A stretch of DNA of 64,000 nt from Enhydrobacter sp. (GTDB taxonomy: Bacteria > Pseudomonadota > Alphaproteobacteria > Reyranellales > Reyranellaceae). The position numbers were made by a program, and so were the translations under genes. The stretch's first letter is position 1, and each line of letters begins with the position of its first letter. The notes below the pieces were generated by a model. It was not told where the DNA came from and did not search any database. It was given only the letters and a program-made list of their open reading frames with translations. Positions 1 to 64,000 of the stretch are shown piece by piece. Where the stretch lies: positions 806,001 through 870,000 of the forward strand of contig CP075528.1 in NCBI GenBank assembly GCA_025808875.1, given 5' to 3'.

Positions 1-218
1 ACCGCCTTCACGCCGGCCAGCGCCTCGGCCTTGGTGGTGTCGATCGACTTGATGCGGGCGTGCGGATGCGGGCTGCGCAGCACCTTGCCCCAGATCATGC
101 CGGGCATGTTGGTGTCGGCGGCATAGGCGGCGCGGCCGGTCACCTTGTCGGCGCCGTCGGGACGGATCGTGCGCTTGCCGATCCACTTGTTGTCGGGGGC
201 GGTGATCGGGTTGTTCAT
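1..218 (-). CDS. Molybdenum hydroxylase large subunit, N-terminal fragment (xanthine dehydrogenase / CoxL family)
   Basis: This is the first 72 or so residues of the molybdopterin-binding subunit of a xanthine oxidase-family enzyme; the rest lies beyond the window edge. The visible N-terminus has the family pattern IGKR...R.DG.DKVTGRAAYAAD followed by GKVLRSPHPHARI, the usual start of the aldehyde oxidase a/b hammerhead domain. The ATG at 218 overlaps the stop of the 2Fe-2S subunit gene as ATGA, so the two are translationally coupled. The order FAD subunit, FeS subunit, large subunit is that of CoxMSL-type operons. The active-site loop that separates form I CO dehydrogenases from other hydroxylases is not in view, so the substrate is unknown. 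Confidence 0.85.
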   Translation of the reverse strand, partial: MNNPITAPDNKWIGKRTIRPDGADKVTGRAAYAADTNMPGMIWGKVLRSPHPHARIKSIDTTKAEALAGVKA

Positions 219-697
219 CGGCGGGCCTCCTTCATGTCGGCGGCGGTTTCCATGACGGCACGAACGATCTTGTCGTAACCCGTGCAGCGGCACAGGTTGC
301 CGGCGAGCCAGAAACGCACGTCGTGCTCGGTCGGATCGGGATTGCGCTCGAGCAGGGACTTGGCGGCCATCAGCACGCCGGGCGTGCAGATGCCGCACTG
401 CAGGGCCGCCAGCTCGAGGAACTTCTGCTGCAGCGGATGGAACTCGCCGCCTTGGGCCATGCCCTCGATGGTGCCGAGCTCCTGGCCTTCGGCCTCGGCG
501 GCCAGCATGAGGCAGGAGCAGACGATGCGGCCGTTCACCGTGATCGTGCAGGCGCCGCAGTCGCCCGAGCCGCAGCCTTCCTTGCTGCCGGTCAGGCCGA
601 GCGGCCCGCGCAGCACGTCGAGCATGCTTTGGTCGGCGTCGCAGAGGAACTCCATCGGCTCGCCGTTGATGGTGGTGGTTACGTGCTGTTTGGCCAT
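215..697 (-). CDS. 2Fe-2S subunit of a molybdenum hydroxylase (CoxS type)
   Basis: This 160-residue cytoplasmic iron-sulfur subunit passes electrons from the molybdenum centre to the FAD subunit. The N-terminal plant-ferredoxin-like cluster is ligated by Cys42, Cys47, Cys50 and Cys62 (EGCGSGDCGACTITVNG region). The second cluster uses the CGICTPG motif at 101-107 and CRCTGY at 136-141. Length and all eight cysteines are typical of the family. It lies 3 bp downstream of the FAD subunit gene and overlaps the large-subunit gene by 4 bp, so the three form one operon. The substrate (CO, a purine, an N-heterocycle or an aldehyde) cannot be told from this subunit. Confidence 0.93.
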   Translation of the reverse strand: MAKQHVTTTINGEPMEFLCDADQSMLDVLRGPLGLTGSKEGCGSGDCGACTITVNGRIVCSCLMLAAEAEGQELGTIEGMAQGGEFHPLQQKFLELAALQCGICTPGVLMAAKSLLERNPDPTEHDVRFWLAGNLCRCTGYDKIVRAVMETAADMKEARR

Positions 698-700
698 GTC

Positions 701-1570
701 TCAGTTTCTCCCGGCGCGCTCGGCGGCGATGGTGGCGGTGCGCTTGAGCAGCACGCCCGCGACCTTGGTGCGGTAGGCGATGGTGCCGCGCTTGTCGTCG
801 ATCGGACGGCAGGCGGCGCTGCACGCCTTGGCGGCCTTGTCGAGCGCGGCGGCGTCGAGCTTGGAGCCGATCAGCGCCTTCGCCGCCTCCTCGACCAGAA
901 GTACGGTGGGCGCCACGGCGCCCAGCCCGACGCGGGCGGCGGTGACGGTGCCCTTATCGAGGGTGAGGCTGACGCCGCAGCCGACGACGGCGATGTCCAT
1001 CTCGGTGCGCGGGATCATGCGCAGGTAGGCATCGCTCGAGCCCTTGGGCCGCGCCGGCAGGGTGAAGCTGACGACGATCTCGCCCGGAGTCAGGTTGAGC
1101 TTGCCCGGGCCCGCCGGCACCTTTTCGACGGCCAGCTCACGCCGCCCCTTGGGGCCCTGGATGGTGACGATGGCGCCGGCCGCGACCATGGCCGGCACGC
1201 TGTCGCCGGCCGGGGAGGCGTTGCACAGGTTACCGCCCGGCGTGGCGCGGCCCTGGATCTGAGTCGAGCCGATCAGGTTCGTGGCCTCGACAACGCCCGG
1301 CCAGGCCTTCTTGAGCTTGGGATGCTCGCGCATGGCGGCGCCCGACACCGCGGCGCCGATCCGGAAGCCACCGCCGGCGATCTCTTCGATGGCCGTCATC
1401 TCGGCGATCTTCTTGATGTCGACGAAGAGCGTGGGCCGGACGACGCCAGACCTCATCTGGACCAGCAGGTCGGTGCCTCCGGCCAGGATGCGGGCGCTTC
1501 CGGCGGCGGCGGCGAAGGCCTTGACCGCTTCGTCGAGCGTCCGCGGCGCTACATATTGTGTGTCCGTCAT
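701..1570 (-). CDS. FAD-binding subunit of a molybdenum hydroxylase (CoxM type)
   Basis: The 289-residue flavoprotein subunit carries electrons from the 2Fe-2S subunit to the acceptor. FAD-binding motifs of the CO dehydrogenase flavoprotein family are visible: ILAGGTDLL near residue 30 and ATPGGNLCNASPAGDS near residue 108, a variant of the usual TIGGN...SPAGD. The C-terminal domain (GLGAVAPT...) is the CoxM C-terminal domain. I start it at the ATG at 1570 because the protein then begins at the conserved point (MTDTQYVAPRTLDEAVKAF). The frame stays open upstream to 1825, but that stretch looks non-coding. It is the first gene of the operon. Confidence 0.9.
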   Translation of the reverse strand: MTDTQYVAPRTLDEAVKAFAAAAGSARILAGGTDLLVQMRSGVVRPTLFVDIKKIAEMTAIEEIAGGGFRIGAAVSGAAMREHPKLKKAWPGVVEATNLIGSTQIQGRATPGGNLCNASPAGDSVPAMVAAGAIVTIQGPKGRRELAVEKVPAGPGKLNLTPGEIVVSFTLPARPKGSSDAYLRMIPRTEMDIAVVGCGVSLTLDKGTVTAARVGLGAVAPTVLLVEEAAKALIGSKLDAAALDKAAKACSAACRPIDDKRGTIAYRTKVAGVLLKRTATIAAERAGRN

Positions 1571-2547
1571 GGTTCGTACCGTAATCCTTTTCCGTCGCCT
1601 GAAACTCTCGTTGGCTGGAGCGTAGGCCGGAAGGTTGTCCGGCAGCAAGGCGCTTTGCCTCCATGCCGCGTGGCGAGCCCTCGTTCCGAATGTATTGAAC
1701 ATCGCGAATGGGGGTACGACAGGGAACGCGTGCGTCGGCGTCCTCTCGCTCGACGGGAAACGGCTCATGGAAACGGTACCGACCCGCGGAGAACCCGGGT
1801 GCAAGGGAGCGCCGTCTTCCGGCACTCGAACGTCGCGCAGCGCCCAGATGTTGAGCTGGCCGAATTAAAAAACGGCAATTAATTCGTCCTCGCTCCAGAT
1901 GTAGGGACAGGTCCGCCCTCGCGCCCGGTCGTCACCCAGAGCCGGTGCGTGTGGATGTGTGCGATCGGGGCGACAGACGTCGTGGCCTGCCGGCCGATCG
2001 GAAAGACCGCATGCACACGAGCAAAAACGCCGGCCGGAGTTGCCGGAGTTTCCCTGTCTCACTTTTGGGGGGCACCCCGTCGCGGAAATCGCGCAAATCG
2101 CGGAAATCGATCTCGGAAACCTCGGAAACCTCGCAAACCTCCGGCGGGGTGTCGCCGGACAATCGACGTCGCGGGCACCCGCCCGAGATGCCCTCAGGGT
2201 GGTGTGCCTGCTCTCTGCCGGAATGCGTTGCGCAAACTGCGGGAACTGCGGAAACCTCCGGTCACGGGTCGGGAGGACGGGTCGGCGGACGATTGGCGAA
2301 GCAGAACGTCGATACGGGAAATCCCGCGCGGCCCTCGCGGCCGGGTGTGGTCATGGTGCTCATGCGCGTATTTTACCTCGACGCACCGGCGAGCACCTAA
2401 TCGGGTCGATGGATTCGGTCCGATGCCGATGGCGTCTGCATCGGAGGGCGATTCGACCCCCCGATTCCGGCGCCGAGCGCGAATCTGACTCTCCGAGTCG
2501 CCGATGATAATGACGATGGCCACGGCGGCGATCGAGCCGAAGGGGAC
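1571..2547. other. Gene-free stretch of about 980 bp between two minus-strand operons
   Basis: No reading frame here gives a recognisable protein. The part next to the molybdenum hydroxylase operon (about 1571-1860) probably holds its promoter and leader. An AT-rich patch at 1862-1885 contains GAATTA...TAATTC in inverted orientation. The centre (2034-2256) holds the 9-bp periodic repeats annotated separately. The remainder, to the end of the amine oxidase gene, shows no clear feature. Confidence 0.5.
2034..2256. repeat. Clusters of degenerate 9-bp tandem repeats (cgcggaaat / cggaaacct / gcggaaact family)
   Basis: Three blocks of the same 9-bp unit are visible: 2081-2107 (cgcggaaat, cgcgcaaat, cgcggaaat), 2114-2140 (cggaaacct, cggaaacct, cgcaaacct) and 2230-2256 (gcgcaaact, gcgggaact, gcggaaacc). 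Two units in the opposite orientation sit at 2034-2051 (ccggagttg, ccggagttt), so an imperfect stem-loop with the 2114-2145 block is possible. Because 9 is a multiple of 3, every frame reads as a tripeptide repeat, but no frame looks like a real protein. The role is unknown. Confidence 0.75.
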
Positions 2548-3900
2548 TCAAAACATGCCCGGCTCGCCGAGGTCGGTGCCGTCGATCATGCGGCTGTAGC
2601 GGAAGGGTCGGGGATCGACGATCGGTGGGTCGCCGGCGACGATGTCGGCCGCCAGCCGGCCGGCGCCGGGGCCGATGCCGAAGCCATGGCCGGTGAAGCC
2701 GGTCGACAGGAAGAGACCGGGCAGGCTGTCGACCGCCGAGATGACCGGGATGCCGTCCGGTGTCGAATCGATCAGGCCGCCCCAACTGGCCGCCACCTCG
2801 AGGCCGGCGAGTGCCGGGTAGTGTTCGGCGAGCCGGGCGAGCCCGAGTCGCACCAGTGCCGGGTCGGCCGCCGGATCGAGCACCCGATGGCGCTCGAAGG
2901 GCGAGATGCCGTCAAGCGCCCAGCGGGCGAAGGATTCGGGGCCATCGAGGAACGAGCGGCCGATCGACACGGTGAGTCCCCAGTGCCGCTTTCGGAAGGT
3001 GCGCCAGAATTCGCGAGAATAAAGCAGGCCCTGCGGCGTCAGTTCGAGCAGGCCGCGGCCGCCCAGCCCGACCGTGTAGCCGCCGTCGAGTCGGCGGCGG
3101 ATGGTCACGTCGGGCATCGACAGGCCGCCTTCGGTCACCTGCGGTGCCGCTTTCGTCGAGAACGAGGTCGAGCGCACACTGGCCTGCGGCAGGCGGATGC
3201 CGTGATGGCGGCAGAACATTGACGCCCACGCGCCCCCTGCCAGCAATACAGAGCGTGTGCGGATGCGGCCCTGCTCGGTGACGACTCCGGCCACGCGGCC
3301 GGCTGCGATGTCGAGACCGCGCGCGGCGCACTCCTGGTGAATCGTGACGCCGAGACGCCTCGCGCCCTCGGCGATGGCGGGCGCGGCCAACGAGGGTTCG
3401 GCGCGCCCATCGGCCGGCGAATGCACGCCGCCGATCCATTGCGTCGAGCTGCCGGGCGTCATCGCCTTGGCTTCGGCGGCGCCGAGCACCTGGCTGTGCA
3501 TCTGGTATTCGCGCGCGCGCAGCGTCCACTCTTCCCACATGGCGAAGTCGGCCGGCCGCGTCGTGACATAGAGGAGGCCGGTGCGTCGGAAGCCGGTTTC
3601 CAGCCCGATTTCCGTGCTGAGTCTGCCCCAGATCTCGAGACTGTGCATGGCGAGCGGCAGTTCGCGCAGATCGCGGTGCTGCTGGCGGCACCATCCCCAG
3701 TTGCGGCTGCTCTGCTCGCCGCCGACATGACCCTTGTCCAGCAGCGCGACGGACACGCCTTTCCTGGCGAGAAAGTAGGCGGCGGCGGTGCCGGCCATGC
3801 CTGCACCGATCACCACGACGTCGCTCTCGGCAGGAAGCGTCTCGTTGCTCGGGATTCTCTGAACGGGTGGCGACACGCACGGGCCCCTGACGCTGGACAT
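2548..3900 (-). CDS. FAD-dependent amine/amino-acid oxidoreductase (DAO family, DadA/SoxB-like)
   Basis: The protein has 450 residues from the ATG at 3900. The Rossmann FAD motif VVIGAGMAGTAAAYFLARKG starts near residue 29, after a short polar N-terminus. It is followed by the SSRNWGWCRQQ...LPLAMHS region typical of DadA- and sarcosine-oxidase-beta-like flavoproteins. The C-terminal STGFTGHGFGIGPGAGRLAA closes the FAD site. The family oxidises D-amino acids, N-methylated amino acids or related amines in the cytoplasm. The substrate is not predictable here. The gene stands alone, divergent from a membrane protein gene. A longer frame upstream of 3900 is open but would add an unusual N-terminus. 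Confidence 0.85.
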   Translation of the reverse strand: MSSVRGPCVSPPVQRIPSNETLPAESDVVVIGAGMAGTAAAYFLARKGVSVALLDKGHVGGEQSSRNWGWCRQQHRDLRELPLAMHSLEIWGRLSTEIGLETGFRRTGLLYVTTRPADFAMWEEWTLRAREYQMHSQVLGAAEAKAMTPGSSTQWIGGVHSPADGRAEPSLAAPAIAEGARRLGVTIHQECAARGLDIAAGRVAGVVTEQGRIRTRSVLLAGGAWASMFCRHHGIRLPQASVRSTSFSTKAAPQVTEGGLSMPDVTIRRRLDGGYTVGLGGRGLLELTPQGLLYSREFWRTFRKRHWGLTVSIGRSFLDGPESFARWALDGISPFERHRVLDPAADPALVRLGLARLAEHYPALAGLEVAASWGGLIDSTPDGIPVISAVDSLPGLFLSTGFTGHGFGIGPGAGRLAADIVAGDPPIVDPRPFRYSRMIDGTDLGEPGMF

Positions 3901-4033
3901 TCGCGTGGCGAGGGTGATGCACGTCGGTCCGTCGGACAAGCCCTCCGGACAAGCGTCGAAGGGCGCGGTCTGATGCAACTGTTGCAACATGCAAATGGCG
4001 CACCGGGCGCGACCTGGGATATCGTCGGGCAGG

Positions 4034-4780
4034 ATGCAGGACCACCACGTCCCCTCCATAGGCCTCGGCTATTGGGTGACGTTCGCCGTTGCCACGATTT
4101 TCGGTGCCAATCTGAGCGACATGCTCACGATGCACCTGGCTCTGGCGTCGCCGGGGCGCATCGTGCTGCTGGCCGGGTTGTTGTTCGCGGTGCTCCTGGT
4201 CGAACGGTACGACCGGTCGAACACGCATCTGTGGTACTGGGCGGCCATCGTCATCCTCCAGGCTGCCGCGAGTCGCCTGGCGGATCTTTCGACGGACAGT
4301 CTCGGCCTGCGTCGCCTCGAACTCATCGCCAGCGTCGCCGTGCTCCTCGTGGCGACGTTCGTGACGGCGCGCTCGAGCGCGTCGATGCTGGTCGAAACCC
4401 TGATAATGTCGCGGCGCGGCGAGGCGCGGCCGATGTCGGATACCGCCTACTGGATCACCATGTTCTTCGCCAGCTTCCTGGGGGTGCTCGGTGCGGAAGT
4501 CGGCGAGCATCGCATCGGCATGGTGCCGTCGCTGGCGGCGTTCGCGGTCGGCTTCGTGGCGCTGCTCTGGCTCAGTCGATGGCCAGCGATCAACCGGTTG
4601 CTGCTCTACTGGCTCATCGTCCTGCTGCTGCGCGCGTTCGGCGGCGTCGCCGCAAGCTATCTCGTCACGGTCGCATTCGCGCCGGCCGGCCTGGGGTCGA
4701 GCACCATCCTGACCGCGACGATCCTCGCGGGCTGCATCCTGCTGTGGAGCGCGCGCAGCCGCCCGCGCCCGCACGCCTGA
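4034..4780 (+). CDS. Integral membrane protein, unknown function (COG4705-like)
   Basis: The 248-residue protein is almost entirely hydrophobic, with about seven predicted membrane helices, among them VLLAGLLFAVLLV, WAAIVILQAAAS and LLLYWLIVLLLRAFGG. The overall look is that of the COG4705 family of uncharacterised bacterial membrane proteins, but I cannot assign a function. The ATG at 4034 follows GGCAGG closely; an earlier in-frame ATG at 3989 lacks a clear ribosome site and would add a hydrophilic head. It is divergent from the amine oxidase and convergent with a small winged-helix-like gene. Confidence 0.7.
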   Translation: MQDHHVPSIGLGYWVTFAVATIFGANLSDMLTMHLALASPGRIVLLAGLLFAVLLVERYDRSNTHLWYWAAIVILQAAASRLADLSTDSLGLRRLELIASVAVLLVATFVTARSSASMLVETLIMSRRGEARPMSDTAYWITMFFASFLGVLGAEVGEHRIGMVPSLAAFAVGFVALLWLSRWPAINRLLLYWLIVLLLRAFGGVAASYLVTVAFAPAGLGSSTILTATILAGCILLWSARSRPRPHA

Positions 4781-4811
4781 CTCGAGGCGCCCGACTTCGA
4801 GGGGGCGGACT

Positions 4812-5087
4812 TCAGAAGGGCGAGAGGCGCCGATTCGCCTTGCGGCGGCCGAGGCGGTCGCGCTGCAGCGGCGGCTGGGCGGGCCCGGGATCGTCTTCCG
4901 CCGTCACCTGGCGGGAGCAGCGCAACCCGAGTGGCGTCAACCGGAGGCCGCGAGTGCCGTCATGGACCAGGCCGAGCAGTTCGAAGCGCAGGCGATGGGG
5001 CGAGGCGAGGGCTACCTGGCGGCCTTCGGCCAACGCGCGCAACAAAAGGATTTCCTGACGGCTCAGGCGGACGCCGGCATCCGTCAT
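4812..5087 (-). CDS. Small winged-helix-like protein (paralogue of the gene at 7205-7417)
   Basis: The 91-residue protein begins MTDAGVRLSRQEILLLRALAEGRQ. Its middle, LRFELLGLV...GLRLTPLGLR, matches the small protein at 7205-7417 (LQRLKMLALV...RIRLTALGRR). That pattern is how short winged-helix modules end (recognition helix, then beta wing). Start at 5087 rather than the in-frame ATG at 5093: AAAGGA lies seven bases before 5087 but directly abuts 5093. DNA binding is an inference from the helix/wing pattern only. The C-terminus is basic (RDRLGRRKANRRLSPF). Confidence 0.6.
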   Translation of the reverse strand: MTDAGVRLSRQEILLLRALAEGRQVALASPHRLRFELLGLVHDGTRGLRLTPLGLRCSRQVTAEDDPGPAQPPLQRDRLGRRKANRRLSPF

Positions 5088-5237
5088 CTGCATATCCTTT
5101 CGAAGTTGCGTCGAAGTTGCGGCTGCGCACTCACAACGCAGCGGCGAGAGCACCGTTGCGGCGGCCACAGGAAAATCACGGCACCCCACTGCCCGCGCGC
5201 CCGTTGATGCAGGGCTACTACCAGCGAAGGAGAGGCC

Positions 5238-5705
5238 ATGTACAAGCATCTCGTCCTCGCCGCTCTGCTGACGGCCGGCGCCGCGACCGCGTACGCTCAA
5301 CCGCAGCAGCAGCAGGCGACGCAGACCGCGCCGGCCGAACGCACCGTCTCGACCGGCGACTTCAATGCCAGCGGCCAGATGTCGGGCAACGCAATCATCG
5401 GCGCCCGGGTGCGCAACGACGCGCGCGACACGATCGGCACGATCGACGACGTCTATGTCGACAAGGACGGCACGATCAAGGCTGCGGTCGTGTCGGTAGG
5501 CGGCTTCCTCGGCGTCGGCGCCAAAGGCGTCGCGGTGAAGTGGGAGGATCTCAAGTTCGATCGCGACGACGATTCCCTCGTCGTCACCACCAGGCTCGGC
5601 AAGGAAGAGCTGCAGGCCATGCCCGACTACAACAAGACCGAGCGTCGCAAGCCGGCACCTCCGCCGGCCGCACCGATCACCAATCGCCCCGCCGGCGGCG
5701 GCTGA
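5238..5705 (+). CDS. Exported PRC-barrel domain protein
   Basis: The 155-residue protein has a signal peptide (MYKHLVLAALLTAGAATAYA, cleavage before QPQQQQ), a Gln/Thr-rich linker, and a PRC-barrel domain from about residue 48 to 125 (GARVRNDARDTIGTIDDVYV...VVSVGGFLGVGAKGVAVKW). The C-terminus is Pro-rich. PRC-barrel proteins of this type are common envelope or stress proteins in rhizobia and relatives; the ligand is unknown. The ribosome site GAAGGAGAGGCC precedes the ATG. A second, cytoplasmic PRC-barrel protein lies at 21048-21410. A strong hairpin follows the stop codon. Confidence 0.88.
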   Translation: MYKHLVLAALLTAGAATAYAQPQQQQATQTAPAERTVSTGDFNASGQMSGNAIIGARVRNDARDTIGTIDDVYVDKDGTIKAAVVSVGGFLGVGAKGVAVKWEDLKFDRDDDSLVVTTRLGKEELQAMPDYNKTERRKPAPPPAAPITNRPAGGG

Positions 5706-5733
5706 CGGCCCCCGAACGGCATGGGATGACGTG

Positions 5734-5762
5734 AAGGCGGGCGCCGCGGCGTCCGCCTTTCT
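5734..5762. terminator. Intrinsic terminator between convergent genes
   Basis: A 12-bp stem (aaggcgggcgcc / ggcgtccgcctt, one G-T pair) with a 2-base loop is followed by TTTCTC on the plus strand and preceded by TTCAC as read from the minus strand. It sits between the ends of the PRC-barrel gene and the convergent SpoIIAA-like gene and can serve the former, perhaps both. Confidence 0.7.
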
Positions 5763-5775
5763 CGTTGCCCGCCGG

Positions 5776-6156
5776 TCAGGTCGGCAGCGGCTGCTCGTCG
5801 AGCCAGCGCCGCGCGACGTGCATCTCGCGGAAAATCATGAGAGGGCGCCTGAGGCCGGCCGATGCCGAGGCGAAGAGCTGCGCCTGTGCGTAGCTCTCGT
5901 CCGATGCCGCGACGATGGCGACCGGTCCGACCTGGCCGTGCTGGGCGTAGAACATGACGCGTTGTCCCAGCGCCCGCAGGTTCTGCTCGTTGAGCGCCGT
6001 CGGGGTATGGGTGATCTCGAAGATCTTGCGATAGGCCATGCCGCCGTCGGCCGTCACCCCGGCGAAATACTGCTCGATGTCCGCCACGGTGACGTCGTCC
6101 TTGGCGACGGCCACCACCAGGCGGTTGGGATGGGAGATCGTCCAGTGGACCGGCAT
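5776..6156 (-). CDS. SpoIIAA/STAS-like small protein, copy 1
   Basis: The 126-residue soluble protein begins MPVHWTISHPNRLVVAVAKDDV. It shares with copy 2 (9583-9990) the opening strand pattern, an acidic helix before YRKIFE, GQVGPVAIVA, and RPLMIFREMHVARRWL at the end. This is the fold pattern of SpoIIAA-like/STAS-like small proteins that are numerous in rhizobia-type alphaproteobacteria. No function is established for this branch; canonical STAS proteins are anti-anti-sigma switches, but no phosphorylatable DS.G motif is visible here. The gene is divergent from ku. Confidence 0.75.
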   Translation of the reverse strand: MPVHWTISHPNRLVVAVAKDDVTVADIEQYFAGVTADGGMAYRKIFEITHTPTALNEQNLRALGQRVMFYAQHGQVGPVAIVAASDESYAQAQLFASASAGLRRPLMIFREMHVARRWLDEQPLPT

Positions 6157-6320
6157 GGGCGGAACCGTAGCAGATCGGGGGAGGCGACCGCCACGCCAGA
6201 GCTTGGGGCCGACGCGTGACGTCGACCACTGCCGGTCGTGCCCTGAGACACGCTGCAACGACGGGGCGCGCCGGAAGTTGACTCCGCCGACAGGCAGGAC
6301 GTTCGAGGAGGAGGTTCGAC

Positions 6321-7208
6321 ATGGCCGTGCGACCGACATGGGAGGGACATCTCCGGCTTTCGCTCGTGACCTGTCCCGTGGCGCTCTACAAGGCAACCGA
6401 CCCGAAGGGCGACCTGCACTTCAATCTCATCAACCCCAGGACCAACAACCGCGTGCGCCAGCGACTGGTCGATGCCGGCACCGGCGAAGACGTCGAGCGG
6501 CGCGAACTGGTCAAGGGTTTCGCCGTCGCCAAGGACCGCTACGTGCTGCTCGACAAGGACGATTTCGAGGCGGTGAAGCTCGAATCGACGCGGGTGATCG
6601 ATATCGAGGAGTTCGTGCCTGTCGCCTCGATCGACCGACTCTACTGGGACGAGCCGTATTTCCTGGTGCCGGCTGGAAAGACCGGCATCGAGGCCTTCGC
6701 CGTGATCCGCGCCGCCATGGAGCGCTCGCAGATGGTGGCGATCGGCCGCCTGGTGATGAGCACGCGCGAACGATTGTGCGCGCTCGAGCCGCGCGGCGAG
6801 GCGCTGCTGCTGACCACGTTGCGCATGCACGACGAGGTGCGCGGGGAGAAGGCGATCCCGCACGCCGATCTGCCCAAGGCCGATCGGCGCATGCTCGAGA
6901 TCGCCGAAAAGATCATCGAGCAGCAGAAGGGCGACTTCGATCCCTCGCACTTCAACGACCGCTACGAGGATGCGCTGCGCGAGGTCATCGAGCGCAAGAA
7001 GAAGGGCAAGCCGGTGCGGCCGACCATGCCTGACGAAACGGAGGACAAGGTGGTCGACCTGATGGCCGCCCTGCGCCAGAGCCTGAAGGGCAGCGGGGCC
7101 AAGCGCGAGCGGGCCGAGCGCTTCGTCGCCGCGAAGTCGTCGCGGTCAAGGGGGCGGCGTTCGACGTCGCGCCGCAAGGCGTCGGGCGGCCGCCGCCGGG
7201 CGGCCTAG
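6321..7208 (+). CDS. ku: Bacterial Ku, DNA double-strand break end-binding protein
   Basis: The 295-residue Ku homodimer subunit binds DNA ends and recruits LigD for non-homologous end joining. The start MAVRPTWEGHLRLSLVTCPVALY is typical. The Ku core follows (HFNLINPRTNNRVRQRLVD; VKGFAVAKDRYVLLDKDDFEAVK; YWDEPYFLVPAGK; DLPKADRRMLEIAEKII). The C-terminus after residue 250 is a Lys/Arg/Ser-rich tail of the kind that adds DNA-bridging ability. GAGGAGGAGG lies just before the ATG at 6321. No ligD is in the window. The stop overlaps that of the convergent small gene by 4 bp. Confidence 0.95.
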   Translation: MAVRPTWEGHLRLSLVTCPVALYKATDPKGDLHFNLINPRTNNRVRQRLVDAGTGEDVERRELVKGFAVAKDRYVLLDKDDFEAVKLESTRVIDIEEFVPVASIDRLYWDEPYFLVPAGKTGIEAFAVIRAAMERSQMVAIGRLVMSTRERLCALEPRGEALLLTTLRMHDEVRGEKAIPHADLPKADRRMLEIAEKIIEQQKGDFDPSHFNDRYEDALREVIERKKKGKPVRPTMPDETEDKVVDLMAALRQSLKGSGAKRERAERFVAAKSSRSRGRRSTSRRKASGGRRRAA

Positions 7209-7417
7209 CTCGTGCGCGGCGGTATCATGTCCTCGAAACGACGCCGGCCCAGCGCGGTGAGGCGGATGCGGCCCTCGCGTTCCTCGACGAGCGCAAGCAT
7301 TTTCAGGCGCTGCAGCGACGGCGTCCGCAGGTGCTTGGGCTTCGAGATGCCGTTGCCGACGCGACGCAAGACCGTCTGCTCGTTGATGCTGAGCGGCACA
7401 ACCAGTCCGCGTTCCAT
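7205..7417 (-). CDS. Small winged-helix-like protein (paralogue of 4812-5087)
   Basis: The 70-residue protein begins MERGLVVPLSINEQTVLRRV and ends with SLQRLKMLALVEEREGRIRLTALGRR..., a likely recognition helix and wing. GGAGGGG stands five bases before the ATG at 7417 and fixes the start. It resembles the protein encoded at 4812-5087 in the second half. Function is unknown; a small DNA-binding regulator is plausible. Confidence 0.6.
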   Translation of the reverse strand: MERGLVVPLSINEQTVLRRVGNGISKPKHLRTPSLQRLKMLALVEEREGRIRLTALGRRRFEDMIPPRTS

Positions 7418-7604
7418 GCTCCCCTCCACACCCGGTATCGAAGCGCGTCGGGAACGCGGTGGCAAGGATTGAATGGTGAAGATTGCATGATCCAGCGCGG
7501 ATCAAGTTGCAGGGGCAACGCGGAGATTCCGCGGACGGAACCGGCAACAACTCGCGATGCGCGGCGTTCTGCAAGGCAGGAAACGACAGCGTCAGGAGTT
7601 GCCG

Positions 7605-7895
7605 ATGCATCGACTGCTTATCGTCGTCCTGCTGGCGGCGCTGGGGATCGGGCCGGCGGCATGGGCGGAAGAGCCGTTGCCGGGCGCGAAGTCCGACGTG
7701 CCGCGTACGAGCCCCGAGCCGACCAACCAGAGCGCCGAGGAGATCATCATCAAGGCGAAGCTGCGCGCCGCCGGCGTGCGCAAGGTCAACAATCTCGCGC
7801 GCCATCCCGACGGCACCTGGGAGGGCCGCGGCATGAAGGGCGACGAGGAGATCGCCGTTCAGGTCGACACCGACGGCAACGTCAAGTTCCGCTGA
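7605..7895 (+). CDS. Small exported protein with a PepSY-like domain
   Basis: The 96-residue protein has a signal peptide (MHRLLIVVLLAALGIGPAAWA, cleavage before EEPLPG). The mature part, EEIIIKAKLRAAGVRKVNNLARHPDGTWEG followed by AVQVDTDGNVKFR, has the helix-then-strands layout of PepSY-like modules, where a helix precedes a two-strand hairpin and a terminal D..G.V. CAGGAG precedes the ATG at 7605. PepSY modules are often periplasmic inhibitors or binding modules; the role here is unknown. Confidence 0.65.
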   Translation: MHRLLIVVLLAALGIGPAAWAEEPLPGAKSDVPRTSPEPTNQSAEEIIIKAKLRAAGVRKVNNLARHPDGTWEGRGMKGDEEIAVQVDTDGNVKFR

Positions 7896-9051
7896 GAGCC
7901 CGGCCGGGCCGCAGCGCCTCCAGCGTCTCGACATAGGCCCGCACGACCGGCAGCAGCAGCTCGGCGCTCGTGCCGGACGCGCTGTCGGCCGGCGTGTGGA
8001 ACAGGCGATGCACGGCGGCCATGCCGAAGAAGGCGGGGTAGCCCGCACCCTGCACGTCGCGGATCTCGCCGACCGCCGCCTCGCGGCCGCCGAGGCGCGT
8101 TCCGTCGACTGCGGCAAAGGTCCGATCGGTCAATGCCTCGAGCGGGGCCGAGCGGGCGACGACCCGCAGCAGCATATCGTGGCTGGCGAGCGTGGCGCCG
8201 AAATGCGCCCACACCACGGTCGAGTCCGGCGCCGGTGCCGCGGCGCGCAGGAAATGCTGCATGCCGCCATGCCCGATCTCGTGCCCGGCGGTGGCGACGA
8301 ACAGGAGGTCGACGTCGGCGAAGCGCGCCGCCGCCAGTCGCGCCGTGGCGAGGAACCCCGCGATGCCGGGTCCGCGTTCGCAGGTGCTGGTGAACCAGCT
8401 CGTCACCGGCGTCGACACGACGAACCATCGCCCCGTGCCACGGTCGAGGCGGCCGACGACGTTGTGGCCCGGCACGCTCTCGCGATAGCGGCCGTCGATC
8501 GCCAGGGTGACGTCGCCGGCGCAGGCATCGAGCGTGGTCCGGTCGCGCGGAGCCGCCAGCACGACCGGGCAAGGCCACGGCGGCATCGACTGGTCGACGT
8601 TGTAGGTGAATATCTCGCCGCTCGGATGGTCGATGTCGAGCAGCAGGGCGGCGGGATCGCGCGCGAAGGCTTCCTCGAGGGCCAGGCGATGGCCCGCCGT
8701 GAGATAGGCGCCGCGATCGTAGGGCAGGGTGAGGCGCACGAAGCATCCCGTGGCGGGCCCGGCCGGCACGATCGGCGCGGTGAGGCGAAAGCTCGCCTGC
8801 GCGGGCGGCGGCCACCACTGCGGCACGACGGCGAGGTCGCGTCCGCTGACGCGCAACGCCGCGGACACGCACTCGTACTGGCGGGCGACGCTGAACGCCT
8901 GTCGCTCGACGGCGAACCCGGCTTTGCCGAGTTCGTCGGCGATCCAGCCCAATGCCGCGTCCGCGCCGGGCGAACCGAAGCGGTGGACGCCGAAACCCTC
9001 GTAGCGAAGAACGTCGGCAAACAGCCCGTCACCCGACAGCGAATAGGACAT
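7882..9051 (-). CDS. M28-like metallopeptidase-fold protein
   Basis: The 389-residue protein has features of the zinc aminopeptidase (M28) fold: VPGHNVVGRL near residue 190 where the family has a H.D/G.H metal site region, then ATAGHEIGHGGMQHFL around residue 255, WAHFGATLA, and HTPADSASG near the end, matching the terminal HTP.D motif. There is no clear signal peptide. The first zinc-ligand motif is weak, so it may be a diverged or inactive member. Start: GAGGAGGG lies 11 bases before the ATG at 9051; an in-frame ATG at 9072 would add seven residues. Its 3' end overlaps the PepSY-like gene by 14 bp, tail to tail. Confidence 0.6.
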   Translation of the reverse strand: MSYSLSGDGLFADVLRYEGFGVHRFGSPGADAALGWIADELGKAGFAVERQAFSVARQYECVSAALRVSGRDLAVVPQWWPPPAQASFRLTAPIVPAGPATGCFVRLTLPYDRGAYLTAGHRLALEEAFARDPAALLLDIDHPSGEIFTYNVDQSMPPWPCPVVLAAPRDRTTLDACAGDVTLAIDGRYRESVPGHNVVGRLDRGTGRWFVVSTPVTSWFTSTCERGPGIAGFLATARLAAARFADVDLLFVATAGHEIGHGGMQHFLRAAAPAPDSTVVWAHFGATLASHDMLLRVVARSAPLEALTDRTFAAVDGTRLGGREAAVGEIRDVQGAGYPAFFGMAAVHRLFHTPADSASGTSAELLLPVVRAYVETLEALRPGRALSGT

Positions 9052-9072
9052 GACCGGCGCATCCCTCCTCAT

Positions 9073-9085
9073 TACCCGCCGGGTA
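9073..9085. promoter_or_regulatory. 13-bp palindrome in a divergent promoter region
   Basis: TACCCG-C-CGGGTA is a perfect inverted repeat between the divergent peptidase-like and NTF2-like genes, within 25 bp of the peptidase start codon. It looks like a repressor operator, but no cognate regulator can be named. Confidence 0.4.
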
Positions 9086-9143
9086 GTCGATCGACGGGCG
9101 CGATGGGGCTAGCTCTGCCTGCAGGCAATCGAAGGAGCAAGCC

Positions 9144-9578
9144 ATGTCGTCAGTCACTGCCCCGTCCCCGCGCGCTCCGCTCCGCGGCTGGACCGTCGAC
9201 ACCTTCAAGCGCTTCTGGGCCAGGCCGTCGCTCGACCACCTCGAGGGAATCGATGCGATCCTCGCCCCCGACATCGTCGGTTACTGGCCGCGCCCGATCG
9301 GCAAGGTCGAGGGCATCGCCGCCTACACCGGAATCATCGAGGCCTTGCTGCGCACGGTGCCCGATCTGTCGCTGTCGGTGCCCGATCATGCCGTCTCGGG
9401 CAACCTCAGCTTCGTGCGCTGGGTGGCCGCCGGCACCGGCCCCGACGGCCGCTTCGAGGCGCTGGGATGCGATCGCGTGCGCGTGCGCGACGACGGCCTC
9501 GTCGTCGAGAACTACATCTTCTGTGACCATCCCTTTTTCGCCGCGGTGGCCGGACGCGCCGGGCGCCGCCCCGGCTGA
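9144..9578 (+). CDS. NTF2/SnoaL-like fold protein
   Basis: The 144-residue cytoplasmic protein has the SnoaL-like layout: an N-terminal helix with a catalytic-type region (FKRFWARPSLDHLEGIDAILAPDIVGYWPR), a helix (EGIAAYTGIIEALLRTVPDL), then four strands ending FCDHPFF. SnoaL-like proteins range from polyketide cyclases and dehydratases to non-enzymatic binding proteins, so the substrate is open. It is monocistronic and runs into the convergent SpoIIAA-like copy 2, 4 bp away. Confidence 0.75.
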   Translation: MSSVTAPSPRAPLRGWTVDTFKRFWARPSLDHLEGIDAILAPDIVGYWPRPIGKVEGIAAYTGIIEALLRTVPDLSLSVPDHAVSGNLSFVRWVAAGTGPDGRFEALGCDRVRVRDDGLVVENYIFCDHPFFAAVAGRAGRRPG

Positions 9579-9582
9579 CGCT

Positions 9583-9990
9583 TCAGGCGGCCGTCGAGCT
9601 GTCGGCGGCCGCCGCGTCGTCCTGTGCCGCGAGCCATTGGCGGGCGGCGAAGATGTCGCTGAAGATGCGCATCGGCCGATCGGCGCTGGCGACGGTGCGG
9701 CAGATGTCGGCCAGCCTTTCGTGGCGCTGCGGCCCGGCGACCACGGCGAATGGTCCGACCCGGCCGTTGCCGCGCGCGACGAAGGACTGCATGCGCTTGC
9801 GGAAGGCGTCGACGTCCGCCGCCGTCAGCGCCGAGGTGCCGCCGGTCGCGTCGAAGATCTTTCGATAGCCGATGGCGCGCGCCTTGATGACGGCGTCGAA
9901 ATAGCCGTCGAGATCGCCGAGCTTGACCTCACCCTCGGTCTTGCCGACGATCATACGATCGAGATGGTAGACGGTGACGTAGATCGGCAT
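9583..9990 (-). CDS. SpoIIAA/STAS-like small protein, copy 2
   Basis: The 135-residue paralogue of copy 1 (5776-6156) shares GYRKIFDATGG, GRVGPFAVVAGP and RPMRIFSDIFAARQWL, and differs mainly in an Ala/Asp-rich C-terminal tail (DDAAAADSSTAA). The start MPIYVTVYHLDRMIV lines up with copy 1 and fixes the ATG at 9990. Function is unknown; copies 1 and 2 form one subtype of the four-member local family. Confidence 0.75.
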   Translation of the reverse strand: MPIYVTVYHLDRMIVGKTEGEVKLGDLDGYFDAVIKARAIGYRKIFDATGGTSALTAADVDAFRKRMQSFVARGNGRVGPFAVVAGPQRHERLADICRTVASADRPMRIFSDIFAARQWLAAQDDAAAADSSTAA

Positions 9991-10091
9991 GGCATCAACT
10001 CGCCCGCCAATATGCGTCCGCCGCCGCGGCGCGGCAATCGGTCGGATTGTGTTAATCGTTTGCGCGCTGCGCCCTAGGGTTGCGCCGTGGG

Positions 10092-10949
10092 TTACACGGC
10101 CGCCTCGCTCGCCGGGTCGCCGGCGATGCGACTGTGCCACATGACGCGCGGCTGGGTCATGTCCCAGGGCGTCGCCTGGTGCAACAGGCAGCGATTGTCC
10201 CACACCACGACGTCGCCCGGCGACCAGGTGTGATGGTAGATGCGCGGCGGCCGGCAGGCGAAGGCGACGAGCTCCTCCAGCAGGCGGTCGGACGCCTCGC
10301 GACTGAGGCCGGGAACGTTGTGGGCGTGACGGCCGATCAGCAACGATTTACGGCCGGTCTCGGGATGGGTCTTCACCAGCGGGCGCAACGGGACCGGCCC
10401 GTCATGGAAGCCGTAGCCGCTGTACTGGCCGTCGCCGGCCCTGGCGTCGTGGCCGAGCTTCGACTGGCTGTAGTGCAGCGAGTGATGGGCCGACAGACCG
10501 CCCAGCTTGTCCTTCAGGTCGTCGTCGAGCGCGTCGTAGGCGGCCCGCATGTCGGCCCAACCGGTCTGTCCGCCGGCACTCGGCACGACTTCGGCGCTGA
10601 ACACCGCGCCCTTGGCCTGAACCGGCATGTAGGTGCTGTCGGCATGCCAGCCCATGTTGCCCTTCAGCACCTTCATCATGTCGTCGTTGTCCTTTTCCAG
10701 GCGCAGCGTGCCGTCGGACTTGACGTTGCTGAGGGCGGCCATCTCGAACTCGAGAGGCCCGAAACGGCGGGCGAAGGCGATCTGTTGGTCGCGCGACAGA
10801 TGCTGGCCGGGAAAGACGAGCAGCGCGCGGTCGAGCCAGGCGGCATAGAGGTCGCGCCACAGGGCGTCGTCGAGGTCGGCGATGCGAAAGCCGGTGACGA
10901 TCGCGCCGAAGGTGGCGTCGAGCGGTCGAACGTCGAAAGCCTGGGCCAT
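10092..10949 (-). CDS. TauD/TfdA-family Fe(II)/2-oxoglutarate dioxygenase
   Basis: The 285-residue cytoplasmic dioxygenase uses Fe(II), O2 and 2-oxoglutarate. Metal ligands are His102 and Asp104 (GWHADSTYMP) and the distal His in DNRCLLHQATPWD; the downstream Arg (QPRVMWHSR) would bind 2-oxoglutarate. The start MAQAFDVRPLDATFGAIVTG is canonical, and GGGAGGAA precedes the ATG at 10949. Family members hydroxylate taurine, 2,4-D and other sulfonates or phenoxy acids. No linked transporter indicates the substrate. A second member lies at 46922-47779. Confidence 0.9.
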   Translation of the reverse strand: MAQAFDVRPLDATFGAIVTGFRIADLDDALWRDLYAAWLDRALLVFPGQHLSRDQQIAFARRFGPLEFEMAALSNVKSDGTLRLEKDNDDMMKVLKGNMGWHADSTYMPVQAKGAVFSAEVVPSAGGQTGWADMRAAYDALDDDLKDKLGGLSAHHSLHYSQSKLGHDARAGDGQYSGYGFHDGPVPLRPLVKTHPETGRKSLLIGRHAHNVPGLSREASDRLLEELVAFACRPPRIYHHTWSPGDVVVWDNRCLLHQATPWDMTQPRVMWHSRIAGDPASEAAV

Positions 10950-10977
10950 GTCGTTCCTCCCCGGAGAGCCGACTATA

Positions 10978-11298
10978 TCACTTGCGCGGCGTCGAGGAAT
11001 CGTAAGGCGCGCGCGGCTGCAGATAGGGCGAGGTTTCGCGAATGGACGGATAGGGCGGCGGCGGGTCGGCCGGCTGGCCACCCGGCGGCACGGCCGGCGG
11101 CAGCTGCGGATCGCGAGTCTGGTGGGGATAGATCGGACCGGTGCTGCCCGCGCCGGCACCGGGACCGATGCCGCTGCCGATGCCCGTGCTGTTGCCGATC
11201 GGGCCGGGCTGCAGGGGCGCTTGCGCCTCGCCCGCCGATGGGGCGGCCAGGCCGACGAGCGTCGCCAGCACGACGGAAAGACACGCCGATCGGGTCAT
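10978..11298 (-). CDS. Small exported proline/glycine-rich protein
   Basis: The 106-residue protein has a signal peptide (MTRSACLSVVLATLVGLAAPSAGEA, cleavage before QAPLQP). The mature chain is low-complexity: a Gly/Ile/Pro repeat (STGIGSGIGPGAGAGSTGP), then Pro-rich PPAVPPGGQPADPPPPYP. It has no domain I recognise and is probably disordered in the periplasm or envelope. It lies 4 bp downstream of SpoIIAA-like copy 3, so the two are likely co-transcribed. Confidence 0.6.
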   Translation of the reverse strand: MTRSACLSVVLATLVGLAAPSAGEAQAPLQPGPIGNSTGIGSGIGPGAGAGSTGPIYPHQTRDPQLPPAVPPGGQPADPPPPYPSIRETSPYLQPRAPYDSSTPRK

Positions 11299-11302
11299 GC
11301 GA

Positions 11303-11692
11303 TCAATGGATGTCGATGGGCTCGAACAGCGGATTGTCGAGGTCGAGCAGGGCATAGGCCTCGCCGAGCGTCGGCACGATGATCGGCTCGCGATGCCCCG
11401 CCAGCCGCTGCTGGTCGCGAATGGTGCGGGCGAATTCCTCCCCCGCGGCGCGCGGCGCCACGATGACGCGGTCGGCGATGATCGACGGCGCCTGGCCGCG
11501 TTGCATGACCTTGCTGATAGGCACGGCGACGGCATCGACCGCGGAGAAGTCGTAGAGCCCACGCACCGCGCCTTCGCGCGCCAGGAAGGTGAGCACGTTG
11601 CGATCGTGCGTCTCGAAGTCCTGCGAGCTCATGACTCCGCTGATCCGCACCAGCAGCACTCGTTGCCGACGTTCGAACCACAGGGTGAACAT
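11303..11692 (-). CDS. SpoIIAA/STAS-like small protein, copy 3
   Basis: The 129-residue protein begins MFTLWFERRQRVLLVRISG and aligns from its first residue with copy 4 at 19934-20374 (MFNLAFDRRTRLMLVRFGG). Shared features are the F/L-D/E-RR strand, a helix with LARLD/ETHDR, GLYDFSAVDAV versus VIHDFTAIERL, and an acidic helix before the end. Copies 3 and 4 form a second subtype of the local family. It is probably cytoplasmic; function is unknown. It lies upstream of the small exported proline-rich gene. Confidence 0.7.
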   Translation of the reverse strand: MFTLWFERRQRVLLVRISGVMSSQDFETHDRNVLTFLAREGAVRGLYDFSAVDAVAVPISKVMQRGQAPSIIADRVIVAPRAAGEEFARTIRDQQRLAGHREPIIVPTLGEAYALLDLDNPLFEPIDIH

Positions 11693-11860
11693 TCTTCACG
11701 CCAGCCGCAGGTGAAACGTTCGTTGCATCGTGAGAGCTGGCATCTTCTTCTTCAGTCACCGTCGAAAACCGATGCTTCGATCCTTAGCGCAACCCAGTGT
11801 GCGGTGAAAGCAAAGCTTCGTTCAGCGACTCGGAAGAAACATTTCCATTTCGCCGACGGC

Positions 11861-12103
11861 TCACTCCCCGTCGTGTGTCGATCTGGACCAGCGGAAGACG
11901 AACGCGGCGATCATCGCGACGGAGCCGCCGACCCACAATAGAAGCGCGAGGATTCGCGCGTCGCCGACAAACGCGAGGGCGATGCTCGCGATGGTGAGCG
12001 TGACGTGCAGCGTGGCGAACAGCACGAGGTACTCGAACGAGTGATACGACCGCCGGCGTTCGCGAATCATCTGCCGTTCGGCGAGGTTGGCGATGTCGGT
12101 CAT
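11861..12103 (-). CDS. Small membrane protein, possibly aa3-type oxidase subunit IV-like
   Basis: The 80-residue protein has a polar head with RRRSYHSFEYL followed by two membrane helices (LVLFATLHVTLTIASIALAFVG and ILALLLWVGGSVAMIAAFVF). The head-then-helix pattern (S/H-F-E-x-L directly before a helix) recalls the short bacterial aa3-type cytochrome oxidase subunit IV, but those usually have one helix and I see no oxidase genes here. GGAGAC precedes the ATG at 12103. It may be co-transcribed with the tiny ORF upstream. Confidence 0.55.
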   Translation of the reverse strand: MTDIANLAERQMIRERRRSYHSFEYLVLFATLHVTLTIASIALAFVGDARILALLLWVGGSVAMIAAFVFRWSRSTHDGE

Positions 12104-12133
12104 CGTGGCGTCTCCGTGGATCGGGCGTCGGGA

Positions 12134-12271
12134 TCAGAGGGCGGTGAACATGGCGACGGCGGTCAGGCCAACCAGCATGCAGGCAGCCAGGCGCATGACG
12201 CGGGGACGGCACGAGTCCTCGCCGTCGCGCCGCTGCCAGGGATCGATGTCGATGTCGAGATCGTGGCGCAT
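12134..12271 (-). CDS. Possible small single-pass membrane protein
   Basis: A 45-residue frame has a charged N-terminus (MRHDLDIDIDPWQRRDGED) and a C-terminal hydrophobic helix (RLAACMLVGLTAVAMFTAL). It ends 30 bp before the next small membrane gene in the same direction. There is no strong ribosome site. Support is positional and compositional only. Confidence 0.35.
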   Translation of the reverse strand: MRHDLDIDIDPWQRRDGEDSCRPRVMRLAACMLVGLTAVAMFTAL

Positions 12272-12472
12272 GCGGGAAACCCGACGGGAGTTGCGGTCAG
12301 TGAGCGGGGCTATCACTGCACTGCGGCGGCGAGGCCGGCGCTCGTCGCCGGGCCCGGCGACCGCGCGAGGTCGATCGGGATCACGTTGCTTCCTTCCGGC
12401 GAGAGGGACACCGATATGCGGAGTCAACTCGTCGACGGCGGGAAGGGTTGCCGCCGCGCGGCAGCGGCGGTT

Positions 12473-12724
12473 TCAGCGCGTGATGTTGGGGCCGATGTAG
12501 GTGCCCGGCGCCCCGCTCGGATTCGCGGGATCGGCATTGAGTCCGCTCGGCGGCGGGCGGCGGTTGTCGCGCGTCGTCAGCCCGGTGTAAGTGCCCGGGT
12601 TGGGAGCCGAGGGAGGCCGCGACATCGGCACCTCGCCCGGCTTGGGCAGGTCGCTCTCGGGTTCACTGCAGGCGGCGCCCATGCAGGCGGCCAGGATCGC
12701 GATTGTCGGATGCAGGCGCTTCAT
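12473..12724 (-). CDS. Small lipoprotein
   Basis: The 83-residue protein starts MKRLHPTIAILAACMGAACSE. Two possible lipoboxes are present (ILAAC with Cys14, or MGAAC with Cys19). The mature part is a Pro/Asn/Gly-rich, probably disordered chain with GTYTGLTTRDNRRPPP and GTYIGPNITR as a loose internal repeat. GGGGAGA stands before the ATG at 12724. It is probably anchored in the outer or inner membrane; function is unknown. Confidence 0.65.
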   Translation of the reverse strand: MKRLHPTIAILAACMGAACSEPESDLPKPGEVPMSRPPSAPNPGTYTGLTTRDNRRPPPSGLNADPANPSGAPGTYIGPNITR

Positions 12725-12790
12725 CGTCGGGTCTCCCCGCTCGATGTTAGGCACTCCGTCGGCACATTCAATCGGTACGGCGCAGGGCAA

Positions 12791-12982
12791 CTATCGCTCG
12801 CTCCCGGCCGTCGGGCCGCTCTCGGAAAGCAACTTGCCCGTCATGGGATTGACGATGTGGACACGCGCGCAGGCAAGGCAATGTTGCGCCACATAGTGAT
12901 TCTCGCCCGGTTCGATCTCCTGGTGAGTGGCGCCCTGCACCATCAGACCTGTCGTGGGACAACAGAACAGGAAGACGCGCAT
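12791..12982 (-). CDS. Small conserved CxxC protein
   Basis: The 63-residue protein MRVFLFCCPTTGLMVQG...HYVAQHCLACARVHIVNPMTGKLL matches, from memory, a short protein found widely in rhizobia-type genomes that has the same order of elements: F-CCP-TG-VQG, then Y-A-x-x-CLAC-R-H-x-VNP-TG. Two cysteine pairs (CC and CxxC) suggest a small zinc or redox site. I start it at the ATG at 12982; the frame is open to 13027. No function is known. It is divergent from the kinase region. Confidence 0.65.
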   Translation of the reverse strand: MRVFLFCCPTTGLMVQGATHQEIEPGENHYVAQHCLACARVHIVNPMTGKLLSESGPTAGSER

Positions 12983-13083
12983 ACGTCTTGTCAGTGAACG
13001 AACGGACGTCGGGCCTTCAACATCCATTCAAAATGAATGGAATTTCGTTGAGCGCCTTGAGATGGATCAAGGCCGGCGCGATC

Positions 13084-13299
13084 TCAATCGGCGGCGTCCG
13101 CGTGGCCGGTGGGCGTCCCGTTGCGCCAGGTGGGCGTGGCTGGAGGAGACACAGGCTGGGCGGCCATCGGGCGCCGGCCCGACCGGGCCAGCCTCTCTGC
13201 GGCCTGGCGAATCGAAATCGTCCGCCGCACCTCACCCAATTGGCGCAACAACGCCGTCTCCTGCCGGACAAGCAGAGCCGTGCTGGCGGAAACGGTCAC
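13084..13299 (-). CDS. Possible small hypothetical protein
   Basis: A 71-residue frame starts at a GTG at 13299 with GAGGTG six bases upstream. The first half (LVRQETALLRQLGEVRRTIS) is a plausible amphipathic helix or coiled coil; the second half is Pro/Thr-rich. The opposite strand is also open here, so this is only a candidate. It is one of the few things in the 510-bp stretch before the first histidine kinase. Confidence 0.35.
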   Translation of the reverse strand: MTVSASTALLVRQETALLRQLGEVRRTISIRQAAERLARSGRRPMAAQPVSPPATPTWRNGTPTGHADAAD

Positions 13300-13496
13300 G
13301 GTTGCACCTCACGGATTGGTCACCAAGCGCCTGCGGAACCAACGCCGGGTGTGGCAAAAAGGTTGCACTCCCGATCCGCCTCCTGTGGGCAAATTTGGAA
13401 GCTCGTTCTCTCCGGATTGGACGTGATTGTCCCTGCCCAAGTGCGCCGGGTTTGGCACTATCAATGCAAATAATCCACGGCCGCTTCGGTTTGACC

Positions 13497-16400
13497 ATGA
13501 CGATTTCGGACGGCGCAAAGCCCGCGCCGCAGTCGACTGTTTTGCGGCGCAGGTCGATCCGCTCGAGGATCCGATCGATTTCGAACCGGGTTCGGTTGGC
13601 GCTCGGGATGCGGGGCGTGGCGTGGGCGGCGGGTGCGCTGTGCGTCGGTCTCGCCTCGGCGATCCTGTCGATCGTCGCCGTGGCCACATCGATCGACCAC
13701 GCCGGAGCCGATCGCAGACACCGGATCGCGACGGAGATACTCGAAGTGGATCGCACGACCGGAGCGTTCGTGCGCGCTCTGGTCGCTTCGCCCGTCGAGA
13801 GTGTCGGCTCGCCGTCGATGGCCGCCCTGTGGTCGGATTTCCGGGCGTCGATCGATCGCGCTTGTACGCTCGCCGAGGCCGCGCCGGCCGCGGCGGGGAG
13901 CCTCGACGAGATCTGCTCACGGCACGACAGGCTGGCTGCGGACGTGGTGCCCGCGCTCGAGCGCCTCGCCCGGGAGGGCCGGCCGGTTATCTCCGATCCG
14001 CTGCTGTCGGAGCTGGTGTCGGTGCGCGAAGCGATCAACGCGCTGGCTACCCGTTCCATGCGCGATGCCGACGATCACATCCATCACATGGCGGACGGCT
14101 ACCGCCAGGCGCTCGTCATCCTGGTCGTGAGCACGGCGGGATTCGTCTGCGCCGCCGTCATCCTCGTCCTGCTTGTCGGCAGGGCGTCGGTGCAGCACCA
14201 TGAGCAATCGCTCAAGGCGCGCCAGGCTGCCGAGCTCTTGCGCGAGACGATGGACGCCCTGCCGGCGGGCGTCGTCGTCTACGACCCCACCGATCGGCTC
14301 ATGATGTTCAACAGCGTCGCCGCCTCGATCACACCGGCCCTGAGCGAACCCGGCGCGATCGGCCGCAGCTACGAGGAGATGGCCCGCGACACCGCGCGCC
14401 GCCTCGAGGCGGCGGGACACGGTCCCCAGCCCGTCGATGAGTGGATCGAGCGCTTCAACAGCAAACGTCACCAGCGTACGCGCCAGGCTGTGGACGGACG
14501 CTGGTTCGACTGGTCGGAAAGCAGGACGCCGAGCGGCCTGACGGTCGGCCTCAGGGTCGACGTCACCGAGGTCGAACGAGCGCGCGCGGACTACGCGCGG
14601 CTGGTCGATTCGCTGGCCGACGTGACCTACAAGATCGACATCCAGACGGGCCGCTTCACCTTCGTGAGCGCGTCCGCCCGCGAGATGTTCGGGGTGGCAC
14701 CGGAGAGCATGGTGGGGCGCCACTTCCTCGAGTTCGTCGCCGCCGAATCGCGCGAGCGTGTGCAGCGGTCGACGACGCGCGCCTACGATCCGAACGACAA
14801 GGGCACCCTCGGCCAGTTCTCGATGCTGACCGGAAGCGGCGAGGTCCTGCCTGTCGAGGTGCGGTCGCGCCGCCATGTCGACGAGAACGGTGCGATCATC
14901 AGCAGCGGCGTGATCCGCGACATCGGCGACCGCTTCCGGCTGGAGCAGCAGATCGAGCAGCAGCTCGCGGAGCTCCAGCACGCCCGGGCCGAGTACCGTT
15001 CGCTCGTCGATTCGCTCGGCGATATCGTCTACAAGATCGACGCCGCGACGAGCCGCATCACCTTCGTCAACGCCGCCGCAGCGCAGTTCTTCGGCATGCC
15101 GATCGAGCACATCGTCGGCTCCGACTTCGTCGAACGTGTCGATCCCGAGCACCAGCAGATGCTGCGCGACGGCATCGCCCGCGAGTTCAGGAACACCGGC
15201 AGGCTGATCGAGGTGCGCTTCCGCGTGCGGGCGGCGGGCGACGAGTGGCGCCATGTCGAGATTCGCTATCGGCGCAGCCTCGACGAGGCCGGGCAGCTGA
15301 TCGTTTCCGGCGTGATGCGCGACGTCGAGGAGGCCGTGCGCATGGAGCGGCGCATCGCCGAGCAGGTGACGGCGCTGGAGCGCGCACGCGCCGAGTATCA
15401 GACGCTGGTCGATTCACTGTCGGACATGATCGTCGAAGTCGACATCTACAAGGGCGTCTTCACCTTCGCCAGCGCGGCCGCCGCCGACCTGCTGGGCGTT
15501 CCGGCCTCGCAGATGATCGGTCGACGGGTGTTGGACTACATCGTGACCGAGGATTTCGGGGCGATGAACGACACCGCGCGAGCCCTGCTGCGCGCCGCCG
15601 ACGGCAAGCCGCAGCACCTCATGACGCGAGTGCGTCATGCCGACGGCGGCGTGCGTCATCTCGAAGTGCGCATGCGCAAGACGCACCAGAATACGGAGAC
15701 CACGATCGTGAGCGGCGTGGTCCGCGACGTCACCGATCGGGTCGAGCTCGAACGGCGCCTGGCCGGGGAAACGGCGCGGCTGCGATCGATCGTGGAATCG
15801 ACTGGCGCCCTGATCGTGCTGGCCGACCGCGACCTCAACGTGACGATGGTCAATTCGGGCTTCAGCGCCATCACCGGCCTCGCCGCCTCCGACGCGCTCG
15901 GCCGGCCGCTGTACGAGGTGCTGGCGTGTCCGGCCGACGCCGCGTTCGACAGGCCGCTGCAGCTTGCCGTCAAGATGGGTTCGCGGCTGATCGCCCTGAC
16001 GACACGGCCGGTCACGACCCCGGACGGCGAGTTGAGCCACGTCGTCCTTCTCGGTGTCGACGACACCGGCAGGCGCGAGGCGGAGAACGCGCTGCACGAC
16101 GTCGAACGGTTTGCGACGGTCGGCGAAATGGCGGCCACGATGGCGCACGAGCTCAGCCAGCCGCTCCAGGTGATCAACATCGCCAGTGCCTCGGCGACCG
16201 ACGAGCTCGATCATCCGGCGGACGAGCAGAAGGGGCCGGATATCGCCTTCTTGCGCGCGCGGCTCGATCGTATCGCGCGCCAGGTCGAGAACGCCAGCCG
16301 GGTCATCGGCGACCTCAGGGCCTTCGTGCGCGGCACCAACACGCCCGAGAATGTCGGCGTGTTCGATCCGCGGCGCTCGATCGAAACGGCGGTCGGGCTG

Positions 16401-16805
16401 ACCGGCTACGGCGTGCGGCAGGCGGGCGCCGAGCTGCGCGTGCGGGTCGCCGACGACCTGCCGCGGGTGGCCGGCGAATCGAGCCGCCTCGAGCAGGTCC
16501 TGGTCAACCTGATCAACAACGCGCGCGATGCCGGCGGTCGCGCCATCGACATCGCGGCGGCGACCGTCGAGCGCGACGGCAGGCGGTGCGTGCGTATCTC
16601 CGTCGAGGACAGCGGTCACGGCATCGACCCCGAGATCCTGTCGCGCCTGTTCGTGTCCTTCGTCACCACCAAGGCCAAGGGCAAGGGTACCGGCCTCGGC
16701 CTGCGCATCTGCCGGCGCATCGTCGAGGAAATGGGCGGCACCATTGCCGCCGCGAATCGTGCCGAGGGCGGTGCGCGCTTCGATGTGCTGCTGCCGGCTG
16801 CCTAG
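13497..16805 (+). CDS. Membrane PAS-array sensor histidine kinase 1 (five PAS domains)
   Basis: The orphan kinase has about 1102 residues. Membrane helices at about 41-65 and 205-228 flank a periplasmic sensor of about 140 residues. Five PAS domains then begin near residues 248, 365, 499, 633 and 762; three share the opening LVDSLxDxxxxxD. The HisKA phosphoacceptor is His884 (ATMAHELSQPLQ), and the HATPase domain has N box LINNARDAGG, G1 DSGHGID and G2 GKGTGLGL. The start at 13497 gives the same N-terminal length as kinase 2; the frame is open to 12927 but that part looks non-coding. There is no receiver domain and no response regulator in the window. Confidence 0.9.
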   Translation: MTISDGAKPAPQSTVLRRRSIRSRIRSISNRVRLALGMRGVAWAAGALCVGLASAILSIVAVATSIDHAGADRRHRIATEILEVDRTTGAFVRALVASPVESVGSPSMAALWSDFRASIDRACTLAEAAPAAAGSLDEICSRHDRLAADVVPALERLAREGRPVISDPLLSELVSVREAINALATRSMRDADDHIHHMADGYRQALVILVVSTAGFVCAAVILVLLVGRASVQHHEQSLKARQAAELLRETMDALPAGVVVYDPTDRLMMFNSVAASITPALSEPGAIGRSYEEMARDTARRLEAAGHGPQPVDEWIERFNSKRHQRTRQAVDGRWFDWSESRTPSGLTVGLRVDVTEVERARADYARLVDSLADVTYKIDIQTGRFTFVSASAREMFGVAPESMVGRHFLEFVAAESRERVQRSTTRAYDPNDKGTLGQFSMLTGSGEVLPVEVRSRRHVDENGAIISSGVIRDIGDRFRLEQQIEQQLAELQHARAEYRSLVDSLGDIVYKIDAATSRITFVNAAAAQFFGMPIEHIVGSDFVERVDPEHQQMLRDGIAREFRNTGRLIEVRFRVRAAGDEWRHVEIRYRRSLDEAGQLIVSGVMRDVEEAVRMERRIAEQVTALERARAEYQTLVDSLSDMIVEVDIYKGVFTFASAAAADLLGVPASQMIGRRVLDYIVTEDFGAMNDTARALLRAADGKPQHLMTRVRHADGGVRHLEVRMRKTHQNTETTIVSGVVRDVTDRVELERRLAGETARLRSIVESTGALIVLADRDLNVTMVNSGFSAITGLAASDALGRPLYEVLACPADAAFDRPLQLAVKMGSRLIALTTRPVTTPDGELSHVVLLGVDDTGRREAENALHDVERFATVGEMAATMAHELSQPLQVINIASASATDELDHPADEQKGPDIAFLRARLDRIARQVENASRVIGDLRAFVRGTNTPENVGVFDPRRSIETAVGLTGYGVRQAGAELRVRVADDLPRVAGESSRLEQVLVNLINNARDAGGRAIDIAAATVERDGRRCVRISVEDSGHGIDPEILSRLFVSFVTTKAKGKGTGLGLRICRRIVEEMGGTIAAANRAEGGARFDVLLPAA

Positions 16806-16929
16806 GAGGAGGCCGGGCGTGGGCAGCTCGCTCTTGCGCCGCCGCGACCGGGGTGCATTTGCAGGTGAAGCCCGTGCGGTTGTCGGTCACAATCCGTCCC
16901 GCTCGGTAAACGAGCGGGGGAAAGCCTGA

Positions 16930-19575
16930 ATGTCGACCGTCCCGTCGCGCGTGTCGGGTCCTGCAGCGGTCTCCAAACTCGCCCAGCTCGCGGACCTCGT
17001 GCGCTCGTTTCCGAGCCAGGTCCGGCTGGCGCTCGGCGTCCGCGGCGTCGCGCTGGCGACCGCGGCCGGCGTGGTCGGCCTGTTGTCGTGCATCGTCTCC
17101 TTCGCCGACATCGCGCTGTCGTTGCACCACACCGACCTCGATCGCAAGCGTCGGCAGGCCGCCGAGATCCTGGCCCTCGACAACACCAATCGGCTGCTGA
17201 TGCGCACAATCTTCGGCATGTCGTCGGGCCGCGTGCCGGTGCCGGCCGGCGAGGCGGCGCCGGTGCTCGAAGTGTGGCAGCAGTTCCAGCAATCGATGAT
17301 GTCGGTCTGCCGCACGGCCGCCGGCCCGGTGCCGCAACGCGAGCGGCTGCAGAAGGCCTGCGCCGATCCGCAAGCCCTGTTCGCCCGGCTGACGCCCGAT
17401 ATCGAGGCCCTCGACCCACCGCGGCGTCTGCTCGATCCCGCCACGGTGCGCGAGCTGCTGGCCATTCGCGACGACATCAACGCCCTCGCCGTCGGGGTGG
17501 CGCAGGACGCCGACAGCATGGTCGGAAAGCTGATCGACGACTATGGCAGGGCGCTGTTCGTCCTCACGCTCAGCACCACCGGCTTCGTCGGCGCGGGATT
17601 GGTGCTCATCCTGCTGGTCGGCCGCGCCTCGGTCGACCATCACCGGCTGTGGTTGAGCGCCCAGCAGGCGCGCGACATGGTCGACCGCGAGCGGACGCGC
17701 TATCGGCGCCTCGTCGATTCGCTGTCGGACACGGTCTACACCGTCGACCGCAACGGCGTTCTGACCTTCGCCAGCGCGGCGGTGCATGAACTGCTCGGCA
17801 TGCCGGCCGACCGCATCGTCGGCCGCAAGCTGCGCGAATTCGTCGACGCCGCCGACGTCGAGCGCGCCCTTGCCGAGGCGCGTGCGCAGTTCCAGTCGCA
17901 GGACGTCGGCGTGCGCCAGGTCCATCTGCGGCTGCGCCGTGCCAACGGCGCCGAGCGCCACGTCGAGATCCGCTCGCGCAAGCCGGCCGGGGACGAAGGC
18001 ACGGATGTGGCCCTTGTCGGCATCATCCACGACGTCACCGAGCGGGTGGATCTGGCCGAACGGCTGCAGCGCCAGATGGCGGAAGCCGAGGCGGCGCGCA
18101 ACGACTACCAGTCGCTGGTCGATTCCGTGAGCGACGCGGTGTTCAAGGCCGATGCAAAGAGCGCCGTCATCACCTTCGCCAGCGCCGCCACGGCGGAGGT
18201 CATGGGCATGCCGCCGGCAGAGATCGTCGGCACGCGGACCTTCGACCAGATCCACGCCGACGACGTCGAATACGTGATGAGCGCAACCAAGGCGGCGCTG
18301 CAGGGCAATACCCCGCGCGTCGAACAGCTGCAGTACCGCATCCGTACGCCGGCCGGCGAGACCAAGCACGTCGAGACGCGCTTTCGCAAGACACCCGGGC
18401 CGGATGGCCGCTCGCTGGTCGTCGGCGTGGTGCGCGACGTCGAGGAGCGCGTCCGCATGGCGCGCCGGCTCGAGGACGAGATGGCGCGCCTCAGGTCGAT
18501 CGTCGAATCGAGCGGCGCGCAGATCCTGATGGTCGATCGAGAACTCAACGTGGTCATGGTCAACAGTGGCTTCACGGCGATGACCGGACTCGGCGAGGCC
18601 GACGCCATAGGCCGACATCTGAAGAAGGTGGTCGACTGCCGGCTCGACCCGAAGGTGCTCGACGACTGGTTGGCCGCGCCGCGTCACGGCCGGCCGGTCG
18701 CGCCTGCCCATTACAGCAACCAGATCCGGGATCCGCAGGGCCGGCTGCGCCTGGTTTCGGTCACCGCCACGCCGGTGGTCGATGCGCACGGCCTGGTCAG
18801 CAACATCGTCTTCCTGGGCGTGGACGACACCGAGCGCCGCGAGGCCGAGCAGGCGCTGTTCGCCGTCGAGCGGCTGAGCACGGTGGGCGAGATGGCGGCG
18901 ACCATGGCGCACGAGATCAACCAGCCGCTGCAGGTCATCAACCTCGCGTGCGAGTCGGCCAAGGACGAGATCGACGCTGCCGAGCTGCGCGGCACGGTTC
19001 CGACGCCGGGGTTCCTGCGCGCCAAACTCGAGCGCATCGGCCAGCAGATCGATCGCGCCAGCCGTATCGTCGGTGAACTGCGGGCCTTCGTGCGCGGCAC
19101 CGGCAGCGAGGAGTCCGAGCGACCGTTCGAGGCCGTCGAGGCGGTGCGCGCCGCCATCGAACTGATGGCGGTTCCCCTGCTGCGCCAGGGCGCCCAGGTA
19201 AGCCTGACGCGGGCCGACGCGCCCTCGCTTGTCATGGGCCATTTCGGCAAGCTTGAGCAGGTACTGGTCAACCTGATCAACAATGCACGCGACGCCGGCG
19301 CCCGCTCGATCGACGTCTCGGTGTCGGCGGTCGCCGGCGAGGGCCCGCACCGCTTCGTCGCCATCGCCATCGACGACGACGGCCGAGGCATTGCCGCCGA
19401 CGTCCTGCCGCGCCTGTTCGTCGACTTCGTCACGACCAAGGAGCGCGGCAAGGGCACCGGTTTCGGCCTGCGCATCTGCCGGCGCATCGTCGAGGAGATG
19501 GGCGGGACGATCACCGCCCGCAACCGCGATGCCCGCGGTGCCTGCTTCGAGATCGTGCTGCCGGCGATGGCATAG
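16930..19575 (+). CDS. Membrane PAS-array sensor histidine kinase 2 (three PAS domains)
   Basis: The 881-residue paralogue of the preceding gene has the same plan: helices at about 40-64 and 208-231 around a periplasmic domain, PAS domains starting near 261, 396 and 521, the phosphoacceptor His661 (ATMAHEINQPLQ), and HATPase motifs LINNARDAGA, DDDGRGIA and GKGTGFGL. The N-terminal segment VRLALGVRGVALA and the C-terminal half closely match kinase 1, while two middle PAS units are absent. The ATG at 16930 follows GGGGGAAA. The genes are 124 bp apart in the same direction and arose by tandem duplication. No partner regulator is adjacent. Confidence 0.92.
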   Translation: MSTVPSRVSGPAAVSKLAQLADLVRSFPSQVRLALGVRGVALATAAGVVGLLSCIVSFADIALSLHHTDLDRKRRQAAEILALDNTNRLLMRTIFGMSSGRVPVPAGEAAPVLEVWQQFQQSMMSVCRTAAGPVPQRERLQKACADPQALFARLTPDIEALDPPRRLLDPATVRELLAIRDDINALAVGVAQDADSMVGKLIDDYGRALFVLTLSTTGFVGAGLVLILLVGRASVDHHRLWLSAQQARDMVDRERTRYRRLVDSLSDTVYTVDRNGVLTFASAAVHELLGMPADRIVGRKLREFVDAADVERALAEARAQFQSQDVGVRQVHLRLRRANGAERHVEIRSRKPAGDEGTDVALVGIIHDVTERVDLAERLQRQMAEAEAARNDYQSLVDSVSDAVFKADAKSAVITFASAATAEVMGMPPAEIVGTRTFDQIHADDVEYVMSATKAALQGNTPRVEQLQYRIRTPAGETKHVETRFRKTPGPDGRSLVVGVVRDVEERVRMARRLEDEMARLRSIVESSGAQILMVDRELNVVMVNSGFTAMTGLGEADAIGRHLKKVVDCRLDPKVLDDWLAAPRHGRPVAPAHYSNQIRDPQGRLRLVSVTATPVVDAHGLVSNIVFLGVDDTERREAEQALFAVERLSTVGEMAATMAHEINQPLQVINLACESAKDEIDAAELRGTVPTPGFLRAKLERIGQQIDRASRIVGELRAFVRGTGSEESERPFEAVEAVRAAIELMAVPLLRQGAQVSLTRADAPSLVMGHFGKLEQVLVNLINNARDAGARSIDVSVSAVAGEGPHRFVAIAIDDDGRGIAADVLPRLFVDFVTTKERGKGTGFGLRICRRIVEEMGGTITARNRDARGACFEIVLPAMA

Positions 19576-19663
19576 CGGGCGCCGGCTCGGGTCGCTCCGC
19601 TTTGGAGTGGATCGCGCCTGTTGGGGGCATGACTGCTCCGCTCTGGAGGTGTTGCAACGTGCG

Positions 19664-19933
19664 ATGGCGCATCGCCGAGCCTATCTCCGCGCCATGCAGT
19701 TCTTCCCCGCCAATACCGGCACGGACGGTCGCGACGACGCTCCGCGCCGCCCTCCGCTCGGGTTGCGCACGATCCTGACGATCGCCGTCTGGTTTGGCGC
19801 CGCGCTCCTGCTGACCGATACGGTCGGCAACGTCCTGCGCATCTCGCAGACGACGCGTCCTGTCGCGAGCTACGAGCCCCCGCCGACGCCGCCCGTCTAT
19901 CGGGGCGCGATCATGCCGGTCAGCGGCCGCTAG
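19664..19933 (+). CDS. Small single-pass membrane protein
   Basis: The 89-residue protein has a polar N-terminus, one membrane helix (TILTIAVWFGAALLLTDTVGNVL) and a Pro-rich tail (YEPPPTPPVYRGAIMPVSGR). GGAGGT is 14 bases before the ATG at 19664; an internal ATG at 19694 would give 79 residues. It follows kinase 2 by about 90 bp in the same direction and is convergent with SpoIIAA-like copy 4, whose stop abuts its own. Function is unknown; a partner of the kinase is possible but unsupported. Confidence 0.55.
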   Translation: MAHRRAYLRAMQFFPANTGTDGRDDAPRRPPLGLRTILTIAVWFGAALLLTDTVGNVLRISQTTRPVASYEPPPTPPVYRGAIMPVSGR

Positions 19934-20374
19934 CTAGGCGGCCGATGCCACCGCGACACGGCGCTCGTCGACCGGCGTCCAGGAATTGGCGATCGTCGTG
20001 AAGGCGGGTGGCGGCAGGCCGAGTATCGCCGCCGCCTCGTCCATCGTGCGCGCCATCACCGGCGCGGTGTGACCGGCCGCCGACTGGTAGGTGCCGTAGA
20101 GGCGCATCAGGCCGAAGATCGCGGGCTGCGGCGCGACGACCGCGCGAGGCAGTCGCGAACAGAATTGCTGCTGCTGGGCACGCGTCGCCATCTGCGCCGC
20201 AGTCACGTCGAGGCGTTCGATCGCCGTGAAGTCGTGGATCACGCCGGCCGGCGCCAGCAGCGCGGCCAGACGGGGACCTCGTTCGTCGAGTCGGGCAAGA
20301 TCGTCGAGGCTCAGGGCCCCACCGAACCGCACCAGCATAAGTCGGGTGCGACGGTCGAAAGCGAGGTTGAACAC
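19934..20374 (-). CDS. SpoIIAA/STAS-like small protein, copy 4
   Basis: The 146-residue protein begins at a GTG at 20374 (MFNLAFDRRTRLMLVRFGG), supported by GAAGGA eight bases upstream and by alignment from residue 1 with copy 3 (11303-11692). The shared pattern is a charged first strand, LDDLARLDERGPRLAALL, HDFTAIERLDV and a C-terminal MDEAAAILGL helix. The extra C-terminal tail (NSWTPVDERRVAVASAA) is unique. Function is unknown. It borders the kinase pair on its downstream side, as copy 3 does upstream. Confidence 0.7.
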   Translation of the reverse strand: MFNLAFDRRTRLMLVRFGGALSLDDLARLDERGPRLAALLAPAGVIHDFTAIERLDVTAAQMATRAQQQQFCSRLPRAVVAPQPAIFGLMRLYGTYQSAAGHTAPVMARTMDEAAAILGLPPPAFTTIANSWTPVDERRVAVASAA

Positions 20375-20547
20375 GGTACTAATCCTTCGATTTCACAGTT
20401 TGTGTACGCCGATCGAGTTGGGGTCGCTGCCACTATCTTTCCTCATTCGTGCATATCTCGCCGGCTGATCGCCGCTCGCCGAGGCAGCCTGACGCGCCTT
20501 GCGCCGTTGTCGGCCGGGGGTGCGGTCGCGAACGGAGGTTGCCGGCC

Positions 20548-21000
20548 ATGAAATCCAAGCTTGCCTGGGCGGCTGCCGGCCAGCGCGTCCATGTCGTGGT
20601 GCTCGACCCAGGCGAGGAGGCGTTCGCCGTTCTCACGCGCTTTGCCGCCGACTGTGGTCTCACCGGAGCGTCGATCGTCGCACTCGGTGCCTTCGAGCGC
20701 GCCGTCGTCGGCTGGTTCGATCTTCGGACGCGGGGCTATCGACCGACCCGGGTCGACGAGCAGTGCGAGGCCCTCAGTCTGCTGGGCGACATCGCCGCGG
20801 GCGACGACGGTAAGCCGAGCGTGCATCTACACGCCGTTCTCGGCCTGGCCGACGGCACGACCCGTGGCGGGCACTTTCTCGAAGGCATCGTGCAGCCGAC
20901 GCTCGAGGTGACAATCACCGAGACGCCGGCCCATCTGCGGCGCATCGGGCGGCCTGAACTCGGCATCGCGCTCATCGATCTCGACGCCGGGCAACGTTGA
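20548..21000 (+). CDS. PPC (DUF296) domain protein
   Basis: The 150-residue protein consists of one PPC/PCD domain: VVVLDPGEEAFAVLTRFAADCGLTGASI, then ALGAFERAVVGWFD, SVHLHAVLGLADGTTRGGHFLEGIVQPTLEVTITE. The HLH and GGH histidines that bind metal in bacterial PPC proteins are present. In plants this domain accompanies AT-hooks; bacterial stand-alone forms are trimeric and of unknown role. GGAGGTT precedes the ATG at 20548. The PRC-barrel gene follows 47 bp downstream in the same direction. Confidence 0.88.
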   Translation: MKSKLAWAAAGQRVHVVVLDPGEEAFAVLTRFAADCGLTGASIVALGAFERAVVGWFDLRTRGYRPTRVDEQCEALSLLGDIAAGDDGKPSVHLHAVLGLADGTTRGGHFLEGIVQPTLEVTITETPAHLRRIGRPELGIALIDLDAGQR

Positions 21001-21047
21001 GCCCGGCAGTGTCGTTGATCCGGCATCTCAAACCGAAGGGAGAGCCC

Positions 21048-21410
21048 ATGGTCGACGAAACCAAGATCACCGACGGATCGCTGATCGCTGCCGAGAAGGT
21101 GAACGGCACCAACGTCTACAATCGCGCCGGCGACAAGCTCGGCCACGTCGAGGACATCATGATGGACAAGGTGAGCGGTCGCGCCTGCTATGCCGTCATG
21201 TCGTTCGGCGGATTCCTCGGCATCGGCGACAAGCACTGGCCGCTGCCCTGGTCGGCGCTGACCTACGATCGCTCGAAGGAGGGCTTCGTCGTCGACCTCG
21301 ACAAGAAGATGCTCGAGGGCGCACCGAGCTACGACGACGACTTCCTGTGGACCCCCGACTACGGCCGGACCGTCGATCGCTACTACAACGTGCCCAGCTA
21401 CTGGGCGTGA
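21048..21410 (+). CDS. Cytoplasmic PRC-barrel domain protein
   Basis: The 120-residue protein has no signal peptide. The PRC-barrel runs from about residue 20 to 90 (GTNVYNRAGDKLGHVEDIMMDK, then MSFGGFLGIGDKHWPLPW) and is followed by a Tyr/Asp-rich end (DYGRTVDRYYNVPSYWA). Its GGFLGIG.K motif matches GGFLGVGAK of the exported PRC-barrel protein at 5238-5705. AAGGGAGAGCCC precedes the ATG. Such proteins are often associated with envelope stress or photosynthetic-type PRC-H folds; the partner is unknown. Confidence 0.88.
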   Translation: MVDETKITDGSLIAAEKVNGTNVYNRAGDKLGHVEDIMMDKVSGRACYAVMSFGGFLGIGDKHWPLPWSALTYDRSKEGFVVDLDKKMLEGAPSYDDDFLWTPDYGRTVDRYYNVPSYWA

Positions 21411-21510
21411 CTCCGATTGGGCGGCCTGGACCGGCCTCGCGGCTGGTCCGGGACCACGGGATTTGTCCACATTTGGGGCTGGTGTTTCTGCAGGCCGGCT
21501 GATAAAGGTT

Positions 21511-21530
21511 CTCCCCATGACTTTGGGGAG
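21511..21530 (+). promoter_or_regulatory. Hairpin across a start codon
   Basis: CTCCCCA and TGGGGAG form a 7-bp stem with a 6-base loop; the ATG at 21517 of the next gene lies partly in the stem. Such a structure could reduce translation initiation, but this is an inference from pairing alone. Confidence 0.35.
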
Positions 21531-21951
21531 CCGCTTTTGGGGAGTGGCCGCGGGTGGCTGTTTGCTGCTGGCGGCCGGAACGGTGCTTGCCGATTCCTCG
21601 CCCCGCCAAGGTGAGCGCTTCCCGCCCCCGAATACTCCGCCGATCGCCGCGCCGGCCGTCGCCAAGAAGGCGGCTCCGGCCGTCATCCTCGGCGTCGATG
21701 CCCGGGTGGAATCGAGCGAACTCGGCTTCGAGCGGGGCATCGCGCCCGCGCCCGGCCGCACGGTGTCGTGGAAGGGCACCGATTACCAGGTCGTCGATGT
21801 CTCGGCCGTCGGTGGTGGGCCGACCTTCTCGGCGGGTTCGCGCCATGTCATCGCCGTCCAGGGCGGCCGTCTGACGGTGGCGCTGAAGTACGTCGATCCC
21901 GAGAGCACGATCGGCGCCGGCACCGCGGTCGCCTCCCGCTCGCTCAAGTAA
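21517..21951 (+). CDS. Exported protein of unknown function
   Basis: The 144-residue protein has a signal peptide (FWGVAAGGCLLLAAGTVLA, cleavage before DSSPRQ), a Pro-rich linker (RFPPPNTPPIAAPAVAKKAAP), and a compact C-terminal part rich in strands (TVSWKGTDYQVVDVSAV; HVIAVQGGRLTVALKYVDP). I do not recognise a named family. The ATG at 21517 is preceded by AAAGG. It is convergent with the nuclease gene 11 bp away. Confidence 0.65.
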   Translation: MTLGSRFWGVAAGGCLLLAAGTVLADSSPRQGERFPPPNTPPIAAPAVAKKAAPAVILGVDARVESSELGFERGIAPAPGRTVSWKGTDYQVVDVSAVGGGPTFSAGSRHVIAVQGGRLTVALKYVDPESTIGAGTAVASRSLK

Positions 21952-21962
21952 AACCCTCCGGT

Positions 21963-22433
21963 CTAGCGTTCGTTGTCGGTGCGCTCGCTCCAGGGCGGGA
22001 GACAATCGTGCGCGTGCACGCCCAATCCACGGGCGTTGGCCTCGGCTTCCTGCGGCACGTAGTCGACGCTGTCGGGCGTCAAGGCCCAGGCCATGCCCGC
22101 CATCACCATCGCCGCACCGAGATCGGTTTCGTCGGCGCGACACAGGCCGATGGCTACATCCGTGCCGTCGCGCCCGCGGAACTCGCAGCCGATCACGCGG
22201 TCGTGCACGAGCGACTGGAGGAAAGCGATGGCTCGATCGCCGGCGGCCCAGCCGTCGCCGCACAGCTGTGTGGTGCCGGGGGCCTCGATGCCCCATAGCC
22301 GCCAGATTCGTCCCTCGACGCTGATCGTGTCGCCATCGAGCACGGATTGCGCATTGACCGGCCCGACGACGGTCAAGGTCGCCGCGAGGAGGGCGGCGCT
22401 GCACAGTCGGTTCGTCTCGCGGAGGAACAGCAT
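21963..22433 (-). CDS. Exported thermonuclease-family (SNase-like) protein
   Basis: The 156-residue protein has a signal peptide (CSAALLAATLTVVGPVNA, cleavage before QSVLDG) followed by a short SNase-like domain: VLDGDTISVEGRIWRLWGIEAPGTTQLC, GDRAIAFLQSLV, then C.FRGRD...VAIGLCRA. The DGDT aspartates and the Arg in the VRLxGIxAP-type strand are recognisable. This compact form is common in rhizobia and may not be an active nuclease. I start it at the ATG at 22433, where the signal peptide begins. Confidence 0.8.
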   Translation of the reverse strand: MLFLRETNRLCSAALLAATLTVVGPVNAQSVLDGDTISVEGRIWRLWGIEAPGTTQLCGDGWAAGDRAIAFLQSLVHDRVIGCEFRGRDGTDVAIGLCRADETDLGAAMVMAGMAWALTPDSVDYVPQEAEANARGLGVHAHDCLPPWSERTDNER

Positions 22434-22513
22434 CGGTCGGGTAGTGTAGTTCTTTGTCGACGTGCACACTAGATTGGGCAGGCCGCGCGGACGAGGCGGT
22501 TGAGGAGAGTGAG

Positions 22514-22777
22514 ATGAAGCGGATTGGCGGGCTGATCGTGGTGGCAATGGCATTGTCGACCGTGGCCGTCGCGCAAAGCGACGACGCCGCGTACTGCAGG
22601 GAGCTCGGCAACCTCGCCCTGCGCTACACCGGCACGGCGGGCGGCGACGGGCGCCTGTCGCCCAGCCTCGACACCATCGAAGCCATCGCCGAATGCAGCA
22701 AGGGCAACTATGCCAAGGGCATTCCGGTGCTGGAGAAGACGCTGCGCGACAATCGCTTCACGCTTCCCAAGCGCTGA
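22514..22777 (+). CDS. Small exported protein
   Basis: The 87-residue protein has a signal peptide (MKRIGGLIVVAMALSTVAVA, cleavage before QSDDAA) and a helical mature part with two cysteines (YCRELGNLALRY; IAECSKGNYAKGIPVLEKTLRD). Genes of this kind are frequent in Bradyrhizobium-like genomes and uncharacterised. GAGGAGAG precedes the ATG. It is divergent from the SNase-like gene with an 80-bp shared promoter region. Confidence 0.65.
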   Translation: MKRIGGLIVVAMALSTVAVAQSDDAAYCRELGNLALRYTGTAGGDGRLSPSLDTIEAIAECSKGNYAKGIPVLEKTLRDNRFTLPKR

Positions 22778-22793
22778 CCTCGATCCGTGCGGC

Positions 22794-23036
22794 TCACGGC
22801 GGTCGCCAGCGCACGCCGTCGGCGCACCAGATCCTGAGTGGAGCCGGAGACGGGGCGGCTGCGGAAGACGGCGCTGCTGACTCGGGGGCTGCAGCGAAGG
22901 TGTGGGCTCCGCGCGGCTTGCCCTGCAGGTGTTGCGGCACGAAGCGGGCGGCGGCTTCGCTGCCCCGCGTCATGGCGTCGAACAGGGTGCGCCGGGCCTG
23001 CGCGATCATCTCGGCGTCGGTGATCTCCTCGCTCAT
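22794..23036 (-). CDS. Possible small protein at the end of the ABC exporter operon
   Basis: An 80-residue frame starts MSEEITDAEMIAQARRTLFDAMTRG, a plausible acidic helix, then becomes Ala/Pro/Ser-rich and ends WCADGVRWRPP. It follows the permease stop by 32 bp in the same direction. There is no strong ribosome site. The N-terminal half looks coding; the rest could be chance. Confidence 0.4.
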   Translation of the reverse strand: MSEEITDAEMIAQARRTLFDAMTRGSEAAARFVPQHLQGKPRGAHTFAAAPESAAPSSAAAPSPAPLRIWCADGVRWRPP

Positions 23037-23068
23037 GCGCGCCTACTGCCGACCGCGTTCTCCCGCGA

Positions 23069-24190
23069 TCAATCCAGCGTCACGCGATAGCGGCTGATCG
23101 CCAGCGCCGAAACGAGGATCAGGATCGCCACCATCGCCAGCAACTCGGTCGACACGTCGGCGAGAGAGGCGCCCTTCAGCATCAGGCCGCGCACGACTCG
23201 CATGAAGTGCGTTGCCGGCAACGTCTCGCCCAGCCACTGCGCCCATACCGGCATGCCGCGGAACGGGAACATGAAGCCCGACAGCAGGATCGAGGGCAGC
23301 AGCACGAACACCGAGGCCTGCATGGCCTGGAGCTGGTTCTGCGTCACCGTCGAGATGGTGAAGCCGATGGCGAGGTTGACGGTGATGAAGAGAGCGGTGC
23401 CGAGGCCCAGCAGCAGCAGGCTGCCCTCGGTCCGGACATCGAACAGGAAGCGCGCGACCAGCAGGATCACGACCATCTGCACCGAGCCGATCGCGACGTA
23501 GGGCGCGATCTTGCCGATCATCACCTCGAGCGGCTTCACCGGCATGGCGAGCAGGTTCTCCATCGTGCCGCGTTCGCGCTCGCGTGTGACGGCGAGCGCC
23601 GTCATCATCACCATGGTCATGGTGAGGATCACCGCCAGCAGGCCGGGCACGATGTTGAGCCGCGCCTTGCCCTCGGGGTTGTAGCGGCGCTGAAGCACCA
23701 GGTCGATCGCGTCGGCCTTGCCGCGCAGCGTGGCCAGCGGCCCGACGAAATCGCGCCGCAGCGCCTGCTCGATGGCGGGCCGCGCGGCGGCCAGCGGATT
23801 GGCGGCGGCCATCGGATCGGTGGCGTCGGCGTCGATCACGATCTGGGCGCGCTCCCCGCGCACCAGGCGCCGCGTGAAGTCGGAGGGAATGGTGACGACG
23901 AACTGCACTTCCCCCTGCTGCAGGAGTGCGTCGGCCTCGGCTTCGGACGAGGGCCGGTGTGTGAAGCGCATGTAGCCGGTGTTGGCGAGCGCCGACAGCA
24001 CGGTACGCGTGATCTGGCTCTGGTCGGCGGCGATCACCGCCGTCGGCAGGTGGCGCGGATCGGTGTCGATGGCGTAGCCGAACAGCAGGAGCTGCATGAT
24101 CGGCACGCCGAACATCATGGCGAAGGTCAGCCGGTCGCGCCTGAGCTGCTGGATCTCCTTGACCACGATGGCGATCAGCCTGCGCCACAC
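23069..24190 (-). CDS. ABC-2 type exporter permease
   Basis: The 373-residue permease begins at a GTG at 24190 (MWRRLIAIVVKEIQQLRRDRLTFAMMFGVPIMQLLLFGYAI), two bases after the ATPase stop. The layout is that of YbhS/YbhR-type permeases: one N-terminal helix, a large extracytoplasmic domain (residues about 50-180), then five helices including LLAVILTMTMVMMTALAVTRE and the conserved ERERGTMENLLAMP coupling segment. E. coli CecR-YbhGFSR has two permease genes; here only one is present, so it probably homodimerises. It likely exports lipophilic drugs or metabolites. Confidence 0.9.
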   Translation of the reverse strand: MWRRLIAIVVKEIQQLRRDRLTFAMMFGVPIMQLLLFGYAIDTDPRHLPTAVIAADQSQITRTVLSALANTGYMRFTHRPSSEAEADALLQQGEVQFVVTIPSDFTRRLVRGERAQIVIDADATDPMAAANPLAAARPAIEQALRRDFVGPLATLRGKADAIDLVLQRRYNPEGKARLNIVPGLLAVILTMTMVMMTALAVTRERERGTMENLLAMPVKPLEVMIGKIAPYVAIGSVQMVVILLVARFLFDVRTEGSLLLLGLGTALFITVNLAIGFTISTVTQNQLQAMQASVFVLLPSILLSGFMFPFRGMPVWAQWLGETLPATHFMRVVRGLMLKGASLADVSTELLAMVAILILVSALAISRYRVTLD

Positions 24191-24192
24191 GG

Positions 24193-25119
24193 TCAGGCGT
24201 CGGGCGCGTTGTCGCGCGCCCGTCCCATCAGATGGATGAAGATGTCCTCGAGCGTCGGCTCGGCTTCCTCCCAGACGAGCGCCGGATCGCGGCGATGGGG
24301 CTCGATGGCGCGAGCCAGGGCGTCGCGGTCCGGCCCGCACACATGGAGCGTTGCGCCGAAGGCGGCCGCCGCCGTCACGCCGGGCGCGTCGCGCAGCCGG
24401 GGCGCCAGCCGATCCGCCCCGGGACCGGAGGCGATGAAGGCCGACAGCCCCGACCGGGCGACGATGTCGTCGGCGGTGCCGCGCGCCATCAGCTCACCGT
24501 AGGCGATGTAGGCGATCTCGTGACACCGCTCCGCCTCGTCCATGTAGTGAGTCGAGACAAGGACCGTGATGCCCTGCGCGGCGTAGCCGTGGATCTCGTC
24601 CCAGAAGGCGCGCCGCGCCTTGGGATCGACCCCCGCCGTCGGCTCGTCGAGCAGCAGCAGCCGGGGTTCGTGCAGTACGCAGGCGGCGAGCGCGAGGCGC
24701 TGCTTCCAGCCGCCCGACAGCGCGCCCGCCAGCTGCCTCTGGCGCGTCGCCAGTCCCAGCCGTTCGAGCGACCGGTCGACGCGCTCCGTCAGGCGGTCGA
24801 GCTCGTGCACGCGGCCGACGAACTCGAGGTTTTCGCGGATCGTGAGATCCTCGTAGAGGCCGAAGCGCTGCGTCATGTAGCCGGTCTGCCGCTTGATGGC
24901 GTCGCGCTCGCGAACGAGATCGTGGCCGAGGCAGGTCCCGCCGCCGCCGTCGGGCGTCAGCAGGCCGCAAATCATGCGCAGGGTCGTCGTCTTGCCCGAG
25001 CCGTTGGGGCCGAGGAATCCGCAAATCCGGCCCGGCTCGACGGCGAGGCTCACCCGGTCGACCACGGTGCGCGATCCGTAGCGCTTGACCAGATCATGGA
25101 CGTCGATGGCCGGCGTCAC
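24193..25119 (-). CDS. ABC exporter ATP-binding protein
   Basis: The 308-residue nucleotide-binding subunit has Walker A GPNGSGKTT near residue 38, Q loop, signature LSGGWKQRLALA, Walker B LLLLDEPTAGVD and H loop STHYMDEAE. The C-terminal 90 residues (IASGPGADRLAPRL..., EPTLEDIFIHLMG) are the accessory domain typical of drug- and lipid-exporter ATPases. The GTG at 25119 overlaps the stop of the membrane-fusion gene as GTGA, which decides the start. Confidence 0.93.
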   Translation of the reverse strand: MTPAIDVHDLVKRYGSRTVVDRVSLAVEPGRICGFLGPNGSGKTTTLRMICGLLTPDGGGGTCLGHDLVRERDAIKRQTGYMTQRFGLYEDLTIRENLEFVGRVHELDRLTERVDRSLERLGLATRQRQLAGALSGGWKQRLALAACVLHEPRLLLLDEPTAGVDPKARRAFWDEIHGYAAQGITVLVSTHYMDEAERCHEIAYIAYGELMARGTADDIVARSGLSAFIASGPGADRLAPRLRDAPGVTAAAAFGATLHVCGPDRDALARAIEPHRRDPALVWEEAEPTLEDIFIHLMGRARDNAPDA

Positions 25120-26105
25120 AGCGGCGCCACCGTGACGGGCAGGCCGGGCGGCAGCGGGACCTGCGTCGGCGACGGCCGGGCCTCGATCAGGAACACCAGC
25201 TTCGCCCGCGCGCTTTGCGAATAGATCACCGGCGGCGTGAATTCGGCGCGCGGCGAGACGTAGATGACGGTCGCCTCCAGGGCCGGCGGGCAGCCGTCGC
25301 AGCTGAAGCTCACCCGGCTGCCGACGCGCGCCTTCGCCACCTCTTCCTCGGGTACGAAGAAGCGCAGCTTCACCCGCAGGGGCGGCAGCAGGGACACCAC
25401 CGGCGTCCCGGCCGGCACCCACTCGCCGACATGGAAGAACGTGTTCTCGACCAGCGCGTCCTGCGGCGCTACCGGCATCTGGTCGGCCAGACGCTGCCGG
25501 GCTTGCGCGACATTGGCCTCGCCCTGCTCGACCAGCGCGCGGGCGGCCTGAATCTCGTCGGGCCGCGCCGCGAGGTCGTTGGCGCGTTCCTGCGCGGCCA
25601 GCGATGCCGCCCGCGAGCGTAGCTGATGGACCTGCGACATCGCCTGGTCATGGCTCTGCCGCGTCGTGAAGCCGCGCGCCAGCAGATCGGTCTGGCGCTT
25701 GAGTTCGGTCTCGGCCAGCGCCAGCGACGCCTCGACCTCGCGACGCTGAGCGCGGACGATCTCCTGCTCCTCCTCGCGCTTGCCGGTCAGCAGGTTCTCG
25801 TAGCGCGCCCGAGCCTCGGCGAGGGCGGCTTCGGCGCGTGCGACTTCCGCCTTTGCCACCGTGGCGTCGATGATGAACAGGAGGTCGCCCTTCGTCACCT
25901 TGTCGCCGCGCTCGACCGGCCGCTCGACCAGCCGGCCGGCGACCGGCGGCGCGATCAGGCTGGTCTCACCCTCGACATAGCCGAGATAGCTGCTGCCATC
26001 GTCGCCGATGCCGAACAGCGCCATGAGTTCGCCGCGCCACGCGAGGCCGCCGGTCAGCAGCAGGGCGAGCAGGACGACCGGGACGAGGAAGCGCGTGCGC
26101 CTCAC
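25116..26105 (-). CDS. HlyD-family membrane fusion protein
   Basis: The 329-residue periplasmic adaptor has an N-terminal anchor (RFLVPVVLLALLLTGGLAW). The split biotinyl-lipoyl domain follows (YVEGETSLIAPPVAGRLVERPVERGDKVTKGDLLFIID), then a long coiled-coil hairpin (about 75-195) and a beta-barrel domain. It resembles YbhG/YhiI. The GTG at 26105 is preceded by GGGAGGG and overlaps the regulator's stop by 4 bp. It is the second gene of the TetR-HlyD-ATPase-permease operon and links the exporter to the outer envelope. Confidence 0.9.
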   Translation of the reverse strand: MRRTRFLVPVVLLALLLTGGLAWRGELMALFGIGDDGSSYLGYVEGETSLIAPPVAGRLVERPVERGDKVTKGDLLFIIDATVAKAEVARAEAALAEARARYENLLTGKREEEQEIVRAQRREVEASLALAETELKRQTDLLARGFTTRQSHDQAMSQVHQLRSRAASLAAQERANDLAARPDEIQAARALVEQGEANVAQARQRLADQMPVAPQDALVENTFFHVGEWVPAGTPVVSLLPPLRVKLRFFVPEEEVAKARVGSRVSFSCDGCPPALEATVIYVSPRAEFTPPVIYSQSARAKLVFLIEARPSPTQVPLPPGLPVTVAPL

Positions 26106-26740
26106 GTCGCCCTCCCGGAATCCATGGTGAGGGCATGCAGCATGAGGTCGGCGTGATGGCGGGCGAGCGCGCGCACGTCGAGCCTCGCTCCGCCGATCGG
26201 CTCGAACACCGTGCGCCACAGGCCTGCGAGCAGCATGGCGCCGACCAGCGAGCGCGCGGTCATCGCCGGATCGACCTGGCGAAACTCGCCCCGGGCGATG
26301 CCCTTGGCGATCAGGCCTTCCATCAGGGGTAGGCCGCGGCCGATCACCTCGTCCAGGTAGAAGCGGCCGATCTCGGGGAAGGCCCGCGATTCGGCGAGCA
26401 CGATCTTGGCGACCGATGCCATCGGCGTGTCCTCGATGCGGCTTGCCATGAAGTCCAGGATGCGCGGGAGGAGGGGCGCCACCGGCCCGCCATGCGCCGC
26501 GAGCATCGCCTCGACCGTGCCGAGGTTGCTGCCGACGGCCTGGCGCACGACGCCCTGGAAGAGCGCGATCTTGTCCTCGAAGTAGAGATAGATCGCGGCC
26601 TTGCTGAGGCCCGCTCGCGCCGCGACGTCGTCGAGCCGCGTGCCGGCGAAGCCCCTCTCGACGAACAGCGCCAGCGCGGCCTCGAGAATCTCCTTGGGCC
26701 GTTCGGCGGGGGCGCGACGTTGCTTTTTCGCCTTCTTCAT
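26102..26740 (-). CDS. TetR-family repressor of the exporter operon (CecR-like)
   Basis: The 212-residue regulator carries an N-terminal helix-turn-helix at about 25-65 (LEAALALFVERGFAGTRLDDVAARAGLSKAAIYLYF is the family pattern) and a C-terminal ligand domain close to the TetR_C group seen with YbiH/CecR. It is first in the operon and overlaps the HlyD gene. A perfect 6+6 palindrome (26750-26763) lies 10 bp upstream of its start, pointing to autoregulation and ligand-induced export. The N-terminus is Lys/Arg-rich (KKAKKQRRAPAERPK). Confidence 0.92.
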   Translation of the reverse strand: MKKAKKQRRAPAERPKEILEAALALFVERGFAGTRLDDVAARAGLSKAAIYLYFEDKIALFQGVVRQAVGSNLGTVEAMLAAHGGPVAPLLPRILDFMASRIEDTPMASVAKIVLAESRAFPEIGRFYLDEVIGRGLPLMEGLIAKGIARGEFRQVDPAMTARSLVGAMLLAGLWRTVFEPIGGARLDVRALARHHADLMLHALTMDSGRAT

Positions 26741-26749
26741 GGAACTAAC

Positions 26750-26763
26750 TTACTGGTCAGTAA
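26750..26763. promoter_or_regulatory. TetR operator
   Basis: TTACTG-GT-CAGTAA has perfect 6-bp arms directly upstream of the TetR gene, in an AT-rich stretch (26741-26800) that must hold the operon promoter. The half-site resembles those of AcrR/CecR-type regulators. It is the only plausible operator in the interval. Confidence 0.75.
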
Positions 26764-26807
26764 TAATATATTCAACCTCGCACTACCCCGATATTTTCTC
26801 AACGCAA

Positions 26808-26833
26808 AAGGCCGCCCAAGGGCGGCCTTCGCA
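26808..26833 (-). terminator. Intrinsic terminator of the acyl-CoA dehydrogenase gene
   Basis: A perfect 10-bp stem (aaggccgccc / gggcggcctt) with a 2-base loop lies 20 bp downstream of the stop at 26854 and is followed on the minus strand by TTTTGCG. It separates the dehydrogenase from the exporter operon promoter. Confidence 0.85.
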
Positions 26834-26853
26834 TTGGCTTTATTGGAGAAAAA

Positions 26854-28077
<1,224 letters not shown>

Positions 28078-28212
28078 ATGTCCTCCTGCCCCTCCCCGGG
28101 GCGCTCTCTCTGGTGCTGGGCGGACTCTGGCCGAAATCAGCGCTAATGTGAACGAGCATTCAGGCCGCACCCGGGTTTCGGCCCGCGGCTGGGCGAGGGG
28201 GAGGAAGCGCCG

Positions 28213-29307
28213 ATGAAGATCGCCGGGTACGAGGCGAGCATCCTGCTGGTGCCGGAGGACGATCCCCTGGCCAACATGCCGGAAGAGACCGGGCGCACCC
28301 GGCCGATCGTCATCCTGAGGCTGCGGACCGACGACGGCATCGAGGGCATCGGCGTCACCCTCTATGGCGGCCGCCTGACGCGCAGCCTGCATGCCGCGGT
28401 GCAGGATCTCGCGGCGGCGACGGTCGGCGAGGATCCGATGTGCATCGAGGCCATCGTCGCCAGGCTTCGCGCGAGCGATGCCGGCGGGCCGGGCGGCATC
28501 TTCACCCTGGCGCTGTCGGCGGTCGACACCGCGCTGTGGGACATCAAGGGCAAGGCGCTTGGCCAGCCGCTGTGGAAGCTGCTCGGCGGCCATCGCCGAC
28601 GCGTGCCGACCTACGCCTCGGGCTCGCTGCGCCGGGGTCTGACCGACGAACAGGCGCAGCGTGCCGCGCGCATCCTGCTCGACAAGGGCTTTCGCGAGAT
28701 GAAGACGCAGATGGCGCTGCCCGGCGACCCCGCACCGGCCGACGAAGTGCGCCGCGTGCGCGTGGTGCGCGACGCCATCGGCCCCGACATCAAGCTGATG
28801 TGCGACATCAACCAGCGCTGGCGGCCCGAGCAGGCGATCGACATCGGCCATCGCGTCGAACAGGCGGGCGTCGGCCTGTTCTGGCTCGAGGACGTGACGA
28901 CGGCCGACGACTATCCGGGGCTGGCGCGTGTGACCGCCGCGCTCAAGACGCCGATCGCCGGCGGCGAGTATGTCTGGGGCATCGTGCCGTTCCGCCACAT
29001 GATCGAGGCGCATTCGGTCGACATCGTCATGGTCGACCTCGCGCGGGTCGGCGGCGTCAGCCAGTGGATGAAGGTGGCCGGCATGGCCGAGGCCTTCAAC
29101 CTGCCGATCGTCAGTCACGTCATGCCCGAGATTCTGGTGCACATGGTCGCGGCCTGTCCCAACGGGCTGACCGTGGAATACATGCCGTGGATGCTGGCGC
29201 TCTATGAGGAGACGCCGGTCATCGACAAGGGCGAGCTCGTCCTGCCCGACAAGCCCGGGCTCGGCCTGGCGTTCGACGAGAAGGCTATCAGGAGTTTCAA
29301 GGCGTGA
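28213..29307 (+). CDS. Mandelate racemase/muconate lactonizing enzyme family protein
   Basis: The 364-residue enolase-superfamily enzyme has an N-terminal capping domain (1-120) and a barrel. Metal ligands are Asp in MCDINQRW, Glu in WLEDV and Glu in GGEYVWG. The KTQM motif supplies the usual Lys-x-Lys-type base region, though only one lysine is present (K-T-Q), and SHVMPE supplies the other side. The single Lys suggests a mandelate-racemase-like dehydratase or racemase variant, not a KxK epimerase. The substrate is probably a sugar acid or a ring lactone. It is divergent from the acyl-CoA dehydrogenase. Confidence 0.88.
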
Positions 29308-29322
29308 CGTCATTGTGAGAGC

Positions 29323-29405
29323 GGCGCAGTCGAGGGACCTTCTCTCCACAATTTGCCGTCAATTCGTCGAGACAAGGTCCCTCGACTGCGCCGTGCTATG
29401 CACGG
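29323..29405. repeat. Compound palindromic intergenic element (REP-like)
   Basis: A perfect 19-bp inverted repeat (ggcgcagtcgagggacctt at 29323-29341 and its complement at 29374-29392) encloses a 32-bp loop. It is followed directly by a second hairpin, CCGTGC-TAT-GCACGG (29391-29405). It fills the space between the enolase-family gene and the CoA ligase gene. The sequence resembles interspersed intergenic elements of alphaproteobacteria and may also terminate transcription. Confidence 0.7.
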
Positions 29406-29441
29406 GTCCGCTCGGGACGACGGGACTGAGGGAGGGATGTC

Positions 29442-31301
29442 TTGGATAGCGTGATGCGTGTTCCTTTCAAGCCGATCGAGTTCCTGAGCCGCGACGTCAA
29501 GGTCGACCGCCGCGCCGACGGCTCGATCGTGCTGCAGTCGAACCACAGGCTGAAGCCGTACGAGCGGCACGTGCCGGCGTTCCTCGCCAAGTGGGCGGCC
29601 GAGGCGCCGGACCGGCTGTGGCTGGCACAGCGGCGCGGGGCCGCGCGCGAGTGGCTGAAGCTCACCTACGGCGAGGCCAAGCGGCAGGTCGATGCGGTGA
29701 CGCAGGCGCTGCTCGACCGCGGGCTGGGGCCCGACAGGCCGGTGATGATCCTGTCGTCGAACTCGATCGAGTTTGCGCTCTTGACCATGGCCGCCATGCA
29801 GGCGCGCGCGCCCGTGGCGCCGGTGTCGCCGGCCTACTCGGTGATGAGCCAGGACCACGCCAAGCTGAAATACGTCTTCGAGCTGATCAGGCCCGGCCTG
29901 GTGTTCGTGCAGAACGGCGAAATCTATGCCCGCGCGCTGGCGGCGCTCGACCTGGAGGGCGTGCTGCTGGTCCATGTCGACAAGGCGCCGCCGCAGCGCC
30001 AGTCTCTGCCGTGGAGCGAGCTGGTCGCCACGCGGCCGACCGACGCCGTCGCGCGCTCGATCGCGGCGATCGAACCGAAGACCATCGGCAAGTTCCTGTT
30101 CACCTCGGGCAGCACCGGCATGCCCAAGGCCGTCATCAACACCCAGGAAATGATGTGCGCCAACATCGCCATGGGCCAGATGGCGCGCACCCGCAAGCCG
30201 ACCGATCCCGTGCCGGTGCAGCTCGACTGGCTGCCGTGGAACCACACGATGGGCGGCAACGCCACCTTCCAGGGCAACCTCGCCGAGGGCGGCACGACGT
30301 GGATCGACGACGGCAAGCCATTGCCCGGCCTGTTCGACGAGACCTTGCGGAACCTGCGCGAGATCTCGCCGACCTACTTCGCCAACGTGCCGGCGGGCTA
30401 CGCCATGCTGGCGACGGTGCTCGAGAAGGACGAGGCGCTGGCGAAGAAGTTCTTCGCCAACCTCAACTCGCTCGCCTATGGCGGCGCGACGCTGCCCGAC
30501 GATCTCTACCAGCGCATGGAGGCGCTGGCGGTGAAGCATACCGGCTTCCGTCTGCCCTTCGTCACCGGCTGGGGCTCGACCGAGACGGCGCCGACGGCGA
30601 CCACGGTGCACTGGGCCTCCGAGCGCGTCGGCCTGATCGGCCTGCCGTTTCCCGGCGTGCAGCTCAAGATGGTGCCGACCGGCGAGGACGGCCGCTACGA
30701 GCTCAGACTCAAGAGCGTGATCGTGACGCCGGGCTACCACAAGCAGCCCGAGCTGACGGCGCAAATGTTCGACGAGGAGGGCTTCTACAAGATCGGCGAC
30801 GCCGGCCGCTTCGTCGATCCGAACCACCCGAGCTGGGGCCTGGTGTTTGACGGCCGCGTCGTCGAGGACTTCAAGCTGATGAGCGGCACCTTCGTTCTCG
30901 TCGGCACCTTGCGCACGACGGCGATCGCGGCGGCCTCGCCGGTGCTGCAGGACGCCGTGGTGTGCGGCGAGGGCCGCGACCATGTGGGACTCCTGGGCTT
31001 CCCCAACTTCGCCGCCTGCCGGCAGCTCGCGGGCGAATCGGGGGCCAGGCTGGGCAACGACGAGCTGCTGCGCCATCCGCGGATCGTCGCCACGCTGCGC
31101 GACGGGCTCGCGCGCATGAACGCCGAAGCGAAGGGCTCCTCGATGCAGGTACGCCGCGTGCTGCTGATGACCGAGCCGCCGTCGGTCGACGGCCACGAGC
31201 TGACCGACAAGGGCTACATCAACCAGCGCGCCACGCTCGAGCGGCGCAAGGCGCTGGTCGAGAAGCTCTACGCCGGCGGCGACGGCGTGATCGAGGTCTA
31301 G
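29442..31301 (+). CDS. Feruloyl-CoA-synthase-like acyl-CoA ligase
   Basis: The 619-residue ATP-dependent ligase of the AMP-binding (ANL) superfamily is the length of feruloyl-CoA synthases. Motifs: P-loop FTSGSTGMPKAVINTQEM, WLPWNHTMGGNATF, AYGGATLP, GWGSTETAPTAT, and GDAGRFVDPNHPSWGLVFDGRVVEDFKL, in which the usual TGD and R are recognisable. In this subgroup the C-terminal domain is short. The likely reaction is activation of a hydroxycinnamate or another aryl acid to its CoA thioester. A TTG at 29442 has GGAGGG five bases upstream; an ATG at 29454 is the alternative. It overlaps the convergent monooxygenase gene by 4 bp. Confidence 0.88.
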   Translation: MDSVMRVPFKPIEFLSRDVKVDRRADGSIVLQSNHRLKPYERHVPAFLAKWAAEAPDRLWLAQRRGAAREWLKLTYGEAKRQVDAVTQALLDRGLGPDRPVMILSSNSIEFALLTMAAMQARAPVAPVSPAYSVMSQDHAKLKYVFELIRPGLVFVQNGEIYARALAALDLEGVLLVHVDKAPPQRQSLPWSELVATRPTDAVARSIAAIEPKTIGKFLFTSGSTGMPKAVINTQEMMCANIAMGQMARTRKPTDPVPVQLDWLPWNHTMGGNATFQGNLAEGGTTWIDDGKPLPGLFDETLRNLREISPTYFANVPAGYAMLATVLEKDEALAKKFFANLNSLAYGGATLPDDLYQRMEALAVKHTGFRLPFVTGWGSTETAPTATTVHWASERVGLIGLPFPGVQLKMVPTGEDGRYELRLKSVIVTPGYHKQPELTAQMFDEEGFYKIGDAGRFVDPNHPSWGLVFDGRVVEDFKLMSGTFVLVGTLRTTAIAAASPVLQDAVVCGEGRDHVGLLGFPNFAACRQLAGESGARLGNDELLRHPRIVATLRDGLARMNAEAKGSSMQVRRVLLMTEPPSVDGHELTDKGYINQRATLERRKALVEKLYAGGDGVIEV

Positions 31302-32890
31302 GAAAGCGACAGCTCGGGATACCCCTTCGCCGCGGCTTGTTCGCAGCGCTCGCGGTAGGCCGGGGCGCTGCCGGAGTAGCGGGCGATGATGCGGGTGTCC
31401 TTGCCGTCGAGGTTGCGGTTGATGCCGGTCATCCACGAATCGATTTCGTTGGACAGCAGGCCCTCGCCGCAAGACTTCACGTGGTCGGTCCAGGACTGGA
31501 CGCCCTGCGGCGTCGCCTCGATGCGCGAGATCTGCCGGTCGCGGGCATGCTCGACGAGCCGCGTCACCCAATCGACGTTGTATTCGATCGAGCGCGGGAT
31601 GTTGCCTAGCGCCGTGTGCGGGCCCATCAGCATCATCATGTTGGGGAAGCCCTCGACCAGCACGCCGAGATAGGTCTGCGGCCCGCCGTGCCACTTGTCC
31701 TTCAGCTTGAGGCCGTTGGCGCCCCTGATGTCGATGCGGTCGAAACTGCCGGTGATGGCGTCGAACCCGGTGGCATAGACGATGATGTCGAACTCGTACT
31801 CGGCGTCACTGGTCTTGATGCCTTTCTCCGTGATGCGCTCGATCGGCGTTGCCTTGATGTCGACCAGCTTCACGTTGGGCTGGTTGTAGACCTCGTAATA
31901 GAAGGTCTCGAGCGGCACGCGGCGCGTGCCGAAGCCGTGGTTCTTCGGAACGAGCTTCTCGGCCGTCGCCGGATCCTTCACGCGCTGGCGAATCTTGCGC
32001 GCCACGAAGTCGCTGAGCAGCGCGTTGGCCTTGCGGTCGGTGAGGATGTCGCGGAAGTTGCCCTGCCAGATGCCGAAGCCCTTCTCGCCGTAAAGCTTCT
32101 CCCAGAACGCCTCGCGCTCCTCGGCGGTGACCTCGAAGGTGCCGCGCGGGTCGGGCGTGTGCAGGAAGCAGGCGAAGGTTTCTTCGCAGCGCTTGAAGAT
32201 CTCGGGGTAGCTCGCCCGGATCTTTCTCATTTCTTCTTCGCCGATCCTGGCGTTGTGCAAGGGCGCCGCCCAGTTGGGCGTGCGCTGGAACACGGTGAGG
32301 TGGCCGACCGTCTTGGCGACCTCGGCGATGGTCTGGATGCCGGTGGCGCCGGTGCCGATCACGGCGACGCGCTTGCCGCTGAAGTCCACCGGCTCCTTGG
32401 GCCAGCGCGCGGTGTGCCAGGAGCGGCCCTTGAAGCTGTCGATTCCCTCGACTCGCGGCAGGGTGGGGGTCGAGAGCGGCCCGACGGCGGTGATCAGGAA
32501 TCGCGCGCTGTGCCGGCTGCCGTCCTCCAGCGTGACGTCCCAGGTGCACGTCTCGTCCCTGAAGTGTGCCGCCGCGACGCGGCTTCTGACCTGGATGTCG
32601 CGGCGCAGGTCGAACTTGTCGGCGACGTGGTTGAGATAGCGCTCGGTCTCGGGCTGGCCGGAGAAGTGCTCCGACCAGTTCCATTCCTCGAGCAGTTCCT
32701 TCGAGAACGAGTAGCCGTAGGAATAGCTCTCCGAATCGAAGCGCGCGCCGGGATAGCGGTTCCAGTACCAGGTGCCGCCGACATTGGTGCCCGCCTCGAA
32801 CACCCGCACCTTGAAGCCGAGCTGGCGCAGCCGCAGCAGCTGGTACATGCCCGAGATGCCGGCGCCGATGATGATGCAGTCGTAGTCCAT
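31298..32890 (-). CDS. Baeyer-Villiger flavin monooxygenase
   Basis: The 530-residue FAD/NADPH enzyme inserts oxygen next to a ketone. The type I BVMO fingerprint FKGRSWHTARWP is at 153-164, flanked by two Rossmann motifs, GAGISG at 9-14 and GTGATG near 179. GGTWYWNRYPGARFDSESYSY is typical of cyclohexanone- and steroid-type BVMOs. Start at 32890: GAGGAG is five bases upstream; a TTG at 32902 would lie inside that ribosome site. It may be co-transcribed with the acetoacetate-decarboxylase-like gene 131 bp upstream, which also reads leftward. Confidence 0.93.
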   Translation of the reverse strand: MDYDCIIIGAGISGMYQLLRLRQLGFKVRVFEAGTNVGGTWYWNRYPGARFDSESYSYGYSFSKELLEEWNWSEHFSGQPETERYLNHVADKFDLRRDIQVRSRVAAAHFRDETCTWDVTLEDGSRHSARFLITAVGPLSTPTLPRVEGIDSFKGRSWHTARWPKEPVDFSGKRVAVIGTGATGIQTIAEVAKTVGHLTVFQRTPNWAAPLHNARIGEEEMRKIRASYPEIFKRCEETFACFLHTPDPRGTFEVTAEEREAFWEKLYGEKGFGIWQGNFRDILTDRKANALLSDFVARKIRQRVKDPATAEKLVPKNHGFGTRRVPLETFYYEVYNQPNVKLVDIKATPIERITEKGIKTSDAEYEFDIIVYATGFDAITGSFDRIDIRGANGLKLKDKWHGGPQTYLGVLVEGFPNMMMLMGPHTALGNIPRSIEYNVDWVTRLVEHARDRQISRIEATPQGVQSWTDHVKSCGEGLLSNEIDSWMTGINRNLDGKDTRIIARYSGSAPAYRERCEQAAAKGYPELSLS

Positions 32891-32925
32891 GTCACTCCTC
32901 AAATCATCTCCGTCCCGGTGAAGCT

Positions 32926-33010
32926 GGGGAGGTGGCCCGGAGGGCCGGAGGGGTCATGACCCCTCCGTCGGCGCAAGACGCTGACACCTCCCCATCGCTT
33001 TCGCGATGGG
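32926..33010. repeat. Nested palindromic intergenic element
   Basis: The core is a perfect 20-bp palindrome, GGAGGGGTCATGACCCCTCC (32947-32966). Outer arms GGGGAGGTG (32926-32934) and CACCTCCCC (32985-32993) pair around it, and a third hairpin CCCATCGC-TTTC-GCGATGGG (32991-33010) overlaps the outer arm. Sequences like this are scattered between genes in several alphaproteobacteria. It fills the gap between the acetoacetate-decarboxylase-like gene and the monooxygenase. Confidence 0.7.
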
Positions 33011-33021
33011 AAGGGCGTTCT

Positions 33022-33792
33022 TCATTCATCCACCCGCGACTCCCGGATGCGCCGCGTGCCCTGGAAGACGGGCTTGATCGGATCCATCACGAAGCGGATG
33101 CGCGGCAGGTCGGTGTCGACGGTGCAGCACGTCGCGACGATGGGGTCGGCGAGCTGCAGGCCGGGCGCGTTCCATGCCGCGGCGTCGAACGCCTTCACCT
33201 CGGGCTTGCCGCGATCGGCTTTGTAGAAGGTGTACTTCGGATCGACCTGGATCAGCATCGGCTGCGTCGTGCCGTCGAGCGGCGCGTTGGCCGCGGTCAC
33301 CCAGTTGATGTACTGCACGTCGCTGCCGGCGACGGGCTGCGGATCGACCAGTGCGCAGTCGAGGATGGTCTTGCCGCCTTTGCGGACGGTGCCCATGACG
33401 CGATCGTGCCGGCGCAGGAACTTCACCTCGCCCGTTTCGACCGGGAATCCCCAGCGCTGGCGCAGTTCCGTCGCCGCCGCCGCGCTGCTCGCCACGGCAC
33501 CGAGCAGGAAGCCGCGCGGATGGGCGCCGGCGCGGCTGCCGAGCCGCAGGACGGCGAGGTTGAACGGACCGGCCGGGCTCTCCGGATAGCGCGTGAAGGC
33601 CAGGATCACGTAGGACGGCCGCGCCGGGTGCATCGCGCGGGGCAGCAGGCCCTCGGTCGTGCGGAGTGGCACCTCGACCAGGAGCTGCATGGTCTCGGCC
33701 TTGGGCAGGGTCCAGGCCTCGGTGTCGAGGTTGGGCAGGGTCGGCAGCCGGGCCGCGGCCTGAGTGAGATCGAGTGATCCGTAGAGCGGCAT
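33022..33792 (-). CDS. Acetoacetate decarboxylase-family protein
   Basis: The 256-residue protein has the ADC fold pattern: EVPLRTTEGLLPRAMHPARPSYVILAFTRYP, then GAHPRGFLLGAVASSAAAA, RWGFPVETGEVKFLRRHD and a long strand-rich second half. In true acetoacetate decarboxylases the Schiff-base Lys lies in a GFPKK-type motif; here the place reads GFPVETGEVK, so a different chemistry (aldolase-dehydratase or no decarboxylation) is likely. It sits between a luciferase-like monooxygenase and a BVMO, all on the same strand, suggesting one ketone/aldehyde pathway. Confidence 0.75.
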   Translation of the reverse strand: MPLYGSLDLTQAAARLPTLPNLDTEAWTLPKAETMQLLVEVPLRTTEGLLPRAMHPARPSYVILAFTRYPESPAGPFNLAVLRLGSRAGAHPRGFLLGAVASSAAAATELRQRWGFPVETGEVKFLRRHDRVMGTVRKGGKTILDCALVDPQPVAGSDVQYINWVTAANAPLDGTTQPMLIQVDPKYTFYKADRGKPEVKAFDAAAWNAPGLQLADPIVATCCTVDTDLPRIRFVMDPIKPVFQGTRRIRESRVDE

Positions 33793-33796
33793 CTTG

Positions 33797-34897
33797 CTAC
33801 TCCGCCGCCACGTTCGATGGCTTCCTGGCGAACATCGGCATCACTTCCCTGGCGAACAGCTTCAGGCTCGCCATCACCTGGTCCTGCGGCACCACCTCGT
33901 TGGCGTTGAGGATGAAGTTGACGCAATCGACGCCGAGTGACTCCCACTTCTTCACCGCGTTGATGATTCGCGCCGGATCGCCGTAGCACATGCCCTCGGT
34001 CTGCTGCTCGTTGGCGTCGGGACCGGTGGCGGCGCGGCGCAGCGCGGGCAGCAGGCCGAGCGACTGATAGGATGGCGAGGAATAGACCTCGCGCGTGGAG
34101 ATCAGCTGGGTGGCGAGATAGTTGAAGGTGTTGCCGAGCTTCTTGCCCATCTCGACGCCGTACTTGTCGTCCTCGTGGCAGAACAGGAAGTTGGTGGTCG
34201 CCACCTGCTCGTTGACGAAGGCGCCGACCGGCTCGCAGTTCTTGATGCGCCGGCGGTACTCCCTGATCTTCTTCTCCTGCTCCTCGAAGCCGGCGAAGGA
34301 GAGGCCGAGCGAGCCGAGCCCGCGGTCGGCGGCGTCGATCTCGGTGCCGGGGCTGGTGACCGCCACCCACATCGGCGGGTGCGGCTTCTGGTAGGGTTTG
34401 GGCAGGATGGTGCGCTCGGGCATCGACCAGAACTCGCCCTGGTAGGAGAAGGTTTCCTGCATCCACATCTTCGGCAGGCAGCGCACGAATTCGTCCCAGC
34501 TCTTCTTGGTGGTGTCGGGATTGACGCGAAAGCCGCCGAGCTCGGTCCAGGTCGCCGAGCGGCCTGTGCCGACATGCAGGCGGCCGCCCGACAGCAGGTC
34601 GAGCGTGGCGGTGCGCTCGGCGATCTTGATCGGGTGGTTGAACTCCGGCACGCAGACCACGATGCCGTGTCCGACCTGGATGCGCTTGGTGAGCACGGCG
34701 CAGGCGGTCAGGAACAGCTCGGGCGCCGAGCAGTGCGAATATTCCTCGAGGAAGTGGTGCTCGACGGCCCAGACATGGTCGAAGCCCAGCTCGTCGGCCA
34801 GCTTCACCTGCTCGAGGCAGTTGTCGTAGACGGTGCGCTCGGTCTCGCGCGTCCACGGACGCGGCACGGAAATCTCGTAGAACAGGCCGAACTTCAT
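33797..34897 (-). CDS. LLM-class flavin-dependent monooxygenase
   Basis: The 366-residue bacterial-luciferase-like protein starts MKFGLFYEISVPRPWTRETE. Signature segments are DELGFDHVWAVEHHFLEEYSHCSAPELFL, GHGIVVCVPEFNHPIKIAERTATLDLLSGGRLHVGTGRS and KPHPPMWVAVTSP, giving an FMNH2-binding barrel. It would oxidise an organic substrate with reduced flavin from a separate reductase; none is adjacent. GGAGGGCGACGGG precedes the ATG at 34897. It lies 4 bp upstream of the acetoacetate-decarboxylase-like gene and is clearly in the same operon. Confidence 0.92.
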   Translation of the reverse strand: MKFGLFYEISVPRPWTRETERTVYDNCLEQVKLADELGFDHVWAVEHHFLEEYSHCSAPELFLTACAVLTKRIQVGHGIVVCVPEFNHPIKIAERTATLDLLSGGRLHVGTGRSATWTELGGFRVNPDTTKKSWDEFVRCLPKMWMQETFSYQGEFWSMPERTILPKPYQKPHPPMWVAVTSPGTEIDAADRGLGSLGLSFAGFEEQEKKIREYRRRIKNCEPVGAFVNEQVATTNFLFCHEDDKYGVEMGKKLGNTFNYLATQLISTREVYSSPSYQSLGLLPALRRAATGPDANEQQTEGMCYGDPARIINAVKKWESLGVDCVNFILNANEVVPQDQVMASLKLFAREVMPMFARKPSNVAAE

Positions 34898-34991
34898 CCC
34901 GTCGCCCTCCTGTGTCTCGTGACGTTTGCGAAACGCTAGGCTTGCCGGGAAGCGCGCGCAACACCACCATGCCATCGGAGGGCGAAATCGC

Positions 34992-35867
34992 ATGGACAGA
35001 TTCGGCGGAAAGGCGGCGATCGTCACCGGCGGGGCGAGCGGCATGGGCCGTGCCACGGTGATGAGGTTCCTGGCCGAAGGCGCGCGCGTGATGGTCGCCG
35101 ATCTCAACGACGCGAACGGCGCCGAGACGGTGGCCGTCGCCAGGGCGCAGGGCCATGGCGAGCGCGTCGCCTTCATGCGCTGCGACGTGGCGAAGGAGGG
35201 CGACGTCGCGGCGATCGTGGCGGAAACGGTCAGGCGCTTCGGCCGGCTCGACGTGGCGTATCTCAACGCCGGCGTTGGCGGCGCCTTCGGGCCGATCGCC
35301 GAGACCGGCGTCGAGGATTGGGACTACACCTTCGCCGTGCTGGTGCGCTCGGTGTTCCTCGGCATGAAGCACGCGTCCATTGCCATGAAGAAGTCGAAGG
35401 CCGGCGGCGTGATCCTGGTCACCGCCTCGATCGCCGGCATGGTGGGAGGCGGCGGCAGCCACGCCTATTCGGCGGCCAAGGCCGCCGTCATCAGCCTGAT
35501 CGAGAACGTGGCGGCCGAGCTCGGCCCGCACCGCATCCGCGTGGTCGGCATCGCGCCCGGCGTGATCTCGACGCCGCTCGTCCATCGCGGCCGGCCCGAG
35601 CGCTTCGAGGCGCAGTTCCGACGCCAGCCGTGGCCCGACCGCGGCGAGCCCGAGGCGATTGCCGACGTGGCGGCTTTCCTGGCGTCGGACGACGCGCGCT
35701 TCATCACCGGCGAGACGGTGAAGGTCGACGGCGGCCTGCTCGCCCAGGGCGTGGCGCTGTGGGGTACCGGCGGCGACAATCCCTTCCTCAAGACCGCCGG
35801 CGTCAATCGCGGCACGACCGGCGAGGCCATGGTCGTTCGCCATCTCGAACCGAAGGACAGCAAATGA
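34992..35867 (+). CDS. Short-chain dehydrogenase/reductase
   Basis: The 291-residue SDR has the TGGASGMG cofactor motif at 12-19, the Asp at the end of strand 2 (MVADLND, favouring NAD), NAG at LNAGVGG, catalytic Ser in VTASIAG and Tyr/Lys in YSAAK. It is longer than the usual 250 because of a C-terminal tail (WGTGGDNPFLKTAG...). GGAGGG lies upstream of the ATG at 34992. The stop overlaps the next start as ATGA, coupling it to the PLP-enzyme gene. It is divergent from the LLM monooxygenase. The substrate is unknown. Confidence 0.9.
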   Translation: MDRFGGKAAIVTGGASGMGRATVMRFLAEGARVMVADLNDANGAETVAVARAQGHGERVAFMRCDVAKEGDVAAIVAETVRRFGRLDVAYLNAGVGGAFGPIAETGVEDWDYTFAVLVRSVFLGMKHASIAMKKSKAGGVILVTASIAGMVGGGGSHAYSAAKAAVISLIENVAAELGPHRIRVVGIAPGVISTPLVHRGRPERFEAQFRRQPWPDRGEPEAIADVAAFLASDDARFITGETVKVDGGLLAQGVALWGTGGDNPFLKTAGVNRGTTGEAMVVRHLEPKDSK

Positions 35868-37006
35868 GCGACGCTTCGCTCCACCGTCATCTCATCGGCC
35901 AGCAGGGCTCGCGCCGCTCGCTGAACACGCCGGCCCTGGTACTCGACCTCGACATGCTCGACCGCAACATCGCCGAGATGGCGGCGTTCGCGACGGCGCA
36001 CGGCGTCAAGCTCCGGCCGCATTCCAAGACGCACAAGTCGGCCGACATCGCGCGCCGCCAGATCGAGGCCGGCGCGCTCGGCGTGTGCTGCGCCAAGCTC
36101 GGCGAGGCCGAGGCGCTGGGCGAGGCGGGCATCGAGAGCCTGCACATCACCTCGCCCGTGGTGACGCCGCAGGCGATCGAGCGGTTGATCGCGCTGAACG
36201 GCAAGGTGAAGGACCTGATGGTCGTGGTCGACCACCCGGCGAACGCCGAGGCGCTGGCCGCCGCGGCGGCGAAGGCGGGCAAGCTGCTGACCGTCATCGT
36301 CGACATCGACCCCGGCATGCATCGCACCGGCGTGGCGACGCCCAAGGGCGTGGTCGAGCTGGTGAAGAAGGTCGTCGGCCTGAAGTCGCTGACCTACGCC
36401 GGCGCGCAGTTCTATTGCGGCCGCCACCAGCACATCGTCGACTTCGCCGATCGCCAGGCACAGATCGAGGAGCGCACGGAGTATCTCAAGGGCATTTTGA
36501 CCAAACTGGAGGCGGCGGGGTTGAAGCCCGGTATCGTCACCGGTTCGGGCACCGGGACGCACTTCATCGACGCCAAGCTCGGCGTGTTCACCGAGCTGCA
36601 GGTCGGTTCCTACGTCTTCATGGATCACGACTACGCCGTCTGCGACCTGCGCGGGCTCGGCCGGCCGACCTTCGAGCAGGCGCTGCAGATCGACGCGCGC
36701 GTGGTCAGCGCCAACACGCCGGGCATGGTGACGGTCGATGCCGGGCTGAAGGCGATGGCGACCGAGAAGGGACCGCCGATGATCCTGAAGGGAGCTGTCG
36801 AGGGATCGACCACGCGCTTCATGGGCGACGAGCACCTGGCGGTGATCGCGCCGCAAGGCAAGGCCGCGCCGGCGCTCGGCGAGCAGGTAATCCTGGTGCC
36901 GCCGCACTGCGACCCGACGGTCAACCTCTACGACGATTATTACGTGGTGAAGGGCGACACCCTGGTCGAGATCTGGCCCGTTACGGCCCGCGGGCGCTCG
37001 CGCTGA
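35864..37006 (+). CDS. D-threonine aldolase-type PLP enzyme (DSD1 family)
   Basis: The 380-residue alanine-racemase-fold enzyme carries the PLP lysine in RPHSKTHKS (probably Lys55) and the metal site of this family near the C-terminus (VPPHCDPTVNLYDDYYVV). Related enzymes cleave D-threonine or other D-3-hydroxy amino acids, or dehydrate D-3-hydroxyaspartate. It overlaps the SDR gene by 4 bp and is followed after 7 bp by the SbtA-like transporter; with the SDR it could oxidise or interconvert the products of a 3-hydroxy amino acid. Confidence 0.88.
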   Translation: MSDASLHRHLIGQQGSRRSLNTPALVLDLDMLDRNIAEMAAFATAHGVKLRPHSKTHKSADIARRQIEAGALGVCCAKLGEAEALGEAGIESLHITSPVVTPQAIERLIALNGKVKDLMVVVDHPANAEALAAAAAKAGKLLTVIVDIDPGMHRTGVATPKGVVELVKKVVGLKSLTYAGAQFYCGRHQHIVDFADRQAQIEERTEYLKGILTKLEAAGLKPGIVTGSGTGTHFIDAKLGVFTELQVGSYVFMDHDYAVCDLRGLGRPTFEQALQIDARVVSANTPGMVTVDAGLKAMATEKGPPMILKGAVEGSTTRFMGDEHLAVIAPQGKAAPALGEQVILVPPHCDPTVNLYDDYYVVKGDTLVEIWPVTARGRSR

Positions 37007-37013
37007 CCCCCGC

Positions 37014-37997
37014 ATGGTGGAGATCCTGTCGCTGGCAGGCGCCAACCTGCTGTCGCCCATGGTGCTCTGCTTCGTGCTGGGTGCCGTCGCGGCGGCAATC
37101 CGTTCCGACCTCGAGATCCCCGAAGCGATCGCCAAGGGCCTCGCGATCTACCTCATGTTGGCGATCGGCATGAAGGGCGGGCTGGCGCTCGCCAAATCCG
37201 GCGCCGACAATGTCCTCGCGGCGTTTATGGCGGCGCTTGCGCTGTCCTTCTCCCTGCCGCTGCTGGCCTACGGGGCCTTGCGCGCCCTGCGAGCCGTGGG
37301 ACCCGTCGATGCGGCGGCTGTCGCCGCACACTACGGCTCGGTGAGCGTCGTGACCTTCGTCACGGCCGTGGAGTTCATCGGCGCGCGTGGCGCCGCCTAT
37401 GACGGCGTGCTGGTGGCCATGCTGGCCGCCATGGAAACGCCCGCCATTGTTACCGGCCTGCTGCTCGCCCGACGGGCCATCGGCGCGACGATGCCGCAGG
37501 TGCCGGTGCGTCGCGCCAAGCTGCTGCGCGAAGTGCTGGTCAACGGCAGCATCGTCGTGCTGGTCGGGGGCTTCGTCATCGGCTGGGCTGCCGGACCAGT
37601 CGGCATGAAGAAGGTCGAGCCGTTCGTGGTCGACATCTTCAACGGCATGCTGTGCCTGTTCCTGCTCGACATGGGGCTGGTCGCCGTGCGCCAGCTGCGT
37701 TCGGCGCGTGAGCTGTCACCGCGGCTGATCGCATTTGCGCTGACCCTGCCGCTGGCGAATGGCGCGATCGGCGTCGCCGCGGCGCAACTCCTGGGGTTCG
37801 GCGTCGGCAGCACCACGCTTTTGGCCACGCTCTGTGCCTCGGCCTCCTACATCGCCGTGCCTGCGGCCATGCGGCTTGCCCTGCCACAGGCTCGGCCGGC
37901 AATCTACGTCACGCTATCACTCGGCGTGACCTTCCCCTTCAACATCGCGGTTGGCATTCCGCTCTACTTCGCGGTCGCCGAACGCCTGGCGAGGTGA
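37014..37997 (+). CDS. SbtA-family sodium-dependent bicarbonate transporter-like protein
   Basis: The 327-residue membrane protein has about ten helices in two inverted halves. Family marks are AIGMKGGLALAKS in the first half and HYGSVSVVTFVTAVEF in the second, matching DUF897/SbtA. In cyanobacteria SbtA imports HCO3- with Na+; in heterotrophs the substrate is often unproven and may be another small carboxylate. The P-II-like gene that follows 3 bp later is the usual partner, SbtB. It sits in one run with an SDR and a D-threonine aldolase-like gene. Confidence 0.88.
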   Translation: MVEILSLAGANLLSPMVLCFVLGAVAAAIRSDLEIPEAIAKGLAIYLMLAIGMKGGLALAKSGADNVLAAFMAALALSFSLPLLAYGALRALRAVGPVDAAAVAAHYGSVSVVTFVTAVEFIGARGAAYDGVLVAMLAAMETPAIVTGLLLARRAIGATMPQVPVRRAKLLREVLVNGSIVVLVGGFVIGWAAGPVGMKKVEPFVVDIFNGMLCLFLLDMGLVAVRQLRSARELSPRLIAFALTLPLANGAIGVAAAQLLGFGVGSTTLLATLCASASYIAVPAAMRLALPQARPAIYVTLSLGVTFPFNIAVGIPLYFAVAERLAR

Positions 37998-38000
37998 GTC

Positions 38001-38309
38001 GTGGACGTCCATCGTCGCAAGAAGATCGAGATCGTGGTCGAAAGCGGCATGTTGGCCGAGGTGGTCGACTGGCTCGTCGGGCACGGTGTGCGGGGTTACA
38101 CCACCATCCCCAAGGTCTCGGGCTTCGGTCGGCAGGGCCGGCGAGCCACTGACGAGCCGAGCGGCGTATTCGAGAACACCCTGGTCATCGCCATCGCTCC
38201 CGAGCCTGTGGCCCGGCAGATCCTGGCTGAGAGCGTGGAGCGGCTGCGCGACTACGCAGCCATCGTCTACCTGAGCGACGTCGAAGTGGCGCGGCCCGAT
38301 CACTTCTGA
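38001..38309 (+). CDS. SbtB-like P-II-family regulator of the transporter
   Basis: The 102-residue protein has the P-II ferredoxin-like fold: KIEIVVESGMLAEVVDWLVGHGVRGYTTIPKVSGFG in the first half, T-loop region GRQGRRATDEPSG, then VIAIAPEPVARQILAESVERLRDYAAIVYLSDVEV. It lacks the Tyr of canonical GlnB. The GTG at 38001 follows GAGGTGAG, which overlaps the transporter stop. SbtB proteins bind the transporter and adenyl nucleotides and close it; the adjacency supports that role here. Confidence 0.85.
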   Translation: MDVHRRKKIEIVVESGMLAEVVDWLVGHGVRGYTTIPKVSGFGRQGRRATDEPSGVFENTLVIAIAPEPVARQILAESVERLRDYAAIVYLSDVEVARPDHF

Positions 38310-38316
38310 GCGGCAT

Positions 38317-39486
38317 TCAGCGCACGAGCAGGCCTCCATCCCAACGGCGGGCCAGAACGATCAGCGCCGCCATGCCGACAGCGGCCACGGCCGTCATACC
38401 AAGGAAGGCGAGCTGGCCGTACTGCGCGTAGAGGAGCCCCGCGAACTGATAGACCACGGCCTGCGTCGCGCCGGTGCCGAGCGCGTAGTAGAGACTCTGG
38501 CCCAGCGCGATGCCATGCGCCGGCACGGCTCGCTGCAGGAACGCCATGGCGCCGAGATGGGTTGCGGCGAAGGTGCAGGAATGGAGCGCCTGCAGGAAGA
38601 CCAGCGCCACCAGATCGGTGGTGAAGGCCATGCCCGTCCAGCGCACCATGGCGCCGCCGAGGCCGAGCGCGATCAGGCCGCTCGGCCCGAGGTGCTTGAG
38701 CAGCCAGCCGCCGAACAGCATCAGCACAATCTCGATGGCGACGCTCTCCGCCCACAGCAGGCTGATCGTCACGTCGTCGATGCCGGCGCCGCGCCAGGTC
38801 AGCGTGCCGAAGCTGTAGAGCACCGCGTGGCTCGCGCTGCAGCAGCCCGTGGCGAGCAGGAACAGCGGAAAGGGCGAGCGCAGGAGCTTGCCGACGCGCA
38901 GGCTCGAGTGCCGTTCGCCGTCCGTCGTGGCCGTTGCGGCGGCACCGTGCGGCAGCAGCAGCGCGAGCGGCGCCAGCAGCACTATGCCCGCCAGTCCGAC
39001 ATACATCACCCAGGGCGGCCCGTAGCGGTCGACCGCCACGCCGCAGGCCACGGTGCCCAGGATGAAGGCGACCGAGCTCCACAGCCGGATGCGTGCATAG
39101 TCGAAGCCGTGTCGCTTCGTCTCCGTCACCAGTACGCCGTCGTAGAGCGGCATCGGCGGCGACCAGACGAAGCCCCAGATCATGGTGACGACGAAGATTG
39201 CGAGGAAGCCATAGGAGAACTCGTAGGCGCCCATCAGCACGACCGCGCCGGCGGCGATCGCCGGCAGCACGGCGCGCGGTCCGCCGAAGCGATGTGCGAT
39301 CCAGCCGATCGACAGGGTCGCCACGATCGACACCAGCTGGCGCGACATGAAGAGTGTGCCGATCTCGGCGTCGCTGACGCCGCGGTCGCGCAGCCACACC
39401 GGCCAGTAGCTCATGAAGGCGCCGGCCGCGAAGAAGTAGGCCGCGCCGTAGCCGGCCAGCCGGAGCGCGGTCAGGAAGCGCGGCAT
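38317..39486 (-). CDS. MFS transporter, HcaT-like
   Basis: The 389-residue transporter has twelve predicted helices and resembles the 3-phenylpropionate permease group (PPP/MFS_1_like): the start YGAAYFFAAGAFMSYWPVWLRDRGVSDAEIG, then YDYARIRLWSSVAFILG-type loop (here FDYARIRLWSSVAFILG) are hallmarks of HcaT. It lies 1 bp downstream of a CoA transferase gene, so import of an aromatic acid followed by CoA transfer is a reasonable inference. Its end is 7 bp from the convergent sbtB-like gene. Confidence 0.85.
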   Translation of the reverse strand: MPRFLTALRLAGYGAAYFFAAGAFMSYWPVWLRDRGVSDAEIGTLFMSRQLVSIVATLSIGWIAHRFGGPRAVLPAIAAGAVVLMGAYEFSYGFLAIFVVTMIWGFVWSPPMPLYDGVLVTETKRHGFDYARIRLWSSVAFILGTVACGVAVDRYGPPWVMYVGLAGIVLLAPLALLLPHGAAATATTDGERHSSLRVGKLLRSPFPLFLLATGCCSASHAVLYSFGTLTWRGAGIDDVTISLLWAESVAIEIVLMLFGGWLLKHLGPSGLIALGLGGAMVRWTGMAFTTDLVALVFLQALHSCTFAATHLGAMAFLQRAVPAHGIALGQSLYYALGTGATQAVVYQFAGLLYAQYGQLAFLGMTAVAAVGMAALIVLARRWDGGLLVR

Positions 39487-39487
39487 G

Positions 39488-40615
39488 TCAGGCGGCGGCG
39501 AATTCGCGCCGCACCGCGTCGGTGTGCTGGCCGAGCGTCGGCACGTCGCCCAGGCGCTCGGGTTCGCCGCCGTAGGACGCGGCGAGCGCGGGAATCTCGA
39601 CCTCGCCCTTGTCGGTCGCGAACACGGTACGGCGAAGCTGCGGATGCCTCGACAGGTCGCCGATGCCGCTCACCCGCGCCCAGGCGATCTGTGCGGCGTC
39701 GAGCCGGCTCGCGAGCGTGGCGAAGTCCTGGCGCGCGAAGCTCTCGGCGACCAGGGCATTGGTGCGATCGCGACGCTCGTTGCGGGCGATCCCGGTGGCA
39801 TAGTCGGGATCCTTTTCCAGCCCCGGCCGGTCGAGCACGCCATGGCACAGCCGCTCGAACTCCCGATCGTTCTGGATCGAGATCAGCACCGGCACGTTGT
39901 CGGCCGAGGGATAGACGCCATAGGGCGCGATGAAGGGATGCGTGAGCCCAAGCCGCGGCCATTCGTAGGCCGAGTAGTCCATGGCGAGAAGCGGCACGGT
40001 CATCCACTCGGCCATCGACGAGAAGAGGGAGACCGAGATGGCGCGGCCCTCAGCGGTCTTCTGGCGCGACAGCAGCGCCTCGAGCACGGCGGCGTGCGCA
40101 TACATGCCGGTGCCGATGTCGGTGGCCGAGATGCCGACGCGGCCGGGCGCGTGCTCGGTGCCGGTGATCGAGGCGAGGCCGCTCTCGGCCTGCACCAGCA
40201 GGTCGTAGGCGCGCCTGTTGCGGTAGGGGCCGTGATCGCCGTAGCCCGAGACGTCGACCGTGATCAGCGCCTTGTGCCTCGCTCGCATGGCGGCGGAGCC
40301 GAAGCCGGCGCGTTCGGCGGCGCCGGGGGCGAGATTCTGGATCAGCACGTCGGCCCTGCCGATCAGGCGGTGCAGCAGGGCGAGATCGGCCTTGTCCTTG
40401 AAGTCGAGCGTCACGGACTGCTTGCCGCGATTGAGCCAGACGAAATAGCTCGACAGGCCATGCACGTACTTGTCGTAGCCGCGGGCGAAATCGCCCTCGG
40501 GCCGCTCGATCTTGATGACGCGCGCACCGGCGTCCGCCAGGCGGGCCGAGCAATAGGGGGCGGCCACTGCCTGCTCGACGCTCACCACCAGCAGGCCGTC
40601 CAGTGCACCGGGCAT
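39488..40615 (-). CDS. CaiB/BaiF family III CoA transferase (copy A)
   Basis: The 375-residue enzyme moves CoA between an acyl donor and a carboxylate. Family pattern: LLVVSVEQAVAAPYCSARLADAGARVIKIERPEGDFAR, FVWLNRGKQSVTLDFK and the catalytic Asp in ISATDIGTGMYAH. AAGGAG lies upstream of the ATG at 40615. It heads an operon with the HcaT-like transporter, divergent from a second CoA transferase across a 75-bp shared promoter. The substrate is unknown, presumably the imported acid. Confidence 0.9.
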   Translation of the reverse strand: MPGALDGLLVVSVEQAVAAPYCSARLADAGARVIKIERPEGDFARGYDKYVHGLSSYFVWLNRGKQSVTLDFKDKADLALLHRLIGRADVLIQNLAPGAAERAGFGSAAMRARHKALITVDVSGYGDHGPYRNRRAYDLLVQAESGLASITGTEHAPGRVGISATDIGTGMYAHAAVLEALLSRQKTAEGRAISVSLFSSMAEWMTVPLLAMDYSAYEWPRLGLTHPFIAPYGVYPSADNVPVLISIQNDREFERLCHGVLDRPGLEKDPDYATGIARNERRDRTNALVAESFARQDFATLASRLDAAQIAWARVSGIGDLSRHPQLRRTVFATDKGEVEIPALAASYGGEPERLGDVPTLGQHTDAVRREFAAA

Positions 40616-40690
40616 ATGCGCGCAAATCTCCTTCGAGGCGCGCAACATATGCCATAGTGCGCGAAGAACAAGGTAGCGTGAGGAGAGGAA

Positions 40691-41896
40691 ATGCCGGGAC
40701 CGCTTGCGGGCGTGCGTGTGATCGACCTGACGGCCGTGCTTCTGGGGCCGTTCGCCACGCAGCATCTCGCCGACATGGGTGCCGACGTCATCAAGGTCGA
40801 GCCGCCGGAGGGCGACCTGCTGCGTGCATCGGGCGGCTCGATGGGTCGCGACAAGACGATGGGCCCGATCTACATGGCGGCGAATCGCAACAAGCGCTCG
40901 ATCTGCCTGGATCTGAAGAAGCCGGCGGCCGTCGCCGTGCTGAAGGACCTGATCCCCACCGCCGACCTCTTCATCCACAACAGCCGGCCCCAGGCGATCG
41001 AGCGGCTGGGGCTGGGCTACGACGACCTGAAGAAGATCAATCCCTCGATCATCTATGCGTACTCGCTGGGCTACGGCCGCAAGGGTCCGTACGGCCACAA
41101 GCCGGCGTTCGACGATCTGGTGCAGGGCGTATCGGGCGCCGCCTCGCTGCAGAGCCGCGTCGACGGCCTGCCGCCGCGCTTCATGCCGAGCCTGATCGCC
41201 GACAAGACGACTGGCCTGCATCTCTGCATCGCCGTCCTGGGGGCGCTCTACCACCGCAAGAGCACCGGCGAGGGCCAGATGATCGAGGTACCGATGCTCG
41301 AGACGCTCGCGTCGTTCTGGCTCACCGAGCACCTGTTCGGCGCCACCTGGAAGCCCGCGCGCGGCACGATGGGCTACGACCGCATCATCAACAAGTTCCG
41401 CCATCCGTTTCCGACCAAGGACGGCTACATCTGCGCGCTGCCCTACACGGACCAGCACTGGATCACCTTCTTCGAGCTCGCCGGGCGCCCCGACCTCTGC
41501 AAGGAGAAGAGGTTCGTCGACCGCAACGAGCGCGCCAGGCATTTCAGCGAACTCTACCAGGTGCTCGCCGGCCTGCTGAAGCACCGCACCACCGACGAGT
41601 GGCTCGAGATGTTCGACAAGGCCGACATTCCGGCCATGCCGGTGCGAACGATGGAGGACCTGCTGGAGGATCCGCACCTAGAGGCGGTCGGCTTCTTCAC
41701 CGAGCGCGAGCATCCGACGGAGGGTCCGATCACGACCTTCGCCAGCCCGCTCGACTTCGAGAAGACCAAGGTCGAGTTCCGACGCCACGCGCCGCGCATC
41801 GGCGGCGACGGTGTCGAGGTGCTGCGCGAGGCGGGGCTGAGCGACGAGGCGATCGAGAAACTCAAGGCCGACAGGGCGTTGATCGTGCCGGCCTGA
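40691..41896 (+). CDS. CaiB/BaiF family III CoA transferase (copy B)
   Basis: The 401-residue CoA transferase starts MPGPLAGVRVIDLTAVLLGPFATQHLADMGADVIKVEPPEGD. The catalytic Asp is in MPSLIADKTTGLH. It is only distantly similar to copy A and belongs to another branch with a full-length second lobe (RHPFPTKDGYICALPYTDQHW). GAGGAG precedes the ATG. The phospholipase D-type gene starts at the base after its stop, so the two are co-transcribed although functionally unlike. Confidence 0.92.
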   Translation: MPGPLAGVRVIDLTAVLLGPFATQHLADMGADVIKVEPPEGDLLRASGGSMGRDKTMGPIYMAANRNKRSICLDLKKPAAVAVLKDLIPTADLFIHNSRPQAIERLGLGYDDLKKINPSIIYAYSLGYGRKGPYGHKPAFDDLVQGVSGAASLQSRVDGLPPRFMPSLIADKTTGLHLCIAVLGALYHRKSTGEGQMIEVPMLETLASFWLTEHLFGATWKPARGTMGYDRIINKFRHPFPTKDGYICALPYTDQHWITFFELAGRPDLCKEKRFVDRNERARHFSELYQVLAGLLKHRTTDEWLEMFDKADIPAMPVRTMEDLLEDPHLEAVGFFTEREHPTEGPITTFASPLDFEKTKVEFRRHAPRIGGDGVEVLREAGLSDEAIEKLKADRALIVPA

Positions 41897-43243
41897 ATGC
41901 ACGCGGCCGATCCGTACTACATCCCGTTCGCACGCGGCAGCTATCCGGTGCGGCCGGGCAACCGCCTGCATCTGCTGCTCGACGGCGCGCCGATCTTCCG
42001 TCGCATCGGCGAGGCGGTGGAGCGGGCTCGGCACAGCGTCTGGATGACGGTGGCCTTCTACACGCACGCCTTTCAGTTCCCCGGCGGGCGCGGCGGGTTG
42101 TTCGACGTGCTCGACCGCGCGGTCGATCGCGGCCTCGACGTGCGCCTGCTGCTGTGGCGCCCCAATCCCGAGAGCTATGGCTACGATCGCACGTTTCGCG
42201 GCTCGGCCGACGACTTCGAGTTCCTGCGACGGCGCGGGTCGCGTTGCCGCATCCGCTGGGACCGCGTGCCGGCCGCCTTCTGCCAGCACCAGAAGAACTG
42301 GCTGATCGATGTCGGCCAACCATCGGAGACGGTCTTCGTCGGCGGCGCCAATCTCAGCGCCGAAACCCTGTGGAGGCACGACGCCTATCTCGAGATTGCG
42401 GGGCCGGCTGCGACCGACGTGCGGCACAATTTCGTGCAGCGCTGGAACGAGGCGAGCGAGCGCGCCGAGCCCGACGGCAGCTGGGCGTGCGATCCGTCCG
42501 ATTCGCTGCCGTTCCCGACGGCTTTGTCGCAGTCGACCGGAACGAGCACGATTCAGATCCAGCGCATGCTGCATCCCCGCCGCTACACGAACGGGCAGGC
42601 GTCGCCCGGTGCGCCGCCGTTCGACGTGGGCGGTGGCGAGCGTTCGATCCTCGACCAGTATCTCGAGGCGATCGATGCCGCGCGCCGCACCATCTATCTC
42701 GAACATCAGGCCATCCCGATTCCCGAGGTCGCGGCCCGTCTCGGCAAGGCCCTGGAACGCGGCGTGGCGATCGTGCTGCTGGTGCCGGCGGAGGCCGAGG
42801 CGCACGTGCTCGCGGCCCGGCGCGACCCGGCGCAACGCGCACCTTTCGACAGCCTGGCCCGGCTGGGCCAGCATCCGAACTTCCTGCTGGCCGGGCTCGC
42901 CGAGAGGGGCGAGTGGGGGCCACGGCCGAAGTACGTTCACGCCAAGCTGATGACGGTCGACGATTGCTGGGCCACCGTCGGTTCGTGCAACCTTCATTGG
43001 TTCTCGCTGTCGGGGCACAGCGAGCTGAACGCCTCCATCTGGGATGCCGCCGTCGCCCGCGAGATCCGGTGCCGCCTGTTCGACGCACATCTCGGGGTTG
43101 CGACCGCCGCGCTCGATGACGTCACGGCCCTCCGGCTCTACCGGACGGTCGCTCTTGCGAACCGCCGCAGGATGCTGGTGGGCAGCGGCGACTGGGAGGG
43201 AGCGACCTATGCACTGGATACGGCGAACTACGCCGTGACGTAG
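41897..43243 (+). CDS. Phospholipase D-family protein (cardiolipin synthase-like)
   Basis: The 448-residue protein has two HKD motifs: HQKNWLID near residue 131 and HAKLMTVD near residue 347, each followed by the expected GG-N or GS-N stretch (VFVGGANLS; ATVGSCNLH). Without membrane helices it is a soluble PLD rather than a classic Cls. It may hydrolyse or transfer phosphatidyl groups; related proteins also degrade other phosphodiesters. The ATG at 41897 directly abuts the CoA transferase TGA (TGAATG). Confidence 0.88.
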   Translation: MHAADPYYIPFARGSYPVRPGNRLHLLLDGAPIFRRIGEAVERARHSVWMTVAFYTHAFQFPGGRGGLFDVLDRAVDRGLDVRLLLWRPNPESYGYDRTFRGSADDFEFLRRRGSRCRIRWDRVPAAFCQHQKNWLIDVGQPSETVFVGGANLSAETLWRHDAYLEIAGPAATDVRHNFVQRWNEASERAEPDGSWACDPSDSLPFPTALSQSTGTSTIQIQRMLHPRRYTNGQASPGAPPFDVGGGERSILDQYLEAIDAARRTIYLEHQAIPIPEVAARLGKALERGVAIVLLVPAEAEAHVLAARRDPAQRAPFDSLARLGQHPNFLLAGLAERGEWGPRPKYVHAKLMTVDDCWATVGSCNLHWFSLSGHSELNASIWDAAVAREIRCRLFDAHLGVATAALDDVTALRLYRTVALANRRRMLVGSGDWEGATYALDTANYAVT

Positions 43244-43382
43244 CGTGCCAGACGCGTAAAGTCGTTCCGCGTCGCGGCGCGTTCAGCCGCCCTCCGGTAT
43301 GGCCGTGCTTGTCCCGACCGGGCTCGCGGCTAAACTCCGGCCGAATTCCAGGACCAAGTTTGAATATCCTTGGGAGGGATCG

Positions 43383-44578
<1,196 letters not shown>

Positions 44579-44579
<1 letters not shown>

Positions 44580-45742
44580 TGGACCTGTCGCTGAAACCCG
44601 AGCACCAGGCGTTCGCCGACGAGGTGCGCGCCTTCGCCCGCGAGAACCTGTCGCCGGCCACCAGGGCCAAGACCCTGTCGGGCAGGCACTACGACAAGGA
44701 CGACCACGTCGTGTGGCAGAAGGCGCTCGGCCGCAAGGGCTGGCTCGCCTACACTTGGCCGAGGAAGTACGGCGGGCCGGGCTTCGACGTCACGCAGCGC
44801 TTCCTGTTCGAGAACGTTCTGGCCGAGGAGGGTGCACCGCGCATCATTCCGTTTGGCGTCAAGATGGTCGGGCCGGTGATCTACACGTTCGGCAGCGACG
44901 AGCAGAAGGAACGCTTCCTGCCCGGCATCCGCAGCTCCGAGGTCGCCTGGTGCCAGGGCTACTCGGAGCCGGGAGCCGGCTCCGACCTCGCCAACCTGCG
45001 CACCCGGGCCGAACGCGACGGCGACCACTACGTCGTCAACGGCCAGAAGACCTGGACCTCCTACGCCCATTGGGGCGACTGGATCTTCTGCCTGGTGCGC
45101 ACCGATGCCAAGGCCAAGCCGCAGGAGGGTATCTCCTTCCTGCTGATCGACATGAAGACGCCGGGCGTCACGGTGCGGCCGATCCTCATGCTCGACGGCG
45201 CCCATGCCGTGAACGACGTATTCTTCGACAACGTGAAGGTTCCGGTTGCCAACCGCATCGGCAAGGAGAACGAGGGCTGGACCTGCGCTAAGTTCCTGCT
45301 CGCCAACGAGCGGCTGGGCATCGCCGAGGTGCCGGCGTCCAAGCGCGGCGTGCGCTCGCTGTGGGAGCTGAACGACGATCCCGCGCTCAAGGAGAAGATC
45401 GCCGATGTCGACCTGCAGGTGCAGGCGCTCGAGATGAGCGAGCTGCGCGCGCTCTCGACCATGGCGCTGGGCGGGGCGCCCGGCCCCGAGGTCTCGACCC
45501 TCAAGGTGCGCGGCTCGGAGATCCAGCAGCGTATCGCAGAACTGGCCATGGAGGCGGTCGGCGAATACGCCGCGCCGTACCAACCCGATTTGCTGTTCCG
45601 CGAAACCAACGAGACGCCGGTCGGGCCGGACCATGCGCCGCCCGCCGCGCCGCGCTACTTCAACATGCGCAAGACCAGCATCTACGGCGGCAGCACCGAG
45701 ATTCAGAAGAACATCGTGTCCAAGGCCATCCTCGGGCTATAA
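44579..45742 (+). CDS. Acyl-CoA dehydrogenase, PimC-like (tandem copy 2)
   Basis: The 387-residue tandem paralogue of the previous gene shares long identical stretches such as EGISFLLIDMKTPG, FFDNVKVPVAN and GKENEGWTCAKFLLANERLG. Its start overlaps the previous stop by one base. The C-terminus YGGSTEIQKNIVSKAILGL keeps the FAD contacts. Two PimC-type paralogues with one PimD-type partner may give two different heteromers or a hetero-complex with all three. Confidence 0.92.
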
Positions 45743-45768
45743 GACGCACAAGACTGGAGGAAGACGAG

Positions 45769-46911
45769 ATGGATCTGTCCCTGTCCGACGAACAGAAGCA
45801 GCTGCAGGACGCGGCAGAACGCTTCGTGCGCGACAAATACGCCTTCGAGAACCGGCGCAAGATCGCCGCCACCGACAAGGGGTGGCTGGCGGAGAACTGG
45901 GCGCAAATGGCCGAGCTCGGCTGGCTCGGCATGTCCTTCTCCGAGGAGGACGGTGGCTACGGCGGCGGCTCGATCGAGACCATGATCGTGATGGAGCAGT
46001 TCGGAAAGGGCCTCGTGCTCGAGCCGTTCCTGCCGACCGTCGTGCTGGGTGGCGGCATGATCGCCCGCGCCGGCTCCAAGGCCCAGAAGGAGGCGCTGTT
46101 GGCGCCGATGATCGAGGGCAAGAAGCAGTTCGCCTTCGCCTGGCTGGAGCGCCAGTCGCGCTACAATCTCGCCGACGTCTCGCTCAAGGCCGAGAAGAGC
46201 GGTTCGGGCTACACGCTGTCGGGCCACAAGGGCGTGGTCTACAACGCTGCCTCGGCCGACAATATCGTCGTGCTCGCCCGCACGGCCGGCGCAGCACGCG
46301 AGGAGAAGGGGCTCACGCTGTTCCTTGTCGACGGCAAGGCCAAGGGGCTGAGCCGCCGCGACTACCCCACCCAGGATTCGCTGCGTGCCTCGGAACTCAC
46401 CTTCGACAAGGTCTCGGTCGGCGCCGATGCGGTGCTGGGCAAGGTCGACGGTGCCTTCCCGGTGGTCGAAGAGGCGGTCGATCGCGCCATCGTCGCACTC
46501 TGCGCCGAGGCGACCGGCTGCATGGACGCGATCAACGCGGCCACGCTCGAGTACATCAAGACGCGCAAGCAGTTCGGCGTGCCGATCGGCAAGTTCCAGG
46601 TGCTGCAGCACCGCATGGTCGACTGCTTCACCAACGCGCAGGAAGCACGCTCGATGACCCTGATGGCGACGCTCAAGATCGACGACGAGGATTCCGTCGT
46701 GCGCCGCAAGGCGGCCTCGGGCGCCAAGGTGCAGATCGGCAAGTCGGGCAAGTTCTGCGGCCAGAGCGCGGTGCAGATGCATGGTGGCATGGGCGTCACC
46801 GACGAGCTGTCGGTCAGTCACTACTTCAAGCGGCTGACCATGATCGACCTGATGTTCGGCAACCAGCAGCATCACCTGACGCGCTACAGCAACCTCGCCA
46901 TGGCGGCATAG
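45769..46911 (+). CDS. Acyl-CoA dehydrogenase, PimD-like small subunit
   Basis: The 380-residue partner subunit starts MDLSLSDEQKQLQDAAERFVRDKYAFENRRKI, as in PimD-type proteins. Visible segments are ELGWLGMSFSEEDGGYGGGSIETMIVMEQFGKGLVLEPFLP, AWLERQSRYNLADV, RKQFGVPIGKFQVLQHRMVD and QMHGGMGVTDELSVSHYFKRL. Subunits of this branch have a degenerate catalytic region and form complexes with PimC-type partners, here the two genes upstream. GGAGGAAGACGAG precedes the ATG at 45769. The gene set suggests oxidation of a dicarboxylyl- or alicyclic acyl-CoA. Confidence 0.92.
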   Translation: MDLSLSDEQKQLQDAAERFVRDKYAFENRRKIAATDKGWLAENWAQMAELGWLGMSFSEEDGGYGGGSIETMIVMEQFGKGLVLEPFLPTVVLGGGMIARAGSKAQKEALLAPMIEGKKQFAFAWLERQSRYNLADVSLKAEKSGSGYTLSGHKGVVYNAASADNIVVLARTAGAAREEKGLTLFLVDGKAKGLSRRDYPTQDSLRASELTFDKVSVGADAVLGKVDGAFPVVEEAVDRAIVALCAEATGCMDAINAATLEYIKTRKQFGVPIGKFQVLQHRMVDCFTNAQEARSMTLMATLKIDDEDSVVRRKAASGAKVQIGKSGKFCGQSAVQMHGGMGVTDELSVSHYFKRLTMIDLMFGNQQHHLTRYSNLAMAA

Positions 46912-46921
46912 CGGCGGTCGC

Positions 46922-47779
46922 ATGGCGTACGACACGATCGAGGTCCGCAAGCTGACCGGCGGGTGCGGCGCTGAAGTGCTCGGCGTCGACGTCAAGTCGC
47001 TCAGCAACAGCCAGTGGGGCGAGGTGCAGCGCGCCTTCGCCGAGTTCGGCGTCATCTTCTTCCGCGACCAAGACCTTACGCCCGAGCAACACCTCGCCTT
47101 CGCGCGGCGCTGGGCGCCCATCGACGTCAACCGGTTCTTCAAGGCGGCGCCGGGCCATCCCGAAATCGCCGAGGTGCGCAAGGAACCGGAGCAGAAGACC
47201 AACATCGGCGGCGGCTGGCACACCGACCACAGCTACGATCCCGAGCCCGCCATGGGCTCGATCCTGCTGGCGCGCGAACTGCCGGACGAGGGCGGCGACA
47301 CGCTGTTCGCCAACATGTATCGTGCCTTCGAGACGCTGTCGCCCGGCCTGCAGCGCACGCTCGAGGGGTTGAACGCCGTGCACGGCTCGGAGCACATCTT
47401 CGGCGCCAAGGGGGTCAATGCCGCGAACCCGGAAGGCGCCAGCCGCTTCGACAACCAGCATCTGGTCGGCGCCGACGTCGTGCACCCGGTGGTGATCAGG
47501 CACCCGCTGAGCGGCCGCAAGTCGCTCTACGTCAACCCGGCCTTCACCCTGCGCTTCGACGGCTGGTCGGCCGAGGATAGCCGGCCGCTGCTCGAGCATC
47601 TCTATCGTCACGCCTCGCGGCCGGAGTTCACCTGCCGCTTCCGCTGGCGCGAGGGCTCGATCGCCTTCTGGGACAATCGCGCCACCTGGCACTATGCCGC
47701 CAACGACTATCACGGCGAGCGCCGGCTGATGCACCGCGTCACCGTCGCCGGCTGCGCGCTGGAGGCCGCCGCGGGCTAA
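46922..47779 (+). CDS. TauD/TfdA-family Fe(II)/2-oxoglutarate dioxygenase
   Basis: The 285-residue dioxygenase binds Fe(II) through His100 and Asp102 (GGGWHTDHSYD) and the distal His in WDNRATWHYAANDYHGERRLMHRV, with the following Arg for 2-oxoglutarate. It starts 10 bp after the PimD-like gene and is presumably in the same transcript, so it may hydroxylate a precursor or product of the acyl-CoA pathway. It is only moderately similar to the TauD-type enzyme at 10092-10949. Confidence 0.9.
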   Translation: MAYDTIEVRKLTGGCGAEVLGVDVKSLSNSQWGEVQRAFAEFGVIFFRDQDLTPEQHLAFARRWAPIDVNRFFKAAPGHPEIAEVRKEPEQKTNIGGGWHTDHSYDPEPAMGSILLARELPDEGGDTLFANMYRAFETLSPGLQRTLEGLNAVHGSEHIFGAKGVNAANPEGASRFDNQHLVGADVVHPVVIRHPLSGRKSLYVNPAFTLRFDGWSAEDSRPLLEHLYRHASRPEFTCRFRWREGSIAFWDNRATWHYAANDYHGERRLMHRVTVAGCALEAAAG

Positions 47780-47826
47780 ATGCCACGCCGCGAAGCGTCG
47801 GCGCTGCCCGAGGCGGGGCGCTCCGG

Positions 47827-48777
47827 TTGAACGCCGTCGTCGACATCATCGTGCCGGTGTTCGGCATGGTGGCGGTGGGCTGGCTGCTTGGCCGGTCGTC
47901 GCTGCTCACGCGCGAGGGGTTGCGCGGGCTGACCAACGTCACCTTCTACGCGCTGTTCCCGGCACTGCTCTTCCGTTCGATGTCGAAGGTGCGGATCGAG
48001 ACCCTGTCGCCGGACATCCTTCTCGTGTTCTTCGGCGCTTGTCTCCTGCTCTATTTTTTGGTGATGGCGCTGGGCGCGGCCGTCGGGATGGGCTTCGGGC
48101 AGCGCACGGTCTTCGCCTTGTCCAGCGCCTTCAGCAACGGCGTCGGCATCGGAATTCCCTTCGTCACCTACGCCTTCGGCGAGGCCGGCCTGGTGCCGCT
48201 GCTGATGATCATCAGCCTCAATTCCCTGATCCTGCTGACGCTGTCCTCGTTCCTGCTCGAGTTCGACGTTGGCGGCGGCCGGCTGATGGCCAAGCTCGGC
48301 GGCGCCGCGCTGAACATGCTGAAGCACCCGGTGATTCCCTCGATCTTCGCCGGGCTCGCCTGGTCGGAACTGACCGCCGTCGTGCCCGGCCTGTCGACAC
48401 CCGCCGCGGTCGACCGCGTGCTGCAGGCGCTTGCGGCCGCCGCGCCGCCCTGCGGCCTGATCATGGCCGGCGCCTCGCTCGCCCATGTCGGCCTCAAGGG
48501 CCACTGGCGGGCGGCGGCGGCGGCAAGCGTCTTCAAGCTCGCGCTCCTGCCGTTGATGGTGTGGCTGGCCGGCCGCCATCTGTTCGCACTCGACCCGCTG
48601 TGGCTGACCGTCGCCATCCTCAACGCCGCCATGCCGGCGGGAGCCAACGTCTACCTGGTCGCGCAGCTCTATCGCACCGGGGTCGGTCTCTCGACCAATG
48701 CGGTGGTGATTTCGACGGCCGCGAGCGTCGTCACGCTTTCCGCCGTGCTGCTGCTGCTCGGCGTCGAGACCCGCTAG
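47827..48777 (+). CDS. AEC-family transporter (auxin efflux carrier-like)
   Basis: The 316-residue membrane protein has ten predicted helices, with the AEC pattern VDIIVPVFGMVAVGWLLGRSSLLTREGLRGLTNVTFYALFPALLF at the start and LKHPVIPSIFAGLAW in the middle; NAAMPAGANVYLVAQLY near the end is the crossover motif. It starts at a TTG at 47827; no better start is seen. Bacterial members export or import carboxylates such as malonate. It follows the dioxygenase by 47 bp and overlaps the convergent TetR gene by 4 bp. Confidence 0.88.
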   Translation: MNAVVDIIVPVFGMVAVGWLLGRSSLLTREGLRGLTNVTFYALFPALLFRSMSKVRIETLSPDILLVFFGACLLLYFLVMALGAAVGMGFGQRTVFALSSAFSNGVGIGIPFVTYAFGEAGLVPLLMIISLNSLILLTLSSFLLEFDVGGGRLMAKLGGAALNMLKHPVIPSIFAGLAWSELTAVVPGLSTPAAVDRVLQALAAAAPPCGLIMAGASLAHVGLKGHWRAAAAASVFKLALLPLMVWLAGRHLFALDPLWLTVAILNAAMPAGANVYLVAQLYRTGVGLSTNAVVISTAASVVTLSAVLLLLGVETR

Positions 48778-49406
48778 CCGGTCCTGCCGGCGACCCTGTC
48801 GAGACCGCCCAGCATCATGCGGGTGACGAAGTCAGTTGCCGCGTCCGGGTCGACGGGATCGCGCGACACCATGGCGACCGACGCCTCGAAGACGATGCCG
48901 GCCAGCGCCGCCATCAGATAGCCCATATCGACATTGGGCAGCACACCGCGCTCCATGGCGTTGCGGATGTCGTCCTGCAGCGCGCGGGCCAAGACCTGAA
49001 GCCCCGGCTTTTCCAGCATCATGCGGATCGAGGTCACGTTGTTGCGGCCGAAGGCGAGGATTTCGGGATCCTCGGCGACGAACCCGAAATAGACGGAGCA
49101 ATGGCAGCGGAAGAACTCCTCGGCGGTGCGCGCCGTCGCGCGTCCGCCGCTGCGCTGGCGCCTGAGCAGTTCGACGGTCATCTCGCCGACCACCGCCTCG
49201 AAGATCTCGGCCTTGTCCTTGAAGTAGTTGTAAAACGTGCCGGAAGCGAGGTCCGTACGGCGCACGATGTCGCGCACGCCGGCCGCGCCATAGCCGATCT
49301 CGGCGAACACCGCGCGCGCGGCCTTGAGCAGGGCGGCGCGGTTCTCCGCCTTGTTCTGTTCGCGCCGGCCAGCCCGCTCGCCGGAAATAGTCGCCTGCTC
49401 GGCCAT
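48774..49406 (-). CDS. TetR-family regulator
   Basis: The 210-residue regulator has its helix-turn-helix at about 20-65 (ALLKAARAVFAEIGYGAAGVRDIVRRTDLASGTFYNYF pattern). The C-terminal domain carries conserved FGRNNVTSIRMMLEKPG and a long final helix, as in regulators of lipid metabolism. I use the ATG at 49406; frames further upstream are poor. It lies 4 bp after the esterase gene and probably controls it and perhaps the neighbouring acyl-CoA operon. Confidence 0.9.
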   Translation of the reverse strand: MAEQATISGERAGRREQNKAENRAALLKAARAVFAEIGYGAAGVRDIVRRTDLASGTFYNYFKDKAEIFEAVVGEMTVELLRRQRSGGRATARTAEEFFRCHCSVYFGFVAEDPEILAFGRNNVTSIRMMLEKPGLQVLARALQDDIRNAMERGVLPNVDMGYLMAALAGIVFEASVAMVSRDPVDPDAATDFVTRMMLGGLDRVAGRTG

Positions 49407-49410
49407 GTCG

Positions 49411-50472
49411 TCAACGTCCCAGCTGTGCCAACTCGTGTCGCAGGCCGGCAACCATGTCGTCCATCGCCCGCGCCGCGGCATGTATAGCACCGCGCATGCC
49501 GACAAATCCGTGGATCAGCGAGTCGAATTCGCGATGGACGCTCTTCACCCCCGCCGATTGCAGGCGCCGTGCGTAGGCCTCGCCCTCGTCGCGTAACGGG
49601 TCGAATCCGGCGGTGTAGGTCAAGGCCGGTGGCAAGCCCGAAAGGTCGTCGGCGCGCAACGGCGAGACGCGTGGGTCCGTCAAGTCGGCGAAACCGCCGA
49701 GATAGTGCTCGCGGAACCACAGCATGTCGTCGCGAGAGAGAAGGAAACCTGTGCCGCAACTGGCGTGCGACGGGGTATCGGCGGCGAGATCCGTGGCGGG
49801 ATAGATCAGCCATTGCAGGCAGGGCGTGCGTGCGTCGCCGCGGACCTGCTGGCAGACCACGGCGGCAAGCGTGCCGCCGGCCGAATCGCCGGCGACGACG
49901 ATCCGCGCCGGGTCGATGCCGAGGGAGACCGCATCGTCGGCAAGCCAGCGGAAGCTCGCCACCGCGTCGTCGACGGCTGCCGGAAACCTGTGCTCGGGTG
50001 CCAGCCGATAGTCGACGGCGACCACCGCGCAATCCGAGCGGGCGCAGATGAAGCGGTAGGGCAGGTCGTAGGCCTCGATCGACCCGATCACCCAGCCGCC
50101 TCCGTGGAAGTAGAGAATGGTCGGCAGCAGCCGCGCGACCGATCCGGCGGGCCGATAGATGCGCGTGCGCAGCCGACCCGCGGGGCCCATGATCGTGCGG
50201 TCGAGAATCTCGCCGACCGGAGCGGGGCGGCCGCCCAGCACCTGCTGGAAGGTCTCGAACTCGGCGCGCGCCTTGGTCACGCCGAGTTCGTGCAGCGGCT
50301 GTTGCCCGCTGCGGGCGAGAAGCTGCAGCAGCCACTGGGTCCGGGCATCGAGCACTCGGCCGTCGACGGTGATGGGCGGCCCGGTCAGCAGGTTCACCCA
50401 GGAGATCGGCATGCGCAGGGCCAGATTGGCGGCCTTTCCCTGCAATTCCCGGGCGATCTCCGTCATCTGCAT
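49411..50472 (-). CDS. Alpha/beta hydrolase of the hormone-sensitive lipase family
   Basis: The 353-residue esterase has the HSL oxyanion motif HGGG (TILYFHGGGWVIGSIEAYD), nucleophile Ser in GDSAGG, Asp in GFDPLRDEGEAYA and His in LIHGF. The N-terminal 80 residues form a cap. It is cytosolic, with no signal peptide. AGGAAG precedes the ATG at 50472. It probably acts on small acyl esters and is first in an operon with the TetR gene. Confidence 0.92.
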   Translation of the reverse strand: MQMTEIARELQGKAANLALRMPISWVNLLTGPPITVDGRVLDARTQWLLQLLARSGQQPLHELGVTKARAEFETFQQVLGGRPAPVGEILDRTIMGPAGRLRTRIYRPAGSVARLLPTILYFHGGGWVIGSIEAYDLPYRFICARSDCAVVAVDYRLAPEHRFPAAVDDAVASFRWLADDAVSLGIDPARIVVAGDSAGGTLAAVVCQQVRGDARTPCLQWLIYPATDLAADTPSHASCGTGFLLSRDDMLWFREHYLGGFADLTDPRVSPLRADDLSGLPPALTYTAGFDPLRDEGEAYARRLQSAGVKSVHREFDSLIHGFVGMRGAIHAAARAMDDMVAGLRHELAQLGR

Positions 50473-50559
50473 GGCCGCTTCCTAGCACGTCCCTTTCGAC
50501 GTCGGCAGGGGGCTGTGCCGGCTCGACGCCTGCACCGTGGATGGCTAGCGTGCGGCGCG

Positions 50560-51843
50560 ATGGCCGAGGCTTCACGGGACGGATATGCCGATGCGCTGCG
50601 TCGGGAGATCCTGCGCAGCGAGCAGCAGCGCATGCGGGTGTTGGCGATCATGCTGGGGGTGCTGCTCGCCACCACGATGATCTTTGCAAATTTCTTTCCG
50701 TCGCTGACCGGCCGCCTCTTTCGCGACGGCATCGAATGGTGGATGCCACTGGCGGCGATCGGTCCCTTCTTCGCATATGAACTCGTCGCGTTGGCCCTGC
50801 TGCGGCATCGAGCGGCGGCCGGTCGCGATTTCCCCCGGCCGGCCCGATTTGCCAACGCCCTGGTCGAGACCAGCATGCCAGGCGTCGTCATCCTCGAACT
50901 GAGCCGGCACCTCGAGCCACAGCTCGTCTTCGCCTTCTGGCCGCCGCTGCTCTATTTCGCCTTCATCGTGCTGTCGACGCTGCGGCTCGACTTCTGGCTC
51001 TCGCTGTGGACGGGTGCGGTCGCCGCGATCCAGCAGATGTCGCTGGCGGTGTGGCTGCTGCCGGTTCATGTCGCGGCCGACCAGCCCGAACAGACCATCG
51101 TGTTCCATCTCAGCCGCAGCATCGTACTCGTGGTCACGGGGGCCGTCGCCGGGCTGGTGGCGGTGTCGCTGCGCCGGCAGTTCGACGATTCGGTCGCCGC
51201 GGCGGCGTCGCGCGACCGGGTCACCAACCTATTCGGCCAGCACGTCTCGCCGGCCGTGGTGGAGCGCCTGATTGCCGCCAAGACCGATCCGCCGAGCGAG
51301 TTGCGGACGGTCTGCGTGCTATTTCTCGACATTCGCGGCTTCACCGCCACGACGCGGGCGAAGCCGCCGGACGAGACGGTGGCGCTGCTCAACGATTTCT
51401 TCGCCGAGATGGTGGCGATCGTCGATCGCCACAATGGCATCGTGAACAAGTTCCTCGGCGACGGCTTTCTTGCCTTGTTCGGCGCGCCGCTGCCTGACGA
51501 CCGCGCCGCCGCCAATGCGCTCGCCGCTGCGCGCGCCATGCTCGATGCGGTCGATGCCTGGAACGGGGTGCGACCGCGGCAGGCGCTGCGCGTGGGTATC
51601 GGCGTTCATGTCGGCGAGGCCGTCACCGGCACGGTCGGCTCACCGCAACGCAAGGAATACACGGTCATCGGCGATACGGTGAATCTGGCGGCCCGGCTCG
51701 AGCAGCTCACCAAGGAGATTGGCGCACGGCTGCTGGTCTCGCAGCAGGTGATCGAGGCGGTGCCCGTCGAGGGCGCGACCGACCTCGGGGCGCTGACGAT
51801 CCGCGGCTATGATGAGGCTGTGCGGATCTGGAAGCTGGCCTGA
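50560..51843 (+). CDS. Membrane class III adenylate/guanylate cyclase
   Basis: The 427-residue protein has six N-terminal helices (about 28-215, ending at SLRRQFDDSVAAAASRD) followed by a short linker (LFGQHVSPAVVERLIAAK) and a class III cyclase domain. Metal Asp residues lie in LFLDIRGFT (near 258) and NKFLGDGFLALFG (near 302). EYTVIGDTVNLAARLEQLTK carries the transition-state Asn and Arg region. Substrate specificity (ATP or GTP) is not certain from the motif. It is one of many membrane cyclases in this bacterial group, with no linked target here. Confidence 0.92.
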   Translation: MAEASRDGYADALRREILRSEQQRMRVLAIMLGVLLATTMIFANFFPSLTGRLFRDGIEWWMPLAAIGPFFAYELVALALLRHRAAAGRDFPRPARFANALVETSMPGVVILELSRHLEPQLVFAFWPPLLYFAFIVLSTLRLDFWLSLWTGAVAAIQQMSLAVWLLPVHVAADQPEQTIVFHLSRSIVLVVTGAVAGLVAVSLRRQFDDSVAAAASRDRVTNLFGQHVSPAVVERLIAAKTDPPSELRTVCVLFLDIRGFTATTRAKPPDETVALLNDFFAEMVAIVDRHNGIVNKFLGDGFLALFGAPLPDDRAAANALAAARAMLDAVDAWNGVRPRQALRVGIGVHVGEAVTGTVGSPQRKEYTVIGDTVNLAARLEQLTKEIGARLLVSQQVIEAVPVEGATDLGALTIRGYDEAVRIWKLA

Positions 51844-51875
51844 TGCGGCGCTTCGTCTACGATGACCCGGACCGG

Positions 51876-52376
51876 TCAGGCGTAGACGCGCACCACGAGC
51901 CAGAGCAGCAGAACGAACGACGCCGTCACACCGACGAGCTTCAGGACCGTCGCGACACCGGCGAGGCGGACCACGACGGCCGATGGGCGGGAGGCGAGCT
52001 GGACGAGGTTTTCGAACCAGTCCGCAGCCATTGCCAGGATGACCGGCAGCAGTAGAAGGGAGAGGCCGAACGGCATGCCGATCTTCCACCACGCCACCAG
52101 CAATCCGGCCGCCAAGGCCCCGCCGTAGATCGGCGGAAAGGCGAGATCGAGCAGCAGCAGGCGCCGCGCGGCCTTCGTCAGGTCGGGGCGGCCCGCCCCG
52201 CCCTCGAGCGCATGTCGATGCCGCGACAGCACCTCCGGTCCGTACAGCCCGAGCAGAAGGCGACGCAGGTGCGGCGAGCGACCGGCAATGGCGTGGTGTT
52301 CCGGCCGGCCGGCCAGGTAAAGCAGGCCGGCACACAATGTCGCCAGCGGCCCCCCGAAGATCAGCAGGGCTTCCAA
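51876..52376 (-). CDS. Integral membrane protein, unknown function
   Basis: The 166-residue protein has about four membrane helices, including ALLIFGGPLATLCAGLLYLAG, YGGALAAGLLVAWWKIG and VGVTASFVLLLWLVVRVYA, with a cytoplasmic-type loop rich in Arg and His between the first and second. No family is recognised. The only in-frame start upstream of the first helix is a TTG at 52376. It is 26 bp downstream of the VOC gene. Confidence 0.55.
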   Translation of the reverse strand: MEALLIFGGPLATLCAGLLYLAGRPEHHAIAGRSPHLRRLLLGLYGPEVLSRHRHALEGGAGRPDLTKAARRLLLLDLAFPPIYGGALAAGLLVAWWKIGMPFGLSLLLLPVILAMAADWFENLVQLASRPSAVVVRLAGVATVLKLVGVTASFVLLLWLVVRVYA

Positions 52377-52402
52377 GATCGGAACGAGGCGGGCGATGGC
52401 GA

Positions 52403-52855
52403 TTAGGCCGGGACCTTCGCCTTGACCTTGGCCTGCCGGCGACGTTCGCCCGGCCGGACGTCGCTGCGATCGATCTCGGGGACGTCGGCCTCGTTCCAGA
52501 AATTGAGCTCGATCATCACGCCGTCGGGATCGTGGATGAAGACCTGCTGCAACGGTCGAGCCGGCACCTTGCGGACCTCGAACGGTTGGCCATCCGCCTT
52601 GAGGCGGTCGATCGTGCCGCGAATGTCGGCGCAGTTGATGGCGACGTGGTCGATGGCGCCGCTGCCGTGGTCCTTGCGGCCCGTCTCCGAAACGAGATGC
52701 AGGATGGCCTTGTCGCCGGCATAGAGCCAGGCACCGGGGAAATTGAACGGCGGCCGGTCGCCGTCCCTCAGGCCGACATAGCGCTCATAGAAGCGCACCG
52801 TGGCTCCGAGGTCCTTGCAGTAGACATTCCAATGGTCGAGCGAGAGTGCGGGCAT
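52403..52855 (-). CDS. Glyoxalase/VOC-family protein
   Basis: The 150-residue single-domain VOC protein has a first beta-alpha-beta unit (MPALSLDHWNVYCKDLGATVRFYERYVGL), a second unit from GAIDHVAINCADIRGTIDRLK, and the terminal metal Glu in DPDGVMIELNFWN. His8 and the second-half His (IDHVAIN) complete the site. A basic tail (RPGERRRQAKVKAKVPA) is unusual. The substrate is unknown; it may be a thiol transferase, isomerase or extradiol-type enzyme. Confidence 0.85.
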   Translation of the reverse strand: MPALSLDHWNVYCKDLGATVRFYERYVGLRDGDRPPFNFPGAWLYAGDKAILHLVSETGRKDHGSGAIDHVAINCADIRGTIDRLKADGQPFEVRKVPARPLQQVFIHDPDGVMIELNFWNEADVPEIDRSDVRPGERRRQAKVKAKVPA

Positions 52856-52897
52856 GGAGCTTCTCCTCTGCAGGCCGCCGAGCCTACACCCGAACGG

Positions 52898-53776
52898 TCA
52901 CGCCATGGCAGCACTAATCTCCGCGATCTCCTGGGGGCGGCCGAGAACGGCATTGAAGACCGTCGGCGGCACGGCGACGCGGGAATCGCGATAGGCCTCG
53001 CCCAGCCCCTCGAAATGTCGGTCGGGCTCGCCACTCAGGACGGCCAGCCGATCGAACAGCTCGAGGTCGACGTCCGAATCGCCGCGCGGCATCGCCCCCC
53101 AGACGTCCCACGGCAACATTTCGTGGTTGTTGAGCGCGGCGATGTCGCGGATCACGTTGCCTGCGACGAACCAGAGGCCATACATGTCGAGGATCCCGAA
53201 CTGTCGGGGATCCGCCTTGCCATCGCGGCAGCGCCGCCAGGCTTCGCCAGCGACCACGAACAGTTGGCGTGGCACGTCGAGCGGATCGAAGGCAATGCCG
53301 AACAGCTTCTGCTGATGCCGATCGAGTTGCGCATCGACCAGAAGCCAACGCTCGCGCGCCAAGTCCCAATACTCGGTGACCCAATGGTCGAGGTACCTGC
53401 CTTTCTCGAAATAGGCGGCGAAGCCGCAGCGGGCGCGGGCGGCGACGCCTTTTCTTCGCAGCATCGCGACATGCATCAGCGTGAAATGGCGGCAGACCCC
53501 GACTTGTCTGTCTCCCGGCGCGCGGGCATCGGCCAGTGGCGCGGAATCGCGCGCGGCGATGTTCTTCAGCATGTCCTCGACCGACCGCGTATGGACCTCG
53601 GCGTGCTTCTCTTGCGACAGGGCGATGCCGTAGCTCGACGCGATGTGTTGGTGAATCACCAGCCCCTGCACGATGCGGCTCAGCGCGCCGGCGTCGCCGG
53701 GCAAGTCGTCGAACAGGGCGACTTGGCTCGACGGGTCGCTGAGGGCGGCCGGCTGGCGATAGAAGTCGGGCTTCAT
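52898..53776 (-). CDS. Transglutaminase-like (cysteine protease fold) protein
   Basis: The 292-residue protein has a transglutaminase-like core. The catalytic triad is Cys in VGVCRHFTLMHVAMLRR, His in YLDHWVTEYW and Asp in RWLLVDAQLD. Flanking helices resemble those of a family of stand-alone transglutaminase-like proteins found with START/AHSA1 genes. Start at the ATG at 53776, which overlaps the SRPBCC stop (ATGA). It is third in an ArsR-SRPBCC-transglutaminase operon. Confidence 0.82.
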   Translation of the reverse strand: MKPDFYRQPAALSDPSSQVALFDDLPGDAGALSRIVQGLVIHQHIASSYGIALSQEKHAEVHTRSVEDMLKNIAARDSAPLADARAPGDRQVGVCRHFTLMHVAMLRRKGVAARARCGFAAYFEKGRYLDHWVTEYWDLARERWLLVDAQLDRHQQKLFGIAFDPLDVPRQLFVVAGEAWRRCRDGKADPRQFGILDMYGLWFVAGNVIRDIAALNNHEMLPWDVWGAMPRGDSDVDLELFDRLAVLSGEPDRHFEGLGEAYRDSRVAVPPTVFNAVLGRPQEIAEISAAMA

Positions 53777-54204
53777 GCGAACAAGACTTCGAGCTTGTCG
53801 AGTGCGACGGTCCAGCCACCGCGATGATCGTCGCGCGCCGTCTCGTCGAAGAACTGTTCGTGCGTCAATGTGAGGATCGTGCCGTTGCCGTCCGCCTCGA
53901 GATCGACGGTTACCTGGGATTGCCGTTCCGGCGTGCTCTGCCAAGCCCAGGAGAAGACCAGCCTTCGGTCGGGCTCGATCTCTCGATAGAGCCCGCTCAC
54001 GCTATGATGCTCGCCGCTCTCGCCCCAGAACTGCACGCGGAAGCGGCCGCCTACACGCAGGTCGGTCTCGGCGACGGGCTTGTTGACGTGGGACGTGACG
54101 CCCCACCAGCGCGTCATTTTCTCCGGCCGCGTCCACGCTTCGAAGACCTGGGACGGCGGGGCTTTGAGGCGACGCTTGAGGGTGAGGCTGGGCTCGTTCG
54201 CCAT
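53773..54204 (-). CDS. SRPBCC/AHSA1-family protein
   Basis: The 143-residue START-like protein has the AHSA1 pattern: LTLKRRLKAPPSQVFEAWTRPEKMTRWWGV, VGGRFRVQFW, VSGLYREIEPDRRLVFSW, TVDLEADGNGTILTLTHEQF and GWTVALDKLEVLF. It binds a hydrophobic ligand. GGAGGAAGACG stands before the ATG at 54204, which decides this start; 91 bp of it lie inside the ArsR gene. ArsR-SRPBCC pairs are common in alphaproteobacteria. Confidence 0.9.
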   Translation of the reverse strand: MANEPSLTLKRRLKAPPSQVFEAWTRPEKMTRWWGVTSHVNKPVAETDLRVGGRFRVQFWGESGEHHSVSGLYREIEPDRRLVFSWAWQSTPERQSQVTVDLEADGNGTILTLTHEQFFDETARDDHRGGWTVALDKLEVLFA

Positions 54205-54536
54205 GAATCGTCTTCCTCCAGAAACGCGGCCAGACGGTCGAGTTGCTCCGACCAATATCGTTCGTATCGGGCGAGCCAGTTCATCGCTTGCTCCATCGGC
54301 GCGGGACTCAGCCGGCAGGCGACGCTGCGCCCGGTCTTGGTGCGCAGGATCAGACCGGCGTCGGACAGCACGTCGAGGTGCTTCATGATGGCGGGCAGCG
54401 ACACCGGGAACGGCCGTGCGAGTTCGCTCACGGTGAGTCCGTCCTCTTCGTCGAGGCGCGCGAGCAGGGCCCGGCGCGTGGGGTCGGAGAGGGCCGCGAA
54501 CGTCCGGTCGAGCGCCGGGTCTTGATAGTTAACCAT
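54114..54536 (-). CDS. ArsR-family regulator with an extended C-terminus
   Basis: The 140-residue protein has a winged helix at about 12-85 (ALSDPTRRALLARLDEEDGLTVSELARPFPVSLPAIMKHLDVLSDAGLI pattern) and RTKTGRSVACRLS for the wing. There are no metal-binding cysteines, so it is of the non-metal SRPBCC-linked type. The last 30 residues (SWRTSPASPSSVASKPRRPRSSKRGRGRRK) are basic, unlike the usual end, and overlap the SRPBCC gene by 91 bp. A repeat of GTTAAC overlaps its start codon. Confidence 0.9.
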   Translation of the reverse strand: MVNYQDPALDRTFAALSDPTRRALLARLDEEDGLTVSELARPFPVSLPAIMKHLDVLSDAGLILRTKTGRSVACRLSPAPMEQAMNWLARYERYWSEQLDRLAAFLEEDDSWRTSPASPSSVASKPRRPRSSKRGRGRRK

Positions 54537-54545
54537 AGAGTTAAC
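54528..54545. promoter_or_regulatory. Probable ArsR operator (paired GTTAAC)
   Basis: GTTAAC at 54528-54533 and again at 54540-54545, 12 bp apart centre to centre, straddle the ATG of the ArsR gene in an otherwise GC-rich region; AGTTA follows again at 54546. Repeats of a palindromic 6-mer over the start fit autorepression. Confidence 0.6.
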
Positions 54546-54587
54546 AGTTACGGTGGGTTGTCGCCCCCGTCAAGGGCTTCCGGCCGC

Positions 54588-55328
54588 CTATCCCACGCGT
54601 CCGATCAGCGCCAGGGCTGCCGCCGGATTACGCATCTTGGCCCCCGAGATGACGTAGACGAACGCGTCGCCCCTCTTCGCCCAGGCCTTGGCCTGCCTGG
54701 CGTGCCTGTCGAGCTCCGCCGGCCGGTAACCGGCCTTGGTTTTCTCCTGCGTGCCCATCAGGCGGGCATAGGAGAAGTCGGCGGTCGGCTGGTCGATCTT
54801 GGGGAAGGCGCTGTCGTGGGCGCAGACGATGGCGACGTTGTGGCTGCGGGCGAGATCGTAGAAGCGCTCGTCCTTGAAGCTGTCGTGCCGCACCTCGAGC
54901 GCGTGGCGCAGCGGCAGCTTGCCGACCTCGCGCGGCAGCAGCTTCAGGAAGGCCTCGATGTCCTCCGGATCGAACTTCTTGGTGCCCATGAACTGCCAGT
55001 TGATCGGCCCGAGCTTGGGGCCGAGCTCGACGAGGCCCTGGGTCACGAAGCGCTGGATCGACTCGCCGGCGTCGGCGAGCTTGCGGCGGTTGGTGCAGAA
55101 GCGTGACGCCTTGAGCGCGAAGACGAAGCCATCGGGCGTCTCGGCCGCCCATTTGGCCCAGCTCGCCGGCTTGAAGCTCGAATAGTAGGTGCCGTTGATC
55201 TCGATCGAGGTGAGCTTGCGGCTGGCATACTCGAGCTCGCGCTTGTGCGCGAGGCCCTCGGGGTAGAAGACGCCGCGCCACGGCTCGAATGTCCAGCCAC
55301 CCACGCCCACGAAGATCCTGCCTGCCAT
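54588..55328 (-). CDS. DUF72 (YecE-family) protein
   Basis: The 246-residue protein has the DUF72 TIM-barrel pattern: VGVGGWTFEPWRGVFYPEGLAHKRELEYASRKLTSIEINGTYY, FALKASRF, LGPINWQFMGTKKF, LRHALEVRHDSF and DFSYARLMGT. It is widespread and uncharacterised, with a conserved pocket that suggests an isomerase or nuclease-like role. It stands alone, divergent from the SAF-domain oxidoreductase. Confidence 0.9.
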   Translation of the reverse strand: MAGRIFVGVGGWTFEPWRGVFYPEGLAHKRELEYASRKLTSIEINGTYYSSFKPASWAKWAAETPDGFVFALKASRFCTNRRKLADAGESIQRFVTQGLVELGPKLGPINWQFMGTKKFDPEDIEAFLKLLPREVGKLPLRHALEVRHDSFKDERFYDLARSHNVAIVCAHDSAFPKIDQPTADFSYARLMGTQEKTKAGYRPAELDRHARQAKAWAKRGDAFVYVISGAKMRNPAAALALIGRVG

Positions 55329-55396
55329 CGAACGCGCTCCGGAAAGGGCTCCAATTTGTCACAAGAGCCTGTGCAAGGCAGGCGCAGAATGACAGC

Positions 55397-56710
55397 ATGA
55401 TCATCGTCGACAAGGCTCTCGAGGAGCGCGAGCGCGCTGGCCGACCGATCCGGGTCGGCATGGTCGGCGCCGGGTTCATGGGCCGTGGTATCGCCCTCCA
55501 GATGGCGACCGCGGCGTGCGGCATGGTCCTGGTCGCGATCGCCAATCGGCGTGTCGAAGCCGCGGCCCATGCCTATCGGGAGGCGGGGCAGGAGACCGTC
55601 GAGCAGGCGCGATCCGCCGACGGGTTGGCCGCGGCGATCCGCACCGGCCGGTCGGCGGTCACGGAGGACTGGCGCCTGCTGTGCGAATCGCCCGACATCG
55701 ACGTCATCCTCGAGGCGACCGGCTCGATCGAGCATGCCGCGCACGCGATCTGCGTCGCGATCGCCAACCGCAAACACGCGATACTGATGAATGCCGAGCT
55801 AGACGGCACCGTGGGTCCGTTGCTCCGCAAGCGCGCGGAGGCAATGGGTGTCGTCTACACCAACGTCGACGGTGACCAACCCGGCGTGACGATGAACCTC
55901 GTGCGCTTCGTGCGCGGCATCGGCGTGCGGCCGGTGCTGTGCGGCAACATCAAGGGGTTGCACGACCCCTATCGCAATCCGACCACCCAGGAGGCGTTCG
56001 CCCGGCGCTGGGGGCAGAAGGCGCACATGGTCACTTCCTTCGCTGACGGGACGAAAGTGTCATTCGAGCAGGCCGTCATCGCCAATGCCACCGGCATGGG
56101 CGTCGCCCGCCGGGGCATGCTCGGTCCGACGGCGCCGGCAGGCACGCCGATTGAAGAGGCGGCGCGGCTCCTGCAGGCCGAGCGCTTCATCGACGGGCCG
56201 GGCATCGTCGACTATGTCGTCGGTGCCGCGCCTGGGCCGGGCGTGTTCGTGCTGGGCACGATAGGACACGCGCGACAGCGTCACTACCTCGATCTCTACA
56301 AGCTGGGCGCCGGGCCGCTCTACTGCTTCCACACGCCCTATCACCTGTGCCATTTCGAAGTGCCGAACACGATCGCACGCGCCGTTCTGTTCGGGGACGC
56401 CACGATCGCACCGCTCGGTGCGCCGACCGTCGAGGTGGTGGCGACGGCAAAGGCCGACCTCGCGCAAGGCGCGGTGCTCGACGATCTCGGTCACTACATG
56501 ACTTACGGCCAGTGTGAGAACGCGTCCGTGGCGCGTCGCGAGCGCCTGTTGCCGATGGGGATCGCGCCGGGCTGCAGGTTGCGCCGCAACATCGCCCGGG
56601 ACGAAGTGCTGCGCTACACCGATGTCGAGCTGCCGGCCGGGCGGCTGATCGACCGGCTGCGGACCGAACAGGACGGCGTCTTCGGCGCATCCTTCGCCAG
56701 CGCTGCGTAG
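55397..56710 (+). CDS. NAD(P)-dependent SAF-domain oxidoreductase
   Basis: The 437-residue protein has an N-terminal Rossmann domain (IRVGMVGAGFMGRGIALQM, residues 18-36), a homoserine-dehydrogenase-like middle (NVDGDQPGVTMNLVRFVRGIGVRPVLCGNIKGLHDPYRNPTTQ; FADGTKVSFEQAVIANATG) and a C-terminal SAF-like domain (ERLLPMGIAPGCRLRRNIARDEVLRYTDVELP). Proteins of this architecture occur in surface-sugar clusters and in some sugar-acid pathways. It reduces or oxidises an unknown substrate. It starts the polysaccharide locus, followed by a GT2 gene. Confidence 0.85.
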   Translation: MIIVDKALEERERAGRPIRVGMVGAGFMGRGIALQMATAACGMVLVAIANRRVEAAAHAYREAGQETVEQARSADGLAAAIRTGRSAVTEDWRLLCESPDIDVILEATGSIEHAAHAICVAIANRKHAILMNAELDGTVGPLLRKRAEAMGVVYTNVDGDQPGVTMNLVRFVRGIGVRPVLCGNIKGLHDPYRNPTTQEAFARRWGQKAHMVTSFADGTKVSFEQAVIANATGMGVARRGMLGPTAPAGTPIEEAARLLQAERFIDGPGIVDYVVGAAPGPGVFVLGTIGHARQRHYLDLYKLGAGPLYCFHTPYHLCHFEVPNTIARAVLFGDATIAPLGAPTVEVVATAKADLAQGAVLDDLGHYMTYGQCENASVARRERLLPMGIAPGCRLRRNIARDEVLRYTDVELPAGRLIDRLRTEQDGVFGASFASAA

Positions 56711-56836
56711 GCCGGCGGGCGCACATTTCCGCACGGGCGATCACAGTTTGATCACCTTCGCGCGGCGCCAGTCGAACCAGAATTGGGCGCGTTGGTCGCC
56801 GATGTGGGAGGCGGCCCGGATTTCCTGAGGTCGGCT

Positions 56837-57901
56837 ATGGGTGCAATTCTCCGCGTCGGAGACATCGACGGCAACGGATACGCGCTTGCCGACGGATCTG
56901 CGATGGCGACCGAGAGGCCGTCGACGTCGTCGCTCGCTGCGCCGCCGACGATCGCGCCGTTGCCCGAAGGGGACGGGCGCCCTTTCTGGTCGGTCATGAT
57001 CCCGGTCTACAACGCACCCGAGGCCTACCTGCGGGAAACGCTGCGGAGCGTGCTCGGCCAGGCGCCCGATGTCGGCCAGATGCAGATCGAAGTCGTCGAC
57101 AATTGTTCCACCGAGGGAGATCCCGAGGCGGTAGTGCGCGAGGTCGGTGGCGATCGCGTGCGCTTCCATCGCCAGCCCGAGAATCTCGGCATGGTCGAGA
57201 ACTTCAACAGCTGCATTCGGCGAGCCACCGGCCGCTGGGTCCATATCCTCCATGGCGACGACGCCGTGCGGCCCGGCTTCTATGCTGGACTGCGCGTCGG
57301 CATCGAGGTCAACCCCGAGGTCGGTGCCGCCGCATGCCGGATCATATACATCGACGAGGATGGTCACTGGACGGGCCTCTCGGAGCTCGAGGCGCGCACC
57401 CGCGGCGTGCTCGATGGCGCGTTCGCGACGCGCCAGCTGATCGATCAGCGGCTGCAATTCGCCGGCATCGTCGTGCGCCGGTCGGTCTACGAGCGGGTCG
57501 GCGGATTCCTGTCGCTGTTCGTCCATTGCCTCGACTGGGATATGTGGAAGCGCGTCGCCCTGTGCACGCCGATCTACTACGAGCCAGAGCCACTCGCTTG
57601 CTACCGGATGCATTCCGGCGCCGACAGCAGCCGGCTGTATCGGACCGGAGCCAACGTGGTCGACGAAAGGCGCTCGATCGACGTCACATGTTCGGCTTTC
57701 CCGTCGGCCGAGGCCAAGCGACTGCGTCGTGCCGCCAGGAAGGCTGCCGGCATGCGCGCCGCCCGCCGGGCGCGCGCGCTCTGGAAGATCGGTCATCGTC
57801 TGGCCGCCTGGCGCCAAGCCGCCGAGGCGTTGCGCTGCAGCTTCGCCCCCGCGGTGGTGGCCAGGACGGTGTACTTCGTCGTGCGCACCATCGTCCGCTA
57901 G
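56837..57901 (+). CDS. GT2-family glycosyltransferase
   Basis: The 354-residue inverting GT-A glycosyltransferase has the nucleotide-sugar site WSVMIPVYNAPEAYLRETLRSVLGQ near residue 52, NLGMVENFNSC, and the DxD-type metal site in HILHGDDAVRPGFY. VGAAACRIIYIDEDG and WDMWKRVAL follow in acceptor-region order. The C-terminus is basic and may bind membrane. The ATG at 56837 is preceded by GAGG; 56903 is an alternative. It probably adds one sugar to a surface polymer. Confidence 0.88.
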   Translation: MGAILRVGDIDGNGYALADGSAMATERPSTSSLAAPPTIAPLPEGDGRPFWSVMIPVYNAPEAYLRETLRSVLGQAPDVGQMQIEVVDNCSTEGDPEAVVREVGGDRVRFHRQPENLGMVENFNSCIRRATGRWVHILHGDDAVRPGFYAGLRVGIEVNPEVGAAACRIIYIDEDGHWTGLSELEARTRGVLDGAFATRQLIDQRLQFAGIVVRRSVYERVGGFLSLFVHCLDWDMWKRVALCTPIYYEPEPLACYRMHSGADSSRLYRTGANVVDERRSIDVTCSAFPSAEAKRLRRAARKAAGMRAARRARALWKIGHRLAAWRQAAEALRCSFAPAVVARTVYFVVRTIVR

Positions 57902-57933
57902 CGAGCCGATGAGTCGCGCCGGCCGGGCACGCC

Positions 57934-59379
57934 TCAAGTCGGGCGGCGCAACAATCCGAGGGCGGTCGTGACGATGCGACGCTCGAACAGCACCAGAGAG
58001 CCGAGCAGGGCGATCCCCCCGAGCGCAAGGTGCAGCCACCAGTAGCGGGCGCCGCCATGCGCAAAGGCCGCGATCGTCAAGGCGACGGCCGCACTGCATA
58101 GTAACGGCACGATCAGCGGCTGCACCACCGACGGTCCACCGGTCGTCGCCCGGCGGCGCGCGCCGACGATCAGCACCAGTACCAGCCCTTCCGCGGCCAG
58201 GATGCCCACCACCGCGCCCCAACCGCCGTGGGAGGGGATCAGGGCGAGGCCGAGGACGAGATTCAGGATCGCCGCCGCCACCGTTATCTTGAAGTGGAGC
58301 TTCTGCTGGCCCCAGGCAAGGAGGGGCGTGCCAAGGCCGATGTTGACGAACACCATGCCGATGGCAAGGCAGAGCCATTCGAAGTAGGGGCCGCTAGCGG
58401 CGAACTGCGTGCCGAACAGCAGGTCGTTGACGTGACGGCCGCAGGCCCAACCGAGGGCGGCGATCGGCAGGCCCATCCAGGCCATCAATGTGGTGAACTC
58501 GGCGGCGACCCGGCGGGCCTGGTGTGGATCGTCGCGAATCCGGGCCAGCACGGGGAAATAGGCGCTCAGCATGGCGCCGCTGATCACGGTCGACATGAAC
58601 ATCAGGCGATAGGCCGTGGTGTAGTAGCCGACCTCGTCGTCGCCGTGCGTGAAGCCGAGCACCAGTGCGCCGCTGTTGTAGATCAGCAGCACGGCGGCCT
58701 GCGACAGGGCGATCGGCCAGGCCTGGGCAAGCAGGTCGCGGCCGCCCGTCAGCGTCGGCCTGATGTCCGACGGGCGCAGCAGGTCGTGGCGGGCCAGATG
58801 CCGGAAGCCGTAGGCGACCAGCGCCAGCGAGAACGGCAAGGTGTAGAGCACGAAGATGTGCACGTCCTCCGGGCGCTGCACGAGCGCGACCAGCGCGGGG
58901 ATCTGGAGCAGACCGAGGGCGAGCGAGGCGACCGACGGCGCGACCATGCGCTGGTGCGCCTGCAGGACCCAGGCGACGCTGGCCGCGCCGACGACCAGGC
59001 TCAGGCCCTGCAGCAGCAGGAGCGCGCTGGCGTCTGCGCCGCGCGGCTTCAGCAGGGCAATCAGGACGAGAGCGAGGTAGGCGGCGATCGCGAAGACGAA
59101 CTGCAGGCTGAGGACGAGCGAGGCGATCGCCGCCGTCTTCGTCCGGTCGGCCGCGATGTCGCGCTGGCCGATGACCTGCAGGCCGGGCGAGGCGAGCAAG
59201 CCGACGAGCGCCAGCAGCGAGAGGTTCCAGTTCACCTGGCCGATCGCCTCGGGACCGAGCACGCGGCGGCTGTAGGCGGCGGTGAAGATGCCGATGACGA
59301 CGGTCAGTCCGCTGCCGAGGGCGATGGCCAGGAAGTTCGCCGCGACGGTGCGGCGCCGATAGGCGGCGTCGAGAGGCAT
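57934..59379 (-). CDS. Polysaccharide flippase (Wzx/MATE-like)
   Basis: The 481-residue membrane protein has about thirteen to fourteen helices and the Wzx layout: NFLAIALGSGLTVVIGIFTAAYSRRVLGPEAIGQVNWNLSLLALVG at the start, FTHGDDEVGYYTTAYRLMFMSTVISGAMLSAYFPVLAR in the middle. It would flip an undecaprenyl-linked oligosaccharide across the inner membrane. It is on the opposite strand, between the GT2 and the nucleotide-sugar genes, with its own promoter upstream of 59379. Confidence 0.88.
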   Translation of the reverse strand: MPLDAAYRRRTVAANFLAIALGSGLTVVIGIFTAAYSRRVLGPEAIGQVNWNLSLLALVGLLASPGLQVIGQRDIAADRTKTAAIASLVLSLQFVFAIAAYLALVLIALLKPRGADASALLLLQGLSLVVGAASVAWVLQAHQRMVAPSVASLALGLLQIPALVALVQRPEDVHIFVLYTLPFSLALVAYGFRHLARHDLLRPSDIRPTLTGGRDLLAQAWPIALSQAAVLLIYNSGALVLGFTHGDDEVGYYTTAYRLMFMSTVISGAMLSAYFPVLARIRDDPHQARRVAAEFTTLMAWMGLPIAALGWACGRHVNDLLFGTQFAASGPYFEWLCLAIGMVFVNIGLGTPLLAWGQQKLHFKITVAAAILNLVLGLALIPSHGGWGAVVGILAAEGLVLVLIVGARRRATTGGPSVVQPLIVPLLCSAAVALTIAAFAHGGARYWWLHLALGGIALLGSLVLFERRIVTTALGLLRRPT

Positions 59380-59480
59380 CACGCTATTTGTCGTGTGCCG
59401 CCACGTCCGGACAAGGTGCGTTCGCAAGCGCCACAACTTGATCACTCGGTTGCAGGGGCAGCGTCGGAGACAATGGCGCC

Positions 59481-60254
59481 ATGAAGGTCGTCATCCTGGC
59501 AGGTGGCTACGGCACTCGCATCAGCGAGGAAAGCGCCACGCGACCCAAGCCGCTGGTCGAGATCGGTGCACAGCCGATCCTCTGGCACATCATGAAGATC
59601 TATTCGGTCCACGGGCTGAACGACTTCGTGATCTGCTGCGGCTACAAGGGTCATCTCATCAAGCAGTACTTTCGCGACTATGCGCTGGCGCGGTCCGACG
59701 TCACGTTCGACCTGCACGCCCACTCGGTGAAGACGCATCGCAACGGGGTCGAGCCGTGGAAGGTCACGCTGGTCGACACGGGCGAGCGGACCATGACGGG
59801 CGGCCGCATCAAGCGGGTGCGCGCCTATCTCGGCGACGAGCCCTTTTGCCTCACCTACGGCGACGGCGTGGCGGACATCGACGTCCGCGAGCTGATCGAC
59901 TTCCACGACCGCTGCGGCGCCCTAGTTACCGTCTCCGCGGTGCGTCAGCCGGGCCGCTTCGGCGCGCTGAACCTGCAGCCCGGCGGCGACCGGGTCGTGG
60001 GATTCCGCGAGAAGGCCAACGAGGATGGCGGCTACATCAACGGCGGCTTCTTCGTCGTGTCGCCCGCCGCCATCGACTATATCGACGGCGACGACACGGT
60101 GTGGGAGCGCGAGCCGCTCGAGCGGCTCGCGATGGAGGGCCGGCTGGCCGCCTATCGCCACCCCGGGTTCTGGCAGAACATGGACACCCTGCGCGACCGC
60201 AGTGTTCTCGAAAGCCACTGGGAGAGCGGAACCGCCAAATGGAAACTCTGGTAG
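59481..60254 (+). CDS. rfbF: Glucose-1-phosphate cytidylyltransferase
   Basis: The 257-residue enzyme makes CDP-glucose from glucose-1-phosphate and CTP. The start [29 protein letters not shown] carries the nucleotidyl-transfer loop; [11 protein letters not shown] holds a metal Asp; [19 protein letters not shown] and [11 protein letters not shown] are RfbF-specific. It is first of three overlapping genes, 16 bp of its end lying within the epimerase gene. CDP-glucose is the normal start of 3,6-dideoxyhexose pathways, but no 4,6-dehydratase is present. Confidence 0.93.
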
Positions 60255-61342
60255 CGGACCAGGCGGCTTGCGCCGCCGTGTCAGTCGCCACCAGGCCCGT
60301 GCCCACACGGGTGCTGGTCACCGGCGCGGACGGCTTCATCGGCTCGGTCATGACGCCCCGTCTACTTGCCGAAGGCTTCGACGTGGTCGGGCTCGACACT
60401 GGATACTATCGCGCTGGACAGCTGTACCACGACGGCAAGGATCGGCCGGCGACGCTGACCCGTGACGTGCGTCGCCTGGCGCCTGCTGACCTCGAAGGCT
60501 TCGATGCCGTGGTGCACCTCGCCGAGCTGTCGAACGATCCGCTGTGCCAGCACGATCCGAAGAAGACCTACGAGATCAACCATCTCGGTTCGGTGGCGTT
60601 GGCCTGGGCGGCCAGGGAGGCCGGTGTGGCGCGCTTCGTCTACGCTTCGTCGTGCAGCATCTACGGCGCCGCCGGCGACGGCACCAAGACCGAAGAATCG
60701 GCGCCCGACCCGCAAACCGCCTACGCAGACTGCAAGAGGCTGGTCGAGCGCGACGTAAGAGCGCTAGCCGACGACTCGTTCAGCCCGACGTTCCTGCGCA
60801 ACGCGACCGCATTCGGTGCCTCGCCACGCATCCGCTTCGACATCGTGCTCAACAACCTCGCCGGGCTCGCCTGGACGACGGGGCGCATCACCATGACCAG
60901 CGACGGCAGCCCGTGGCGGCCGCTGGTCCATGTCGACGACATCTGCGGCGCGGTGATCGCCACCCTGAGGGCGCCGCGCGAGGTGGTCGCCAACCAGGTC
61001 TTCAATGTCGGCGACGACCACAACAACTACCGGGTGCGCGAGATTGCGGCGGCGATCGGCGAAGCCTTTCCCAACTGCCGGATCGAGTTCGGCTCGAACG
61101 CGGGTGACAATCGCAGCTACCGCGTGTCCTTCGAGAAGATCCACCGGCTGCTGCCGGAGTTCCGTTGCCGCTGGGACGCGCGCAGCGGGGCCCGCCAGAT
61201 GCGGGGGCTGTTCGAGCACATCGCCATGAGCGACCGCGACTTCAACGCGCCGCCCTTCACGCGCCTGCGCCAGCTCCAGCATCTGCTCGACACGCGTCAG
61301 ATCGATGCCGACTTCTATTGGCGGCCCAATGCTTTTTCGTGA
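60239..61342 (+). CDS. NAD-dependent nucleotide-sugar epimerase/dehydratase
   Basis: The 367-residue extended SDR has [16 protein letters not shown] at 28-43, the Ser in [14 protein letters not shown] and the catalytic Tyr/Lys in [23 protein letters not shown] and [16 protein letters not shown] are substrate-side motifs. It belongs to a branch often encoded beside RfbF and RmlC-like genes. The ATG at 60239 lies within rfbF. It may act directly on CDP-glucose or on its keto product. Confidence 0.88.
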
Positions 61343-61874
61343 AACGCCCCTGAAGGGAGCCTTCGTCGTCGAGACGCAACCGCATGTCGACGCCCGCGGC
61401 CAGTTTGCCCGGGTTTGGTGCCGCGAGGCGTTCGCGCGCCAGGGCATAGAGATCGACATGGTGCAGGGCAACGCTTCGATGAATCCGGCGCGCGGCACGT
61501 TGCGCGGCCTGCACTATCAGCTCGCGCCGCACGGCGAAGCCAAGCTCGTCCGCTGCGTGCGCGGCGCGATCTACGACGTGATCGTCGACATCGATCCGGC
61601 GTCACCGAGCCATCGTCGCTGGTTCGGCATCAAGCTGACGCCGGCGTCGCGGACCATGCTCTACGTGCCGACCACTTGTGCGCACGGCTTCCAGACCCTG
61701 GCGGACGACACCGAGGTGCATTACCTCGTTTCGGCGCCTTATGCGCCGGCCGCCGCGCGAGGCCTGCGCCATGACGACCCGGCGCTCGCCATCGCCTGGC
61801 CGCTGCCGGTCGGCCCGATCTCCGAAGCCGACCGGAAATGGCCGCTGCTGGAACAGCTCCCGGCCGTGGCGTAA
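61329..61874 (+). CDS. RmlC-like dTDP/CDP-keto-sugar 3,5-epimerase
   Basis: The 181-residue cupin-fold epimerase has GTLRGLHYQ with the catalytic His, the DIDPASPSHRRWFG strand pair and CAHGFQTL. The catalytic Tyr lies in SAPYAP, where typical RmlC has DYYAP. Its start is 14 bp inside the epimerase gene. It would epimerise a 4-keto sugar nucleotide made by the preceding enzyme, so together they form one three-gene unit. Confidence 0.88.
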   Translation: MLFRETPLKGAFVVETQPHVDARGQFARVWCREAFARQGIEIDMVQGNASMNPARGTLRGLHYQLAPHGEAKLVRCVRGAIYDVIVDIDPASPSHRRWFGIKLTPASRTMLYVPTTCAHGFQTLADDTEVHYLVSAPYAPAAARGLRHDDPALAIAWPLPVGPISEADRKWPLLEQLPAVA

Positions 61875-61887
61875 CAGCGCCGCCATC

Positions 61888-62838
61888 TCAGTTGAGCAGG
61901 CCGAGGCTGCGGAAGCTGGCATGGCCCTTGCGGCCGATCACCAAATGGTCGTGGATCGAGATGCCGAGCGCCTCGGCGGCGGCCCGGATCTCCCGGGTCA
62001 TCTCGATGTCGTCGCGCGACGGCTTGGGGTCACCGCTGGGGTGGTTGTGAACGAGGATCAATGCCGCGGCACCGAGTTGGAGGGCGCGTTTGACCACCTC
62101 GCGCGGATAGACCGGTGTGTGGTCGATGGTGCCGCGCTGCTGCACCTCGTCGGCGATCAGCACGTTCTTGCGGTCGAGGAAGAGGATGCGGAACTGCTCG
62201 GTCTTCTCGTGCGCCAAGGCGGCATGGCAATAGTCCAGGAGTTGCTGCCAGTTGGTCAGCACCGGCATGTCCTTGACCTTGCGCTCGGCAAGTCGCCGGC
62301 CGCTCTCGCGTAGCGCGCGAAACAGGACCACGGTGCGCTGGTCGATGTCGAATTCCTTCAACTGCGCTGTTTCGGCGGCGAAGACGTCGCCCAATGTGCC
62401 GAACCGCTCCAGAAGCTTCTTCGCCAGCGGCTTGGTGTCGACGCGCTCGATCGAATAGAAGAGCAGCAACTCGAGCAATTCGTAGTCGGCGAGCGTTTCG
62501 ATGCCGCTCTTCAGCACGCGCTCGCGCACGCGGGCGCGATGGCCGTGATAGTGGGGCTTCTCGGCGGCCGGTGCACCGCTGTTGTGGCCGCTCGGTGCCG
62601 GCTGCGCGGCCAGTGCGGCGGCAAGACGCGCCGTCGGATCCTCGCCCGCGAATTCCCAGCATTGGTCGAGCTTGTTCCAGCTGCCGCCTGATTCGCGCAG
62701 CAGCGCGCGGTGGGGAAGGGTGTTGCCGGTCACGCGCCAGAGATCGTCGGCCGCCTGCAGGCGTAGTCCGGCGGCGAGGAGCGTCAGCAGCGCCTCGTCG
62801 TCTTCCTTTGCGGTCTTGGCGGGTCGGGTTCGGCTCAT
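61888..62838 (-). CDS. radC: RadC/JAB-domain protein with an N-terminal extension
   Basis: The 316-residue protein has an HhH-like segment (ADYELLELLLFYSIERVDTKPLAKKLLERFGTLGDVF), then the JAMM-type metal site HNHPSGDPKPSRDD near residue 265. RadC proteins are about 220 residues; here the first 90 are extra and contain LLRESGGSWNKLDQCWEF, resembling short GARW-type modules in phage and plasmid proteins. The metal site suggests a hydrolase; the cellular role of RadC is disputed. Convergent with the RmlC-like gene. Confidence 0.9.
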   Translation of the reverse strand: MSRTRPAKTAKEDDEALLTLLAAGLRLQAADDLWRVTGNTLPHRALLRESGGSWNKLDQCWEFAGEDPTARLAAALAAQPAPSGHNSGAPAAEKPHYHGHRARVRERVLKSGIETLADYELLELLLFYSIERVDTKPLAKKLLERFGTLGDVFAAETAQLKEFDIDQRTVVLFRALRESGRRLAERKVKDMPVLTNWQQLLDYCHAALAHEKTEQFRILFLDRKNVLIADEVQQRGTIDHTPVYPREVVKRALQLGAAALILVHNHPSGDPKPSRDDIEMTREIRAAAEALGISIHDHLVIGRKGHASFRSLGLLN

Positions 62839-62907
62839 GCTTCCGCAGTATGGCGCCGCCCGCGACTTTTGTCGCCGCGGGCGCGGGGGCGCTGATATGG
62901 TCGGCCG

Positions 62908-64000
62908 ATGATCGACTTCGACCAGATCGACGCGGCGTGCGCCGACTTCGCAGGGCAACTCGAGATTCCCGGCATCGTCGCCGGGATCGTCGAGCAGGGG
63001 CGGCTCGCACATGTGGCGACGGTAGGCAGGGCCGACATCGAGGCCGGCCGGCCGGTGGGTCGGGAGACCGCCTTCCGCATCGCCTCGATGACCAAGAACA
63101 TGACGGCGCTTGCCATCCTGGCGCTGCGCGACCGTGGCGAGCTCGCCCTCGACGCGGCGGTCGCCGACTACATTCCGCAGTTCGCTGCCGTGCGCCCGCC
63201 GACGCGCGACAGCCGGCCGGTCAGCGTCCGTGATCTCCTGTGCCACGTCGCCGGCTTCGTCACCGACGACCCGTGGGGCGACCGGGTGCTTGGCATGCCG
63301 CCCGCCGAGCTCGACGCGCTGATCGCGCGGGGAACCCTGTTCGCGCGGCCGCCGGGCCTTGCCTTTGAATACAGCAACCTCGGTTACGCGCTGCTCGGCC
63401 GCGTGCTGACCAACGTAAGCGGCGAGCCGTACCAGGCCTTCGTCCGCCGCACCTTCCTTGAGCCGCTCGGCATGCCGCGCACGACCTTTGATGCGATCGA
63501 GGCGGCACGCGGCGACTATGCCTGGGGCTATCGGCTGGACGACGGAGTCTGGTCGCGCGAGCGGGTCGAACCCGACGGCGAGGTCGGAGCGATGGGCGGG
63601 CTGGCGACGACGGCGCCTGACTATGCGCGCTGGGTTGCCTTCCTGCTGAGCGCATGGCCGGCGCGCGACGATCCCGAGTCCGGTCCCGTGCGCCGCTCGA
63701 GCGTGCGCGAGATGGCGCTGTTCCACGCGCCGCCGTTCCCGAACGAGCCCGTCGACGGCAAGGTCATGCCGCCGAGCGCGTACGGTTACGGATTGATGAG
63801 CACGGCCGATATAGAACTGGGACGACGGATCCATCACTCCGGTGGCCTGCCGGGCTACGGCTCGCACGTGCTGATGATGCCCGAGGTCGGCATCGGCATT
63901 TTCGCCTTCGGCAACCGCACCTACGCGCCGATGTCGCGCCTGACCCTGCGGCTCGCCGAAATCGCCCATGCGGCCCGGCCGCGACCGGCGCCGACCGGGG
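62908..64000 (+). CDS. Serine hydrolase of the beta-lactamase family (3' end outside the window)
   Basis: The class C beta-lactamase/penicillin-binding-like hydrolase is truncated by the window end after about 364 residues. SxxK is Ser60-Met-Thr-Lys63 (RIASMTKNMTALAILALRD), YxN is EYSNLGYALLGRV near residue 154, and the third motif is HSGGLPGYG near residue 312. There is no signal peptide, so it is a cytosolic esterase, D-aminopeptidase or similar rather than a drug-resistance lactamase. The ATG at 62908 is divergent from radC. Confidence 0.9.
   Translation, partial: MIDFDQIDAACADFAGQLEIPGIVAGIVEQGRLAHVATVGRADIEAGRPVGRETAFRIASMTKNMTALAILALRDRGELALDAAVADYIPQFAAVRPPTRDSRPVSVRDLLCHVAGFVTDDPWGDRVLGMPPAELDALIARGTLFARPPGLAFEYSNLGYALLGRVLTNVSGEPYQAFVRRTFLEPLGMPRTTFDAIEAARGDYAWGYRLDDGVWSRERVEPDGEVGAMGGLATTAPDYARWVAFLLSAWPARDDPESGPVRRSSVREMALFHAPPFPNEPVDGKVMPPSAYGYGLMSTADIELGRRIHHSGGLPGYGSHVLMMPEVGIGIFAFGNRTYAPMSRLTLRLAEIAHAARPRPAPTG

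Follow-up and report, generated by a model that had tools for sequence, protein, structure and literature searches.

Partner switching, in which STAS-fold proteins such as SpoIIAA take part, depends on a serine that can be phosphorylated, a serine kinase of the GHKL type and a phosphatase of the PP2C type. On structural grounds, the carriage of nonpolar ligands or an action at the membrane has been put forward for the SpoIIAA-like proteins of Shewanella; the open form of one solved relative contains a large hydrophobic cavity, and the phosphoserine is absent from most of that family (PMC2954212). The stretch of DNA analysed here (64,000 nucleotides, hereafter the window; part of a closed 5.19 Mb genome) carries four small STAS-like genes around a pair of sensor histidine kinases, for which the initial annotation had put forward a joint signalling unit and a local amplification. 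The reading that we hold to be probable is that the four genes are members of a single-domain STAS-fold family that has been multiplied and scattered in Reyranella, with three of them (A1, A2 and B1) forming an old block and the kinases a separate module at its edge, and that the encoded proteins may act in ligand binding or as adaptors.

All four open reading frames were found on the minus strand at the coordinates and in the two subtypes originally assigned to them: A1 (5776..6156; 126 aa, with one predicted STAS-fold domain) and its paralogue A2 (9583..9990; 135 aa) in subtype A, and B1 (11303..11692; 129 aa, predicted STAS fold) and its paralogue B2 (19934..20374; 146 aa, GTG start) in subtype B. 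Their codon usage resembles that of real genes. Identity within subtypes is 31% for A1 versus A2 (E 3e-21) and 32% for B1 versus B2 (E 4e-17). No likeness between subtypes A and B was found by BLAST; a profile alignment of the two spans 120 columns (E 5.5e-7, probability 92%), and the subtypes are therefore distant homologues. Subtype B does lie on each side of the kinases, with the refinement that the nearest gene left of kinase 1 is c27 (11861..12103, minus strand; an 80-aa small membrane protein), upstream of B1 and followed by it; on the other side, B2 is convergent with kinase 2 and begins ~0.36 kb past its end. PRC-barrel genes flank the cluster (5238-5705 and 21009-21410, both plus strand), and no tRNA marking an island was found in the window.

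AlphaFold models built from alignments of relatives were confident for both A1 (pLDDT 92) and B1 (pLDDT 96). The best solved structure for the B1 model was SpoIIAA (Z 10.6) and the best for the A1 model were 4xs5, 4qtp and 2q3l (Z 10.5-11.0), with RsbS also among the fold matches. In these confident predicted models A1 and B1 have a STAS/SpoIIAA-like fold, and A2 and B2 would share it by homology; the STAS-like character first proposed from the sequence is thus borne out by fold prediction, with STAS matches at Z 10-11. As judged from the model comparisons, the fold by itself is not highly specific, because C-terminal processing proteases fill part of the match list (Z 8-10), but the small full-length matches are STAS proteins. 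Pfam gave a divided answer on the same question: all four window proteins fell under the cut-off of PF11964 (SpoIIAA-like; the best was A2, at 20.4 bits against 25) and a whole-genome search at E 0.001 returned zero matches, but 13 of the 35 family A members matched it weakly at E ≤0.01 (best 6.5e-8). Sequence-profile searches against solved structures found no STAS protein for either subtype, the best B match being a zinc finger aligned to the tail of long B members. These long members (L027, L028, L029, L031 and L038) are subtype B proteins of ~280 aa with a C-terminal zinc-ribbon-like extension that weakly matches DUF6510 and zinc ribbons; the same neighbouring genes accompany four of the five.

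Across the genome, subtype A is present in 13 dispersed copies and subtype B in four, two of which are a tandem pair at 1.295 Mb. Copy numbers of subtype A range from 3 to 29 per Reyranella genome, and 25 Reyranella genomes carried on average 11.8 A and 1.7 B genes each. Outside the genus, relatives were few and distant among 289 genomes of the class, with zero in one other genus of the family and none found on the viral contigs searched. Because the A copies are dispersed, recur throughout Reyranella and have so few relatives elsewhere, the amplification is genus-wide and not local as previously described; the copies are old, and most are located elsewhere in the genome. Recent local duplication was ruled out, A1, A2 and B1 being nearer to the orthologues of other species than to one another. 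In trees, A1 falls among its orthologues from other species (present in most sampled Reyranella genomes, mostly at 70-82% identity), A2 with its orthologues from L075 and L139, and B1 with those from L075, L112 and L139; no close relative of B2 was found in the sequence set compared.

Chance alone might have brought a large, scattered gene family together with a frequent kinase type here, the clustering being a post hoc pick. The A pair fits such an account, since two A genes within 4 kb are expected at 11% (A1 and A2 alone, P 0.11, not unusual), as does the lack of any tendency of A genes toward kinases. The presence of 4 of the 17 family members inside 14.6 kb does not (P 1.6e-4 under uniform scatter, itself a post hoc figure), and the A1-A2-B1 part is not chance because it is conserved in other species. 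We consider chance as the whole explanation very unlikely.

The three genes belong to an older conserved block, its order read from few genomes, that comprises c27, B1, usually a TauD-family dioxygenase gene (10092..11159, minus strand, downstream of B1), A2, c55 (7205..7429, minus strand; 74 aa, resembling a small winged-helix protein) and A1. Adjacency of B1 and TauD is kept in G024, G005 and G011, with one intervening gene at L112; c27 is kept with B1 and TauD in relatives, the B1 orthologues standing in a c27-B-TauD arrangement, and in relatives c55 lies directly upstream of A1. The order reads c27, B1, another gene, TauD, an amidohydrolase, several genes, c55 and A1 at L112; B1, that amidohydrolase gene, A2, c55 and A1 in G001 (L075); and B1, A2, a sensor gene, A1 and two further A genes at L139. 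Within contig reach (L139 starts just before B1), no kinase of the window type was found between or beside the genes of these three blocks. Conservation of the A1-A2-B1 block in relatives without the kinases mostly explains the clustering.

Several further features of these neighbourhoods were observed. A Ku-type DNA end-joining gene (6378-7208, plus strand) intervenes between A1 and c55 in the window and looks like an insertion into this pair, because A1 and c55 are adjacent (about 7-20 bp apart) at L075 and L112. At the A1 locus of L139, L142 and L143, subtype A genes stand in tandem, two to four per array, and dCache sensor genes (c30) occur near the arrays in L139 and L143, whose contigs extend far enough. 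One group of A genes (L066-L068, L071-L074, L146 and L148) has constant neighbours across species, with a zinc-type oxidoreductase gene upstream and, in most, dioxygenase-like and enoyl-CoA hydratase genes downstream. Overall, the neighbours of A genes are varied and indicate no single role.

Kinase 1 (13596..16805, plus strand) and kinase 2 (16930..19575, plus strand; 881 aa) are, as first described, tandem rightward paralogues (45% identical), and they share a layout of membrane sensor region, PAS repeats, HisKA and HATPase. Both gave Pfam matches to HisKA and HATPase (the HisKA match of kinase 1 just below the cut-off, at 26.3 versus 26.9 bits) and have several PAS domains, and the H-box and N/G boxes are visible in both translations. 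The kinase 1 reading frame opens at 12927 and coding support starts only at ~13.5-13.6 kb, so its true start is uncertain. The reported absence of a response regulator extends well beyond the cluster: none lies within about 50 kb, the nearest of the genome's 51 receiver-domain matches being ~54 kb away. Relatives of this kinase type, defined by a profile of the membrane sensor region, were found in 24 of 41 Reyranella genomes. Sixteen of 28 such kinases have a receiver gene within 1.5 kb (some are close to a contig end, so that a neighbouring receiver or STAS gene may escape notice), most often 70-130 bp off and on the same strand, which is an ordinary two-component arrangement. A kinase also stands divergent beside c27 and TauD genes, or TauD alone, without B, in G003 and G002.

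Whether kinases and STAS genes form a unit was addressed by a whole-genome neighbourhood test based on family searches, in which 1 of the 13 family members outside the window lay within 5 kb of a HATPase gene, equal to the chance expectation. Pooling four genomes, we found no enrichment of subtype A near any histidine kinase (3 of 36 within 5 kb, expected 2.1; one genome, G022, contributed only its six A positions among the matches listed). Against this general result stands the window kinase type itself, of which 6 of the 12 members without a receiver adjoin an A or B gene, compared with 0 of the 16 with one (Fisher P 0.002 by kinase); here and in the lineage counts below, the 1.5 kb adjacency limit and the lineage grouping were chosen after seeing the loci, which makes the P values generous. 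Four of the six belong to one clade, the fifth is in a convergent pair in G020, and the sixth is kinase 2, next to B2. In the four species of the clade, R. massiliensis included, an A gene lies 200-255 bp upstream of the kinase on the same strand, and these A genes form one clade, as do their kinases. Lineages with an adjacent A or B gene number 2 of 12 once the window is excluded, against an expected 0.1 (P 0.005). The neighbourhood survey cuts both ways: no general attraction of A genes to kinases, yet an adjacency above chance for this one type, which suggests some link where the receiver is missing.

Such adjacency would also follow if the STAS proteins were accessory partners replacing the missing receiver, the kinase binding or controlling the adjacent A or B protein and the signal passing by protein contact. 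By lineage, however, kinases with and without a receiver do not differ significantly in such adjacency: it is seen in 3 of 6 receiver-less versus 0 of 7 receiver-bearing lineages (P 0.07) or, leaving the window out, in 2 of 5 versus 0 of 7 (P 0.15). Moreover, kinase and STAS gene are convergent, with no common promoter, in two of the three cases, one of them the window, the cases involve different subtypes, A genes generally do not follow kinases, and HisKA histidine kinases normally hand their phosphate to receiver aspartates. We regard this alternative as unlikely, and as distinctly more doubtful the notion that one Reyranella membrane PAS kinase type has more than once swapped its receiver for an adjacent STAS protein, giving a non-classical kinase-STAS pair. 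The bracketing of the kinases by STAS genes looks largely coincidental, and of the unit originally proposed what stands is the above-chance adjacency in a kinase type that is mostly found beside a receiver. Also counting against the favoured reading, a dCache histidine kinase of a different type in G013 (L193:2165-4733, minus strand) is followed after 7 bp by a subtype B gene on the same strand, with receiver genes on the side opposite the B gene.

Classical partner switching would cast the STAS proteins as anti-sigma-factor antagonists that a GHKL kinase phosphorylates on serine and a PP2C phosphatase resets. The fold matches to SpoIIAA and RsbS agree with it, as does one strong HATPase_c_2 match in the genome (at 1.448 Mb, distant from the window, the closest A gene being ~27 kb away), but SpoIIAB and RsbW are without HisKA, unlike the window kinases, and no GHKL serine kinase (HATPase_c_2) was found beside the window STAS genes. 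Nor was a conserved Ser/Thr found at the start of helix 2, where the A alignment has S in 11, T in 9 and D in 9 of 35 sequences and the B alignment S in 8 of 30 (the switch position being inferred from model secondary structure and PMC2954212, not from residue-level superposition). A search of the genome for the SpoIIE phosphatase (PF07228) gave zero matches; it did match in 5 of 14 control genomes. Given the missing switch serine and the missing phosphatase, this mechanism, which the initial annotation had invoked, is ruled against, and we rate it as highly improbable.

The favoured reading, expansion of a STAS-fold family with a kinase module at the edge of an old block, starts from the multiplication of SpoIIAA-like single-domain proteins in Reyranella and their scattering through its genomes. 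A1, A2 and B1 belong to the older block carried by relatives without the kinases, B2 would be a separate, divergent copy, and the kinases would be a separate two-component module at the block edge, of a type that usually has a receiver neighbour in relatives. The A and B proteins would function without needing the window kinases, most likely, judging by the fold, as small soluble ligand-binding or adaptor proteins comparable to the putative nonpolar-ligand carriers of Shewanella and not as phosphorylated partner switches; on the best reading they are probably ordinary SpoIIAA-like proteins, expanded in one genus. An eye-catching cluster can, in other words, come from a conserved block and a kinase pair at its edge. 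The genus-level expansion (3-29 copies) concerns small STAS-fold proteins, most of which escape curated models, and our literature search found neither a description of it nor a study of the STAS-fold family in Reyranella. If the kinase link were true, a histidine kinase could signal to a STAS protein with no receiver in between, a link best sought in R. massiliensis and the three other species whose kinase has an A gene upstream.

Set against described systems, the window kinases have the same domain layout as FixL/AtoS-like PAS sensor kinases with HisKA and differ from these two-component kinases in having no receiver gene nearby, although most relatives of their type do. The SpoIIAA/RsbV anti-sigma-factor antagonists have the predicted STAS fold in common with A1 and B1, whereas the A and B proteins are without the conserved serine, with no SpoIIE in the genome and no GHKL serine kinase alongside. 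A likeness to CRAL-TRIO-like carriers of nonpolar ligands has been suggested only for the Shewanella relatives. Those PF11964 proteins (2OOK and 2Q3L) resemble the window proteins in being small single domains with the same predicted fold (Z 8.5-10.5), in having no conserved phosphoserine, and in weak sequence matches; the window proteins differ from them in lying below the Pfam cut-off and in belonging to subtypes strongly multiplied in one genus.
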